DNA from: Celeribacter sp. PS-C1
Lineage (GTDB): Bacteria; Pseudomonadota; Alphaproteobacteria; Rhodobacterales; Rhodobacteraceae
Direction of reading: 5' to 3'
DNA: 42,721 nt
NCBI RefSeq assembly: GCF_019429625.1
Contig: NZ_JAHXRW010000017.1
Coordinates: 1 to 42,721, forward strand
Numbering within the stretch: position 1 is the stretch's first letter; the number at the start of each line of letters is the position of its first letter. This document shows, one piece after another, positions 1-42,721 of this stretch. A model generated the notes under the pieces. The model was given only the letters and a program-made list of their open reading frames with translations. It did no database searches and was not told the origin of the DNA. The position numbers and the translations under genes were made by a program.

Positions 1-345
1 GCGACGAAATCCGGCGAGAGCTCAATGAGATCAAGCCCGGTTTTGGAGATGGCGCGATGCTCAGGGATACCAGCGAGGACTTTGGGATGTCGGATAGGAT
101 GGCGCAACTCTCGCATCTGATCGAAATTTTTAAAGCGCTTCGGCGCGCTCTTCGGGACGCCCGCGATCATGTCCTGGCGTCCCGCACGGCCGAGCAACTG
201 CTTGAAGAGCGGTGATATCGGCGTCTCGAATATGAATGGTGCGATTTCCGGGGTGACCTGGGGATCGTGTTCGAAAGCAAATTTAAACGGAAATGTGTAG
301 CAAAATCGGGAGCAAATTGTGTAGCAAATTAGGCCTGAATACATT
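1..345. other. Edge segment with two opposing open frames, identity unclear
   Basis: Two frames are open here and neither can be named. On the plus strand a frame open from the left edge ends at a TGA at 213-215 and would give a hydrophilic, helix-rich C-terminus of about 70 residues. On the minus strand a frame is open from about 345 to the left edge, with an ATG at 168-170, and reads as a fairly ordinary soluble protein. GC3 is similar in both, so codon use does not decide. The tRNA-Phe gene next door is a common integration target, so a remnant of a mobile element is possible, but no integrase motif is visible. Confidence 0.3.
294..328 (+). repeat. Direct repeat TGTGTAGCAAA x2
   Basis: TGTGTAGCAAA occurs at 294-304 and again at 318-328, a spacing of 24 bases, just beyond the 3' end of tRNA-Phe. 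A related pair (CCTACACA at 10333-10340 and 10346-10353, i.e. TGTGTAGG on the other strand) precedes the integrase remnant next to tRNA-Thr. The shared TGTGTAG core suggests integrase arm-type sites or a conserved integrase leader. This is inference. Confidence 0.5.
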
Positions 346-403
346 GGGAAAAGTATAAAACTCAATGATATCATTAAGTTATGTTTATTTTTCTTTTGAA
401 AAA

Positions 404-478
404 TGGTGCCCGGGGGCGGAATCGAACCACCGACACGAGGATTTTCAATCCACTGCTCTACCCCTGAGCTACCCGGGC
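404..478 (-). tRNA. tRNA-Phe (GAA)
   Basis: Read on the minus strand the sequence folds as a full cloverleaf: acceptor GCCCGGG pairs with CCCGGGC, the anticodon loop is TTGAAAA with anticodon GAA, the T loop is TTCGATT, the discriminator is A, and the 3' CCA is encoded (404-406). It lies downstream of yacG on the same strand. Its 3' flank carries the TGTGTAG repeat, consistent with use as an integration site. Confidence 0.97.
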
Positions 479-563
479 AACGGGAGCGATTTCTCGCTGA
501 ACGACTTCTCGTTCGGGTAGCGGGGTTCTAGTCGGGGGGCGCGGGACTGTCCAGAGGAAAATC

Positions 564-584
564 ACCTCATTAGTGAGGTTTTTT
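564..584. terminator. Hairpin terminator overlapping the yacG stop codon
   Basis: ACCTCA (564-569) pairs with TGAGGT (574-579) around the loop TTAG. On the plus strand six T follow; on the minus strand the stem is followed by GATTTT. The yacG stop codon (TAA, 570-572 read on minus) lies in the loop, so the terminator is built from the last codons of the gene. It could work in both directions and would separate yacG from tRNA-Phe. Confidence 0.6.
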
Positions 585-776
585 CGTCAGCGCCTCAAAC
601 TGTTCGCGCAAAGCCTCTTCCATTGCCTCGGCGATCTCTTCCGGGTCCTCTTCGCGGCCGCTCGGAACGGCATATGAGCCGTTCATCCAACGCGCCAAAT
701 CCACATCCGCGCAGCGTTTTGAGCAGAAGGGGCGGTATTTTTGCGCCGTGTCGCCGCCGCAGATCGGGCAGCTCAT
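570..776 (-). CDS. yacG: Zinc-finger protein YacG (DNA gyrase inhibitor family)
   Basis: This 68-residue protein has the YacG zinc ribbon: Cys-Pro-Ile-Cys at the extreme N-terminus and a second Cys-x3-Cys pair (PFCSKRC) about 15 residues later, then the R-WMNGSYAVP stretch typical of the family and an acidic tail. E. coli YacG binds zinc and inhibits DNA gyrase; in this organism that role is inferred. The start ATG overlaps the stop of the upstream RNase gene (ATGA), so the two are probably translationally coupled. The upstream RNase lacks the zinc-link of RNase E, and YacG begins with a CPxC finger almost exactly where that link would come; see the findings. Confidence 0.93.
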   Translation of the reverse strand: MSCPICGGDTAQKYRPFCSKRCADVDLARWMNGSYAVPSGREEDPEEIAEAMEEALREQFEALTKKPH

Positions 777-1813
777 CGCAGAACCTCGGCAATCGGCACG
801 CGCTCACGCTTTTTCTGAATCTCGAAATGCCCGAGCGGGGTCCAGCCAGCCAGCACCGTGTCGTGGCCTTCGGGTTTGAAAGCGGCTTTCAGGCTGTGTT
901 CGAACTGGCGGCGGTCTTTTTTTGCCATGGGGGCGAGATCGAGGGTGATTTGCCCCGCAAGGCCGCGCAAGCGCAACTGTCGCGGCAGATCGCGCGCCAG
1001 AGCGATATTCGCCTTCAGCCCTGCTGCGGTGGAAAAGTCTCCGCCGGTGTTTACGTCTACGGCGACAAGCGCGCGGGTCGGTTCAATGAACATGGACCCT
1101 GCGCCTTTGAGCGGTACGCACGGGTCGAGTGCTGCGTCGATCAGCTCATGAACACCGTGGTTGTCGAAGGCATCGCCGCTGTCGTCAAAGATGTCGGCTT
1201 TGGGCCAGTCGCGCCAAGCGACCTCCCAGGCGTCTGATCCGTCCACCAAAAGCTCCGGCTCGCCCGAGAGGTCCGCGAGCACGGCTTCGCAAAGCCCGCG
1301 CATGGCGGAGATGTCTTCGGCGATTTCGTCGTCCGTCGCGCCCTCGCACGCAGAGCGCAGAATCAGACCCATGGTCTCATCGGCGCCTTCCATGCCCTCA
1401 GCGGCCAGATCGTGCAGGCGGATGAGTTCCTCGTCTTCCGAGATTTGACGCGAGATGTTCAGCCCCGGCGCATCCGGCGTGACGATGGCGAATTTCGATT
1501 TGAACAGCACCCGCGTCGTGACGGGGACGGCTTTGCCTTCCTCGGCGATATGGGTGACTTGCACCAACATCGGCGCGCCGGGCTTTAGGCCCTTGTTGCC
1601 ACGCAGATAGGCTTTCTCGCCGTTCGGCAGGTCCAAGAGAGCGCCGCCCATGCCTTTGAGACTACGCCCGCCTTTGGCGCGAAAGATCGCACCGGGGACA
1701 GGGGGGGCATCCTCGCCCGCGTCCACCAGAAAATCGTCGAGCAGGCCGTCGCGGATGAAGGCGGCGGCGCGTTTGCCCTGAACTTCGCCCAAGGCGATAA
1801 CGGTACCCTTCAT
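773..1813 (-). CDS. rng: Ribonuclease E/G family protein, short form
   Basis: The 346-residue protein matches the catalytic core of RNase E/G endoribonucleases, which cut single-stranded AU-rich RNA during rRNA maturation and mRNA decay. An S1-like region occupies about residues 38-90. The DNase I-like catalytic residues are visible as VAVDVNTGG (Asp253, Asn255) and TLDLAP (Asp292). RNase G of E. coli is close to 490 residues; this one stops after EIQKKRER, just before the position of the CPxC zinc-link and the small domain. No membrane or scaffold tail is present. The start chosen is the ATG at 1813, which overlaps the stop of maf (ATGA); a longer reading into maf is not needed. Operon: infA-maf-this gene-yacG. 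Confidence 0.88.
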
Positions 1814-2388
1814 GAGTGCACTCCATAAATCGGATAGCCCGCAGCCATCAACAAATTGGCCGTCTCTGCCACGGGAAGGCCCATGACGGCGGAATAGCTG
1901 CCTTGAATCCAAGGAATAAAAGCGCCGGCGGGGCCCTGAATGCCGTAGCCGCCCGCCTTGCCGTGCCAATCGCCCGAGGCGAGATAGCTGTTCAGCTCAA
2001 TGTCAGAGAGGCGCTTCATTTTCACGGTGGTCACCACGTCGGTCTCCCAAACGCGATCGCCATGGGCGACGGCCACGGCGGTGATCACCGTATGGCGCCG
2101 ACCGGACATGGCCAAAAGAAATTCGGCACATTCCTTTTCATCGGCAGGTTTGCCCATGATGCGGCGGCCCAAGGCCACCGTGGTGTCGGCACAAAGCACG
2201 ACCTCATCCTCAGCCCGCGGCACGGCCAGAACCTTTTCACGCGCCATACGTGCGCAATAGGGCCGGGGCAATTCGCCCTTGGCCGGGTCCTCATTGATGT
2301 CGGGAGAACGGATGTCGTCGGGGGTGAGGCCCAGCTGCGCCAGAAGTTCCTTCCGGCGCGGGCTGCCTGAACCGAGAATAAGCTTCAT
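1810..2388 (-). CDS. maf: Maf-type nucleotide pyrophosphatase
   Basis: The 192-residue protein begins with [14 protein letters not shown], the phosphate-binding signature of Maf/HAM1-like house-cleaning enzymes, and has the conserved CADTTV-----GKP segment and the [10 protein letters not shown] motif near the C-terminus. Family members hydrolyse dTTP, UTP or modified nucleotides to the monophosphate and are linked to septum formation. The sequence does not show which substrate class applies. It lies 15 bases after infA and overlaps the next gene by four bases, so it belongs to the infA operon. The length is normal for the family. Confidence 0.92.
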
Positions 2389-2403
2389 AGAAGCCAGAAC
2401 CGC

Positions 2404-2622
2404 TCAGCGGAAGCGGTAGTTGATCCGACCCTTGGTCAGATCGTAGGGGGTCATTTCGACTTGCACTTTGTCGCCAGCCAGAACACGGATGCGGTTTTTC
2501 CGCATTTTGCCTGCCGTATGCGCGATGATCGTATGGCCGTTTTCCAGCTCGACCAGGAATGTCGCGTTCGGCAGGAGTTCCTTAACGACACCGGGAAATT
2601 CGAGCATTTCTTCCTTGGCCAT
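2404..2622 (-). CDS. infA: Translation initiation factor IF-1
   Basis: This 72-residue OB-fold protein starts [20 protein letters not shown] and carries the IF-1 core ([23 protein letters not shown]). IF-1 binds the 30S A site during initiation. The ATG at 2622 was chosen because GGAG lies five bases upstream and IF-1 proteins of this group start MAKEE; a GTG two codons earlier is also in frame. It is the first gene of infA-maf-rng-yacG. In related genomes I expect it directly downstream of the phosphatase gene; here three unrelated genes lie between, so it probably has its own promoter in the 82 bases upstream. Confidence 0.97.
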
Positions 2623-2704
2623 GGTCACTCCATCGTTGTTTCACCCGCCTGATGTACGGGCGCGCTAGTAAATGCGCCTTTAACGGTGCAGTTTCAAGGA
2701 GGAT

Positions 2705-3589
2705 TTAAGCGAATTTCAGCGTTTCGACCGCTTTCTGGCCGGTTTCGCTCTCTGGCCAGTGGGTTTTGACGCTGACGGCGCCGCCTCGATGGGCCTCTGC
2801 GACCGACTCGGTCAAGGTGTCGAGCACGGCGGTGCTTTGGAAATGCTTGGTGCCTGTGGCGAGAACGCCGGAGGCCGGGAAGCCGCCATCGGGGGGCGCG
2901 AAAATGCCCGCTTGGCCGAAATTCACGTCGACGACCTCGCATTCCGGCACTTCGCCCACCAATGGGGACATGGCGACGATCATCTGACCTTCGAGGGCAC
3001 GTGCGCGGCAGCCGATCTCGACCCGCATGGCGCCATGTTCGGTGTCGGTGCAAGAGGGCACCAAGAGGATCTCAGCGCCCTCGTCGGCATAGCGACGCGA
3101 CAAGAGCGGGAATTCACTGTCGTAACAGATAAGCGCTGCGACCTTGCCGAAACGTGTCTCGAACAGCGGTGTGGGGGCGCCGGCGGCCATGTCGATGGCG
3201 CGCTCATAGGGGGTGGGGGTGCGTTTTTCGACGAAGCCCTCGCCCTCGGGGCCGCAAAATAGCGCGCGATTGACGATCTGGTCGCCGGACCGTGCAAAGC
3301 CAGAGCCGCCGAGGATGGTCGCGCCGGTCTCCGCCACCAACGTGCGAATCCCGTCGCAATAGGCGTCGAAATGATCCGCGCCACGGGTCATCCAGCCGCG
3401 CGCGTCCAAGGTGACATCGCCATAAAACGCGGCCTCCAAGGCGGCGTATTCCGGGAAGACGACCAAGCTGTCGCGGTCCGCATCGGCATCGGCCAAGGCG
3501 GCCCGGTAGCGATCCAGCCAATGATCCGGTGTTTGTGCCCAATCGGGTTGCCACGAGAATGCGATCAGTTTCAAAGCGTTTTTCCCCAA
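2705..3589 (-). CDS. Carbon-nitrogen hydrolase (nitrilase superfamily)
   Basis: This 294-residue protein has the nitrilase-superfamily triad: Glu47 in VVFPEY, Lys122 in FVEKRTPTPYE, and the nucleophile Cys155 in ALICYDSEFP. Such enzymes cleave amide or nitrile C-N bonds. The overall pattern is closest to the cytoplasmic omega-amidase/N-carbamoyl amidohydrolase-like branch, but the substrate cannot be read from sequence. It has no signal peptide. Its first 19 bases overlap the end of the GNAT gene, so the two are expressed together. The pair interrupts an otherwise housekeeping gene order. Confidence 0.85.
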   Translation of the reverse strand: MGKNALKLIAFSWQPDWAQTPDHWLDRYRAALADADADRDSLVVFPEYAALEAAFYGDVTLDARGWMTRGADHFDAYCDGIRTLVAETGATILGGSGFARSGDQIVNRALFCGPEGEGFVEKRTPTPYERAIDMAAGAPTPLFETRFGKVAALICYDSEFPLLSRRYADEGAEILLVPSCTDTEHGAMRVEIGCRARALEGQMIVAMSPLVGEVPECEVVDVNFGQAGIFAPPDGGFPASGVLATGTKHFQSTAVLDTLTESVAEAHRGGAVSVKTHWPESETGQKAVETLKFA

Positions 3590-4158
3590 AATTGCAGAGA
3601 CTTATCGGAGCTTTCCGTTTCATTCACGTCTTTCCAGGCGAAATGCGCGATCACGCCCTCCATCGGAACATACCCCCGCTTGCGCCAGAATATATCATGA
3701 CTGCGGGCGCCCTTGGGACGCAAGGGGTGATTTTCCGGGCGGATGACCGAACAAAAGGCCGAATACGAGAGCCCCAAGGCGCGGGCATGAGCTTCGCGGG
3801 CGTCGAAGAATGCATGCCCCGCGCCATGACCGCGATACTCCGGCAAGAGCACCGACTCGGCGCAATAGAACACGCTGTCCATCGGCATTTCTACATGGGC
3901 GAAGGCTGACGCGAAGTCTTCGGCATGTTCCGCGAGTGGTGATCCGGTAGCAGCCCCGACAATGCGGTCGCCGTCAAAGGCGGCCACTAGAACGGCACGG
4001 TCATTGCCGACATAGCTCGCCATGTAATTGCGCTCATAGTCGAGCGAGCCGTCGTAGAGATAGGGCCACTCGCGGAACACCGCGATCCGCAGCCGCGCCA
4101 GATCATCCAGCGCGGCCTCGACCTCGGCGCCTTTCAGGGTGCGAAAGCTCAGCGTCAT
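3571..4158 (-). CDS. GNAT family N-acetyltransferase
   Basis: This 195-residue protein has a GNAT fold: the acetyl-CoA-binding segment is LLPEYRGHGAGHAFFDAREAHA (R/Q-x-x-G-x-G/A type, about residues 112-133), preceded by the beta-strand region VLVAAFDGDRIVGAATGSPL. The substrate is unknown. The start is the ATG at 4158 with GAGGAGAG about five bases upstream; longer readings run into the next gene. The 3' end overlaps the nitrilase gene by 19 bases. A joint role with the amidohydrolase, for example acylating and deacylating small amines, is only a guess. Confidence 0.82.
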   Translation of the reverse strand: MTLSFRTLKGAEVEAALDDLARLRIAVFREWPYLYDGSLDYERNYMASYVGNDRAVLVAAFDGDRIVGAATGSPLAEHAEDFASAFAHVEMPMDSVFYCAESVLLPEYRGHGAGHAFFDAREAHARALGLSYSAFCSVIRPENHPLRPKGARSHDIFWRKRGYVPMEGVIAHFAWKDVNETESSDKSLQFWGKTL

Positions 4159-4168
4159 TGTGCTCTCC

Positions 4169-4582
4169 TCAGGAGACCTGCGCCACCCAGTCCTCGGCGT
4201 TGTAATAGACCGAGACGCGGGCGATCTTGCCGTCGCGAATGTCGAAAAACGCGCCAGCAGGCAGGTCGTAGGATTGGCCGTGCGCTTCGGGGTAGCCCTC
4301 TGCGGTTTTGAGGTATTTGCCCAGCACGCGGAATTCAGCGGCGGCACGGGTGCCTTCGTCATTGGCGAAAAGCACCATGTCAGCCAGCGTTTCCTGATAG
4401 GCGGTGTCCATCGTGACCATGAATGCTGCGAAGGCCTCCTTGCCGTGCTCTACGGGGCCTTGGTTGATCCGGTGCTCGATGTCGTCTGTGAGGCAGTCGA
4501 GCATGGTGGCGTGATCATGGGCTGCGAACGCCTCGTAATAGCGGGTCAACAGGGCCAGCGTTTCAACGCGGTTCTGGGTCAT
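4169..4582 (-). CDS. NTF2-like / SnoaL-type protein
   Basis: This 137-residue protein fits the cone-shaped NTF2-like superfamily (ketosteroid isomerase, SnoaL): an N-terminal helix (LALLTRYYEAFAAHDHATMLDCLTDD), a central beta region and the closing FFDIRDGKIARVSVYYN strand pair. Family members bind small hydrophobic ligands; some are isomerases or hydrolases, and many have no known activity. It is separated from the GNAT gene by 10 bases and is probably the first gene of the NTF2-GNAT-nitrilase trio. Confidence 0.78.
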   Translation of the reverse strand: MTQNRVETLALLTRYYEAFAAHDHATMLDCLTDDIEHRINQGPVEHGKEAFAAFMVTMDTAYQETLADMVLFANDEGTRAAAEFRVLGKYLKTAEGYPEAHGQSYDLPAGAFFDIRDGKIARVSVYYNAEDWVAQVS

Positions 4583-4609
4583 GGGAAGATCCTTGAAGAG
4601 GTGGGGTGT

Positions 4610-5065
4610 TTAAGCGTGGGCGGGGCCGAAACGGGCCTGCATTCGGGTGATGATTTGATCGCGGGCCTGACGGTAAGCATCGAGTTTCGCGTCACGCGTC
4701 TCGCCTATGCCAGTCGGGTCCATGATCGGCCAATATTCCACATCGAGGTGGTAATACCGTGTCAGTTCAAGCGCTTGGCGCTGGGAAGCGGGCGACAGTG
4801 CGATGATCAAGTCGTAGGAGGAAATGTCATCGCCCCAGTCTTTCAGATCGTCAAAAGAGCGGGAGCGGTGGCGGTGCAACTCAATGCCCAGTTCCTCACA
4901 GACGGCGACGGCGAACCCATCGACATCGAGATCGGAATGCACGCCTGCGGATTGGACATAGACCTTGCCGGGGTAGAATTTCTTCATCAACCCTTCCGCC
5001 ATGGGCGAACGCACCGCGTTGTGGTCGCAGCAGAACAGAACCGAATGAGGGAATTCTGCCGCCAC
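4610..5065 (-). CDS. Low-molecular-weight phosphotyrosine phosphatase family protein
   Basis: The 151-residue protein has the CX5R phosphate loop (Cys13 to Arg19, CDHNAVRSPMAE) and a DPTG motif near residue 114 where the general acid lies. LMW-PTP and arsenate reductase ArsC share this fold. The loop differs from the canonical CxGNxCRS: the glycine is a His and the second Cys is a Val, so a redox arsenate-reductase cycle using that Cys is unlikely. It lies 4 bases after the UPF0262 gene and is part of the hisD operon, the usual position in this family of bacteria. Confidence 0.82.
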   Translation of the reverse strand: MAAEFPHSVLFCCDHNAVRSPMAEGLMKKFYPGKVYVQSAGVHSDLDVDGFAVAVCEELGIELHRHRSRSFDDLKDWGDDISSYDLIIALSPASQRQALELTRYYHLDVEYWPIMDPTGIGETRDAKLDAYRQARDQIITRMQARFGPAHA

Positions 5066-5069
5066 GCCC

Positions 5070-5546
5070 TTACCCCCAGTGCAACACGCAAATCAGGGTG
5101 AACAACCGCCGCGCCGTGTCGATGTCGACGTCCGCCTTGCCTTCGAGCCGCTCCTGCAGCACCCGCGCGCCTTCGTTGTGAATGCCGCGTCGGGCCATGT
5201 CGATGGCTTCGATCTGTGAGGGCGGCATCTTTTTGACGGCGTCGAAATAGCTTTCGCAGATTTGGAAATAGTCCTTCACGACCTGCCGGAACGGCCCAAG
5301 CGAGAGGTGGAACTCCGCCGCTTTATCCCCGCTTTCCGTGCTCAGTTCAAAGACCAGACGCCGCTCGCGGATCGCGAGGCCAAGTTTAAACGGCCCCTCG
5401 GGCACGTCGCGGTCCTCGCGCGCGGGCAGGGTGAAGGAGTTGTCCTCCAACAGGTCGAAAATCGCAACCTTGCGTTCCTGTTCAATCTCAGGCGTGGGCG
5501 CCGCAAGCCCCGCATCGTCGATCTCAACGGCGATCAGTTTACTCAT
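5070..5546 (-). CDS. UPF0262 family protein
   Basis: This conserved alphaproteobacterial protein of unknown function has 158 residues. It is acidic and soluble with no signal peptide; the conserved segments are FHLSLGPFRQVVKDYFQICESYFDAVK and RRGIHNEGARVLQERL near the C-terminus. It sits between hisD and the phosphatase, 9 bases after hisD. The ATG at 5546 was taken as the start; a GTG lies one codon upstream. The constant position beside hisD suggests co-expression, but no histidine-pathway role is known. Confidence 0.88.
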   Translation of the reverse strand: MSKLIAVEIDDAGLAAPTPEIEQERKVAIFDLLEDNSFTLPAREDRDVPEGPFKLGLAIRERRLVFELSTESGDKAAEFHLSLGPFRQVVKDYFQICESYFDAVKKMPPSQIEAIDMARRGIHNEGARVLQERLEGKADVDIDTARRLFTLICVLHWG

Positions 5547-5555
5547 CACACCCTC

Positions 5556-6863
5556 TTACTTGTCTGCGTTCAACCGGTCCAGCCGCGCGCGCACAGACAG
5601 GCCATGCGCCTCGAGGCTTTCGGATTTCGCCAGACGCTCTGCTGCAGGGCCAATGGCCTTGAGCGCTTCAGGGGACATCTTGGCCAATGTCGTGCGTTTG
5701 AGGAAGTCCAAAACCGACAAGCCCGACGAGAAACGAGCGGAGCGCGCGGTGGGCAGGACGTGGTTCGGGCCGCCGACATAGTCGCCGATGGCCTCCGGCG
5801 TCCAGGCGCCGAGGAAAATCGCACCAGCGTGTTGGATCTTCGCGGACAGCGCATCCGGGTTCTCGACGCAGAGTTCAAGGTGTTCGGGGGCGAAACGATC
5901 CGACAACAGGGCCGCTTCATCCAGATCGCGCACGGTGATCACGACACCGAAATCTTCCCAGCTTTTGCCGGCAATCGCGCGGCGCTCGAGCGTTTCAAGG
6001 CGCGCCTCAACAGCCTTCGCCACGGCCACGCCGAACTCCGCATCATCGGTGATCAGAATGGACTGCGCGCTTTCGTCATGTTCGGCTTGAGACATCAGAT
6101 CGACGGCGATCCAGTCCGGGTCGTTGTGCTTGTCGGCGATGACCAGAATCTCCGACGGACCAGCGATCATGTCGATGCCGACCTTGCCAAAGACGCGGCG
6201 CTTGGCAGCGGCCACAAAGGCATTGCCCGGACCGGTGATCTTGTCGACGGGCGCGATCGTTTCGGTGCCGTAAGCAAGTGCGGCGATCGCTTGCGCGCCG
6301 CCGATGCGGTAAATTTCGTCCACCCCTGCGATGCGCGCGGCCATCAGCACGAGCGGATTGGCGATCCCGTCAGGGGTCGGCACGGTGATGGCGAGACGGT
6401 TTACACCGGCGACTTTTGCGGGAATCGCATTCATCAAAACGGAAGACGGATAGGAGGCCAGCCCGCCCGGTACGTAAAGCCCCGCCGCCGAAACGGGCGT
6501 CCAGCGCCACCCCAAAGTGGCGCCATCCGGGTCGGTCCACATCTGATCGTCGGGCATCTGGCGGACGTGATAGGCGCGGATGCGTTGCGCCGCGAGTTCC
6601 AGCGCGTCGCGTTCCTCAGCCGACACTTGTGCACAGAGCGTATCGATTTCTTCATCGGAGAACCGAAGTTGGTCGGTGGTGAGCACCATCCGGTCGAAGC
6701 GCGCCGTCAGCTCCAACACAGCTGCATCGCCGCGCGTGCGCACGTCCTTGATGATCGCGGCCACGGCGTCATCGACATCCGGGCTGTCCTCACGCTTCAT
6801 GGTCAAAAGCGCGGCAAAGCGGGTCTCGAAATCAGAATCCGTGGTGGACAGGAAGTGGGGCAT
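5556..6863 (-). CDS. hisD: Histidinol dehydrogenase
   Basis: The 435-residue enzyme catalyses the last two steps of histidine synthesis, L-histidinol to L-histidine with two NAD+. Visible signatures are GPGNAFVAAAKR, the zinc ligands in MSQAEHDESAQS (Gln and His), and the catalytic Glu-His in RFAPEHLEL. The length matches the family. The start is the ATG at 6863, with AAGGAGA a few bases upstream; the open frame continues further but the extension has no family match. It heads the hisD-UPF0262-phosphatase operon. Confidence 0.97.
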   Translation of the reverse strand: MPHFLSTTDSDFETRFAALLTMKREDSPDVDDAVAAIIKDVRTRGDAAVLELTARFDRMVLTTDQLRFSDEEIDTLCAQVSAEERDALELAAQRIRAYHVRQMPDDQMWTDPDGATLGWRWTPVSAAGLYVPGGLASYPSSVLMNAIPAKVAGVNRLAITVPTPDGIANPLVLMAARIAGVDEIYRIGGAQAIAALAYGTETIAPVDKITGPGNAFVAAAKRRVFGKVGIDMIAGPSEILVIADKHNDPDWIAVDLMSQAEHDESAQSILITDDAEFGVAVAKAVEARLETLERRAIAGKSWEDFGVVITVRDLDEAALLSDRFAPEHLELCVENPDALSAKIQHAGAIFLGAWTPEAIGDYVGGPNHVLPTARSARFSSGLSVLDFLKRTTLAKMSPEALKAIGPAAERLAKSESLEAHGLSVRARLDRLNADK

Positions 6864-7059
6864 GTCGGTCTCCTTATAGCGCTCCGCCTTTGGCCCGTTG
6901 CAGGGAGAGGGCGGGGCACAACGCACCAGAGATGCGCGTTTGGAGACCGACATAGCGCGGGTTGGCACAACGCTCAAGCTGTTGAGCACCTGCGTGGCTG
7001 AACTTATCCGCTTCCATCCCTACTTGAGGCCTCGGGGGCGTCGGAATGGAAGTCCGCAT

Positions 7060-7494
7060 TTAGTACCGGAAATCGGATTTGGTCGAATACAACTCGAAGG
7101 ACACTTGCGATTTCGGGGCGGGCGCCGTTGTGCGAACACAGTTGGCTTGCTCTCCGACATGCCCGATGCTTTGCTGATTGCTTTTCAGTTGGGCAAAATA
7201 CCGCAGATTCTTGAGGATCGACTCGTCATTCATTTTCACCCCCGCAGCGGCGAGCATATCGCCGGAGGCTTTGAAGGCCATGCCGCCACCCGTGGTGGAA
7301 TATCCACCACACACGGCGATATACCCGTTGTCATTGATGACAGTCCAGCGGATCACCGTTTTGCCGCGCGGTTGCCAGTTCAATTCGTGTTGCGCAAAGT
7401 CTTTGTCGATTGGGTAGGTGCCTGTCACCTGTTCAGCGGAGGCATTCGTGGCAAGGGCGCAGGCCAGGAGGCCTGCTGTCAAAAAGGTCTTCAT
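7060..7494 (-). CDS. Exported protein of unknown function
   Basis: The 144-residue protein starts with a clear signal peptide (MKTFLTAGLLACALATNASA, cleaved before EQ). The mature part is about 124 residues and has two cysteines that could form a disulfide. I do not recognise a domain. AAGGACA precedes the ATG at a good distance. It stands alone between hisD and the DUF2948 gene on the same strand, and is probably periplasmic. Confidence 0.7.
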   Translation of the reverse strand: MKTFLTAGLLACALATNASAEQVTGTYPIDKDFAQHELNWQPRGKTVIRWTVINDNGYIAVCGGYSTTGGGMAFKASGDMLAAAGVKMNDESILKNLRYFAQLKSNQQSIGHVGEQANCVRTTAPAPKSQVSFELYSTKSDFRY

Positions 7495-7524
7495 AAAATG
7501 TCCTTCAAAATAAAGAGTAGTCGT

Positions 7525-8004
7525 TTATTCGTTGTGCCGCGGTACCTTATGTGATGGCGCCACATAAGGCCGTGTGACATCTTTGAGCGTAGCATCCAGC
7601 GCCTCGACCTCAAGCGCAATCGTGCCGTCGCCAGCCAAAGTGATCTCGACTGTGCCCATGCCGTCCTCTTTTGCGGCAAAGGTGATCGACAGCAGCGACA
7701 GGATCATGTCCTTGTCGCCCGAGGGCACCCCCGTCGAGCGCGCGGACATGACGTCGTCAAAGACCAAAACGGCTTGAACGCGTTCGACCGGGCGGCCCCG
7801 GCGCTCGGCGGCCTCCACGTCTTCCCAACGAAAGCGATTGATCAAAAACGCGAAACGGCGACGGTTGGCGTCGTAGGATATCTCTCCCATCGGCACGATG
7901 GCGTCCTGCACAAGCGCAGACATGACCGTCAGGTCGTCCACATCTATCGCCTTGAGCGCCAGCGGTCGCTCACCGCCGTCTTCGAATCTCGCGTCTTCGA
8001 CCAT
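7525..8004 (-). CDS. DUF2948 family protein
   Basis: The 159-residue conserved alphaproteobacterial protein contains the typical segments LKAIDVDDLTVMSALVQDAI, RRRFAFLINRFRWED and VQAVLVFDDV. Its function is unknown. It directly follows murA, with the murA stop and this ATG sharing one base (TGATG type), so it is translationally coupled to murA. The arrangement murA-DUF2948 is usual in this family. Confidence 0.86.
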   Translation of the reverse strand: MVEDARFEDGGERPLALKAIDVDDLTVMSALVQDAIVPMGEISYDANRRRFAFLINRFRWEDVEAAERRGRPVERVQAVLVFDDVMSARSTGVPSGDKDMILSLLSITFAAKEDGMGTVEITLAGDGTIALEVEALDATLKDVTRPYVAPSHKVPRHNE

Positions 8005-9272
8005 CAGCTTTTGATCCTCTCGATCTGCGCGCCGATGCCGGAGAGCTTGCGCTCGATGAACTCATAGCCGCGGTCGAGGTGGTAGACCCGCGAGACCACG
8101 GTTTCACCCTCTGCCGCCAGCCCTGCCAGAATGAGCGAAACAGACGCGCGCAGATCGGTCGCCATCACCGGTGCGCCTTTGAGCTTGTCGACGCCATGGA
8201 CGGTCGCGTGACCGCCATGCACTTCGATGTTCGCGCCCATGCGAATGAGTTCCGGGGCGTGCATGAAGCGGTTCTCGAAAATGGTTTCTTCCAAGACCGA
8301 TGTGCCCTCGGCGGTGCACAGAAGCGCCATCATCTGGGCCTGCAAATCGGTGGGAAAACCGGGGAAAGGCTCGGTCGTCACGTCGACGGCCTTCACTCGG
8401 CCGTTCTTGCGTGACACGGTCAGGCCGCGCTCGTTTTCCTCTACAGAGACGCCCGCGAGTTCGAGCTTTTCAACAAAGCTTTCGACCAGCGACAGCTTGC
8501 CGCCGAGACAGGTCACCTCGCCGCCACAGATCGCGGGCGCCAACATGAAGGTGCCAAGCTCGATCCGGTCAGTCACCACCGGATGCGTCGCGCCATGCAG
8601 GCGGTCGACGCCCTGAATTTCGATCCGCGAGGTGCCCGCGCCCTCGATTTGCGCGCCCATTTTGTTGAGGCAGTCGGCCAGATCGACGATCTCCGGCTCA
8701 CGCGCGGCATTTTCCAGAACCGACGTGCCTTTGGCCAGAGACGCAGCCATCAGGAAGTTCTCCGTCGCGCCCACCGACGGGAAGCGCATTTTGTGTACGG
8801 CGCCCTTGAGGCGACCGCCCGCGACCTTGGCGTGCAGGTAGCCGTCTCTCAATTCGATCTCGGCGCCCAACGCTTCCAGAGCCGTGGTGTGCAAATCCAT
8901 CGGACGCGCACCGATCGCGCAGCCGCCCGGCAGCGACACGACTGCATGACCGAGACGGGCGAGCAGGGGGCCGAGCACCAGATTCGAGGCCCGCATTTTG
9001 CGCACGATCTCGTAGTCGGCGACCGGGTTGATCTCGCCGTGACAGGACATGGCCTGCACCTTGCCCTCTTGCAGCGCGGTCACTTCGGCGCCCAGAGAGG
9101 CCAAAAGTGCAGTCATCGTTTTGATGTCCGACAGGCGCGGCGCGTTGGTCAGCGTCAGCGGCTCATCCGACAAAAGCGTGGCCGGCATCAGCGCGAGACA
9201 GGCGTTTTTCGCCCCCGCAATCTCGATGTCACCGTTCAGAGGCCCGTTGCCCCGCACCAGAATAGAATCCAT
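8004..9272 (-). CDS. murA: UDP-N-acetylglucosamine 1-carboxyvinyltransferase
   Basis: The 422-residue enzyme transfers enolpyruvate from PEP to UDP-GlcNAc, the first committed step of peptidoglycan synthesis. The substrate-binding pair Lys23-Asn24 lies in IAGAKNACL, and the nucleophile Cys118 in [16 protein letters not shown]. Cys at this position predicts sensitivity to fosfomycin, unlike enzymes with Asp. The C-terminal segment [15 protein letters not shown] is typical. It lies 9 bases after the small gene upstream and overlaps the DUF2948 gene by one base. Confidence 0.97.
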
Positions 9273-9281
9273 GCTCTTGCC

Positions 9282-9443
9282 TTACTCGTCCTTGCCGTCG
9301 TCGCTCTCATCGGAAGTGGTGCGTGCGCGCGCCTGTGCCTTGCGCCGCTGAAGATTGGCCTTCAGCGCGGCTTTCAAGCGCTCATCCCGGCTTTTCGGCG
9401 CGGGTTTTGCAGGTTTCCGTGAGGGATCGGTCTTGTTGTCCAT
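9282..9443 (-). CDS. Small basic protein upstream of murA
   Basis: The 53-residue, highly charged protein (start MDNKTDPSRKPAKPAPK, acidic tail DESDDGKDE) has no membrane segment or signal peptide. The middle RDERLKAALKANLQRRKAQARAR is predicted helical. I do not know its function; short proteins of this character are commonly annotated as hypothetical upstream of murA in this bacterial group. It is likely co-transcribed with murA, 9 bases away. Confidence 0.65.
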   Translation of the reverse strand: MDNKTDPSRKPAKPAPKSRDERLKAALKANLQRRKAQARARTTSDESDDGKDE

Positions 9444-9577
9444 GGTGTTCCATGTAGCCAATGCCGTTCCGCCCGTCCAGTGTTGGTGGGGGAAGGTCGC
9501 TGGGAGAGGCACGGGAAAGTGAAACTCGACGCCCCGCTGTCGTGGTAAAGTCGGCAAATATGATCAGGGAGGACATC

Positions 9578-9814
9578 ATGAAACAACTGCTCACTGCCGC
9601 ATTCCTCGCCGCCATCGCGAGCCCCGCGCTGGCCTTCCACTGCCCCGCCGACATGGCCGCCATCGACGCCGCGCTGGAAACCGCGGAGCTCAGCACGGAA
9701 GACATGGCCCGCGTCAAAGATCTCCGCATGATCGGGGAGACCGAACACAATGCTGGCAACCACCAAGCTTCCGTCGACGCCCTCGCCGAAGCAATGGCGA
9801 TCCTCGGAATCTAA
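9578..9814 (+). CDS. Small exported helical protein
   Basis: The 78-residue product has a signal peptide (MKQLLTAAFLAAIASPALA, cleaved before FH) and a short mature domain of two or three helices with one Cys. AGGGAGG precedes the ATG at 9578 by five bases, a strong ribosome-binding site that decides the start. The only plus-strand gene before tRNA-Thr, it diverges from the murA group. The function is unknown; the periplasmic location is inferred from the signal peptide. Confidence 0.75.
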   Translation: MKQLLTAAFLAAIASPALAFHCPADMAAIDAALETAELSTEDMARVKDLRMIGETEHNAGNHQASVDALAEAMAILGI

Positions 9815-10199
9815 ACCGTCGACCGGCCAGCCCAATGAAGGGCGTGGCCGGTTGCAATTTCTTGCGGCATTCATATTCGAGCGGACTAGCATTCAGCGCC
9901 AACGTGGTCTCAGCATGAGGCGCATTTACAATGGCTGTCGTTTCCACAGGGCGAGAGCGTTCCGCTGACGGATGCCGAATCCCACGGCACATCCGTCAGT
10001 CTTCGGGTTGCAGTTTTCGAGTGGTTTCTGCGCTTTCCTGAGGGCGCTGCTGCGATGAGATTGCCGCCAAAGATCGCACCTGCAAAAGAAACTTTGCCCG
10101 GATGGAAATTTTTATCGAAAATACGCTTGCGCAACGATGCGATCACGTCTAATTAGCCGCCCACGGCGACGGTGACATGGCGCACCTGACGCACCCGGC
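9815..10199. other. Gene-poor stretch before tRNA-Thr
   Basis: No convincing gene was found. A minus-strand frame at 9910-10146 begins plausibly but uses a GTG start without a ribosome-binding site and ends in low-quality sequence. The only clear structure is the inverted repeat at 9965-9999. Confidence 0.5.
9965..9999. repeat. Inverted repeat (10-bp perfect stem)
   Basis: CTGACGGATG at the left end pairs perfectly with CATCCGTCAG at the right end, and an inner CCG/CGG pair extends the stem around AATCCCA. No T-tract follows on either strand, so it is not an ordinary terminator. It lies 200 bases before tRNA-Thr, in the zone with integrase debris. Confidence 0.6.
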
Positions 10200-10274
<75 letters not shown>

Positions 10275-10353
10275 TCACTTCCATGGGAATTACAAATAGT
10301 TGCGTGATAACAGCGCCTTATGTATTCGGTCTCCTACACAGGTGGCCTACACA

Positions 10354-10656
10354 ATGGCGTTGATTATGCTGAAGCCAGTCAAAGACCTAAAGAGCGGAAT
10401 TTTCTACATTCGCGTTCGAGTCCCCGCCGATCTCTTCGCCGTAATTGGGCGAGCAGAGGTCTCGAAATCTCTGCGAACACGAGAGCCTCTTGAGGCGAAG
10501 GAACGTTTCGCGGCGGAATATGCCATTCTTCAGAAGCGCTGGGCGACACTCCGGGCGAGACCCGAACCGTTACCTTTGAAGCAGATCGTAAGCTTAGCAG
10601 GCCGTGTCTATCATCGTGTGATGGGGGTAAAGCCCAACTCTGTGACTTCCTGTTGA
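10354..10656 (+). pseudogene. Truncated tyrosine integrase (N-terminal fragment)
   Basis: About 100 residues (MALIMLKPVKDLKSGIFYIR, then VRVPADLFAVIGRAEVSKSL) resemble the N-terminal part of phage/island tyrosine integrases, whose first domain binds arm-type DNA sites. The catalytic domain with R-H-R-Y is absent: the frame ends after HRVMGVKPNSVTSC and no continuation is visible in other frames. The ATG at 10354 is preceded by the repeated CCTACACA (10333-10340, 10346-10353). An alternative start at 10300 would add 18 residues. The remnant next to tRNA-Thr marks an old integration site; the rest of the element may have been deleted or replaced by the genes that follow. Confidence 0.75.
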
Positions 10657-10714
10657 GCGCGATCCTCCTTTCCCAATCGTCCGCGACTCCGTGCAGCCTG
10701 CGGTGCTAGGCCAA

Positions 10715-10740
10715 AGTCCGCTGTGCGGGCGAAGCGGACT
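10715..10740. repeat. Inverted repeat AGTCCGCT...AGCGGACT
   Basis: A perfect 8-bp stem (10715-10722 and 10733-10740) with a 10-base loop lies in the non-coding strip between the integrase remnant and the 6-TM gene. No T-tract follows. I have the impression that similar small repeats are scattered in roseobacter genomes, but cannot verify this here. Confidence 0.45.
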
Positions 10741-10874
10741 GCCCATGGTGGCCCTTGGCTATTTCAGATGAGTTGGATGTATAATTCTTAAGCTGTGAAT
10801 AATTATCGTCGACACAACTCTCTGTGTGACTATGGTGAGTCAGCTAAAATTCAGTGACGAGGCGTTTGAGCGAG

Positions 10875-11504
10875 ATGCGTTTTGTTCTTCTGACGCGCAA
10901 AAGTGGAGCAAGCCATTCCACTGTGGTTCTCTTAATTGGTTTGATCGCAGCCTCGTTGATGGTGTTGACGCTCTTTTGGCTTGGATTTGACGCTGTTGCA
11001 GCATTGAGGGACCGTTCTTTAAGCACTCTTCCGGAAGCTGGACTGATAAGCGATCTCGGGATCCTCCTCATGGCTGTCGCCGCTGTCGCAGCTGCCATTG
11101 CGGCTTGGAAGAGAAGCGATTTACCACTCGCAACTTTGGCGCTGTTTTGTTGTCTCTTTGCGGTCGATGATGCCTTTCTTATTCATGAGGCGCTGGGGCC
11201 ATGGCAGGCTGCCTTTTTCGCGATTTACGGGCTTCTCGCACTCCTCGTTTTCGTCCTTTTTAGTAAGACTGCAAGTCGCCTGAGTTGGCCAATTTTTATG
11301 GCCATTGCAGTATTTGTCGCCTCTGTTTCTGTTGATTTGTTCTGGGGTTTGCTGGTTGCTCTGCTGCCATTGTCGAGCAACTTGGAAGGTTTCCTGCTTC
11401 GTTTAGGATTTGTACTTGAGGATGTGCCGAAGTTCGGTGGTATTTTCGTTATGGCGAGTTGCGCGATTGGCGAGGCTGTTCTGAGAAGTCCGAAGCAAGA
11501 GTGA
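10875..11504 (+). CDS. Six-TM membrane protein with Asp-Asp...His-Glu motif
   Basis: The 209-residue protein has about six hydrophobic segments (near residues 17-38, 57-77, 84-97, 111-130, 137-160 and 176-200). At the end of TM3 it has VDDAFLIHE (Asp98, Asp99, His104, Glu105), four charged residues in a membrane context that could bind a metal ion. I do not recognise a named family with confidence; similar DD-x4-HE motifs occur in uncharacterised membrane proteins. The start is uncertain: ATG at 10875, or GTG at 10854 seven codons earlier; neither has a strong ribosome-binding site. Composition is less GC-rich than in the housekeeping block. It may or may not belong with the operon starting at 11714, 209 bases downstream. 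Confidence 0.65.
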   Translation: MRFVLLTRKSGASHSTVVLLIGLIAASLMVLTLFWLGFDAVAALRDRSLSTLPEAGLISDLGILLMAVAAVAAAIAAWKRSDLPLATLALFCCLFAVDDAFLIHEALGPWQAAFFAIYGLLALLVFVLFSKTASRLSWPIFMAIAVFVASVSVDLFWGLLVALLPLSSNLEGFLLRLGFVLEDVPKFGGIFVMASCAIGEAVLRSPKQE

Positions 11505-11713
11505 CCCAATGCTTTCCTTACCTTTCATATGAAAGGGGTGCTCCGTCGCGAGTAATTTCCTATCAGGATTGTCGAGCACAGGAATTTATGGCCAAGGCGC
11601 TTTTCCAAAAAAGGCTCTTATCTTGCGTTTGGATCGCCTCCCGCTCCAAACGGCTTCCCCGTTTCTGATCCTTTTATTGACAGCAGAGACTGGGTCCCCG
11701 TAACAATTCTCAG

Positions 11714-12466
11714 ATGGGGCCAAAGATCTTTACATATAGAGAGCTTATCCTGTCAGCGGTGGCAATCAACGTGGCTGTTTTGGTTGTCTTCGTATTTCTC
11801 TCCGTGCTGCAATTCGATCAGGTCCGCACAGGCTTGGAACAGGAGCGTCTGAAGGTCATCGCGGATCGTGTTTCTGAGCCATTGGGCTCTGCGGCGATGA
11901 TTGGTTTGGAACTCTCGACTGTCCGGAACCTTGATGCTGTCCTGGAGCGGGCGCGGCAGGCTGACGATGCAATCACCGCGCTGCATGTGCTTGATCGGAA
12001 TGGTGCGATTGTCAGAAGCACTTCAGGCAGTGTTCTTGACGCCGAAAGAGCTGAAATTGGTCAGCTTTTGGCAGAAGGGGCGTCCAGTGCGATTTACAAG
12101 GAACGTGGCGATTATCGGTATCTCGCGGCATTCAAGCAAAGTTCCGGAGACGTTGCCGGAGCTCTGATGATTGAATACTCCGGTGCAACCGCGACGACAG
12201 CCGTTTGGGCAATGGCGGGTCGACTTGCGACATGGGCGCTCGGCTTTTGTGTGATCAGTAGCGTGATCTCGGCCTGGATGGTCCGAAGTGTTTTCAAGCA
12301 CGAACTTCGCTTTGATCAAGAATTCCTAACGGCTGATTTTGAAGCGTCCCAACATTTGTGGCGTGGGGATACGATCAATCGAAAAGACGGGGGACATGAG
12401 GGGATCGCCTCGGCAATGCATGAGGCTGAATTGCAATACCTGAATGCGCGGGACGGCACGCGTTGA
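11714..12466 (+). CDS. Two-TM periplasmic sensor-like protein
   Basis: The 250-residue protein has TM1 at about residues 12-33, a periplasmic domain of about 130 residues, TM2 at about 166-188, and a cytoplasmic tail of about 60 residues that looks like a HAMP or signalling helix without any output domain. The periplasmic part (LEQERLKVIADRVSEPLGSA, later LHVLDRNGAIVRST) reads like a Cache/PAS-type ligand-binding domain. The next gene begins with a module of the same topology and a similar helix-strand pattern, so the two may be paralogous halves of a heterodimer. The start ATG has only a weak ribosome-binding site. The TGA stop overlaps the TTG start of the next gene, which implies coupling. 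Function inferred: sensing or regulating transport by the partner. Confidence 0.72.
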   Translation: MGPKIFTYRELILSAVAINVAVLVVFVFLSVLQFDQVRTGLEQERLKVIADRVSEPLGSAAMIGLELSTVRNLDAVLERARQADDAITALHVLDRNGAIVRSTSGSVLDAERAEIGQLLAEGASSAIYKERGDYRYLAAFKQSSGDVAGALMIEYSGATATTAVWAMAGRLATWALGFCVISSVISAWMVRSVFKHELRFDQEFLTADFEASQHLWRGDTINRKDGGHEGIASAMHEAELQYLNARDGTR

Positions 12467-14373
12467 GAAACCGTGGCGCCCCCTCACAAAAGACACTGCG
12501 TCTGCGTGTGACCTTGGCATTAACACTGGTTATTGCCTTTACCATCGCCAGCTTCTCGACCGTGGTCATTCGCGCCTACGACGATGCCATCGAGCCAGAG
12601 CTTCGGCAGAGGATGGATCTTCTTGGCACGATGTTGCGCGATGATCTCCAGAGAACGTTGGAGCTTGGTATTCCAATCGATGCGGTTGCGGGGTTTGACG
12701 AGAAAGTGGCTGAGACGGTGGCCGACTTCCCGGAGATCCGACGGGTGAAAATCGTCGCAAACAATCGTGAAGTTTTGCTCGATCTCGAAAATGGTGACGC
12801 GGGCGGCGGATTACAAAACGTTTTGGGGGCGCAGACTTGGACGAACACTTTTTCGGTCCTCGCCCGAAGCAGAATTGTTGCCGAAATCGAGTTGTCTGGT
12901 GACCCGCGCCAGATTGAAACCCGCTTACTGCGGGCGCTTTTGGATATCAGCGTGATTGCTCTTGCAATCATTTTCCTTGGTGTTGAGGTCATCCTAGCGC
13001 TCGCGGCGCGCAATATCTGGATTCCACGTTTGGCTGTCACAGGTCTATTGGAAGAACAACGCCGTGGCTGTTTTGATAAAGTGATCGATGTGCCCTCTGG
13101 AGGGCAGATGAGACGGCTCGCTGAGCGTCTGAACGACAGGGCGTTGCACCTTGCGCGGTTGAACTCACGGGAAAAGGCGGATCCGAGACGGTTCGAAATT
13201 TCTTTGCCCTTGTCCGGTCGCCTTCCCATGTTTCTCTTGGCCCTCGGGACAGAAACGACGGCCTCTTTCTTGCCGGTCATGGCCAGAAATGCGGAGCGGA
13301 TGGCCGCACTTCCCGGCGCGGTTGCGGCCGCACTCCCTCTGATCCTTTACCTCCTCGCAGCGGCGGTCTCTGCCCCTCTCGCGTCGCGCGTGATCACGCG
13401 GGTCGGGCCGCAGAAGGCGTTTTTCTGTGCCGTTCCCCCGATCATAACGGGCCTCGTCGTTATGTCCGTGTCTTCCGAGCTTGCCGGTATTGCATTCGGT
13501 CGGATGATCGTGGGGGCCGGATATACATTGGCGGCAGTTTCTTGTTCAGCATATATGTTGCGCGCTGGAGAGCACGGCGCCGCAGCGGAAACCCAAGCTT
13601 CCCTGAATACCGCACTATATGGTGGCGTTCTCGCAGGATCCGTGATTGGCGGCGTTATTGCATTTGAGGTCGGCTATTCCGCGGCGATTTTACTCGGCGC
13701 GGCTACAATAATCTGCGCGTGGTTTGCCGCGCGCTGGGGCCTGTCAGGTCCCGCCGGCGCTGTCAGGCACAGCAACAGGGCGGCAGGTGTTGAAAAGCAA
13801 TCTCCACTGTCGTTTTTCTTGACTGTGGCTTGCCTTGCCGTGCCAATGAGCGCGGCGACGGCCATTGTCGTCTGGTATCTCGTGCCGATGACCCTTTCAC
13901 AGCAAGGATATGAGACCACGATCATCGCGAGGATCGTGATGTTGTATTACCTATCAGCAATCTTGATCGCCCCTCTTGCCGGTTACCTTTCGAACGCCAT
14001 CGGTTTTAATGAAAGGCTCGCGGCCGTTATGGGAGCCATTTTGGCTGCGGTTGCGTTGCTCGGAGCAGGTTTTGCGTCTCTTGGACCAATTTTCGTCGTA
14101 GCGCTGCTTGGCTTTGGCCATGCCATTCTTCGCGCGCCCCTCTACGCACTTGTTGTCTTTTACTGCGGCCGAAAAGCGTCGTGGATCGCGGGATACCGGT
14201 TTGCTGAAAGACTTGGCGCAATTGTCGCCTTTGTCGCAATTTTCTTCGCCACTCCTGAAAATTCTGATCCATCCCTGATCTTTGCCTCTCTCGGCATCTT
14301 GTCGTTGTCCGGCGCGGTCATTTTCGGCATGATTTCATCAAGCAGAACGAAAAGAAGGGAGACGCCGGTATAA
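12463..14373 (+). CDS. Sensor-HAMP-like module fused to a 12-TM MFS transporter
   Basis: This 636-residue protein has two parts. Residues 1-240 look like a receptor: TM1 about 16-36, a periplasmic domain 37-155, TM2 157-181 and a HAMP-like linker to about 235. Residues 252-636 hold twelve hydrophobic segments and look like a complete major facilitator: motif A is visible between TM2 and TM3 of this half (SRVITRVGPQKAFF, 308-321) and a second copy between TM8 and TM9 (GYLSNAIGFNERLA). MFS proteins are secondary transporters, so a fused periplasmic sensor may gate transport, or the MFS part may act as a signalling output. Start: TTG at 12463 overlapping the previous stop (TTGA). Its TAA overlaps the next ATG (TAATG), so all three genes are coupled. 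No break in frame is visible, so this is not an assembly-type fusion. I do not know a described protein of this design. Confidence 0.78.
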   Translation: MRNRGAPSQKTLRLRVTLALTLVIAFTIASFSTVVIRAYDDAIEPELRQRMDLLGTMLRDDLQRTLELGIPIDAVAGFDEKVAETVADFPEIRRVKIVANNREVLLDLENGDAGGGLQNVLGAQTWTNTFSVLARSRIVAEIELSGDPRQIETRLLRALLDISVIALAIIFLGVEVILALAARNIWIPRLAVTGLLEEQRRGCFDKVIDVPSGGQMRRLAERLNDRALHLARLNSREKADPRRFEISLPLSGRLPMFLLALGTETTASFLPVMARNAERMAALPGAVAAALPLILYLLAAAVSAPLASRVITRVGPQKAFFCAVPPIITGLVVMSVSSELAGIAFGRMIVGAGYTLAAVSCSAYMLRAGEHGAAAETQASLNTALYGGVLAGSVIGGVIAFEVGYSAAILLGAATIICAWFAARWGLSGPAGAVRHSNRAAGVEKQSPLSFFLTVACLAVPMSAATAIVVWYLVPMTLSQQGYETTIIARIVMLYYLSAILIAPLAGYLSNAIGFNERLAAVMGAILAAVALLGAGFASLGPIFVVALLGFGHAILRAPLYALVVFYCGRKASWIAGYRFAERLGAIVAFVAIFFATPENSDPSLIFASLGILSLSGAVIFGMISSSRTKRRETPV

Positions 14374-15368
14374 TGGGTATCCGCACTTGCGTATTCGTTG
14401 CCTCGACCTGTCTGTTACTCGCCGCGCAAGCCGTCGCGAAAGATCAGACGGTTCTGTTTGCGACCTGGCGTGGCTGTGAGGAATCTTGCCAAGGCGTCAA
14501 AGACTATCTTGAGGAGGTTGCTCCGGATGTCAGGATATCAGTACGCGACGCTGGCCGCGACAAGGCGCGGTTAAAGGGGCTTGTCGAAGACGCGCGCGCG
14601 GAGGGTGTCGACCTCATCATATCGTGGGGAACGACTGTCACGCTCGCCACTGCCGGAACCCTTGCACAGCTAGAGGATGCGAATTTTAACCATGATATCC
14701 CTCAGGTCTTCATGATTGTCGCTGACCCGGTTGGATCTGGGATCGCCAAGAGCCTCGAAGACACTGGGCGCGAGAACTTGACCGGAACATATAACAGGGT
14801 GCCGGAAACAGTGACGGTGGACACTTTGCAGCGCTTTGTTCCGAATTTAAAGAAGCTCGGGCTTCTTTATAATGCGAACGAAAAGAACTCTGTCGGAAAG
14901 CGTGACGAATTGGCAGATCTTCTTCCCAGCATCGGGATCGAACTCGTCGACTATGGTTTCGAACTGTCCGAAAATGGAGCCCCCATGCCCGAGGACATCG
15001 GCGTCCATGTGAGGCGGTTAAAGCAAGCCGGTTCTGATGCGCTTTATGTTGGAAGTTCGTCCTTTCTTCGCTCGAATGCCGCGATACTCGGTGCCGCCGC
15101 CAAAGCTGAAAATCTGCCGGTCATAAGTTCATACGAAGAAATGGTTCAGGACGGGAACGCGCTGATATCGGTTGCAGCCCGCTATTACGACGTCGGGCGT
15201 CTTGCGGGCCGTCAGGTCGCGGACATACTCTTGGATGGGAAACTGCCCGGGGCGCTTCCTGTTGCAAAAATGGACGAATTTGCCCTGACGATAAACCTGA
15301 GTTTCGCCCGAGAGATCGGAGTTTGGCCTCCGGTTGATATGTTGGAATTCGCAGATGTGGTGGAATAG
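14373..15368 (+). CDS. Periplasmic binding protein, ABC_sub_bind type, without ABC partners
   Basis: The 331-residue protein has a signal peptide (about residues 1-22) and a two-lobed binding-protein pattern: VDLIISWGTTVTLATAGT, PQVFMIVADPVGSGIAKSLE and GSDALYVGSSSFLRSNAA match the ABC_sub_bind/TrpX-like family. Cys35 and Cys39 (RGCEESCQG) at the start of the mature protein may form a disulfide. In other bacteria, relatives feed an ABC permease and ATPase for aromatic or amino-acid-like ligands. Here neither is present; the gene overlaps the sensor-MFS gene by one base. A role as ligand receptor for the two sensor-like membrane proteins is inferred. Confidence 0.85.
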   Translation: MGIRTCVFVASTCLLLAAQAVAKDQTVLFATWRGCEESCQGVKDYLEEVAPDVRISVRDAGRDKARLKGLVEDARAEGVDLIISWGTTVTLATAGTLAQLEDANFNHDIPQVFMIVADPVGSGIAKSLEDTGRENLTGTYNRVPETVTVDTLQRFVPNLKKLGLLYNANEKNSVGKRDELADLLPSIGIELVDYGFELSENGAPMPEDIGVHVRRLKQAGSDALYVGSSSFLRSNAAILGAAAKAENLPVISSYEEMVQDGNALISVAARYYDVGRLAGRQVADILLDGKLPGALPVAKMDEFALTINLSFAREIGVWPPVDMLEFADVVE

Positions 15369-15661
15369 GGTTTGTTTCAAACAGGTTCTAACCGCTTTTC
15401 CTTTCTTCAACATTCGGACGCTCTGGCGGGGCCTTCCTTCGTGTTTCGGACGTTAGAGCCATGCGCATTCGATACGCCAAATCGCAGCAACCGATGCCAA
15501 GGGGGCAGTCGATCCTACTAGATGCGGTGAACGCGTCTTACATCTTGAAACCGATAAGATCTGCAGAGTTGCCCTGCCGCCGGCCCATCAGTTTTCAGCT
15601 TGAAAGACTTCTCAGTGGAGAAGGAAAGGCGATTTCTCGCCTTTCCATTTTTCCTGAATGC
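15369..15661. other. Intergenic stretch between convergent genes
   Basis: Apart from a tiny hairpin right after the stop (GTTTG/CAAAC at 15370-15382) and the terminator at 15623-15652, no gene is evident. The terminator lies 255 bases past the operon stop, which leaves room for a long 3' UTR or a small RNA. Confidence 0.45.
15623..15652 (+). terminator. Rho-independent terminator
   Basis: GGAAAGGCGA (15623-15632) pairs perfectly with TCGCCTTTCC (15637-15646) around loop TTTC, and ATTTTT follows on the plus strand. It would end transcripts of the three-gene sensor/MFS operon or of an undetected small RNA. Confidence 0.8.
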
Positions 15662-16903
15662 CTAAAGCGGATCCTTGACTGCGGTTCGACCACCGATGAC
15701 TGAGCGACGACACAATTGATCGACCTTTTCCTCGGAATATCCCAGTGCCTCACGAAGAACCTCATGGGTGTTTTCGCCCAAAAGTGACGGCGCTGAGGCA
15801 GGGCCGGCGCCTCTTCCGTCAAACCTGATAGGGCCTCGCACGACTTTCATGGTGCCGATTTCCGGGTGGGAAACTTCCTCGATCAAACCATGTGCTGCGA
15901 CATGCTCCTGCGATAGGGCATCTCCAATCGAGAGAATGGGAGCATTGGGAACGTCGAATTCCGTCAAACGCTCCAGCCAATACGCCGTGTCGTCTTGGGT
16001 CATTCTCTCATGAATGATGGGTTCAAGTTCTTTTCGGTTGGCGAGTCGCGCCTCATAAAGGGCAAAGCGCGGGTCTTCGATCAGATCGTCCCGTCCCAGG
16101 CAGCGCGCGAAATTGTGCCAAAAGCGCTCGGTCAAGCAGGCCACTATCACGTGGCCATCGGCGGTCGGAAACGATCCATAGGGAACGATGCTGGGGTGTT
16201 GTGTGCCGACGGGCTTCGGACTTTCGCCAGTGACAAAATAGATTTGCGACAAATAGCCTTGGAGTGCGATCAGGCTGTCGAGCATTGCGATTTCGACGTG
16301 ACGACCTTGTCCCGTCACATTGCGCTCGTGAAGCGCGGCAAGCAAACCGAAGAGAGAGAAGATGCTGCCGGCCATATCTCCCATCGGGATGCCCAGCTTG
16401 TTCGGGGCCTGTCCTGGTTCACAATTAACACTCATGATGCCTGAGAGCGCTTGTGCCACGATGTCAAACGCGGGTTTGTCACCATGGGGGCTATCTTTGC
16501 CAAATCCGGTGATCGAGCAATAGATCAGCCCTTTGTTGTCCGCTTTCAGTGCATCGTAGCCGAGACCCAGTCGGTCCATGACGCCCGGGCGAAAGTTTTC
16601 GAGTACGATGTCGCTCTGTGCGGCGAGCTCTCTTGCGATTTGAGCGCCCTCGGGAGATTTCAGATCAAGTGCGATGCTCTTTTTGCAGCGGTTGAGAGCA
16701 ATGTAGTAATGACTCATGCCACCTTTGAAGGGCGGGAAGTTTCGCGTTTCATCGCCCTTTTCAATAGGTTCAACCTTGATGATTTCCGCGCCGAGATCGG
16801 CCAAGACCATACTTGCGTAGGGGCCGGAGAGAATGCGCGAGAAATCGAGAACTTTTATGCCGGCGAGGGGACCACGATAAGTCGTGTCATGTGGTTCGGT
16901 CAT
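15662..16903 (-). CDS. CaiB/BaiF family CoA-transferase (class III)
   Basis: The 413-residue enzyme belongs to the family III CoA-transferases, which move CoA between carboxylic acids through an aspartyl-CoA thioester. The N-terminal signature (LAGIKVLDFSRILSGPYASM, then LADLGAEIIKVE) and the catalytic Asp in GIPMGDMAGS are visible. The acceptor is unknown; context suggests activation of the acid that the neighbouring regulon degrades, as an alternative to the ATP-dependent ligase. It is the last gene of the minus-strand operon IclR-thioesterase-CoA-transferase, with a single base between the thioesterase stop and its ATG. Confidence 0.9.
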   Translation of the reverse strand: MTEPHDTTYRGPLAGIKVLDFSRILSGPYASMVLADLGAEIIKVEPIEKGDETRNFPPFKGGMSHYYIALNRCKKSIALDLKSPEGAQIARELAAQSDIVLENFRPGVMDRLGLGYDALKADNKGLIYCSITGFGKDSPHGDKPAFDIVAQALSGIMSVNCEPGQAPNKLGIPMGDMAGSIFSLFGLLAALHERNVTGQGRHVEIAMLDSLIALQGYLSQIYFVTGESPKPVGTQHPSIVPYGSFPTADGHVIVACLTERFWHNFARCLGRDDLIEDPRFALYEARLANRKELEPIIHERMTQDDTAYWLERLTEFDVPNAPILSIGDALSQEHVAAHGLIEEVSHPEIGTMKVVRGPIRFDGRGAGPASAPSLLGENTHEVLREALGYSEEKVDQLCRRSVIGGRTAVKDPL

Positions 16904-16904
16904 C

Positions 16905-17312
16905 TTAGGCCACCTTACGGGAAATTTTCATGACAGCGGTGGCGAGCGCGATGACCCGCGCCCCGTCGAGCACCTCGGCATCGAGAAACATCATGGAGCC
17001 CGAGGTCTCTCGCACCGTCGCGCGCGCATCCAAACGCGCCCCGGGTTTTGCGGCGCTGACGAAACGCGTGTCCAGTTGAACTGTGACGCAGGGCGCCCTG
17101 TCCGCAGCGTTCCATGCCACCAATGCAATGGCCTGATCCAAAAGGGATGTGATGACCCCTCCATGAACCAAGCCCAAAGCATTGCTGTGCTCCGCTGTGG
17201 TTTCCAGCGCGTAGACAAAGCCTCCCTCTTCATCTCGCGCCGACATCACGGGCCCGATTTTATCCATCAGACCGCCGGCTTTCAGTGGCTTCCATGTGAT
17301 TTCCTCCCTCAT
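16905..17312 (-). CDS. PaaI-type hotdog thioesterase
   Basis: The 135-residue hotdog-fold protein carries the family signature HSNALGLVHGGVITSLLDQA (about residues 41-60), where the His-Gly-Gly loop and Asp form the active site in PaaI-like acyl-CoA thioesterases. It probably frees CoA from dead-end or excess acyl-CoA during the pathway. AGAGGA precedes the ATG. It lies 12 bases after the IclR gene and 1 base before the CoA-transferase, which places it in the same transcript. Confidence 0.87.
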   Translation of the reverse strand: MREEITWKPLKAGGLMDKIGPVMSARDEEGGFVYALETTAEHSNALGLVHGGVITSLLDQAIALVAWNAADRAPCVTVQLDTRFVSAAKPGARLDARATVRETSGSMMFLDAEVLDGARVIALATAVMKISRKVA

Positions 17313-17324
17313 TGGCGTTTTCCT

Positions 17325-18110
17325 CTAACTCCCTGTTGTAATTTGCATGGTTTCAATCGCGTCGCGCACCTCCCTAAGCGCGGCGGCGAGTTTCGGAATT
17401 TCGCCCGCGTTCAGCCGCTCGGAGATGCCGATGGCGACGAGCGAACGGATCATCTCGTGGCGTTCGTTGAAAATGGGCACGGCGACAACCGTGACGCCGG
17501 AAATGTAGGTGCCGGTGTCCACGGCATAGCCGCGGCTTCGGGCCTCAGCGACTTCGCTGAGCCACTCCTCGAAGGAGGGCGGATGATCCCAGACAAGTTT
17601 GGAAAACTCTGCTTTCAACTTGCTTTCGTCCAGATCGTTGAACGCGGCAAAGAGACGGCCCGTTGCAGAAATCAAAAGTGGGAAACGAGATCCGAGATCG
17701 ACCTGAAGACGGAACGGCAGGGAGGATTGCGAGAGCGCAACAACCACCATCTGAGACGGTTCAGCGAGCTGCGTCGCAATGCCCGTAACGCCGAAACGAG
17801 ACGACAATTCAGAGAGCCTCGGCTGGATCATCACGGAGAAAGTGTTCTTTTGCAGCGCCGAACGCGCCAGCGGCAGGATGCCGATTCCGATGGAATATCG
17901 CTTCGTCTTCGAATCAAATTCCACCATGCCCTCATCCTGCAGCACGCGCAGAATGTGCAAGCAGGTGCTCGGCACCAAACCCAACTCACGGGCCATAGGG
18001 TTGACCCCCACGGGATCGTTCGAGCGGGCCAAAAACCTCATGATAGCAAGGGCGCGTGTGACCGCGGGCACCTGTCGTTTCGTCGTCTGAGTTTCGTCGT
18101 CTTTGACCAT
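17325..18110 (-). CDS. IclR family transcriptional regulator
   Basis: The 261-residue protein has an N-terminal winged helix-turn-helix (ALAIMRFLARSNDPVGVNPM onward, recognition helix near VPSTCLHILRVLQDEG) and a C-terminal IclR effector domain (ISATGRLFAAF, RGYAVDTGTYISGVTVVAVP). IclR proteins usually bind small organic acids and act as repressors or activators of adjacent catabolic genes. The gene is divergent from the ligase-to-hydratase operon and first in its own operon; two inverted repeats in the shared 147-base region are candidate operators. It probably controls both directions. Confidence 0.92.
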   Translation of the reverse strand: MVKDDETQTTKRQVPAVTRALAIMRFLARSNDPVGVNPMARELGLVPSTCLHILRVLQDEGMVEFDSKTKRYSIGIGILPLARSALQKNTFSVMIQPRLSELSSRFGVTGIATQLAEPSQMVVVALSQSSLPFRLQVDLGSRFPLLISATGRLFAAFNDLDESKLKAEFSKLVWDHPPSFEEWLSEVAEARSRGYAVDTGTYISGVTVVAVPIFNERHEMIRSLVAIGISERLNAGEIPKLAAALREVRDAIETMQITTGS

Positions 18111-18137
18111 TTTAACCTCTGCTTACGCTTCAAATTC

Positions 18138-18153
18138 ATTGTATATATACAAT
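18138..18153. promoter_or_regulatory. 16-bp perfect palindrome, candidate IclR operator
   Basis: ATTGTATATATACAAT is a perfect palindrome, AT-rich in a GC-rich genome, 27 bases upstream of the IclR start and about 105 bases upstream of the ligase start. IclR-type regulators bind palindromes of about this length. Assignment to this IclR is inference. Confidence 0.6.
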
Positions 18154-18165
18154 AATAATAGCGTA

Positions 18166-18204
18166 TTGACAATAATCTATTCACCTCCCTACCGTAGTTG
18201 TCAA
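18166..18204. promoter_or_regulatory. TTGACAA...TTGTCAA inverted repeat with -35-like half
   Basis: TTGACAA (18166-18172) and TTGTCAA (18198-18204) form a perfect 7-bp inverted repeat with a 25-base spacer. The left half contains TTGACA, a consensus -35 for a rightward promoter, with TACCGT about 18 bases on as a poor -10. A regulator bound here would cover the promoter of the catabolic operon. Confidence 0.45.
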
Positions 18205-18257
18205 CGAGCAGGATGCCGGAGAGGACGGCAGGCTGCGGGATTGGGAGGAAGAGGAAG

Positions 18258-19817
18258 ATGGTCCGACTGACCGAGTACACGTCCTATGCGGACGCTCAGA
18301 TGCACTACACGAAAGAGGCCTTGTGGGATCTGTTCGACGGCAGGCGTGAGCGGTTCAATATCGCCCATGAGTGCATTGATCGGCACGTCGACGGGGACAA
18401 TGTGGCGCTACGGATTGCCCATTCCGATGGGCGAAACGAAATCGTTTCCTTCGCAGAGATTTCTCGCAGGTCGTCGCAAATTGCGCATTTCCTGAAAGCG
18501 CAGGGGGTCGCAAAAGGGGACCGTGTTGCGGTGATGATCGAACCGTCGCTCCCGTTCTACTGCGCGATCTTCGGCGCGATGAAGGCAGGCGCTGTCGCGG
18601 TTCCGATGTTCACCTTGTTTGGACCAGATGGGATCAAACTTCGCGTCGGTGACTGTAAGCCTGAAATCTTCTTCACCAATGAAGAGAAAGCCCCCGAGGC
18701 CATCGAAGGCGGGGCGAAAAACGTGATCGTTGTCGACCAAGCGTTTCTCGACACCCTGTCTGATCTCCCCGAAACATTCGATTGGGACACGAGCGGCAAC
18801 GACTTGGCGGTGTTGCAATACACGTCCGGCACGACCCGCGCCCTACCGGCGGCCGTCCACCACAATCACCGCTCAATTGTCACGCTCATGGTCGCGGCCC
18901 TGTATGCGACGGGCATTCGTCCGGGAGACCGCTTTTTCTGTCCGTCTTCCCCGGCATGGGGGCACGGTCTGTGGCATGGAACTCTCGCTCCTTTGGCGAT
19001 GGGGGTCTCGACAGGCACCTTCTCGGGAAAATTCGACCCTGTCCGCCTGTTGAAAGCGCTCAGTGATTTCGAGATCACCAACCTGACGGCCGCCGCCACG
19101 CACTACCGCATGATGCGAAATTCCGGTGCCGCCGAGGCCTTTTCCTACTGCTTCGAAAAGCTCTCTTTTACGGGTGAACCGATTGACAGTGAGACGGCCG
19201 CTTACGTCGAACAATTGTTCGGCACCAAAGTTCGCTCCATGTATGGCACCACCGAAATCGGTGTGATCATTGCGAATTACCCCGGCGCCGACGATCTTGA
19301 GGTGCGCGACGGTGCCATGGGCAAGGCCGTTCCCGGTGTCGAGGTCGAGGTCCAACGCGATGACGGTTCGCGGTCTGATCCCGGCGAGACAGGGGAACTG
19401 ATGGTGAAAAAGGCGGGAAAATGGTTCCCGACCAAGGATCTGGGCCGTGTCGACGCGGATGGCTATTTCTACCACGGCGGGCGCGCCGACGATGTCATCA
19501 TTTCCGCAGGCTGGACCATTGGTGCCGTCGAAGTCGAGGACGCGATCCTGAGCCATCCGGCAGTGGCCGAATGCGGTGTGATCGGCGCACCTGATAGCGT
19601 GCGTGGCCTCGTCGTCAAAGCCTATATCATTCTGAAAACGGACGAGCGCGAAGGTCTCAAAGAGAACATTCAGGACCACGTCCGCGCCAAGCTCGCCCGT
19701 CACGAATATCCCCGCCAAATCGAATTCGTCACCGAACTGCCGAAGACACCGGCAGGCAAGGTGAACCGCAAAATCCTGCGTGATCAGCAGGCCGCAAAAC
19801 TTGCCTCTGCCAACTAA
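18258..19817 (+). CDS. Acyl-CoA synthetase (AMP-forming)
   Basis: The 519-residue adenylate-forming enzyme has the motifs YTSGTTRALPAAV (188-200), YGTTEIG, DLGRVDADGYFYHGGRADD and the catalytic lysine Lys501 in PKTPAGKVNRK. It activates a carboxylic acid with ATP and CoA. The phosphate loop departs from YTSGTTGxPKG: the glycine is Arg and the lysine is missing, a variant seen in some medium-chain or aromatic acid ligases as far as I recall. The start is the ATG at 18258 behind GGGAGGAAGAGG; upstream in-frame codons have no family match. As the first gene of the operon it probably activates the acid brought in by the TRAP system. Confidence 0.9.
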   Translation: MVRLTEYTSYADAQMHYTKEALWDLFDGRRERFNIAHECIDRHVDGDNVALRIAHSDGRNEIVSFAEISRRSSQIAHFLKAQGVAKGDRVAVMIEPSLPFYCAIFGAMKAGAVAVPMFTLFGPDGIKLRVGDCKPEIFFTNEEKAPEAIEGGAKNVIVVDQAFLDTLSDLPETFDWDTSGNDLAVLQYTSGTTRALPAAVHHNHRSIVTLMVAALYATGIRPGDRFFCPSSPAWGHGLWHGTLAPLAMGVSTGTFSGKFDPVRLLKALSDFEITNLTAAATHYRMMRNSGAAEAFSYCFEKLSFTGEPIDSETAAYVEQLFGTKVRSMYGTTEIGVIIANYPGADDLEVRDGAMGKAVPGVEVEVQRDDGSRSDPGETGELMVKKAGKWFPTKDLGRVDADGYFYHGGRADDVIISAGWTIGAVEVEDAILSHPAVAECGVIGAPDSVRGLVVKAYIILKTDEREGLKENIQDHVRAKLARHEYPRQIEFVTELPKTPAGKVNRKILRDQQAAKLASAN

Positions 19818-19853
19818 AGGATAGAGCGCAATCATCTTTCAAGGAGGATTAAG

Positions 19854-20990
19854 ATGAACCAGATGACACGAAAGTTTCCGAAGATCACGGAGGAAGGTCT
19901 CGACGATCTGCGCAAACGTATCGGTGTGAAGATCGAGAAAACGGTCGAGCCGTGGTGCTATGAAGCGACCCGCGACAACATTCGCCATTATGCGCATGGG
20001 ATCGGCGACGACAATCCGCTGTGGTGCGATCCGGAATATGCTAAGACGACAAAGTATGGCGATGTAATCGCGCTTCCGAGCTTTCTGTTCTCTACCAGCC
20101 GGATCATCTCCGGCTATGTCGGCGGTCTTCCGGGGGTCCATGCCATGTGGTCCGGCGCGAACTGGAACTGGCACAAGGTTATTCCGCGCAACACCGAGTT
20201 TCGCACCGAGGCCTATCTGAAAGATCTGATCGAGCACGACACCCGCTTTGCCGGCAAAGCGATCCAACAGATTTACCATGTCGATTTTTTCGATGCCAAA
20301 ACCGGTGATCTCGTGGCCGATGCCGACAGCTGGTGCTTCCGCACGGATCGCGACCAGGCGCGTGAGAACGGTACCAAATACACCGCCGCCAAGGAAAAGG
20401 GCCGCCGTGTCTGGACCCAGGATGAACTGAACGAATACTACAAATACTACGAAAACGAGACCGTGCGCGGTGCCGAGACCCGCTACTGGGACGATGTGAA
20501 TGAGGGCGATGAGATCCCCACAATCGTCAAGGGACCGATGACTGCGACCGGGTTTATTGCCTATGCGCAGGGCTGGGGTGGCCTTTACATCCGCGCCAAC
20601 AAACTGGCCTGGCAACTTCAGCAGAAACATCCTTCCGCCGGACCGAAGAACCGCTTCGGGATTCCCGACTGCCCGGAACGGGTGCATTGGGAAGAAGAAT
20701 TCGCGCTCGAAGTTGGTGCGCCGGGTGCCTATGACTATGGCCCGGAACGCTCTTCCTGGTTGACGCAGCATGTGACCAACTGGATGGGGGATGACGGCTT
20801 CCTTCGCAAGGCGGACTCGCAGGTGCGCCGTCACAATCCGGAAGGCGACATCATTCTGATCAGCGGAAAAGTGACGCGGAAGTTCGAAGAGGACGGTCGT
20901 GCGCTTTTGGAGATTGAACAGCGTGCCGAACAACAGGACGGGGAACTGTCTGCCATCGGCTCCGCCGTCGTCGAGCTTCCCAAACGCTAA
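19854..20990 (+). CDS. MaoC-like double-hotdog acyl-CoA dehydratase
   Basis: The 378-residue protein looks like a fusion of two hotdog domains. The N-terminal one resembles the FAS1-like/MaoC_N domain (ATRDNIRHYAHGIGDDNPLW, about 39-58); the second half carries a degenerate MaoC-type domain. Such enzymes hydrate or dehydrate beta-hydroxyacyl-CoA esters. In this operon it stands between the acyl-CoA ligase and 3-methylcrotonyl-CoA carboxylase, which suggests that it dehydrates 3-hydroxyisovaleryl-CoA to 3-methylcrotonyl-CoA; that step is inferred. AAGGAGG lies six bases before the ATG. No membrane segments. Confidence 0.82.
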   Translation: MNQMTRKFPKITEEGLDDLRKRIGVKIEKTVEPWCYEATRDNIRHYAHGIGDDNPLWCDPEYAKTTKYGDVIALPSFLFSTSRIISGYVGGLPGVHAMWSGANWNWHKVIPRNTEFRTEAYLKDLIEHDTRFAGKAIQQIYHVDFFDAKTGDLVADADSWCFRTDRDQARENGTKYTAAKEKGRRVWTQDELNEYYKYYENETVRGAETRYWDDVNEGDEIPTIVKGPMTATGFIAYAQGWGGLYIRANKLAWQLQQKHPSAGPKNRFGIPDCPERVHWEEEFALEVGAPGAYDYGPERSSWLTQHVTNWMGDDGFLRKADSQVRRHNPEGDIILISGKVTRKFEEDGRALLEIEQRAEQQDGELSAIGSAVVELPKR

Positions 20991-21043
20991 AGGGAGCCCC
21001 GGCGATTGTCTTGGGCGTCAACCACTGGGAGGAGAGGTTGATC

Positions 21044-21532
21044 GTGTTAGGAACACTCTTAAAGAAACTTGAGGACATCCTGCATTTCGCAGGGTGCCTC
21101 GGCCTCGTGACCGTCGTCGTGCTGGTCAATGCGGACATTCTGCTTCGGCTGTTCTTTAACGAACCGGTGCAGTTTCAGTTCGAGTTCACTGAACTCTATC
21201 TGATGCCCGCTTTGGCCACGTTGTCCCTTTCGCGGGTGTTCCGCGATGGCGGGCATCTTGCGCTCGACTTCGTGCCCGAGCATCTCCCCGGATTTTTAGG
21301 CAAAGCGATCGCGAAACTGCGCTTGCTGCTTCCTGCCGCCTTCTTTGGCGCGGTGACCTACATGTCCGGCACATTCGCGTTCCATGCGTTTTCGCAGGGT
21401 GATGTCGAATTCGGAGTGATCGATTGGCCGCTTGGGTGGGCCTATTCCGTCGTCCCCTTGGGATGCGGCGTTCTGGCTCTGCGGCTACTCTATGACACTT
21501 TTCAAAAAGAAGTGCGTGAGCCAACCCCATAG
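21044..21532 (+). CDS. dctQ: TRAP transporter small permease (DctQ type)
   Basis: The 162-residue membrane protein has four predicted TM helices and the family hallmarks (ILLRLFFNEPVQFQFEFTELYL, and FRDGGHLALDFV). It is the small membrane subunit of a tripartite ATP-independent periplasmic transporter, which imports organic acids with Na+ or H+. The start is taken as the GTG at 21044, seven bases after GGGAGGAGA; a TTG at 21038 is also possible but sits too close. It lies upstream of the binding protein, an order QPM. Confidence 0.88.
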   Translation: MLGTLLKKLEDILHFAGCLGLVTVVVLVNADILLRLFFNEPVQFQFEFTELYLMPALATLSLSRVFRDGGHLALDFVPEHLPGFLGKAIAKLRLLLPAAFFGAVTYMSGTFAFHAFSQGDVEFGVIDWPLGWAYSVVPLGCGVLALRLLYDTFQKEVREPTP

Positions 21533-21557
21533 AAACTTTTCAGGGAGGAGACTGAAA

Positions 21558-22559
21558 ATGACTATCGCAAGGAAAGCATTTGCCGCTTTTGCAAGTGTAA
21601 TGGCACTCGGCGCTTTTGCGGCGCAGGCGGAAACACTGAGCCTCGGTGATTTCCAATCCACCAGCCATATCGTGTCGGTGGAGGGCACGGTCAAATGGAT
21701 GGCGGCGGTGGAAGAAGCCACCGGCGGAGAAATCGCATTCAACCACTTTCCATCGCAACAGGCGGCCAAGTCCAAGGCACAGCTCGATGCCGTGAAAAGC
21801 GGCATTCTGGATGCTGCACTTTTGGGCGCGTCCTACCACGCCGAAACCTTGCCGCTGAATTCGATCGTGGGCCTGCCGGGCTACTATGGTTCCGCGGTCC
21901 AGGGCACAAAAGCGTTGCAGGCGATGTTGAAAGAGGGGCCACTGCGTGACGAAGTGCTCGCGGCCGGTGTAACGCCGATTTTCGGGTTCACCTTGCCGCC
22001 CTATCAGGTGTTGGCGAAGGAGCGCCTCGGTCCGCCGGCGGATTGGGCGGCCTTGGATGTCCGGACCTCCGGTGCGACGCAGGCGATGACCGCCCGAGAT
22101 CTTGGCGCCGTCGGCATCTCGATCCCTGGACCCGAAGTCTACACCGCCGTGGAACGCGGTCGCCTCGACGCGGTTCTGTTCCCGCTGGCTTCCGTGCTGG
22201 GATACAAGTTGAACGAAGTGGTTAGCCATATTTCTGTCAACGGCTCCTTCGGTGGCTACAGCTTTATCATGGTGGTCCGCACCGAGCTCTTCGACAGTCT
22301 GGATGCTGACGTGCAGGAGGCCATGATTTCGCTCGGAGAGGAAACGGCGCTGCATGTGGCGCAGGCCCAAGACCAGAGTGTCGAGGCGCTCATCGCGCAA
22401 TGGACCGCAGAAGGGATCGACACCTACAGCTTTACTGACGAGGAACTCATGGCGCTCACTGAGGCAATGGCGCCCGTGACGGACGATTGGGTCACGCGCA
22501 TGGGCGGTGAACAGGCGCAGGGCGTTCTCGCGACCTATCGCTCGCTCACCAGCCAATAA
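21558..22559 (+). CDS. dctP: TRAP transporter substrate-binding protein (DctP type)
   Basis: The 333-residue periplasmic protein has a signal peptide ending near AAQA (residue 23). The ligand-binding Arg of TRAP proteins is expected at LDVRTSGATQAM, and the conserved Asn/Phe region follows. It captures an organic acid; sequence alone does not say which one, but the downstream genes suggest a short branched acid. GGGAGGAG precedes the ATG at 21558. A hairpin follows the stop, before the large permease gene, as is common after abundant binding proteins. Confidence 0.9.
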   Translation: MTIARKAFAAFASVMALGAFAAQAETLSLGDFQSTSHIVSVEGTVKWMAAVEEATGGEIAFNHFPSQQAAKSKAQLDAVKSGILDAALLGASYHAETLPLNSIVGLPGYYGSAVQGTKALQAMLKEGPLRDEVLAAGVTPIFGFTLPPYQVLAKERLGPPADWAALDVRTSGATQAMTARDLGAVGISIPGPEVYTAVERGRLDAVLFPLASVLGYKLNEVVSHISVNGSFGGYSFIMVVRTELFDSLDADVQEAMISLGEETALHVAQAQDQSVEALIAQWTAEGIDTYSFTDEELMALTEAMAPVTDDWVTRMGGEQAQGVLATYRSLTSQ

Positions 22560-22584
22560 CCTCACGCACCTTTCCCGAAACCTC

Positions 22585-22614
22585 AGGGCGGTCGATCACC
22601 CGACCGGCTGCCCT
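22585..22614 (+). promoter_or_regulatory. Intercistronic hairpin after the TRAP binding protein
   Basis: CGGTCG (22589-22594) pairs with CGACCG (22601-22606), with a bulged outer AGGG/CCCT pair. No T-tract follows. Such hairpins commonly protect the 3' end of the binding-protein mRNA and lower expression of the permease. Inference. Confidence 0.45.
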
Positions 22615-22637
22615 CTCAAGGACTTCGTGTTCCCTTC

Positions 22638-23927
22638 ATGCTGACTTTCATTGCCATACTCGTCCTTCTGGCGTTTCTCATGATTTTTCGAATGCCGATT
22701 GCATTCGCCATGGGCATCACCGGTTTCGTGGGACTTTCACTCCAGCTCGGCGTGCGCCCCGCATTGGCCGTGTTGGAACGGACATTCTTTGACAGTTCCG
22801 CCTCGTTCATCCTTGTGGCGATCCCGCTTTTCATTCTGATGGCGGAACTCCTGACAGCGGGGGACGTGACGCGCCGCGCGATCATTTCCTGTCAGGCCTG
22901 GATCGGGCATGTCAAAGGCGGGCTCGCGATGGCCACTGTCGGGGCTTCTGTCATCTTGGCCGCTCTGGTCGGTAGCTCGACCGCCTCCACCGCCGCAATG
23001 GCCGCATCCGCCTTCCCAGAAATGCGCAATCACAACTATTCGCAGCGCCTCGCTGCCGCCGTCGTCTCTGTGGGGGGAACGCTCGCGGTTGTTGTGCCGC
23101 CGTCGATCGTGCTGGTCGTCTACGGCGTGCTCACGGAAACCTCCATCGGCAAGCTGTTTATCGCGGGCATTGTCCCCGGTCTGTTGACGGCCACCGGGCT
23201 TGCCGTCGTGATCAAGTTCATCGCGCATACAACCGATCAGGCCCCGAAGGGCGACCCTTTCGAACTCAAGCGCGCCGTGAAAAGCAGTCGCCACGTGTTC
23301 CCGATGATTGTGCTGATGGTGCTCGTGATCGGCGCCATCTATGGCGGGCTGACCTCGCCATCCGAGGCTGCGGCGCTCGGCGTTATGGGATCTCTGATCA
23401 TCGTCATCTTTCAGCGGACCTTGAGTTTCATGAACTTCAACCGCTGCGTCTCAGGCGCGATCCGTGCGACCGTGATGATTGTCGCGATCGTCGCCTGTTC
23501 CGCGATTTTCTCGAATTATCTGGCCTTTACACGGATCACCCATGCACTTCTGGAATTCGTGGCGACCACCGATATGTCCCGGGGCACAATCATGGCCATC
23601 ATGATCCTCACGCTTCTTGTCATGGGCATGTTCATGGATCAGCTCGCGATCCTCTCGCTTGCCATGCCCTTGGCATTTCCGACCGCCATGGCTTTGGACT
23701 TTGATCCGATTTGGTTTGGCATTGTCGTCACAAAAACAGTGGAAATCGGCCTGCTCACGCCCCCGCTTGGCCTTAATGCTTATGTTGCAGCGGCCCAGAC
23801 CGGTGTCCCGCTCAGTAAAATCTTCCGCGGTATCCTGCCCTTTCTTGGCATGGAGATCCTGGTTCTGCTTTTGCTCATCTTCTTCCCGCAAATCACCCTG
23901 TGGCTGCCAAGCCTGATGCTGCGCTGA
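22638..23927 (+). CDS. dctM: TRAP transporter large permease (DctM type)
   Basis: The 429-residue membrane protein has about 12 TM segments with the family motifs (FRMPIAFAMGITGF at the N-terminus, ALVGSSTASTAAMAASAFPEM, GLTSPSEAAALGV, GMFMDQLAILSLAMPLAFP). It is the transport channel that works with DctQ and DctP. The 78-base gap from dctP holds a hairpin but no promoter, so it is in the same operon. The start ATG is close to CCCTTC, with no strong ribosome-binding site, in keeping with lower expression than the binding protein. Confidence 0.93.
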   Translation: MLTFIAILVLLAFLMIFRMPIAFAMGITGFVGLSLQLGVRPALAVLERTFFDSSASFILVAIPLFILMAELLTAGDVTRRAIISCQAWIGHVKGGLAMATVGASVILAALVGSSTASTAAMAASAFPEMRNHNYSQRLAAAVVSVGGTLAVVVPPSIVLVVYGVLTETSIGKLFIAGIVPGLLTATGLAVVIKFIAHTTDQAPKGDPFELKRAVKSSRHVFPMIVLMVLVIGAIYGGLTSPSEAAALGVMGSLIIVIFQRTLSFMNFNRCVSGAIRATVMIVAIVACSAIFSNYLAFTRITHALLEFVATTDMSRGTIMAIMILTLLVMGMFMDQLAILSLAMPLAFPTAMALDFDPIWFGIVVTKTVEIGLLTPPLGLNAYVAAAQTGVPLSKIFRGILPFLGMEILVLLLLIFFPQITLWLPSLMLR

Positions 23928-23951
23928 AAAACGAAAACAAGCTCACCCCGA

Positions 23952-23973
23952 CCGGTTGTCCTTTGGCGACCGG
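23952..23973 (+). promoter_or_regulatory. Intercistronic hairpin before the carboxylase genes
   Basis: CCGGTTGTC (23952-23960) pairs with GGCGACCGG (23965-23973) with two G-T pairs and loop CTTT. No T-tract follows, so it is more likely an mRNA stability element or processing site than a terminator. It separates the transporter part from the carboxylase part of the operon. Confidence 0.5.
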
Positions 23974-24008
23974 ACAGGAGAGGTGCGCCTATAAGACTGG
24001 AGAATGAC

Positions 24009-25616
24009 ATGACGATCTTGCACAGCAACGTCAGCTCAAACGCCCCCGAGTTCGAAGAGAACCGGATTGCAATGCAGGCACAATTCGACGAGATCGCGGA
24101 TGAAGCGGCCCGTGTCATGAAGGGCGGCTCTGAATCCTCAAGAGCGCGCCATGTTGCCCGCGGCAAACTTTTGCCTCGCGACCGGATTGCCGCTTTGCTT
24201 GATCCCGCTTCTCCCTTTCTCGAGGTCGGACTGTTTGCGGCCAGCGGGCACTACAATGACGAAATTCCCGCAGCGGGAGCGATTGCAGGCATTGGCCGGG
24301 TCGAGGGGCGCGACTGTATGATCCTGTGCAACGATGCGACCGTGAAAGGCGGCACATACTTTCCGCTGACCGTGAAAAAGCACCTGCGCGCGCAAGAGAT
24401 TGCGGAGGAAAACAAGCTGCCTTGTATTTATCTTGTGGATAGCGGCGGGGCCAATCTGAACAATCAGGACGAGGTTTTCCCGGATCGCGACCATTTCGGG
24501 CGGATTTTCTACAATCAGGCCCGGATGAGCGCCAAAGGCATCGCCCAGATCGCGGTGGTGATGGGGTCTTGCACGGCGGGCGGCGCCTATGTGCCGTCTA
24601 TGAGCGATCAAACCATCATCGTGCGCGAACAGGGGACGATTTTCCTCGCTGGTCCGCCGCTTGTGAAAGTGGCGACGGGCGAAGAGGTTGATGCCGAAAC
24701 ACTGGGTGGCGGCGATACGCACACGCGGCTCTCGGGAGTTGCAGATTACCTCGCAGACGATGACCGGCATGCGCTGGCGCTGGCGCGCGAAATCGTCGCC
24801 AATCTCGGTCCCAAACCCCGTCCGAATATCGACACGAAAGATCCGAAAGCCCCTCTCTATCCCGCAGAGGACATCATGGGCATCGTCCCGGCCAATGACA
24901 AAACCCCGTTTGATGTGCGCGAGATCATCGCGCGGATTGTGGACGGATCGGATTTTGCAGAATTCAAACCGCGCTATGGCACAACATTAGTCACCGGGTT
25001 TGCCCATATCGACGGCGTTCCCGTGGGCATCCTTGCCAACAACGGCGTGTTGTTTTCTGAGAGTTCGCTCAAGGGGGCGCACTTCATCGAACTGTGCTGT
25101 CAGCGCAAAATTCCGATCCTGTTCTTGCAGAACATCACCGGCTTCATGGTCGGTTCCAAATATGAGGCGGGCGGGATCGCGAAGGACGGAGCCAAACTCG
25201 TCACTGCCGTCTCCACCGCCAATGTTCCAAAGATCACCGTCATCATTGGCGGCTCTTATGGCGCGGGCAATTACGGCATGTGCGGGCGTGCTTTCGGGCC
25301 GCGCTTCGTCTGGATGTGGCCCAATGCGCGGATTTCCGTGATGGGCGGTGCACAGGCCTCCGGCGTTCTGGCCAATGTCAAACGTGCCGGCATCGAAGCC
25401 AAGGGCGGGAGCTGGTCCGAGGAAGAAGAGACAGAGTTCAAACGCCCGACCATTGAGATGTTCGACCGTCAATCGCGGCCGCTCTATGCCTCGTCGCGGC
25501 TTTGGGACGACGGGATCATCGACCCGCGAAAAACCCGTGACGTGATCGCCTTGTCGCTGCGCGCGACCCTCAATGCCCCCGTCGAAGAGACGCAATTCGG
25601 CTTGTTCAGGATGTAA
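24009..25616 (+). CDS. mccB: 3-methylcrotonyl-CoA carboxylase, beta (carboxyltransferase) subunit
   Basis: The 535-residue carboxyltransferase transfers the carboxyl from biotin to 3-methylcrotonyl-CoA. Conserved parts are [17 protein letters not shown], the [16 protein letters not shown] segment and [16 protein letters not shown]; length and motifs fit MCC beta better than propionyl-CoA carboxylase (about 510). HMG-CoA lyase and a methylglutaconyl-CoA hydratase downstream support MCC. GGAG lies seven bases before the ATG. The alpha subunit starts 3 bases after the stop, so subunits are made in proportion. Confidence 0.9.
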
Positions 25617-25619
25617 ACC

Positions 25620-27611
25620 ATGACCGCACCTTTCGAAAAAATTCTGATCGCGAACCGGGGCGAGATCGCCTGTCGCGTCATCAAAACCGCCCGCGAGATG
25701 GGCGTGCGTACCGTCGCCGTTTATTCCGATGCTGATCGCGATGCACTGCATGTCGAATTGGCGGATGAAGCGGTCCATATCGGTCCTTCGCCTGTTTCTG
25801 AAAGCTATCTCGTGGCGGAGCGGATTATTTCCGCAGCCCTCGCAACCGGCGCGCAGGCGATCCATCCGGGCTATGGCTTTCTCTCCGAAAATCCAGACTT
25901 CGTCGAAGCGGTGGAAGCCGCTGGTCTGACATTCATTGGCCCATCCGCGACGGCGATCCGTGCCATGGGGCTCAAGGATGCCGCAAAAGATCTGATGCAG
26001 GAGGCGGGTGTTCCGGTTGTGCCGGGCTATCAGGGCGAAAATCAGGATCCGGCGTTCCTGGCGGCTCAGGCCGAGCAGATCGGCTACCCCGTTTTGATAA
26101 AGGCCCGCGCCGGTGGTGGCGGAAAGGGCATGCGCAAAGTGGACAATCCGGCGCAGTTTCGCGACGCCCTCGAGTCCGCTTGGCGCGAAGGGCAGTCCTC
26201 CTTTGGCGATCCACATGTCTTGATCGAGAAATTCATAATCTCGCCGCGCCATATCGAGGTGCAGGTCTTCGGCGATACGCATGGCAACGTGCTGCATCTG
26301 TTCGAACGCGATTGCTCCTTGCAGCGTCGCCACCAGAAGGTCATCGAAGAGGCCCCGGCGCCCGGGATGACGGATACCGTTCGGGCGGCGATGACCGAAG
26401 CTGCGGTCACGGCCGCGAAGGCCATCAACTATGCCGGAGCTGGGACCATTGAGTTCATCGTCGATGGCTCAGGGCCTTTGCGCCCGGACGGCTTCTGGTT
26501 CATGGAAATGAACACGCGCTTACAGGTTGAGCACCCGGTCACCGAGGCAATCACCGGTATTGATCTGGTTGCATGGCAATTGCGGGTGGCTGCGGGGGAG
26601 GTCTTGCCCGTTGCACAAGAGGCTCTGACAATCTCTGGTCACGCGTTCGAGGCGCGCCTCTATGCCGAAGACCCGTCGAACGGCTTTCTCCCCGCCACTG
26701 GTAAGCTTGAGCATCTGTCGTTTTCAGAGAATTCTCGCAACGACACCGGCGTGCGCTCGGGCGATACGATCAGCCCCTACTATGATCCGATGATCGCAAA
26801 GGTCATTACCTCAGGCGACACGCGCGAGATCGCGCTCGCGCGTTTGGTCGCGGCACTGCGTGACACCCATGTCGCGGGAACCATGACCAACGCCGAATTT
26901 CTCGCCACACTCGCGTTGAACGAGGCGTTTCAACACGGGCCTTTCGACACCGGTCTGATCGAACGTGAACTGGAGGGTTTGACCATGCCGACGAAGGTTT
27001 CTGAGGAACATCTGGCTTTTGCGGCTTTGTCGGGTCTCGGCATTCGTCCCGACGCGCCTCGGCTCGGTTGGCGTCTCTGGGGTGAGGCGCGGCATTCGGT
27101 CGGTCTGGTGTGCGGAACTGATATGTATGAGCGTCAGCTGATCTTGCACCCAGATGGCGCCATCACTTTGACCGGTGGAGATCGCGACCTGACCCTGCGT
27201 GATGTCAGAATCGAGACAGGGCACATGCGCGCCACCACTGGTCCCTACAATGCGCAGATCGAAGCTCGGGCTGTTCACGCTTCTCGCCCTGACGGGCTTT
27301 TGATCTCTGTCCAGAGCGGAGGGGTCGTCCACGATTTCTCTTTGTTCGATGCGCGTCTGGGCAGCGCCATGACAGCCGAGGAAGGTCATGTCGTGGTGGC
27401 GCCCATGACGGGCATGATTGTGACCCTCGACATTTCCGTGGGCGACACGGTGGAGCCGGGTATGAAGCTCGGCGTCATGGAAGCGATGAAAATGGAGACC
27501 TCCTTGATCGCACCGCGGGCCGGACGCATCGCCACTGTGCTCTGTGCCGCGGGTCAGACCGTCGAGGGCGGGGCTGTCCTTGTGACGCTTGAGGAGGAGG
27601 TCGCCGCATGA
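25620..27611 (+). CDS. mccA: 3-methylcrotonyl-CoA carboxylase, alpha (biotin carboxylase/BCCP) subunit
   Basis: The 663-residue protein has, in order, a biotin carboxylase domain (start ILIANRGEIACRVIKTAREM, ATP-grasp glycine loop KARAGGGGKGMRK, ERDCSLQRRHQKVIEEAPAP, FMEMNTRLQVEHPVTEA), a linker, and a biotinyl domain with the attachment lysine Lys624 in VMEAMKMETS. It carboxylates its own biotin with ATP and bicarbonate. It is paired with the beta subunit upstream. Its TGA overlaps the ATG of the HMG-CoA lyase gene (ATGA). The length is typical of MCC alpha. Confidence 0.93.
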   Translation: MTAPFEKILIANRGEIACRVIKTAREMGVRTVAVYSDADRDALHVELADEAVHIGPSPVSESYLVAERIISAALATGAQAIHPGYGFLSENPDFVEAVEAAGLTFIGPSATAIRAMGLKDAAKDLMQEAGVPVVPGYQGENQDPAFLAAQAEQIGYPVLIKARAGGGGKGMRKVDNPAQFRDALESAWREGQSSFGDPHVLIEKFIISPRHIEVQVFGDTHGNVLHLFERDCSLQRRHQKVIEEAPAPGMTDTVRAAMTEAAVTAAKAINYAGAGTIEFIVDGSGPLRPDGFWFMEMNTRLQVEHPVTEAITGIDLVAWQLRVAAGEVLPVAQEALTISGHAFEARLYAEDPSNGFLPATGKLEHLSFSENSRNDTGVRSGDTISPYYDPMIAKVITSGDTREIALARLVAALRDTHVAGTMTNAEFLATLALNEAFQHGPFDTGLIERELEGLTMPTKVSEEHLAFAALSGLGIRPDAPRLGWRLWGEARHSVGLVCGTDMYERQLILHPDGAITLTGGDRDLTLRDVRIETGHMRATTGPYNAQIEARAVHASRPDGLLISVQSGGVVHDFSLFDARLGSAMTAEEGHVVVAPMTGMIVTLDISVGDTVEPGMKLGVMEAMKMETSLIAPRAGRIATVLCAAGQTVEGGAVLVTLEEEVAA

Positions 27612-28480
27612 CGGATCAGATGACGGATCACGTCCGCATTTACGAGGTCGGCCCCCGCGACGGATTACAAAATGAAAAGCGCCTCATCCCTGCAAGACAG
27701 AAGATCGAGTTGATCAATCTACTTTCGGACGCGGGGTTCGAAAAGATCGAGGCGACGAGTTTCGTCTCTCCGAAATGGGTGCCGCAGCTTGCGGACGCCG
27801 CAGAAGTTATGGCGGGGATCACGCGCCGAGGCGGGACAGACTACGCTGTGCTGACGCCCAACCTGAAAGGCTTCGAACGCGCACTGGAGGCTGGTGCGGA
27901 TGAGGTGGCGGTGTTTGCCTCCGCCTCCGAAGGCTTTAGCCAAAAGAACATCAATTGCTCGATTTCGGAAAGCCTTGCGCGGTTCGAACCGCTGATGGCC
28001 GCAGCAAAAGACGCGGGCCTGCCGGTGCGAGGCTATGTGTCCTGCGTTGTGGCCTGTCCCTATGATGGCGCGGTGTCGCCCGATGCGGTGCGTGATGTCG
28101 CCTCCGCGCTCAAAGACATGGGATGCTATGAAATCTCTCTCGGTGACACGATTGGGGCAGGGACCCCTGACACGATTTCGCGCATGCTCGAAAGCGTGCT
28201 GAAGGCTGTGCGCGCAGGCGAACTTGCGGGCCATTATCACGACACTGGGGACAAAGCGCTTGGCAATGTCGAGGCCTCGCTCGCGCTGGGGCTGCGCACG
28301 TTTGACAGTGCCGTCGGTGGCTTGGGTGGCTGTCCCTATGCGCCGGGGGCCAAGGGAAATCTTTCCACCACCGCGCTTGTGGAACGTCTCGATCAGCTCG
28401 GATTTCATACTGGGATTGACCGTTCCGCACTTTTGAAAGCCGAAACCTTTGTCGCCGCCATCGCGGCAGATACCCTGTGA
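27608..28480 (+). CDS. hmgL: Hydroxymethylglutaryl-CoA lyase
   Basis: The 290-residue TIM-barrel enzyme cleaves HMG-CoA to acetyl-CoA and acetoacetate, the last step of the leucine-type route. Motifs: EVGPRDGLQNEKRLIPARQK at the N-terminus (Arg and Asp of the active site), HYHDT (metal ligands) and the catalytic Cys in GLGGCPYAPGAKGN. It overlaps mccA by four bases, so it is translationally coupled. A methionine codon four residues in (MTDH) is a possible alternative start. Confidence 0.94.
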   Translation: MTDQMTDHVRIYEVGPRDGLQNEKRLIPARQKIELINLLSDAGFEKIEATSFVSPKWVPQLADAAEVMAGITRRGGTDYAVLTPNLKGFERALEAGADEVAVFASASEGFSQKNINCSISESLARFEPLMAAAKDAGLPVRGYVSCVVACPYDGAVSPDAVRDVASALKDMGCYEISLGDTIGAGTPDTISRMLESVLKAVRAGELAGHYHDTGDKALGNVEASLALGLRTFDSAVGGLGGCPYAPGAKGNLSTTALVERLDQLGFHTGIDRSALLKAETFVAAIAADTL

Positions 28481-28490
28481 GGACAATGCG

Positions 28491-29279
28491 ATGACGTATG
28501 AAACGATCCGGATTGAGATAGATACCCGCCAGGTGGCCACGGTGACTTTGGCGCGCTCCGAGAAACACAATGCAATGGATGCCGTCATGATTGCGGAGCT
28601 TACCGCAGCCGCCGAACGTCTTTCGAAGGATGATGGCGTCCGTGTTGTCGTCCTTGAAGCCGAGGGGAAAACCTTTTGTGCCGGGGGCGATCTTGGCTGG
28701 ATGCGTGATCAGGCCGAGAAGGACCGACAGGGAAAGATGGACGAGGCCATGACCTTGGCGCGTATGCTCGGACTTTGGAACGCCCTGCCAAAACCCGTGA
28801 TCGGTCGTGTACATGGCGCGGCCTATGGCGGCGGGCTTGGCCTAATCTGTGTCTGTGACATTGTCATCGCCGAAGACACCTCCCGCTTTGCTCTGACGGA
28901 AACGCGTCTGGGCCTGATCCCAGCCACGATAGGGCCCTTCGTCGTGGCTCGACTGGGCGAAGCCTTCGCGCGTCAGGTGTTTTTCAATGCGAAGCCCTTT
29001 GATGTCGATTTCTTGATCCGGGCCGGTGTCGTCGCGCGCTCCTGCCCATCCGAGGAACTTGACGCAGCCATCGAAAACGAGGTCGCCGCGCTGTTGCACT
29101 GTGCGCCCGGTGCGGTGGCCGAGGCGAAAGCACTCTGTCGGGCTCTGGCAGGTGTCGACCCAGAGGACGCCGCGGAATTCTCCGCCTCCGCTCTCGCAAA
29201 CCGCTGGGAGACCGAGGAAACAAGGGACGGGATCGCGGCGTTCTTTGCCAAGCAAGAGCCGCCTTGGAGGCATGGCTGA
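28491..29279 (+). CDS. liuC: Methylglutaconyl-CoA hydratase (enoyl-CoA hydratase family)
   Basis: The 262-residue crotonase-fold enzyme has the oxyanion-hole segments KHNAMDAVMIAEL and KTFCAGGDLGWMRD and the second conserved block AAYGGGLGLICVCDIVIAED, followed by FALTETRLGLIPATIGPFV, the pattern of LiuC-type 3-methylglutaconyl-CoA hydratases. It would hydrate 3-methylglutaconyl-CoA to HMG-CoA, between the carboxylase and the lyase. Start: ATG at 28491 with GAGGA eight bases before. It ends only 4 bases from the stop of the convergent peptidase gene, with no terminator between. Confidence 0.88.
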   Translation: MTYETIRIEIDTRQVATVTLARSEKHNAMDAVMIAELTAAAERLSKDDGVRVVVLEAEGKTFCAGGDLGWMRDQAEKDRQGKMDEAMTLARMLGLWNALPKPVIGRVHGAAYGGGLGLICVCDIVIAEDTSRFALTETRLGLIPATIGPFVVARLGEAFARQVFFNAKPFDVDFLIRAGVVARSCPSEELDAAIENEVAALLHCAPGAVAEAKALCRALAGVDPEDAAEFSASALANRWETEETRDGIAAFFAKQEPPWRHG

Positions 29280-29283
29280 TCTG

Positions 29284-30285
29284 TCAGGTCGGTGAGGTTT
29301 CAGACCAGGTCGGTAAGAGATCTCCCGCCTCTGGACGCGCCGCATAAACGCCGCGTGCGATGGCGCGGGCAAGACAGGTCGCTGCGAGCGCACCAATCCG
29401 CGTCAAAGCGATGGCGCGGTCTTCTGGCAAGTCGAAATGTCCTGTAGACACTCCGAACACCAAATCCCCGTCAAACGGCGTGTGCGCAGGAACAATCGCG
29501 CGGGCGATCCCATCGTGTGCCGCAACCGAGAGGCGATAACATTCCGCCTTGGTCAGCTTCGCATCCGTCGCGACGATTGCGATGGTGGTATTTCGCTGTT
29601 CAAGCGGGGCGATCTTGTGCCCGAAGGGTGCGCCGCTGTGACCTGTATTGGGGTCGGGCCCCAATGCGCCGAATTCTCCGTTCTGCTCAAAGGCTGCCGC
29701 CCAAAAATGGCGGCTGTTCTCTGGCGTCACTGAGCCGACCGGGTTCACCGCGACCAAGGCCCCCACCGAAATCTCGCCAATACGGGCCGAAGCGGAGCCA
29801 AGTCCGCCTTTCAGGGTTGCGGTCAGGGCACCGTAGCCGGCGCCCTCCGTCCCGAGATCAAAGGCCTTTGAAGCAGAGAGATACGCGTTTCGGCCCAATT
29901 CGCGATACGGGTTTTCGGACCAACTCTTGTCGCCCCCGTTCAGCAAATCGAAGAGGATCGCCCCGGGAACAATCGGCACAATGGCCGGACCCGCCGTGTA
30001 CCCGCGATTTTGAAGTCGCAGCGTCTCTGACACCCCGCTACAGGCGTCCAGACCGAACGCAGAGCCACCGGACAGCACCAAAGCGTCTACCTGTTCCACC
30101 AGTTTATCGGGTGCAAGAAGGTCAGTTTCGCGCGTGCCAGGTGAGCCGCCCATAACGCTGACGGATGCGGTGAACGGCGCGTCGGAGGTGAGAACCGTTA
30201 CGCCTGATTTGAGGCCTGCGTCGTCAGCATTGCCCACGAGAATTCCACGAACGTCCGAAATTAGGTTCCGGTCAAAGGTCGGCAT
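29284..30285 (-). CDS. P1 family (DmpA-like) peptidase
   Basis: The 333-residue protein belongs to the DmpA/peptidase S58 family, aminopeptidases that mature by self-cleavage between an internal pair of residues to make two chains. Visible are the N-terminal ISDVRGILVGNADDAGLKSG segment, LSGGSAFGLDACSGV, and LEQRNTTIAIVATDA, where the Thr after Asn is the likely new N-terminal nucleophile. Members act on small peptides with unusual N-termini. The start is the ATG at 30285 with GGAGAG before it. No signal peptide. It is convergent with liuC. Confidence 0.87.
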   Translation of the reverse strand: MPTFDRNLISDVRGILVGNADDAGLKSGVTVLTSDAPFTASVSVMGGSPGTRETDLLAPDKLVEQVDALVLSGGSAFGLDACSGVSETLRLQNRGYTAGPAIVPIVPGAILFDLLNGGDKSWSENPYRELGRNAYLSASKAFDLGTEGAGYGALTATLKGGLGSASARIGEISVGALVAVNPVGSVTPENSRHFWAAAFEQNGEFGALGPDPNTGHSGAPFGHKIAPLEQRNTTIAIVATDAKLTKAECYRLSVAAHDGIARAIVPAHTPFDGDLVFGVSTGHFDLPEDRAIALTRIGALAATCLARAIARGVYAARPEAGDLLPTWSETSPT

Positions 30286-30568
30286 TGTCTCTCCGTAAAC
30301 TGCGCGTTCTGCTCTTTTTCTACCGTAGAGGGAGAGTATAAGGTCCAGCAATGGGTGGCTTCGTAATTGACGAATCCGAATAGGTTGCTACGGCACGGCT
30401 GACCTTTGAATTAAGGGTGTCATGGTTGCAGGTACAGACACACGACCAAGGCAACCGTAGTTTGTCGGGCCTCGTTAGGAGGCTGTCGAACAGACAAATG
30501 CTCTCAGAGCTTCCCTGACACGGAATTGGGGTGGAATGGGTCGATACGGGGAATGGTTGTCGTTAGCG
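30286..30568. other. Non-coding stretch before the IS remnant
   Basis: This interval should hold the promoter of the peptidase gene and the left part of the decayed insertion sequence. I see no intact gene and no clear terminal inverted repeat. Confidence 0.35.
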
Positions 30569-30911
30569 CATTTTGGTCCTCAAGAGATCATGAGCACTGA
30601 TCGAGGGCCGCAGTTCACGTCCTGCGCTTGGACCGGCAGGCTACGCCGGCGGGTGTGCGCATATCAATGGATGGAAGAGCCGATTTCCCGACAACATCGT
30701 CGTTGAGCGTCTATGGCAGACGCGCAAAGACGAATGTGTCTACCTACGGGCTTGGAATACCGGATCAGATGCGAGGGTAGGCGTACGAAAATGGATGACC
30801 GTCTAGAACCGTAAACGACCACACTCGGCGCTTTGCGGCAGCCCACCTGCTATGGTCAATTGGCTGAGAAAAGACGAAACCAAACCCGATCAGCAGGAGC
30901 CGCGAGTGGCT
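30569..30911 (+). pseudogene. Decayed IS3-family transposase (OrfB C-terminus)
   Basis: Three frames read in sequence give the C-terminal half of an IS3-type DDE transposase: HFGPQEIMSTDRGPQFTS (with the second catalytic Asp), then a frameshift to AGVRISMDGRAD, a second frameshift to DNIVVERLWQ and onward, an in-frame TAG at 30804-30806, then NRKRPHSALCGSPPAMVNWL and a tail KPDQQEPRVA typical of this group; even the stop after RVA appears lost. The N-terminal part and OrfA are missing. It cannot be active. Confidence 0.85.
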
Positions 30912-30992
30912 TATACCACACGGAAATTTTTCCAGACGCCTGAGAGCAGCTCATCACGCAAATGCCGAGATTCGGGAATGGTCGGTATGAGA

Positions 30993-31211
30993 TCAGGCGA
31001 GGGCGGCTTCGTCCTGATGCGCTTCTGTCGCTTGCTTTTGTGCTGCAGCGCGCTGGGCGTAGACCAAGACGGACGCGGCCAGAAGAGTCGCAGAGCCGAC
31101 GATCGGGAAAATGATGAGGCCAGTCCAAAGCGGCAGTCCAACCATTCCAATCCCTGCAACTGTCGAGAGCGTTGCGGTGAGGAACGAGAGTAAAAGCAAT
31201 CCGGCAATCAT
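30993..31211 (-). CDS. Small two-TM membrane protein
   Basis: The 72-residue protein is hydrophobic in two stretches (about 2-25 and 31-52) with a charged C-terminal tail (AAAQKQATEAHQDEAALA). I do not know the family. AAAGGAC lies seven bases before the ATG, a good site, which is the main reason to believe it. It stands alone between the IS remnant and the acyl-CoA synthetase, on the minus strand. Confidence 0.6.
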   Translation of the reverse strand: MIAGLLLLSFLTATLSTVAGIGMVGLPLWTGLIIFPIVGSATLLAASVLVYAQRAAAQKQATEAHQDEAALA

Positions 31212-31405
31212 AGTCTGTCCTTTCGAGCATGTCTTTCAGGCAAGTTTGGGACCGTTGCGAGGCCTCTGTCCCATAAGGCGGTCTTCTCGTCTGTTGCCAC
31301 GCTATGTGGCGAATTGGGCATAAAGATGGCCAACAAACATTGAAAATCTCTTAATCTCTGCAGATTCTCGGAAAATCGACGCAGTATATGCCTGTATATA
31401 CACGC

Positions 31406-31425
31406 AAAGCCCCCGTGGGGGCTTT
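31406..31425 (-). terminator. Terminator of the acyl-CoA synthetase gene
   Basis: AAAGCCCCC (31406-31414) and GGGGGCTTT (31417-31425) form a strong stem 35 bases after the stop of the minus-strand synthetase. The T-run is only three bases and lies in the stem. Confidence 0.7.
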
Positions 31426-31459
31426 GACATAGGTTAAAATCTGCGATGGCGTGTCGGGC

Positions 31460-33358
31460 TTATTTGGCCCATTCCCAGGGGTTGGTGAACTGCCCCAGAA
31501 CATGACTGACCTGTTCAGATTCGGCCTTGGCCTCTGGTGCGATCTGCGCGACGAGGCCGCGTTTTTTGTCGTCGATCACGCTCACGACACGCGCCTCAAG
31601 TCCTGCCTTTTCCAGCGCCGCATTATAGATGCGGGTGATGGCACGCTTGCGCAGGTCTGGTTTGAACACTTTGCCCACGGCGGTTTTTGGCAGCTCGTCC
31701 AGAATTTCGACATATTTCGGGATCGCGGCACGCTCGTGGATATGGATCTTCGCATAATCCATGAGTTCGTCCGAGGTGACCGTGGCGCCGTCGACAAGTT
31801 CGACATAGGCGCAGGGCAACTCGCCGGAATGCGCATCAGGCTGGCCGATCGCGCCGACCATGGCGATGGCGTCATGCCCGGCCAGAGCCTCTTCAATCTC
31901 GGCAGGGTCGATGTTGTGACCGCCGCGAATGATCAGGTCCTTGGCGCGGCCCGTGATCCAGAGGTAGCCGTCTTCATCAATGCGGCCCAAATCGCCCGTA
32001 CGCAGATAGACGTCATGATGGAAGAGGTCGTGATTCTTGTCTTTCTCGGTATAGGTCGAACCGGCAAAGACGCCGGGACTGTCGATGCAAATCTCGCCCA
32101 CTTCGTCGACACCGCATTCGACGGGGCCCTCGGAGGTGTGGCGCAGGATTTTCACGTCTGTATGCGGGAAAGGAATGCCGACGGAGCCGATTTTTTTGAC
32201 GCCGCCCACCGGGTTCACAGAAACGAGACAGGTTGCCTCGGTCAGGCCATAGCCCTCGACCACCTCGACGCCTGCGGTCTGTTCGAACCGTTTGTAGAGC
32301 TCGACGGGCAGGGGGGCGGAGCCGGAGAAGGCCATTTTGACCGAGGAAATATCGGCGTCCACCTTGCGCTGCATTAGGACTGCGACGGCTGTCGGAACTG
32401 TGATGATGAAAGAGATTTTCCAGCGCTCGCAGAGCTTCCAGAAATTGTCGAACACGCCCTCGCCGCGATAGCCCGCGGGCGTCGGGTAGACACCATGGGC
32501 GCCAGAGGCCAATTGGCTCATCACGATCACCTGACAGGCGAAAACGTGGAACAGGGGCAGAGGGCACATGATGTTGTCTTCTTCGGTGAACAACAGGCGC
32601 GAGCCGATCCAGCCGTTGTAGATCATGCCGGAATATTTGTGCTGCGCGACCTTGGGCATGCCGGTGGTGCCGCCGGTGTGAAAATAGGCCGCGACGCGGT
32701 CCCCGGTGGAATCTGCGAATGTCAGACGATCAGCGGGGTATTTCGCCAGCTCGGTGTTGAAATCGAGCATATCGGCGTGATGCGCCCGCGCGTCGTCGTT
32801 CTTCGGGCGAATGAATGGCACGATCCATTTCTTCGGCGGCGTCAGATAATGCAGGAGGTCGACCTCGAGCACCGATTTGACATTGGGCGCGTGACGCACC
32901 GCCTCGGCGACCTTCTGCGCCACATCCGTCTTCGGGAAACTCTTGAGCGTCACCACGACTTTTGCGTTTGTTTCGCGCAGGATGGCGGCGATCTGTTCGG
33001 GTTCCAGAAGCGGGTTGATCGGGTTCACGATCCCCGCGATCATGCCGCCCAGAAAGGTCAGCACCGTCTCATTGGCGTTGGGCATGATATAGGCGACGAC
33101 GTCCTCTTCGCCGACGCCAAGCGCGCGGAACATATTTGCGGCCTGGATGCTTTTGGCCAGCGTCTCGCGCCAGGTCATCGTCTCCGCCTTGTCCTTTGGA
33201 CCGGAGGTGATCTGATAGGAAAAAGCCGGGCGATCCGGGAAGGTCGTGGCGGTTTTCACCAGCCGTTCGTAGATTGTGGTGGGCACATCGCGGGCCTCCC
33301 ACGGCATTTCTGCCTCGATCAGATTGCGCGCGTTGAGCGAACTGAAATCGGACGGCAT
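31460..33358 (-). CDS. Acyl-CoA synthetase (AMP-forming), long form
   Basis: The 632-residue enzyme has a canonical ATP loop (HTGGTTGMPK, 227-236), VEGYGLTEAT, RTGDLGRIDEDGYLWITGRAKD and the catalytic lysine region ELPKTAVGKVFKPDLRK. An insertion of about 30 residues around 165-195 (LLHYLTPPKKWIVPFIRP) is hydrophobic and may be a membrane-associating segment. The substrate is unknown; a fatty or aromatic acid is plausible. It diverges from a FabH-like gene with 242 bases between, a pairing that hints at a shared acyl-CoA or acyl-ACP pathway. GGGAGGA precedes the ATG. Confidence 0.9.
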   Translation of the reverse strand: MPSDFSSLNARNLIEAEMPWEARDVPTTIYERLVKTATTFPDRPAFSYQITSGPKDKAETMTWRETLAKSIQAANMFRALGVGEEDVVAYIMPNANETVLTFLGGMIAGIVNPINPLLEPEQIAAILRETNAKVVVTLKSFPKTDVAQKVAEAVRHAPNVKSVLEVDLLHYLTPPKKWIVPFIRPKNDDARAHHADMLDFNTELAKYPADRLTFADSTGDRVAAYFHTGGTTGMPKVAQHKYSGMIYNGWIGSRLLFTEEDNIMCPLPLFHVFACQVIVMSQLASGAHGVYPTPAGYRGEGVFDNFWKLCERWKISFIITVPTAVAVLMQRKVDADISSVKMAFSGSAPLPVELYKRFEQTAGVEVVEGYGLTEATCLVSVNPVGGVKKIGSVGIPFPHTDVKILRHTSEGPVECGVDEVGEICIDSPGVFAGSTYTEKDKNHDLFHHDVYLRTGDLGRIDEDGYLWITGRAKDLIIRGGHNIDPAEIEEALAGHDAIAMVGAIGQPDAHSGELPCAYVELVDGATVTSDELMDYAKIHIHERAAIPKYVEILDELPKTAVGKVFKPDLRKRAITRIYNAALEKAGLEARVVSVIDDKKRGLVAQIAPEAKAESEQVSHVLGQFTNPWEWAK

Positions 33359-33600
33359 CGCTTCCTCCCTTTTATCCTTACCAAGGCGCCGTTTGTACCG
33401 GTGCCCCGTCTCCTCGCGAGCATGATGCTGGCAAAGCGGACCCCACGCAAGAGACCGGGATGGCCCCGCAACGCAGCGTCATATTGTGCGGGCGTCACCC
33501 CGACGCGACGTCACATGTTCGATCCGGCACCGACAGTGGACGTGGGGCCACGGTCTGACTAGGGTGCGTTGACTTACGCATACGGCAGGAGAGCGGTGAG

Positions 33601-34719
33601 ATGAAAGAGGTTGTGGTCAGTGGCACGGGTGTTTTTACCCCTCCCTATTCGATTTCCAATGATGAGCTGGTCGAGGCCTTCAACGCCTATGTCGACCTTT
33701 ATAATGCCGAACATGCGGAAGAGATCGCGGCGGGGACGGTCGAGGCCAAATCCCATTCGTCCTCAGAGTTCATCTTTGCCGCATCCGGCATCGAGAGCCG
33801 CTATGTGATGGAAAAGGACGGCATTCTGGACCCGACCCGCATGTGTCCGCGTTACGCACCACGTTCGGACGATGAGCCGTCGATGATGGCGGAGATGGCC
33901 GCCGATGCGGCGAGAGAGGCGTTGGCCGCGGGGGGCGTCGAGGCCTCTGACGTTGACCTGATCCTCTGTGCGGCCTCCAATATGGAGCGCGCCTATCCGG
34001 CGATGTCCGTGGAAATTCAGGCGCTTCTGGGGGCGGGCGGCTTTGCGTTCGACATGAATGTCGCCTGTTCGTCCGCCACCTTCGGCATCCAGACCGCGAC
34101 GGATATGATCCGCGCAGGCTCGATCAAACGCGCGTTGGTTCTGTGCCCGGAGATCACCTCCGGCCACCTCGAATGGCGCGATCGGGATTGTCATTTCATC
34201 TTTGGCGATGTGGCCACCGCCGTGCTGTTAGAAGCCTCCGATGTGGCCACCAAGCCGCAGTTCAATGTGCTGTCCACCCGCTGCGCCACGCAGTTTTCTA
34301 ATAACATCCGCAACAACAATGGTTTCCTGCGCCGCGCGCATGACCAAATGGGCGACCGCCGTGACATGCAGTTCATGCAGAACGGGCGCAAGGTGTTCAA
34401 AGAGGTGCTGCCGCTGGTCTCGCATCACATCGCGCAGCATCTGGAAGAAGAGGGGCAGGACCCGACCTCGCTCAAACGCATGTGGCTGCATCAGGCGAAC
34501 AAGTCGATGAACGATTACATCGGCAAAAAGGTCCTTGGCCGCACGCCTGAGCCGGAGGAACAGCCGAACATTTTGCAAGACTACGCCAACACCTCGTCGG
34601 CAGGTTCAATTATCGCCTTCGCACAGCATCACGACGGGATGAGCGATGGCGATCTCGGGCTGATCTGTTCCTTCGGGGCGGGTTACTCGGTGGGCTCTGT
34701 GGTGTTGGAAAAGCTCTGA
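33601..34719 (+). CDS. Beta-ketoacyl-ACP synthase III family protein
   Basis: The 372-residue FabH-like enzyme has the triad Cys156 (DMNVACSSATFG), His297 (WLHQANKSMN) and Asn330 (DYANTSSAGS). It is longer than housekeeping FabH (about 320) and carries an insert near residues 30-90, so it is more likely a specialised condensing enzyme, for example starting with a non-acetyl acyl-CoA supplied by the divergent synthetase. GGAGAG precedes the ATG. Its last 37 bases overlap the 3' end of the DUF2254 gene on the other strand. Confidence 0.88.
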   Translation: MKEVVVSGTGVFTPPYSISNDELVEAFNAYVDLYNAEHAEEIAAGTVEAKSHSSSEFIFAASGIESRYVMEKDGILDPTRMCPRYAPRSDDEPSMMAEMAADAAREALAAGGVEASDVDLILCAASNMERAYPAMSVEIQALLGAGGFAFDMNVACSSATFGIQTATDMIRAGSIKRALVLCPEITSGHLEWRDRDCHFIFGDVATAVLLEASDVATKPQFNVLSTRCATQFSNNIRNNNGFLRRAHDQMGDRRDMQFMQNGRKVFKEVLPLVSHHIAQHLEEEGQDPTSLKRMWLHQANKSMNDYIGKKVLGRTPEPEEQPNILQDYANTSSAGSIIAFAQHHDGMSDGDLGLICSFGAGYSVGSVVLEKL

Positions 34720-35960
34720 GCTGACACGCGTTCCAGTTCCACTTTTTCTCTCTCGAGTGACAAGGCGGCGCGGGCATAGTCCTGCGCGCGGTCTGCCATA
34801 TCTGTCGCAGCGGCGGCCAGTGCTTCGTCTTTTGCTTCCGAGAGAGCGAGCAGGCTGTGGCGCAGGGTGCGGGTGACCTCGATCTGTCCGGCGCCGTCGC
34901 GGGCGGTGGCCGCGAAGGCTGCGTCGATGAGGGCCTGCGAGGACGGCGGCGGGCAGAACACACGCGGCGCACGCGTCGTCTCGGTCACCTCGATCCGAGC
35001 TGTGTCCCAAAACAGTGCAGTCATGCGCGTGATCGCGTCGATCGCGGTGCCGGGATCGTTGACGCCGGGGGAGAGCGCTTTCGAGGAGATTTCCGACAAT
35101 GTGGTGAGACTGAATTCCGCATCGACCTCATGGGTGCGGGTTTTGCCGATGACAAAAGCGCGCGCCATTGTGCTCTTGTCTGATTTGGGCGGCAGGCCTG
35201 CGACCTGAGCCAAAAGCGTGCCTTCCAGTACGAATTGTCCGGGGCGTTGCAGCACGTAGATCAATCCTGTCTCGCCCGCGCAGTCATTCAGCGCGCGAGT
35301 GTCGACGAATTGGATATATCCGGTTTTTGGCGCCAGAAGCGGTTCTGTGTCTTCGGGCAAAAGGGTTTCAGGCGTCAGGAGATTGGCGCCCAAAGCGGGT
35401 TCCTTGCGCATGGTCGTCAGACTGCGCCGGGCTTCCTGTTCGGCCAGATCGAGACTGTTGTCGATGCTGCCAAGTTGGCTCAGATGTTCGATCCAGCGCA
35501 GCATGGCGACAATGATGATGACGACGGCGAGAATAGTGATCGCCATAACAACGATGGCCTCGTCATCGCCATAGAGATGGGTGCGAAACAGGATGATCGA
35601 GCTGAGCGCAAAGATGAACGCACCGATGAAGGCGGCGAGCACTGATTGCGTTGTCGTGTCCTGAAGCAGCAGGCGATGGATGCGGGGCGTGGCGGTACTG
35701 GCCGCCGAACTATGCGCGCTGACCATGACGTTGAGGGTAAAGGTCGACACCGCCAGCATCGAAGAGGCGAGAATGGTCAAGACCGGCATCACCGCGTCGG
35801 TGTCGATCCTCTGGCTCAATTCCTCGGGCATATAGTTGCGCAGCACCAGCGTGATGAGCGAGACCAAGAGAGACAATAGCGCATAGAGCGTTACGCGCAG
35901 CCAGAGCGCACGATAATAGCGTCGGAAGAACAACAGCGGTTTTCTCAGAATATCGAACAT
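34683..35960 (-). CDS. DUF2254 membrane protein
   Basis: The 425-residue protein has four TM segments in the first 170 residues (about 19-41, 59-80, 107-128, 133-156) and a large soluble C-terminal region, the layout of DUF2254. The conserved stretches FTLNVMVSAHSSAASTATPR and SPGVNDPGTAIDAI are recognisable. Function unknown; a channel or sensor has been suggested by topology only. The stop lies inside the end of the convergent KAS III gene. Confidence 0.88.
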   Translation of the reverse strand: MFDILRKPLLFFRRYYRALWLRVTLYALLSLLVSLITLVLRNYMPEELSQRIDTDAVMPVLTILASSMLAVSTFTLNVMVSAHSSAASTATPRIHRLLLQDTTTQSVLAAFIGAFIFALSSIILFRTHLYGDDEAIVVMAITILAVVIIIVAMLRWIEHLSQLGSIDNSLDLAEQEARRSLTTMRKEPALGANLLTPETLLPEDTEPLLAPKTGYIQFVDTRALNDCAGETGLIYVLQRPGQFVLEGTLLAQVAGLPPKSDKSTMARAFVIGKTRTHEVDAEFSLTTLSEISSKALSPGVNDPGTAIDAITRMTALFWDTARIEVTETTRAPRVFCPPPSSQALIDAAFAATARDGAGQIEVTRTLRHSLLALSEAKDEALAAAATDMADRAQDYARAALSLEREKVELERVSAQSFSNTTEPTE

Positions 35961-36018
35961 CGCGACGCCTTGTTTTGGGGCGGGCCTCTGAAAAGGCCCA
36001 AGTCTGGCCTATGATGGC

Positions 36019-36294
36019 TCATTCCTCTGGCGGATCAAGCCGATAGCCCTCCGACCATAATTCGCAAATGAAAAGCGTGGCCGCCGCGAAGCAGTGATTG
36101 GAGAGATCGTAAAGCCCGGTCTCCTGCCAGCCAGATAGATCGGCGGCGACAGTCGTCAGGGCAAACACCGCCTCCATCGGGTCGGGAGAGTCGGGGTCGG
36201 TCATCAGGCTTTGAAGCGTCGCATAGGGGCTGAGCCGGTCGGTCAGCAGCCGCTCCGTGATCCTCTCTTCGAGCCCTTCCTGCCTCTGATGCAT
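36019..36294 (-). CDS. Short hypothetical protein
   Basis: A 91-residue acidic soluble protein with three Cys-free helices at the start and a segment ALTTVAADLSGWQETGLYDL. No family recognised. The start is uncertain: ATG at 36294 or a TTG two codons earlier, with no good ribosome-binding site. It lies 58 bases before the DUF2254 gene on the same strand. Moderate GC3 bias supports coding. Confidence 0.5.
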   Translation of the reverse strand: MHQRQEGLEERITERLLTDRLSPYATLQSLMTDPDSPDPMEAVFALTTVAADLSGWQETGLYDLSNHCFAAATLFICELWSEGYRLDPPEE

Positions 36295-36423
36295 ATCCAA
36301 AATGAACAGCCCGCTGACTCGTTACGACACGACCAATGCTACTGTGTTTGTTTCCGCTTCTCCAAGCAACTGTTTCCTAAATGGAAATAATTGAGGGAGG
36401 GAACATCTCCAAGCGCCATGAGA

Positions 36424-36451
36424 AAGGGCGCCACGATGATGTGACGCCCTT
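36424..36451 (-). terminator. Terminator of the LysM gene
   Basis: AAGGGCGCCAC and GTGACGCCCTT form an 11-bp stem with one mismatch and loop GATGAT. On the minus strand it is followed by TTTCTC, 22 bases after the stop of the LysM gene. Confidence 0.7.
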
Positions 36452-36472
36452 GTTTCGCGATCTTTGCTGTGA

Positions 36473-36895
36473 TCAGCCCTGCGGGATGATCAGCATCTGG
36501 CCCGGGTAGATTTTGTCGGGATCGGAGAGCATCGGCTTGTTGGCTTCAAAGATCTCCATGTAGCGATTGCCGTCGCCCAGAGCGGCTTTGGAAATCCCCC
36601 AAAGCGTGTCGCCCTTTTTGACTTCGTGGAACACCGGATCGGCGCCTTCGAGAGAGTCTTCGACAGAGGCCACGCCTTCGACATTGCCCGCCGCCATGAT
36701 GATCTTTTCTTTGGTCACCTGGTCGGCCACGGTGCCGCCGAGCACCACCTTGTCGCCGTCGATAGCGACTTCGATGCCTTCTGCTTCGAGGCCGAGGGCC
36801 TTGATCTCGGCCAGAATGGCATCCGCATCGGCGGCTTCATCTTTTTTGCCAAACACCTTTTTGCCGGCGTCTTTTACAAAGCTGAACAGTCCCAT
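36473..36895 (-). CDS. lysM: BON-LysM protein (YgaU/Kbp-like)
   Basis: The 140-residue protein has a BON domain (about residues 25-85, GIEVAIDGDKVVLGGTVADQ) and a C-terminal LysM domain (about 91-139, HEVKKGDTLWGISKAALGDG). The start MGLFSFVKDAGKKVFGKK and end NKPMLSDPDKIYPGQ closely resemble E. coli YgaU (Kbp), a cytoplasmic potassium-binding protein induced by osmotic stress. There is no signal peptide, which fits that and argues against cell-wall binding. AGGAGAT precedes the ATG. A terminator follows the gene. Confidence 0.9.
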   Translation of the reverse strand: MGLFSFVKDAGKKVFGKKDEAADADAILAEIKALGLEAEGIEVAIDGDKVVLGGTVADQVTKEKIIMAAGNVEGVASVEDSLEGADPVFHEVKKGDTLWGISKAALGDGNRYMEIFEANKPMLSDPDKIYPGQMLIIPQG

Positions 36896-36987
36896 CACTC
36901 ATCTCCTGTTTAAGTTGTTACCCGAGACTATTCCTCGATTGTAACCGAATGAAAACGGGAAATTTTCGACTTTCTCTCCCCGAGCCT

Positions 36988-38775
36988 TTAGACACCGTTG
37001 GTGAATTGCAGCTTGGCAAGGCGCGCATAAAGCCCGCCTTCGGCGATCAATTCCTCATGGGTACCGGTGGCGACAATGCGACCGTCCTCAAAGACAAGGA
37101 TACGGTCAGCTTTCTTTACCGTGGCGAGGCGGTGTGCGACGATGATCGTGGTACGCGTGCGGGCCATGTCGTCCACGGCTTTCTGAACCAGCTGCTCGGA
37201 TTCGGAATCGAGGGCAGAGGTCGCCTCGTCCAACAAAAGGATCGGCGCATCGCGCAGGATGGCGCGCGCGATGGCGACACGTTGCTTTTGTCCGCCTGAC
37301 AACATGATGCCGCGCTCGCCGACATAGGACTCGTAGCCTTCGGGCAGTTTCGAGAGAAACTCATCGGCGGCGGCGGCCTTGGCGGCTTTGATGACATCCT
37401 CCATCGAGGCGTCGGGGCGGCCAAAGCGGATGTTGTCCGCGGCGGATGCGGCGAAGATCACCGGGTCTTGCGGCACAAGCGCGATATGGCGGCGGAAGTC
37501 ACCGCGCGCCATGTCGGAAATGCGCTGGCCGTCGATGGAAATCACGCCACTCTGCGGATCGTAGAACCGCTGGAGGAGTTGGATGATTGTGGATTTGCCG
37601 GCGCCCGAGGGGCCGACGAGGGCCACGGTTTCGCCGGGTTGGATGTCAAAGGACACCCCATCAAGTGCGGGCGTGGTTGGCCGCGATGGGTAGAAGAACC
37701 GCACATCGTTGAAAGAGACGGCGCCTTTCGCGGGTTCCGGGAAGGGCAGGGGCTGCGCCGGGTCTTTGACCGGGTCCTCGGAGGACAGGAGTTCGACCAG
37801 ACGTTCGGTGGCGCCGGCAGCCCGCTGCAATTCGCCCCAAATCTCGGAGAGCGCGCCCGCCGCGCCCGCGACCATGATGGCGTAGATCACGAATTGCACC
37901 AGCTCGCCGATGCTCATCACGTCCGTGCGCACATCGTGCGCGCCGATCCACAAGACGCCGACGACACCCGAAAAAATCAGCGCGATCACGATGACGGTCA
38001 TCGCGGCGCGGGTTTTGATGCGGGTGTGGGCGGAGACAAAGCTCTTCTCGGTGACCTCGTCAAAACGCGCGGCCTGTTGTGCTTCGCCGGTAAAGGCCTG
38101 CACGGTCTGGGCGGAGAGGAGGGCTTCGGAGGCGGTGCCCGAGGAGGAGGCGATCCATTCCTGGTTCTCGCGCGACAGTTTGCGCAGGCGGCGGCCCAAG
38201 ACGATGATCGGCACGATCACGACTGGCACAATCAACAGAACAAGCCCGGTGAGCTTGGCCGAGGTGAAGAGCATCAGGATCAGCCCGCCCACCATGATGA
38301 GAGCGTTGCGGAGTGCCACGGAAATAGACGAGCCGATGACGGAGAGAATAAGAGTGGTGTCAGTGGTGATCCGCGACAAAACCTCACCCGTCATGATGTT
38401 CTCGTAGAACGCGGGAGACATGCGGATCATGCGGTCGAACACGGCCTTGCGGATGTCAGCGACGACACGTTCACCCAACCGGGTCACAAGGTAATACCGC
38501 ATCCCGGTGCCAAGCGCCAAAGCGCCCGCAATCATCAGCGCTGCGCCGAAGTATTGATCCAAGAGGACCACACCCGCGTTTTGGAACCCGTCGACCACGC
38601 GGCGCACCGCAATGGGCAGGATCAGGGAGATGCAAGCCGTGATCACGAGCGCCACGAGCGCTGCGGCCATCAGACCTTTATAGGGATGGATGAACGGCCA
38701 GAGCTCTGCGAGCGCGCCGATCCGTTTCGATTTCTCGCGTTCGGCGGCATCCGTGAGCGTGCGGTCGGCGGCCAT
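36988..38775 (-). CDS. ABC exporter, fused permease-ATPase (MsbA type)
   Basis: The 595-residue half-transporter has six TM helices in about 30-320 and a nucleotide-binding domain with Walker A GPSGAGKST (388-396), signature LSGGQKQR, Walker B ILLLDEATSALD and the H-loop VAHR. It acts as a homodimer that exports lipids, drugs or peptides; the substrate is unknown. The N-terminus starts MAADRTLTDAAEREKSKRIG, basic and cytoplasmic. It lies alone on the minus strand, 92 bases before the LysM gene, and may share a transcript with it. Confidence 0.93.
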   Translation of the reverse strand: MAADRTLTDAAEREKSKRIGALAELWPFIHPYKGLMAAALVALVITACISLILPIAVRRVVDGFQNAGVVLLDQYFGAALMIAGALALGTGMRYYLVTRLGERVVADIRKAVFDRMIRMSPAFYENIMTGEVLSRITTDTTLILSVIGSSISVALRNALIMVGGLILMLFTSAKLTGLVLLIVPVVIVPIIVLGRRLRKLSRENQEWIASSSGTASEALLSAQTVQAFTGEAQQAARFDEVTEKSFVSAHTRIKTRAAMTVIVIALIFSGVVGVLWIGAHDVRTDVMSIGELVQFVIYAIMVAGAAGALSEIWGELQRAAGATERLVELLSSEDPVKDPAQPLPFPEPAKGAVSFNDVRFFYPSRPTTPALDGVSFDIQPGETVALVGPSGAGKSTIIQLLQRFYDPQSGVISIDGQRISDMARGDFRRHIALVPQDPVIFAASAADNIRFGRPDASMEDVIKAAKAAAADEFLSKLPEGYESYVGERGIMLSGGQKQRVAIARAILRDAPILLLDEATSALDSESEQLVQKAVDDMARTRTTIIVAHRLATVKKADRILVFEDGRIVATGTHEELIAEGGLYARLAKLQFTNGV

Positions 38776-39181
38776 GTCCTGTCCTTATATATAGAAAGAG
38801 TAATGTTGTGGTGCATGACTGATAGTGTGCTGCCCCGCAGGGTGCAACAATTCCGGGCCGGATGTTTCGCGGCTGCCTAGATCATGTGCGGGTTTTGTTT
38901 TGGGGTGGTGTTTTTGCGCCATGCTAAAGAGGATAAATGCGACGCGGCTTTTGTGACATTTTGTCTACCTGGTTGCATCCCAGAAATCGATATGTTGGTT
39001 TACGGCCACGCTCCGCCGGATCGTGCCTCGGTGCCCATGACAGGGTAGGGGCCGGGGCGCCTTGGTTTCAGGGCAGCGAACGGCAAGCGCGGAGAAATCG
39101 CCCAATTCGGGGTGGTGACCGGCCCATGTGTCCTCAGTGACGGGTCGGCAAACTCACACGAAGTAAGCGGGAGTCCCCCTT
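38776..39181 (+). other. Long leader before the betaine transporter genes
   Basis: About 400 bases with no convincing gene. It must hold the promoters of the ABC exporter (minus) and of proX (plus). An imperfect hairpin CCGGCCC/GGGTCGG lies at about 39119-39148, near the proX start. I see no known riboswitch fold. Confidence 0.4.
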
Positions 39182-40192
39182 ATGAACAATAAAAAACTTT
39201 TTGCGGCCAGCATGCTGGCCCTTGGCACCATGGCCAGCGGCGCTTTCGCGGCGGATGAATGTGGTAGCGTCACCATTGCCGAGATGAATTGGGCGTCGGC
39301 CTCTCTTCTCGCCAATGTCGATGCGATCATTCTTGAAGAAGGCTATGGCTGCGACGTGGACATCATTTCTGGTGACACCACGCCGACCTTTACCTCGATG
39401 AACGAAAAAGGCGAGCCGGATCTGGCGCCTGAGCTTTGGGTGAACGCAGTGCGTGAACCGCTTGCGGCCGCCATTGAAGAGGGCCGCATGGTCTCTGCCC
39501 TCGAAGGTCCGATCACCGGTCTCGGCGAAGGTTGGTGGGTGACGAAGAAATTCAAGGAAGACCACCCGGAAATCGACACTGTCGAAAAGATGCTCGCGCA
39601 TCCGGAACTGGTCCCTTACGTCGAAGACGAAAGCAAAGGCGCCTTTATGGGCTGTCCGGCAGGTTGGGGTTGCCAATTGGCCAACGCCAATATGTTCCGC
39701 GCTTTCGATATGGAAGAAAAGGGCTGGGTCCTCGTCGATCCGGGCTCTGCTGCTGGTCTCGACGGCTCTATCGCCAAGGCGGTGAACCGTGATGAACCGT
39801 GGTTTGGCTATTACTGGTCCCCGACTGCCATCATCGGCAAATACGACCTGCAGATGCTGCCGTTCGAAGCCGAATGGGCAGGTTCTGAAAATTGGGACAG
39901 CTGCATCGTGAAATCCGTAGATGAATGTGCCGATCCGCAGCCGTCGAGCTGGACGGAATCTGTGGTGCACTCCGTCGTGACAGCGCAATTCGCCGAAGAG
40001 AATGCGGTGACCATGGGCTATATCGAGAACCGTGTGTTCCCGGGTGACGAGATGAACGCCATGCTGGTCTATATGAATGAAAACCAGGCGACGGGTGAGG
40101 ATGCTGCTTTTGAATTCCTCGCGACCAAGGAAGACATCTGGACCCAGTGGGTTCCGGCTGATGTCGCCGAAAAAGTGAAGGACGCGCTCTAA
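39182..40192 (+). CDS. proX: Glycine betaine/proline betaine ABC binding protein
   Basis: The 336-residue periplasmic protein has a signal peptide (MNNKKLFAASMLALGTMASG then AFA, cleaved before ADE) and the OpuAC-type binding pattern: VTIAEMNWASASLLANV, PELWVNAVREP, GEGWWVTKKF, GCPAGWGCQLAN and WFGYYWSPTAIIGKY. The Trp-rich motifs form the aromatic cage for quaternary ammonium ligands. Several Cys may form disulfides. GGGAGTCCCCC precedes the ATG at 39182. It is followed by a hairpin and then the permease gene. Confidence 0.93.
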   Translation: MNNKKLFAASMLALGTMASGAFAADECGSVTIAEMNWASASLLANVDAIILEEGYGCDVDIISGDTTPTFTSMNEKGEPDLAPELWVNAVREPLAAAIEEGRMVSALEGPITGLGEGWWVTKKFKEDHPEIDTVEKMLAHPELVPYVEDESKGAFMGCPAGWGCQLANANMFRAFDMEEKGWVLVDPGSAAGLDGSIAKAVNRDEPWFGYYWSPTAIIGKYDLQMLPFEAEWAGSENWDSCIVKSVDECADPQPSSWTESVVHSVVTAQFAEENAVTMGYIENRVFPGDEMNAMLVYMNENQATGEDAAFEFLATKEDIWTQWVPADVAEKVKDAL

Positions 40193-40211
40193 GAGCGGTC
40201 ACGCAGATCAA

Positions 40212-40239
40212 AGGGGCCGTGTCCGAGGATGCGGCCCCT
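40212..40239 (+). promoter_or_regulatory. Intercistronic hairpin between proX and proW
   Basis: AGGGGCCG (40212-40219) pairs perfectly with CGGCCCCT (40232-40239). No T-tract follows. Placed after the binding-protein gene, as in the TRAP operon, it probably stabilises that mRNA and lowers expression of the permease and ATPase. Confidence 0.6.
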
Positions 40240-40273
40240 CGCGTATGCTTCACCTTATATAAGGACATTCTAT

Positions 40274-41161
40274 ATGGACTGGCTCATCGAATTTCCGTCG
40301 CTTGGGCGGCGTGACCTTTCGACTTTGCGGCAAACCGTAGATGACGGTTTCCGCACTTTCTCTCGGGCGTTCGGCGAAAGCCTCGAAGCCTTCTTCTCCC
40401 CCCTTCTCAAGTTTCTGATCTGGTTTGAGCACCTTTTGACCAATGCGCCGTGGCCCTTGGTCATCGGAGCGATTGCGCTTTTGGCTTGGCTTGGCTCGCG
40501 CAGCTGGAAAATCACCGTTGGCACCATTCTGGCGTTCCTCGTGATCGGATATTTCGGCATGTGGGAAGACACGATGGCGACGCTCGCGATGATTTCCGTC
40601 GCGACCTTCGTCTGCATCGCGGTCGGCATTCCGATCGGCATTTTGATGGCGCGCTCGAATATCGCGCAGCGCATCGTCACCCCGATCCTCGATGTGATGC
40701 AAACCATCCCGTCGTTCGTCTACCTCATCCCTGTGGTGATGCTCTTGGGCATCGGCAAGGTGCCGGGGCTTCTGGCCGTTTGCATTTACGCCATTCCGCC
40801 CATCGTGCGTTTGACCAATCTGGGCATTCGTCTGGTCGATAAGGACGTGATGGAGGCTGCTGACGCTTTTGGCGCTTCCGCGCGCGAGAAACTCTTCGGC
40901 GTTCAAATCCCTCTGGCTCTGCCCAACATCTTTGCTGGCGTGAACCAGACGATCATGATGGCGCTCTCCATGGTGGTGATTGCCTCGATGATCGGGGTCA
41001 AAGGTCTCGGCACGCCGGTGCTGCGCGCCATTTCCAACCAATATCTGGCGCTGGGCCTGATGAACGGTCTCGCCATCGTGGCGCTGGCGATCATTTTCGA
41101 CCGGGTGAGCCAGACCTACGGCAAACGCCTGCAAGCTTACCGGGAGAGCGGTCATGACTGA
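40274..41161 (+). CDS. proW: Glycine betaine ABC transporter permease
   Basis: The 295-residue permease has a short N-terminal amphipathic region (about 1-70) and six to seven TM helices, with the inner-membrane permease signature EAADAFGASAREKLFGVQIPLALPNI (EAA loop, about 196-221) that contacts the ATPase. AAGGAC lies eight bases before the ATG at 40274. It is about 60 residues shorter than E. coli ProW (354), mostly at the N-terminus. The stop overlaps the proV start by eight bases. Confidence 0.93.
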   Translation: MDWLIEFPSLGRRDLSTLRQTVDDGFRTFSRAFGESLEAFFSPLLKFLIWFEHLLTNAPWPLVIGAIALLAWLGSRSWKITVGTILAFLVIGYFGMWEDTMATLAMISVATFVCIAVGIPIGILMARSNIAQRIVTPILDVMQTIPSFVYLIPVVMLLGIGKVPGLLAVCIYAIPPIVRLTNLGIRLVDKDVMEAADAFGASAREKLFGVQIPLALPNIFAGVNQTIMMALSMVVIASMIGVKGLGTPVLRAISNQYLALGLMNGLAIVALAIIFDRVSQTYGKRLQAYRESGHD

Positions 41162-42221
41162 TACGACGGACACGACAGAGGTCAAAGTCTCCATCCGCAA
41201 TCTCTACAAAATCTTCGGCGACAACCCGGCGCGTGCGCTGGAACAAGTCAAGGCGGGGATGGGCAAGCCGGAGCTGATGGATCAGCACAGCCACGCTTTG
41301 GGGCTCAACAACATCAACCTCGACATTCCCGCGAAGGGCATTCAGGTGATCATGGGGCTGTCGGGCTCAGGGAAGTCGACTCTGATCCGGCACCTCAACC
41401 GACTGATCGAACCCACCTCGGGCGAGATCTGGATCGACGGCGAGGATGTCTTGGCGATGTCTTCTGAGCAGCTCCGCGATTTGCGGCGCTTCAAGATGTC
41501 GATGGTGTTCCAGAAGTTCGGCCTGCTGCCGCACCGCACCGTGTTGGAAAACGCGATGTATGGTCTGGAGATTCAGGGCGTCGCCAAGGGTGAAGCAGAT
41601 GAACGTGCGCGCAAATGGCTTGAGCGCGTTGGGTTGGCTGGGTTCGAGGAGCAATATCCCTCGCAGCTTTCGGGCGGTCAGCAACAGCGTGTGGGGCTGG
41701 CCCGTGCTCTGGCGACGGATGCGGATATTCTCTTGATGGACGAAGCCTTCTCGGCGCTCGATCCCTTGATCCGGACCGATATGCAGTCGATCCTGCTCGA
41801 ATTGCAGGAGGAGCTGCACAAGACGATCATCTTCATCACTCACGATCTCGACGAGGCGCTCAACATCGGCGACTCGATTGCGATCCTGCGCGATGGTCAG
41901 ATCATCCAATCGGGCGATCCGCAGGACATCATCATGCGACCGGCGGACGATTACATCACCGACTTCATTCGCGACATCAACCGTGCCAAGGTTGTGCGTC
42001 TGCGTTCGATCGCCCGCAAAGGCGCGACGGGGCAGGGGGAGACCTTGCGTGGTGGCATGTCGATTGAGCAGGCCTTGCCGAAACTGACCAGGGCGCCGGA
42101 TCATACCTGCCCTGTGATCTCCCGAACGGGCGAGTCGCTTGGGGCGGTGTCCTTGGATGATGCGATCAATGCGTTGAAGCCTCTGGAGAGTGAAAGCGAC
42201 GATGAGGTGCGCTACGCGTAA
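41154..42221 (+). CDS. proV: Glycine betaine ABC transporter ATP-binding protein
   Basis: The 355-residue ATPase has Walker A GLSGSGKST (68-76), a Q-loop (MVFQKFGLLPHRTV), the signature LSGGQQQRVGLARAL, Walker B ILLMDEAFSALDP and the H-loop ITHD. An N-terminal extension IRNLYKIFGDNPARAL is typical of ProV/OpuAA. E. coli ProV is 400 residues with two CBS domains; here only about 75 residues follow the core, room for one reduced CBS domain, so osmotic gating may differ. It overlaps proW by eight bases; a terminator follows. Confidence 0.95.
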   Translation: MTDTTDTTEVKVSIRNLYKIFGDNPARALEQVKAGMGKPELMDQHSHALGLNNINLDIPAKGIQVIMGLSGSGKSTLIRHLNRLIEPTSGEIWIDGEDVLAMSSEQLRDLRRFKMSMVFQKFGLLPHRTVLENAMYGLEIQGVAKGEADERARKWLERVGLAGFEEQYPSQLSGGQQQRVGLARALATDADILLMDEAFSALDPLIRTDMQSILLELQEELHKTIIFITHDLDEALNIGDSIAILRDGQIIQSGDPQDIIMRPADDYITDFIRDINRAKVVRLRSIARKGATGQGETLRGGMSIEQALPKLTRAPDHTCPVISRTGESLGAVSLDDAINALKPLESESDDEVRYA

Positions 42222-42255
42222 GCGTTAGGACGTCACGTAGATATGTGTTTTGAAG

Positions 42256-42283
42256 AAAGGGCGGGGGGCTACCTCGCCCTTTT
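42256..42283 (+). terminator. Terminator of proXWV
   Basis: AAAGGGCG (42256-42263) pairs with CGCCCTTT (42275-42282) and a T-rich tail (TCTTATG) follows on the plus strand, 35 bases after the proV stop. Confidence 0.75.
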
Positions 42284-42616
42284 CTTATGTGTGACTCGGT
42301 TGAGGTCAGGCGCGGGAGCGACCTACCGCGCCTTGCGTGATTCAATTGCGAGTCACTTTTCAAGGCGATTCAGTCATGAAACTCATCGAGAATCTTCTTA
42401 TGCGTGTTTTTGTATTCAATCTTTACACGCTAAAGATGATATTTGGGCCGATTCAGCTGAGGTGACTCGCTGCGTTGAGGTCCGTTTTCGGACTATTAGG
42501 CGATTGATCGCGATTTCAGGGCAAAAAAGATGCGGAAAAAATATGCGCCAAAGCCAGTGAAATAAGGGAATTCCGAGAGGTCCCCCAAGTTTTTTCACTT
42601 TTCTTATAAAAAGCGC
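42284..42616. other. Gene-free, AT-richer stretch
   Basis: No gene is supported. The stretch is less GC-rich than the rest and includes a T/A-rich run at 42588-42611 just before the promoter-like sequence, which would suit an UP element. Confidence 0.45.
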
Positions 42617-42645
42617 TTGCGGGTTCTGGGTGTTCGCCTTAGAAC
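42617..42645 (+). promoter_or_regulatory. Strong promoter-like sequence, possibly rRNA operon front
   Basis: TTGCGG (42617-42622), a 17-base spacer and TAGAAC (42640-42645), with an A/T-rich run upstream and a C-rich start region (CCCCCTTCACC) downstream. A GC-rich discriminator is typical of stringently controlled rRNA and tRNA promoters. No protein-coding frame begins in the following 75 bases. The rRNA link is inference. Confidence 0.4.
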
Positions 42646-42721
42646 CCCCTTCACCGGCGGCGCAGACAGCGCAGCACGGGACGCCAGACGGACTGGCCGG
42701 GGTGCTCGAGAGGGTGACTTG

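Follow-up and report, generated by a model that had tools for sequence, protein, structure and literature searches.

The Operon and Its Genes

The window, by which we mean the whole stretch of 42,721 nucleotides from Celeribacter sp. PS-C1 that was analysed (contig NZ_JAHXRW010000017.1), carries three consecutive genes, here called A, B, and C, whose features are the following (coordinates, strand, description).

11714-12466, +, gene A: open reading frame of 250 aa; TM helix (residues ~10-34), periplasmic Cache-like module, TM helix (~162-192), and short cytoplasmic tail, with TM limits taken from the sequence
12463-14373, +, gene B: 636 aa from a TTG start; TM helix, Cache-like head, TM helix, HAMP-like linker, and MFS domain
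12514-13002, +, sensor module of B: TM1 (residues 18-36), periplasmic head, and TM2 (162-180), from hydropathy and the structure model
13003-13167, +, HAMP-like linker of B: residues ~181-235
13207-14355, +, MFS domain of B: residues ~249-631, from the MFS_1 profile, the structure model, Foldseek, and conserved charges
14373-15368, +, gene C: periplasmic binding protein of 331 aa, with a signal peptide predicted from the sequence
14481-15356, +, PF04392 domain of C: profile match

A preliminary description of this DNA had the genes overlapping at TTGA and TAATG, and these junctions hold, with four bases shared by A and B and one by B and C. The same description saw A as a TM-periplasmic-TM protein without an output domain and B as a second module of this kind followed by a complete MFS; both statements stand, and twelve long MFS helices are found in the structure model of B. 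Gene C had been called an orphan, and it is in fact the genome's only match to the C sequence or to PF04392, with no ABC gene in the operon. The operon is sporadic in the genus, where it is present in 2 of 20 genomes. A tRNA-Thr and an integrase-like fragment are located nearby, and a PHROGs scan of the latter gave no match.

Sensor Modules and Linker

Sequence comparison indicates that the heads of A and B are related modules, a point absent from the preliminary description, to which the HAMP-like linker carried by B is a further addition. In the window, gene A has no Pfam match, and neither the A nor the B head matches a Cache or HAMP profile of that database. Among relatives, dCache_1 weakly touches 14 of the 30 aligned A proteins (E up to 1; best 8.1e-5), and sCache_3_2, also weakly, 11 of the 32 aligned B proteins (E up to 1; best 8.6e-5). 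This B alignment, built from 32 of the 36 single-sensor rows (L043, L062, L072, and L075 were left out), has weak HAMP matches in nine proteins other than the window copy (E up to 1; best 2.9e-5), and it also yields 14 and 15 matches, respectively, to two histidine-kinase models. Searching solved structures with the front end of B by phmmer returned nothing useful. The model of B (pLDDT 86) shows TM1 as a long helix, then a small head of one helix and four strands whose fold is compatible with Cache, TM2 leading into the linker, and finally the MFS helices. Within the linker, P188, G202, and F204 are conserved in 84-94% of cases, and residues 215-234 form a helix in the model.

Linker length was compared in a fold alignment of 19 two-module and 18 single-sensor rows, from which separate A rows were excluded, an earlier version having placed them on the B module. 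In 22 of the 37 rows, including four two-module chains, the linker has 67-105 residues, and in L021 and the 14 chains of a shorter two-module subtype it has 17-46. A linker of HAMP length is missing from these latter chains and is therefore not essential.

The MFS Domain of B

The sole Pfam match of the window B is to MFS_1 (residues 257-589; E 6.6e-14; 52 bits against a cut-off of 33.4 bits), and this profile is matched by all 32 aligned B proteins. Hydropathy alone detects 10 of the 12 MFS helices, and, judging by their titles, the 50 matches that Foldseek listed for the B model are all MFS carriers. Several charged residues are kept among the 32 aligned proteins (R347 and R490 in 31, E582 in 32, and R579 and R583 in 30), and, because of this conservation, the MFS of B is probably a working carrier.

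Conservation of the Set

Altogether, 71 stretches spanning three phyla yielded 74 B proteins, with near-identical loci counted apart (for example, L041/L043 and L061/L063). The genes of these relatives are mechanical open reading frames, and several N-termini are over-extended (for instance, in L029, L045, and L068). With a permissive profile cut-off of E 0.01, a separate A accompanies 42 of the 74 B proteins, and 27 are single chains containing two modules. Gene C is in the same stretch for 64 of the 74 and within 300 bp for 50, with the same strand in 49 of these. Homologues of the fusion protein lacking the other two genes had been named in the preliminary description as one observation that would undo its inference; homologues without C were looked for and are few, with C missing from view for 10 of 74. 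For six of these, the stretch ends 0.2-1.6 kb away. The other four (L031 twice, L074, and L075) have no stretch end nearby.

Natural fusions of the A module in front of B occur in L018, L019, L021, L051, and L032. The single chain of L021 gives a confident model (pLDDT 88.7; pTM 0.87) and, together with its C, makes up a two-gene form of the system in Marinobacter pelagius. Thalassovita gelatinovora is another marine bacterium in which the set is found. Furthermore, the B and C trees are correlated, with a Mantel r of 0.84 over the 57 loci that have a single B and a single C of more than 200 residues (L011 left out), and 0.87 over 30 single-sensor loci, none of 999 permutations being as high in either case and both values being uncorrected for species descent. 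Across the 36 genomes with a B-profile match, there are 53 PF04392 matches in total, and 25 of the 36 have one no more than 3 kb away from B. Two MFS-only relatives of 401 and 459 aa, which have no sensor module, also adjoin a C-like gene, so the sensors are dispensable in some cases. A phylum search with the single-sensor B alignment found at least 9 of 398 genomes at E 1e-60, a low bound owing to this strict limit, and a plasmid search gave distant matches only (21-30% identity, 10 records).

The occurrence of B in three phyla, mostly with A and C, shows that the set is old, and the recurrence of gene order and overlaps in distant relatives indicates that it is more than a chance arrangement. 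Thus, the earlier proposal that the sensor pair, the MFS, and the orphan binding protein form one unit is now well supported at the level of sequence by the frequent occurrence of the genes together, by natural fusions of A with B, and by the correlation between the B and C trees.

The Binding Protein and Its ABC-Labelled Relatives

Protein C matches PF04392 (ABC_sub_bind) with an E of 5.3e-32, and its solved relatives are 3lkv, 6hni, and 3lft (E 6e-18 to 1e-16). The binding protein of TrpXYZ-type ABC importers is, like C, a PF04392 protein, but those importers have a permease and an ATPase beside it, whereas C has neither. Against NCBIfam NF041285 (tryptophan ABC transporter substrate-binding protein), C scores 116 bits, and the TrpX cut-off is 390. 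In the C tree, which leaves out L011 and C pieces shorter than 180 residues, the ten PF04392 copies labelled as ABC-linked (L122-L131) form a separate clade; the label was assigned from neighbours and is a guess for L122-L124, a permease of 6-9 TM helices being visible in seven (L125-L131) and an ATPase as well in five (L126 and L128-L131). An ABC permease or ATPase that always partners this binding protein was the other observation named beforehand as damaging; the lack of one beside C, the low score, and the position of C apart from the ABC-labelled clade lead us to reject the idea that C is an ABC subunit.

The ABC-labelled copies favour H32, P33, P88, Q91, and N230, and the window-type C proteins favour W32, R33, G34, W85, S230, and F231; given differences at so many sites, a TrpX-like ligand for C is doubtful. 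The B-linked C proteins do not group in a single clade: the tree requires four changes, at least three of them by well-supported branches, and two unlinked C copies are placed among them. No ABC family is among the 25 commonest of the 99 Pfam families in the neighbour tally, which covered 115 of the 161 neighbours selected, with nine loci passed over at selection. One protein with ABC_membrane and ABC_tran adjoins the set at L016, and a gene with an ATPase motif is found in 5 of the 71 stretches, never closer than 1.18 kb to B. As for the components of TRAP systems (DctP and DctQM) or TTT systems (TctC and TctAB), none were found in A, B, or C, in which only PF04392 and MFS_1 scored above cut-offs.

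Proposed Mechanism

The reading that we favour, with roughly even confidence, is that A, B, and C constitute one membrane system, a binding-protein-coupled receptor-carrier in which docking, switching, and transport are predicted. Judging from its family, C would catch a small molecule in the periplasm. A and B may pair through their Cache-like modules to form a heterodimeric receptor, as the fusions suggest, and ligand-loaded C would then dock on the A:B heads. The resulting change could travel down TM2 and, in chains that have one, through the HAMP-like linker to reach the MFS of B, where it would switch the transport state. In some relatives, a neighbouring SpoIIE phosphatase, cyclase, or kinase could relay the same signal to the cell. 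We hold slightly more tentatively the specific form of this proposal, in which the ligand state of the binding protein is read by a heterodimeric Cache receptor built into, and gating, an MFS carrier, with the receptor pair swapped onto SpoIIE in a related operon. Overall, the recurring A-B-C set points to an undescribed coupling of a soluble binding protein to a carrier.

Several traits of the family count against the mechanism, namely the absence of C at L031, L074, and L075, the variable linker, the scattered B-linked C proteins, the MFS-only relatives, and the lack of Cache or HAMP matches in the window's own A and B heads.

Alternative Explanations

Binding-protein-dependent uptake, in which the MFS of B would receive the ligand from C and the A:B heads would be a mere docking platform, would add a further class beside ABC, TRAP, and TTT, and we consider it unlikely. 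It would fit the usual proximity of B and C, the lack of an ABC partner in the window, and the MFS-only relatives that keep a C-like neighbour, as well as the motif-C proline, a hallmark of antiporters, which is absent in 28 of the 32 aligned B proteins. However, all 24 profile matches to solved structures are NorA, VMAT/VAChT, EmrB, or SLC18B1, which we take to be exporters and antiporter-type carriers rather than importers, and the Foldseek matches listed are mixed, with hexose importers included and VMAT and NorA ranking high. The frequency of SpoIIE genes, present in 24 of the 71 stretches, also argues against uptake, and so does the fact that no MFS carrier is known to need a binding protein.

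These SpoIIE genes, which stand beside 25 of the 74 B proteins, bear on a quite improbable alternative, a pure receptor whose non-transporting MFS would sense or relay the signal while SpoIIE, cyclase, or kinase partners provided the output, much as UhpC acts for UhpB. Such a receptor would be consistent with an in-frame MFS-SpoIIE chain on a metagenome contig (L054), a sensor pair sitting on a SpoIIE protein (L116), a cyclase (L072) or hybrid kinase (L032) adjoining the set, and two loci (L139 and L141) with C and SpoIIE and no B-like gene within the fetched stretch. Nevertheless, no separate SpoIIE is seen with 49 of the 74 B proteins (L054 carries its own), among them that of the window, whose genome has one SpoIIE gene located elsewhere than in the operon, and the charged residues of the MFS are kept.

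Marginally less probable again is a ligand-sensing exporter, in which C and A:B would detect a compound on the outer side of the inner membrane and activate efflux through the MFS. The uniformly antiporter-type structure matches and the high fold ranks of VMAT and NorA speak for it, but the missing motif-C proline does not, and the NCBIfam matches mix exporters with symporters. Finally, unrelated genes brought together by chance or general operon packing, to which the sporadic distribution in the genus and the nearby tRNA-Thr and integrase-like fragment might be ascribed, can be rejected as extremely improbable given that order, overlap, fusion, and correlated trees are conserved across three phyla.

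Comparison with Known Systems and Significance

UhpC is an MFS protein that acts as a sensor for UhpB, and B would resemble it in this respect if its MFS has a sensing role, but UhpC is not known to have a binding protein or a Cache module. Among the literature matches listed, which were open-licence papers, there was no report of a binding protein working with an MFS of this kind. ABC, TRAP, and TTT systems are given as examples of binding-protein-dependent transporters in a passage of PMC9602780. TRAP and TTT combine a soluble periplasmic binding protein with a non-ABC carrier, as the A-B-C set would, although here the carrier is an MFS, the binding protein belongs to PF04392, and receptor-like modules are present instead. 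The same passage states that loaded binding proteins stimulate receptors of many types (PMC9602780). With Cache-HAMP receptors such as chemoreceptors, histidine kinases, and SpoIIE phosphatases, B has in common a TM-head-TM-HAMP-like layout; in contrast to them, it has a 12-helix carrier as its output module, and A and B together would make up a heterodimeric receptor. A carrier domain is likewise joined to signalling machinery in the SLC5/STAC histidine kinases CbrA, CrbS, and RpuS (PMC9100948), but in them the SLC5 symporter is N-terminal to the kinase, whereas in B the sensor is N-terminal to the MFS and a binding protein is added.

If our favoured reading of a receptor-carrier is true, the set would represent a new kind of binding-protein-dependent system, MFS-based and with a receptor between the binding protein and the carrier. 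It would illustrate the gating of a carrier by a receptor module and offer a handle on transport and signalling that share one binding protein, and the two-gene form in Marinobacter pelagius makes the system directly testable.

Operon structure and conservation of the gene set

The preliminary description of the window proposed an overlapping three-gene set that ends in an ABC_sub_bind-type binding protein, and both points hold. The genes overlap on the forward strand as follows:

11714-12466, + strand: gene A, sensor protein (250 aa), overlapping B
12463-14373, + strand: gene B, sensor-MFS fusion (636 aa), overlapping A and C
14373-15368, + strand: gene C, binding protein (331 aa), overlapping B

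C matches PF04392 (Pfam, E 5.3e-32) and is the sole such match in its genome, which is given as 99.96% complete. In the window's copy of B, MFS_1 covers residues 257-589 and is the only Pfam match, and the window's copy of A has none.

A, B and C form a conserved unit. One profile scan of genome contigs yielded 69 loci, spanning Pseudomonadota, Thermodesulfobacteriota and Myxococcota, which with the window and one further locus (L010) make 71 stretches holding 74 B proteins. A separate A accompanies 42 of these, 27 are two-module chains carrying both sensor modules and the MFS in one protein, and the remaining five were assigned to neither class. When the proposed check for co-occurrence was run, C was found in the stretch of 64 of the 74 B proteins and at most 300 bp away in 50, on the same strand in 49 of those 50. 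Ten B proteins have no C in their stretch; six lie 0.2-1.6 kb from its end (L044, L048, L057, L062, L070, L076), and four lie farther from an end (two in L031, one each in L074 and L075). A B profile (E 1e-20) hits 35 of 385 genomes of the window's class, in some cases over the MFS part only. These 35 and a same-genus genome (G014) hold 53 PF04392 matches in total, and in 25 of the 36 a match lies within 3 kb of B. For nine of the 11 genomes left, only a custom iterated profile, a weaker test, shows a C-like gene adjoining B; G091 and G375 are without a C-like gene beside B, which in both lies near a contig end. The B tree is correlated with the C tree (r 0.84 for 57 loci; 0.87 for 30 loci with single-sensor B), and none of 999 permutations was equally high in either set, although these values are uncorrected for species descent.

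Two related sensor-like modules, one fused to an MFS

The heads of A and B are related and able to form one chain. Searches with a profile built from A relatives hit the B head in the nine listed rows with a single sensor (E 9e-10 to 9e-16, one 2e-9), a profile of the B head picks up the leading module of fused chains (for example, L018, L019 and L021), and the A module is fused ahead of B in L018, L019, L021, L051 and L032. A is a second copy of B's sensor module. The model of the 866-aa L021 chain, from Marinobacter pelagius, has two heads and an MFS (pLDDT 88.7, pTM 0.87). A shorter two-module subtype, mostly of about 810-900 aa, has just 17-46 residues before the MFS, and the L021 linker is also short (24 residues); a HAMP-length linker is retained in single-sensor rows (69-105 residues) and in L018, L019, L051 and L032 (67-104).

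The model of B, built from 32 aligned rows (mean pLDDT 86.2, pTM 0.83), shows TM1 extending into the periplasm (helix 9-67), a small head of one helix and four strands, TM2 (helix 148-200), a linker helix (215-234) and then the twelve long helices of the MFS. Foldseek listed MFS carriers as its top matches (VMAT2 and others, E ~3e-9). At a lenient Pfam threshold (E up to 1), sCache_3_2 and HAMP matched weakly in 11 and nine of the 32 proteins, and neither matched the window's B. There are matches to two histidine-kinase models as well, in 14 and 15 of the 32, as would be expected if the front end of B were that of a receptor. The MFS that ends B retains conserved charged residues: R347 and R490 are each present in 31 of 32 rows, E582 in all 32, and R579 and R583 in 30 each. 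The motif-C proline is absent from 28 of 32. Once two-module chains are included (37 rows), 23 rows have E at position 582 and 12 have D.

The binding protein

Of 20 retrieved places with a PF04392 copy not linked to B, seven (L125-L131) have a permease of 6-9 TM next to the copy, and five of these an ATPase gene as well, both as judged by eye. Ten copies labelled ABC-linked, a label that is a guess for three (L122-L124), form a single clade (support 100/98). The B-linked copies do not form one clade, their label needing four changes, at least three across well-supported branches. One clade has 18 members, mostly of the shorter two-module subtype; another, of 43, includes or borders on two unlinked copies (L139, L140); and two second copies from Corallococcus make up a pair. 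Window-type C favours W32, R33, G34, W85, S230 and F231, whereas ABC-labelled copies favour H32, P33, no single residue at 34, I85, N230 and T231. As the favoured residues differ, C may well have another ligand than TrpX, the PF04392 protein of TrpXYZ-type ABC importers. We rejected the idea that C is a stray ABC subunit, since the ABC-labelled copies form their own clade and favour other residues.

Signalling genes and genomic setting

A SpoIIE phosphatase gene occurs in 24 of the 71 stretches, beside 25 of the 74 B proteins. In a metagenome contig (L054) the MFS is in frame with dCache-HAMP-SpoIIE, where a sequencing error losing a stop is possible. Next to the A-B-C set of L116 (11215-14873, genome G390) lie a second A-like gene and a 971-aa chain of B-like sensor, HAMP and SpoIIE; judging from this locus, the sensor pair is apparently a module that can be exchanged. 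A cyclase gene adjoins the set in L072 and a hybrid kinase gene is present in L032, while L139 and L141 have C and SpoIIE but lack a B-like gene within the stretch retrieved, and L112 and L113 have sensor-less MFS genes beside C-like genes. In the window, we found none of these SpoIIE, cyclase, kinase or sensor-swap arrangements, and the single SpoIIE gene of its genome lies elsewhere than the operon.

The operon occurs in just two of 20 same-genus genomes. About 1 kb upstream of it is what looks like a genomic-island scar, DUF6538 being a domain of integrase N-termini:

10200-10274: tRNA-Thr
10200-10656: region with, 25 bases after the tRNA-Thr, a 118-aa reading frame with DUF6538

Other neighbours vary. 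VgrG-like genes lie near the set or its relatives at eight loci (L033, L037, L010, L023, L027, L029, L053, L059; Pfam-checked for L033 alone), and in L033 (3112-11377) ImpA immediately follows C; such type VI secretion neighbours suggest a connection with the control of secretion. The shorter two-module subtype occurs with a GCS2-type ligase gene at 11 loci by clustering (L010, L040, L048, L054, L055, L060, L061, L063, L064, L067, L069; Pfam-confirmed in L064) and 13 by phmmer (adding L071 and L074). A DapF-like epimerase adjoins the set at seven loci (L042, L056, L057, L062, L066, L070, L073), with a second protein, of about 530-560 aa where complete, at five by clustering and six by phmmer; the one copy scanned (L056) had no Pfam match. 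In rhizobia, a 690-710-aa membrane protein lies between C and SpoIIE (L053, 10081-12168; L023, L027, L029, L059); the one copy scanned (L053) had no Pfam match, and visual inspection suggests a pair of sensor modules plus a further multi-TM domain. In the same-genus genome G014, about 2 kb past gene A, is a TRAP-type gene set (L008, 11409-14508) with, by eye, its own binding protein and two membrane proteins.

Proposed mechanism and relation to known systems

We give about an even chance to a receptor-gated carrier, in which an A:B receptor would switch the MFS of B. C would dock onto the A:B heads, the signal would reach the MFS via TM2, and via the HAMP-like linker in those proteins that have one, and the MFS would transport a solute. 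Direct delivery of ligand from C to the MFS is unlikely. A pure receptor, for which the SpoIIE neighbours speak and against which the retained MFS charges do, is improbable, and a sensing exporter slightly more so. A chance neighbourhood of three genes linked in this way is barely credible.

PMC9602780 cites ABC, TRAP and TTT systems as examples of binding-protein-dependent transporters, and states that receptors, too, are activated by loaded binding proteins. The closest carrier-signalling fusions that we found described are the SLC5/STAC kinases (PMC9100948). Among the matches listed from the open-access literature, there is no report of this A-B-C arrangement and, judged against that literature, the predicted system would be of a new kind.
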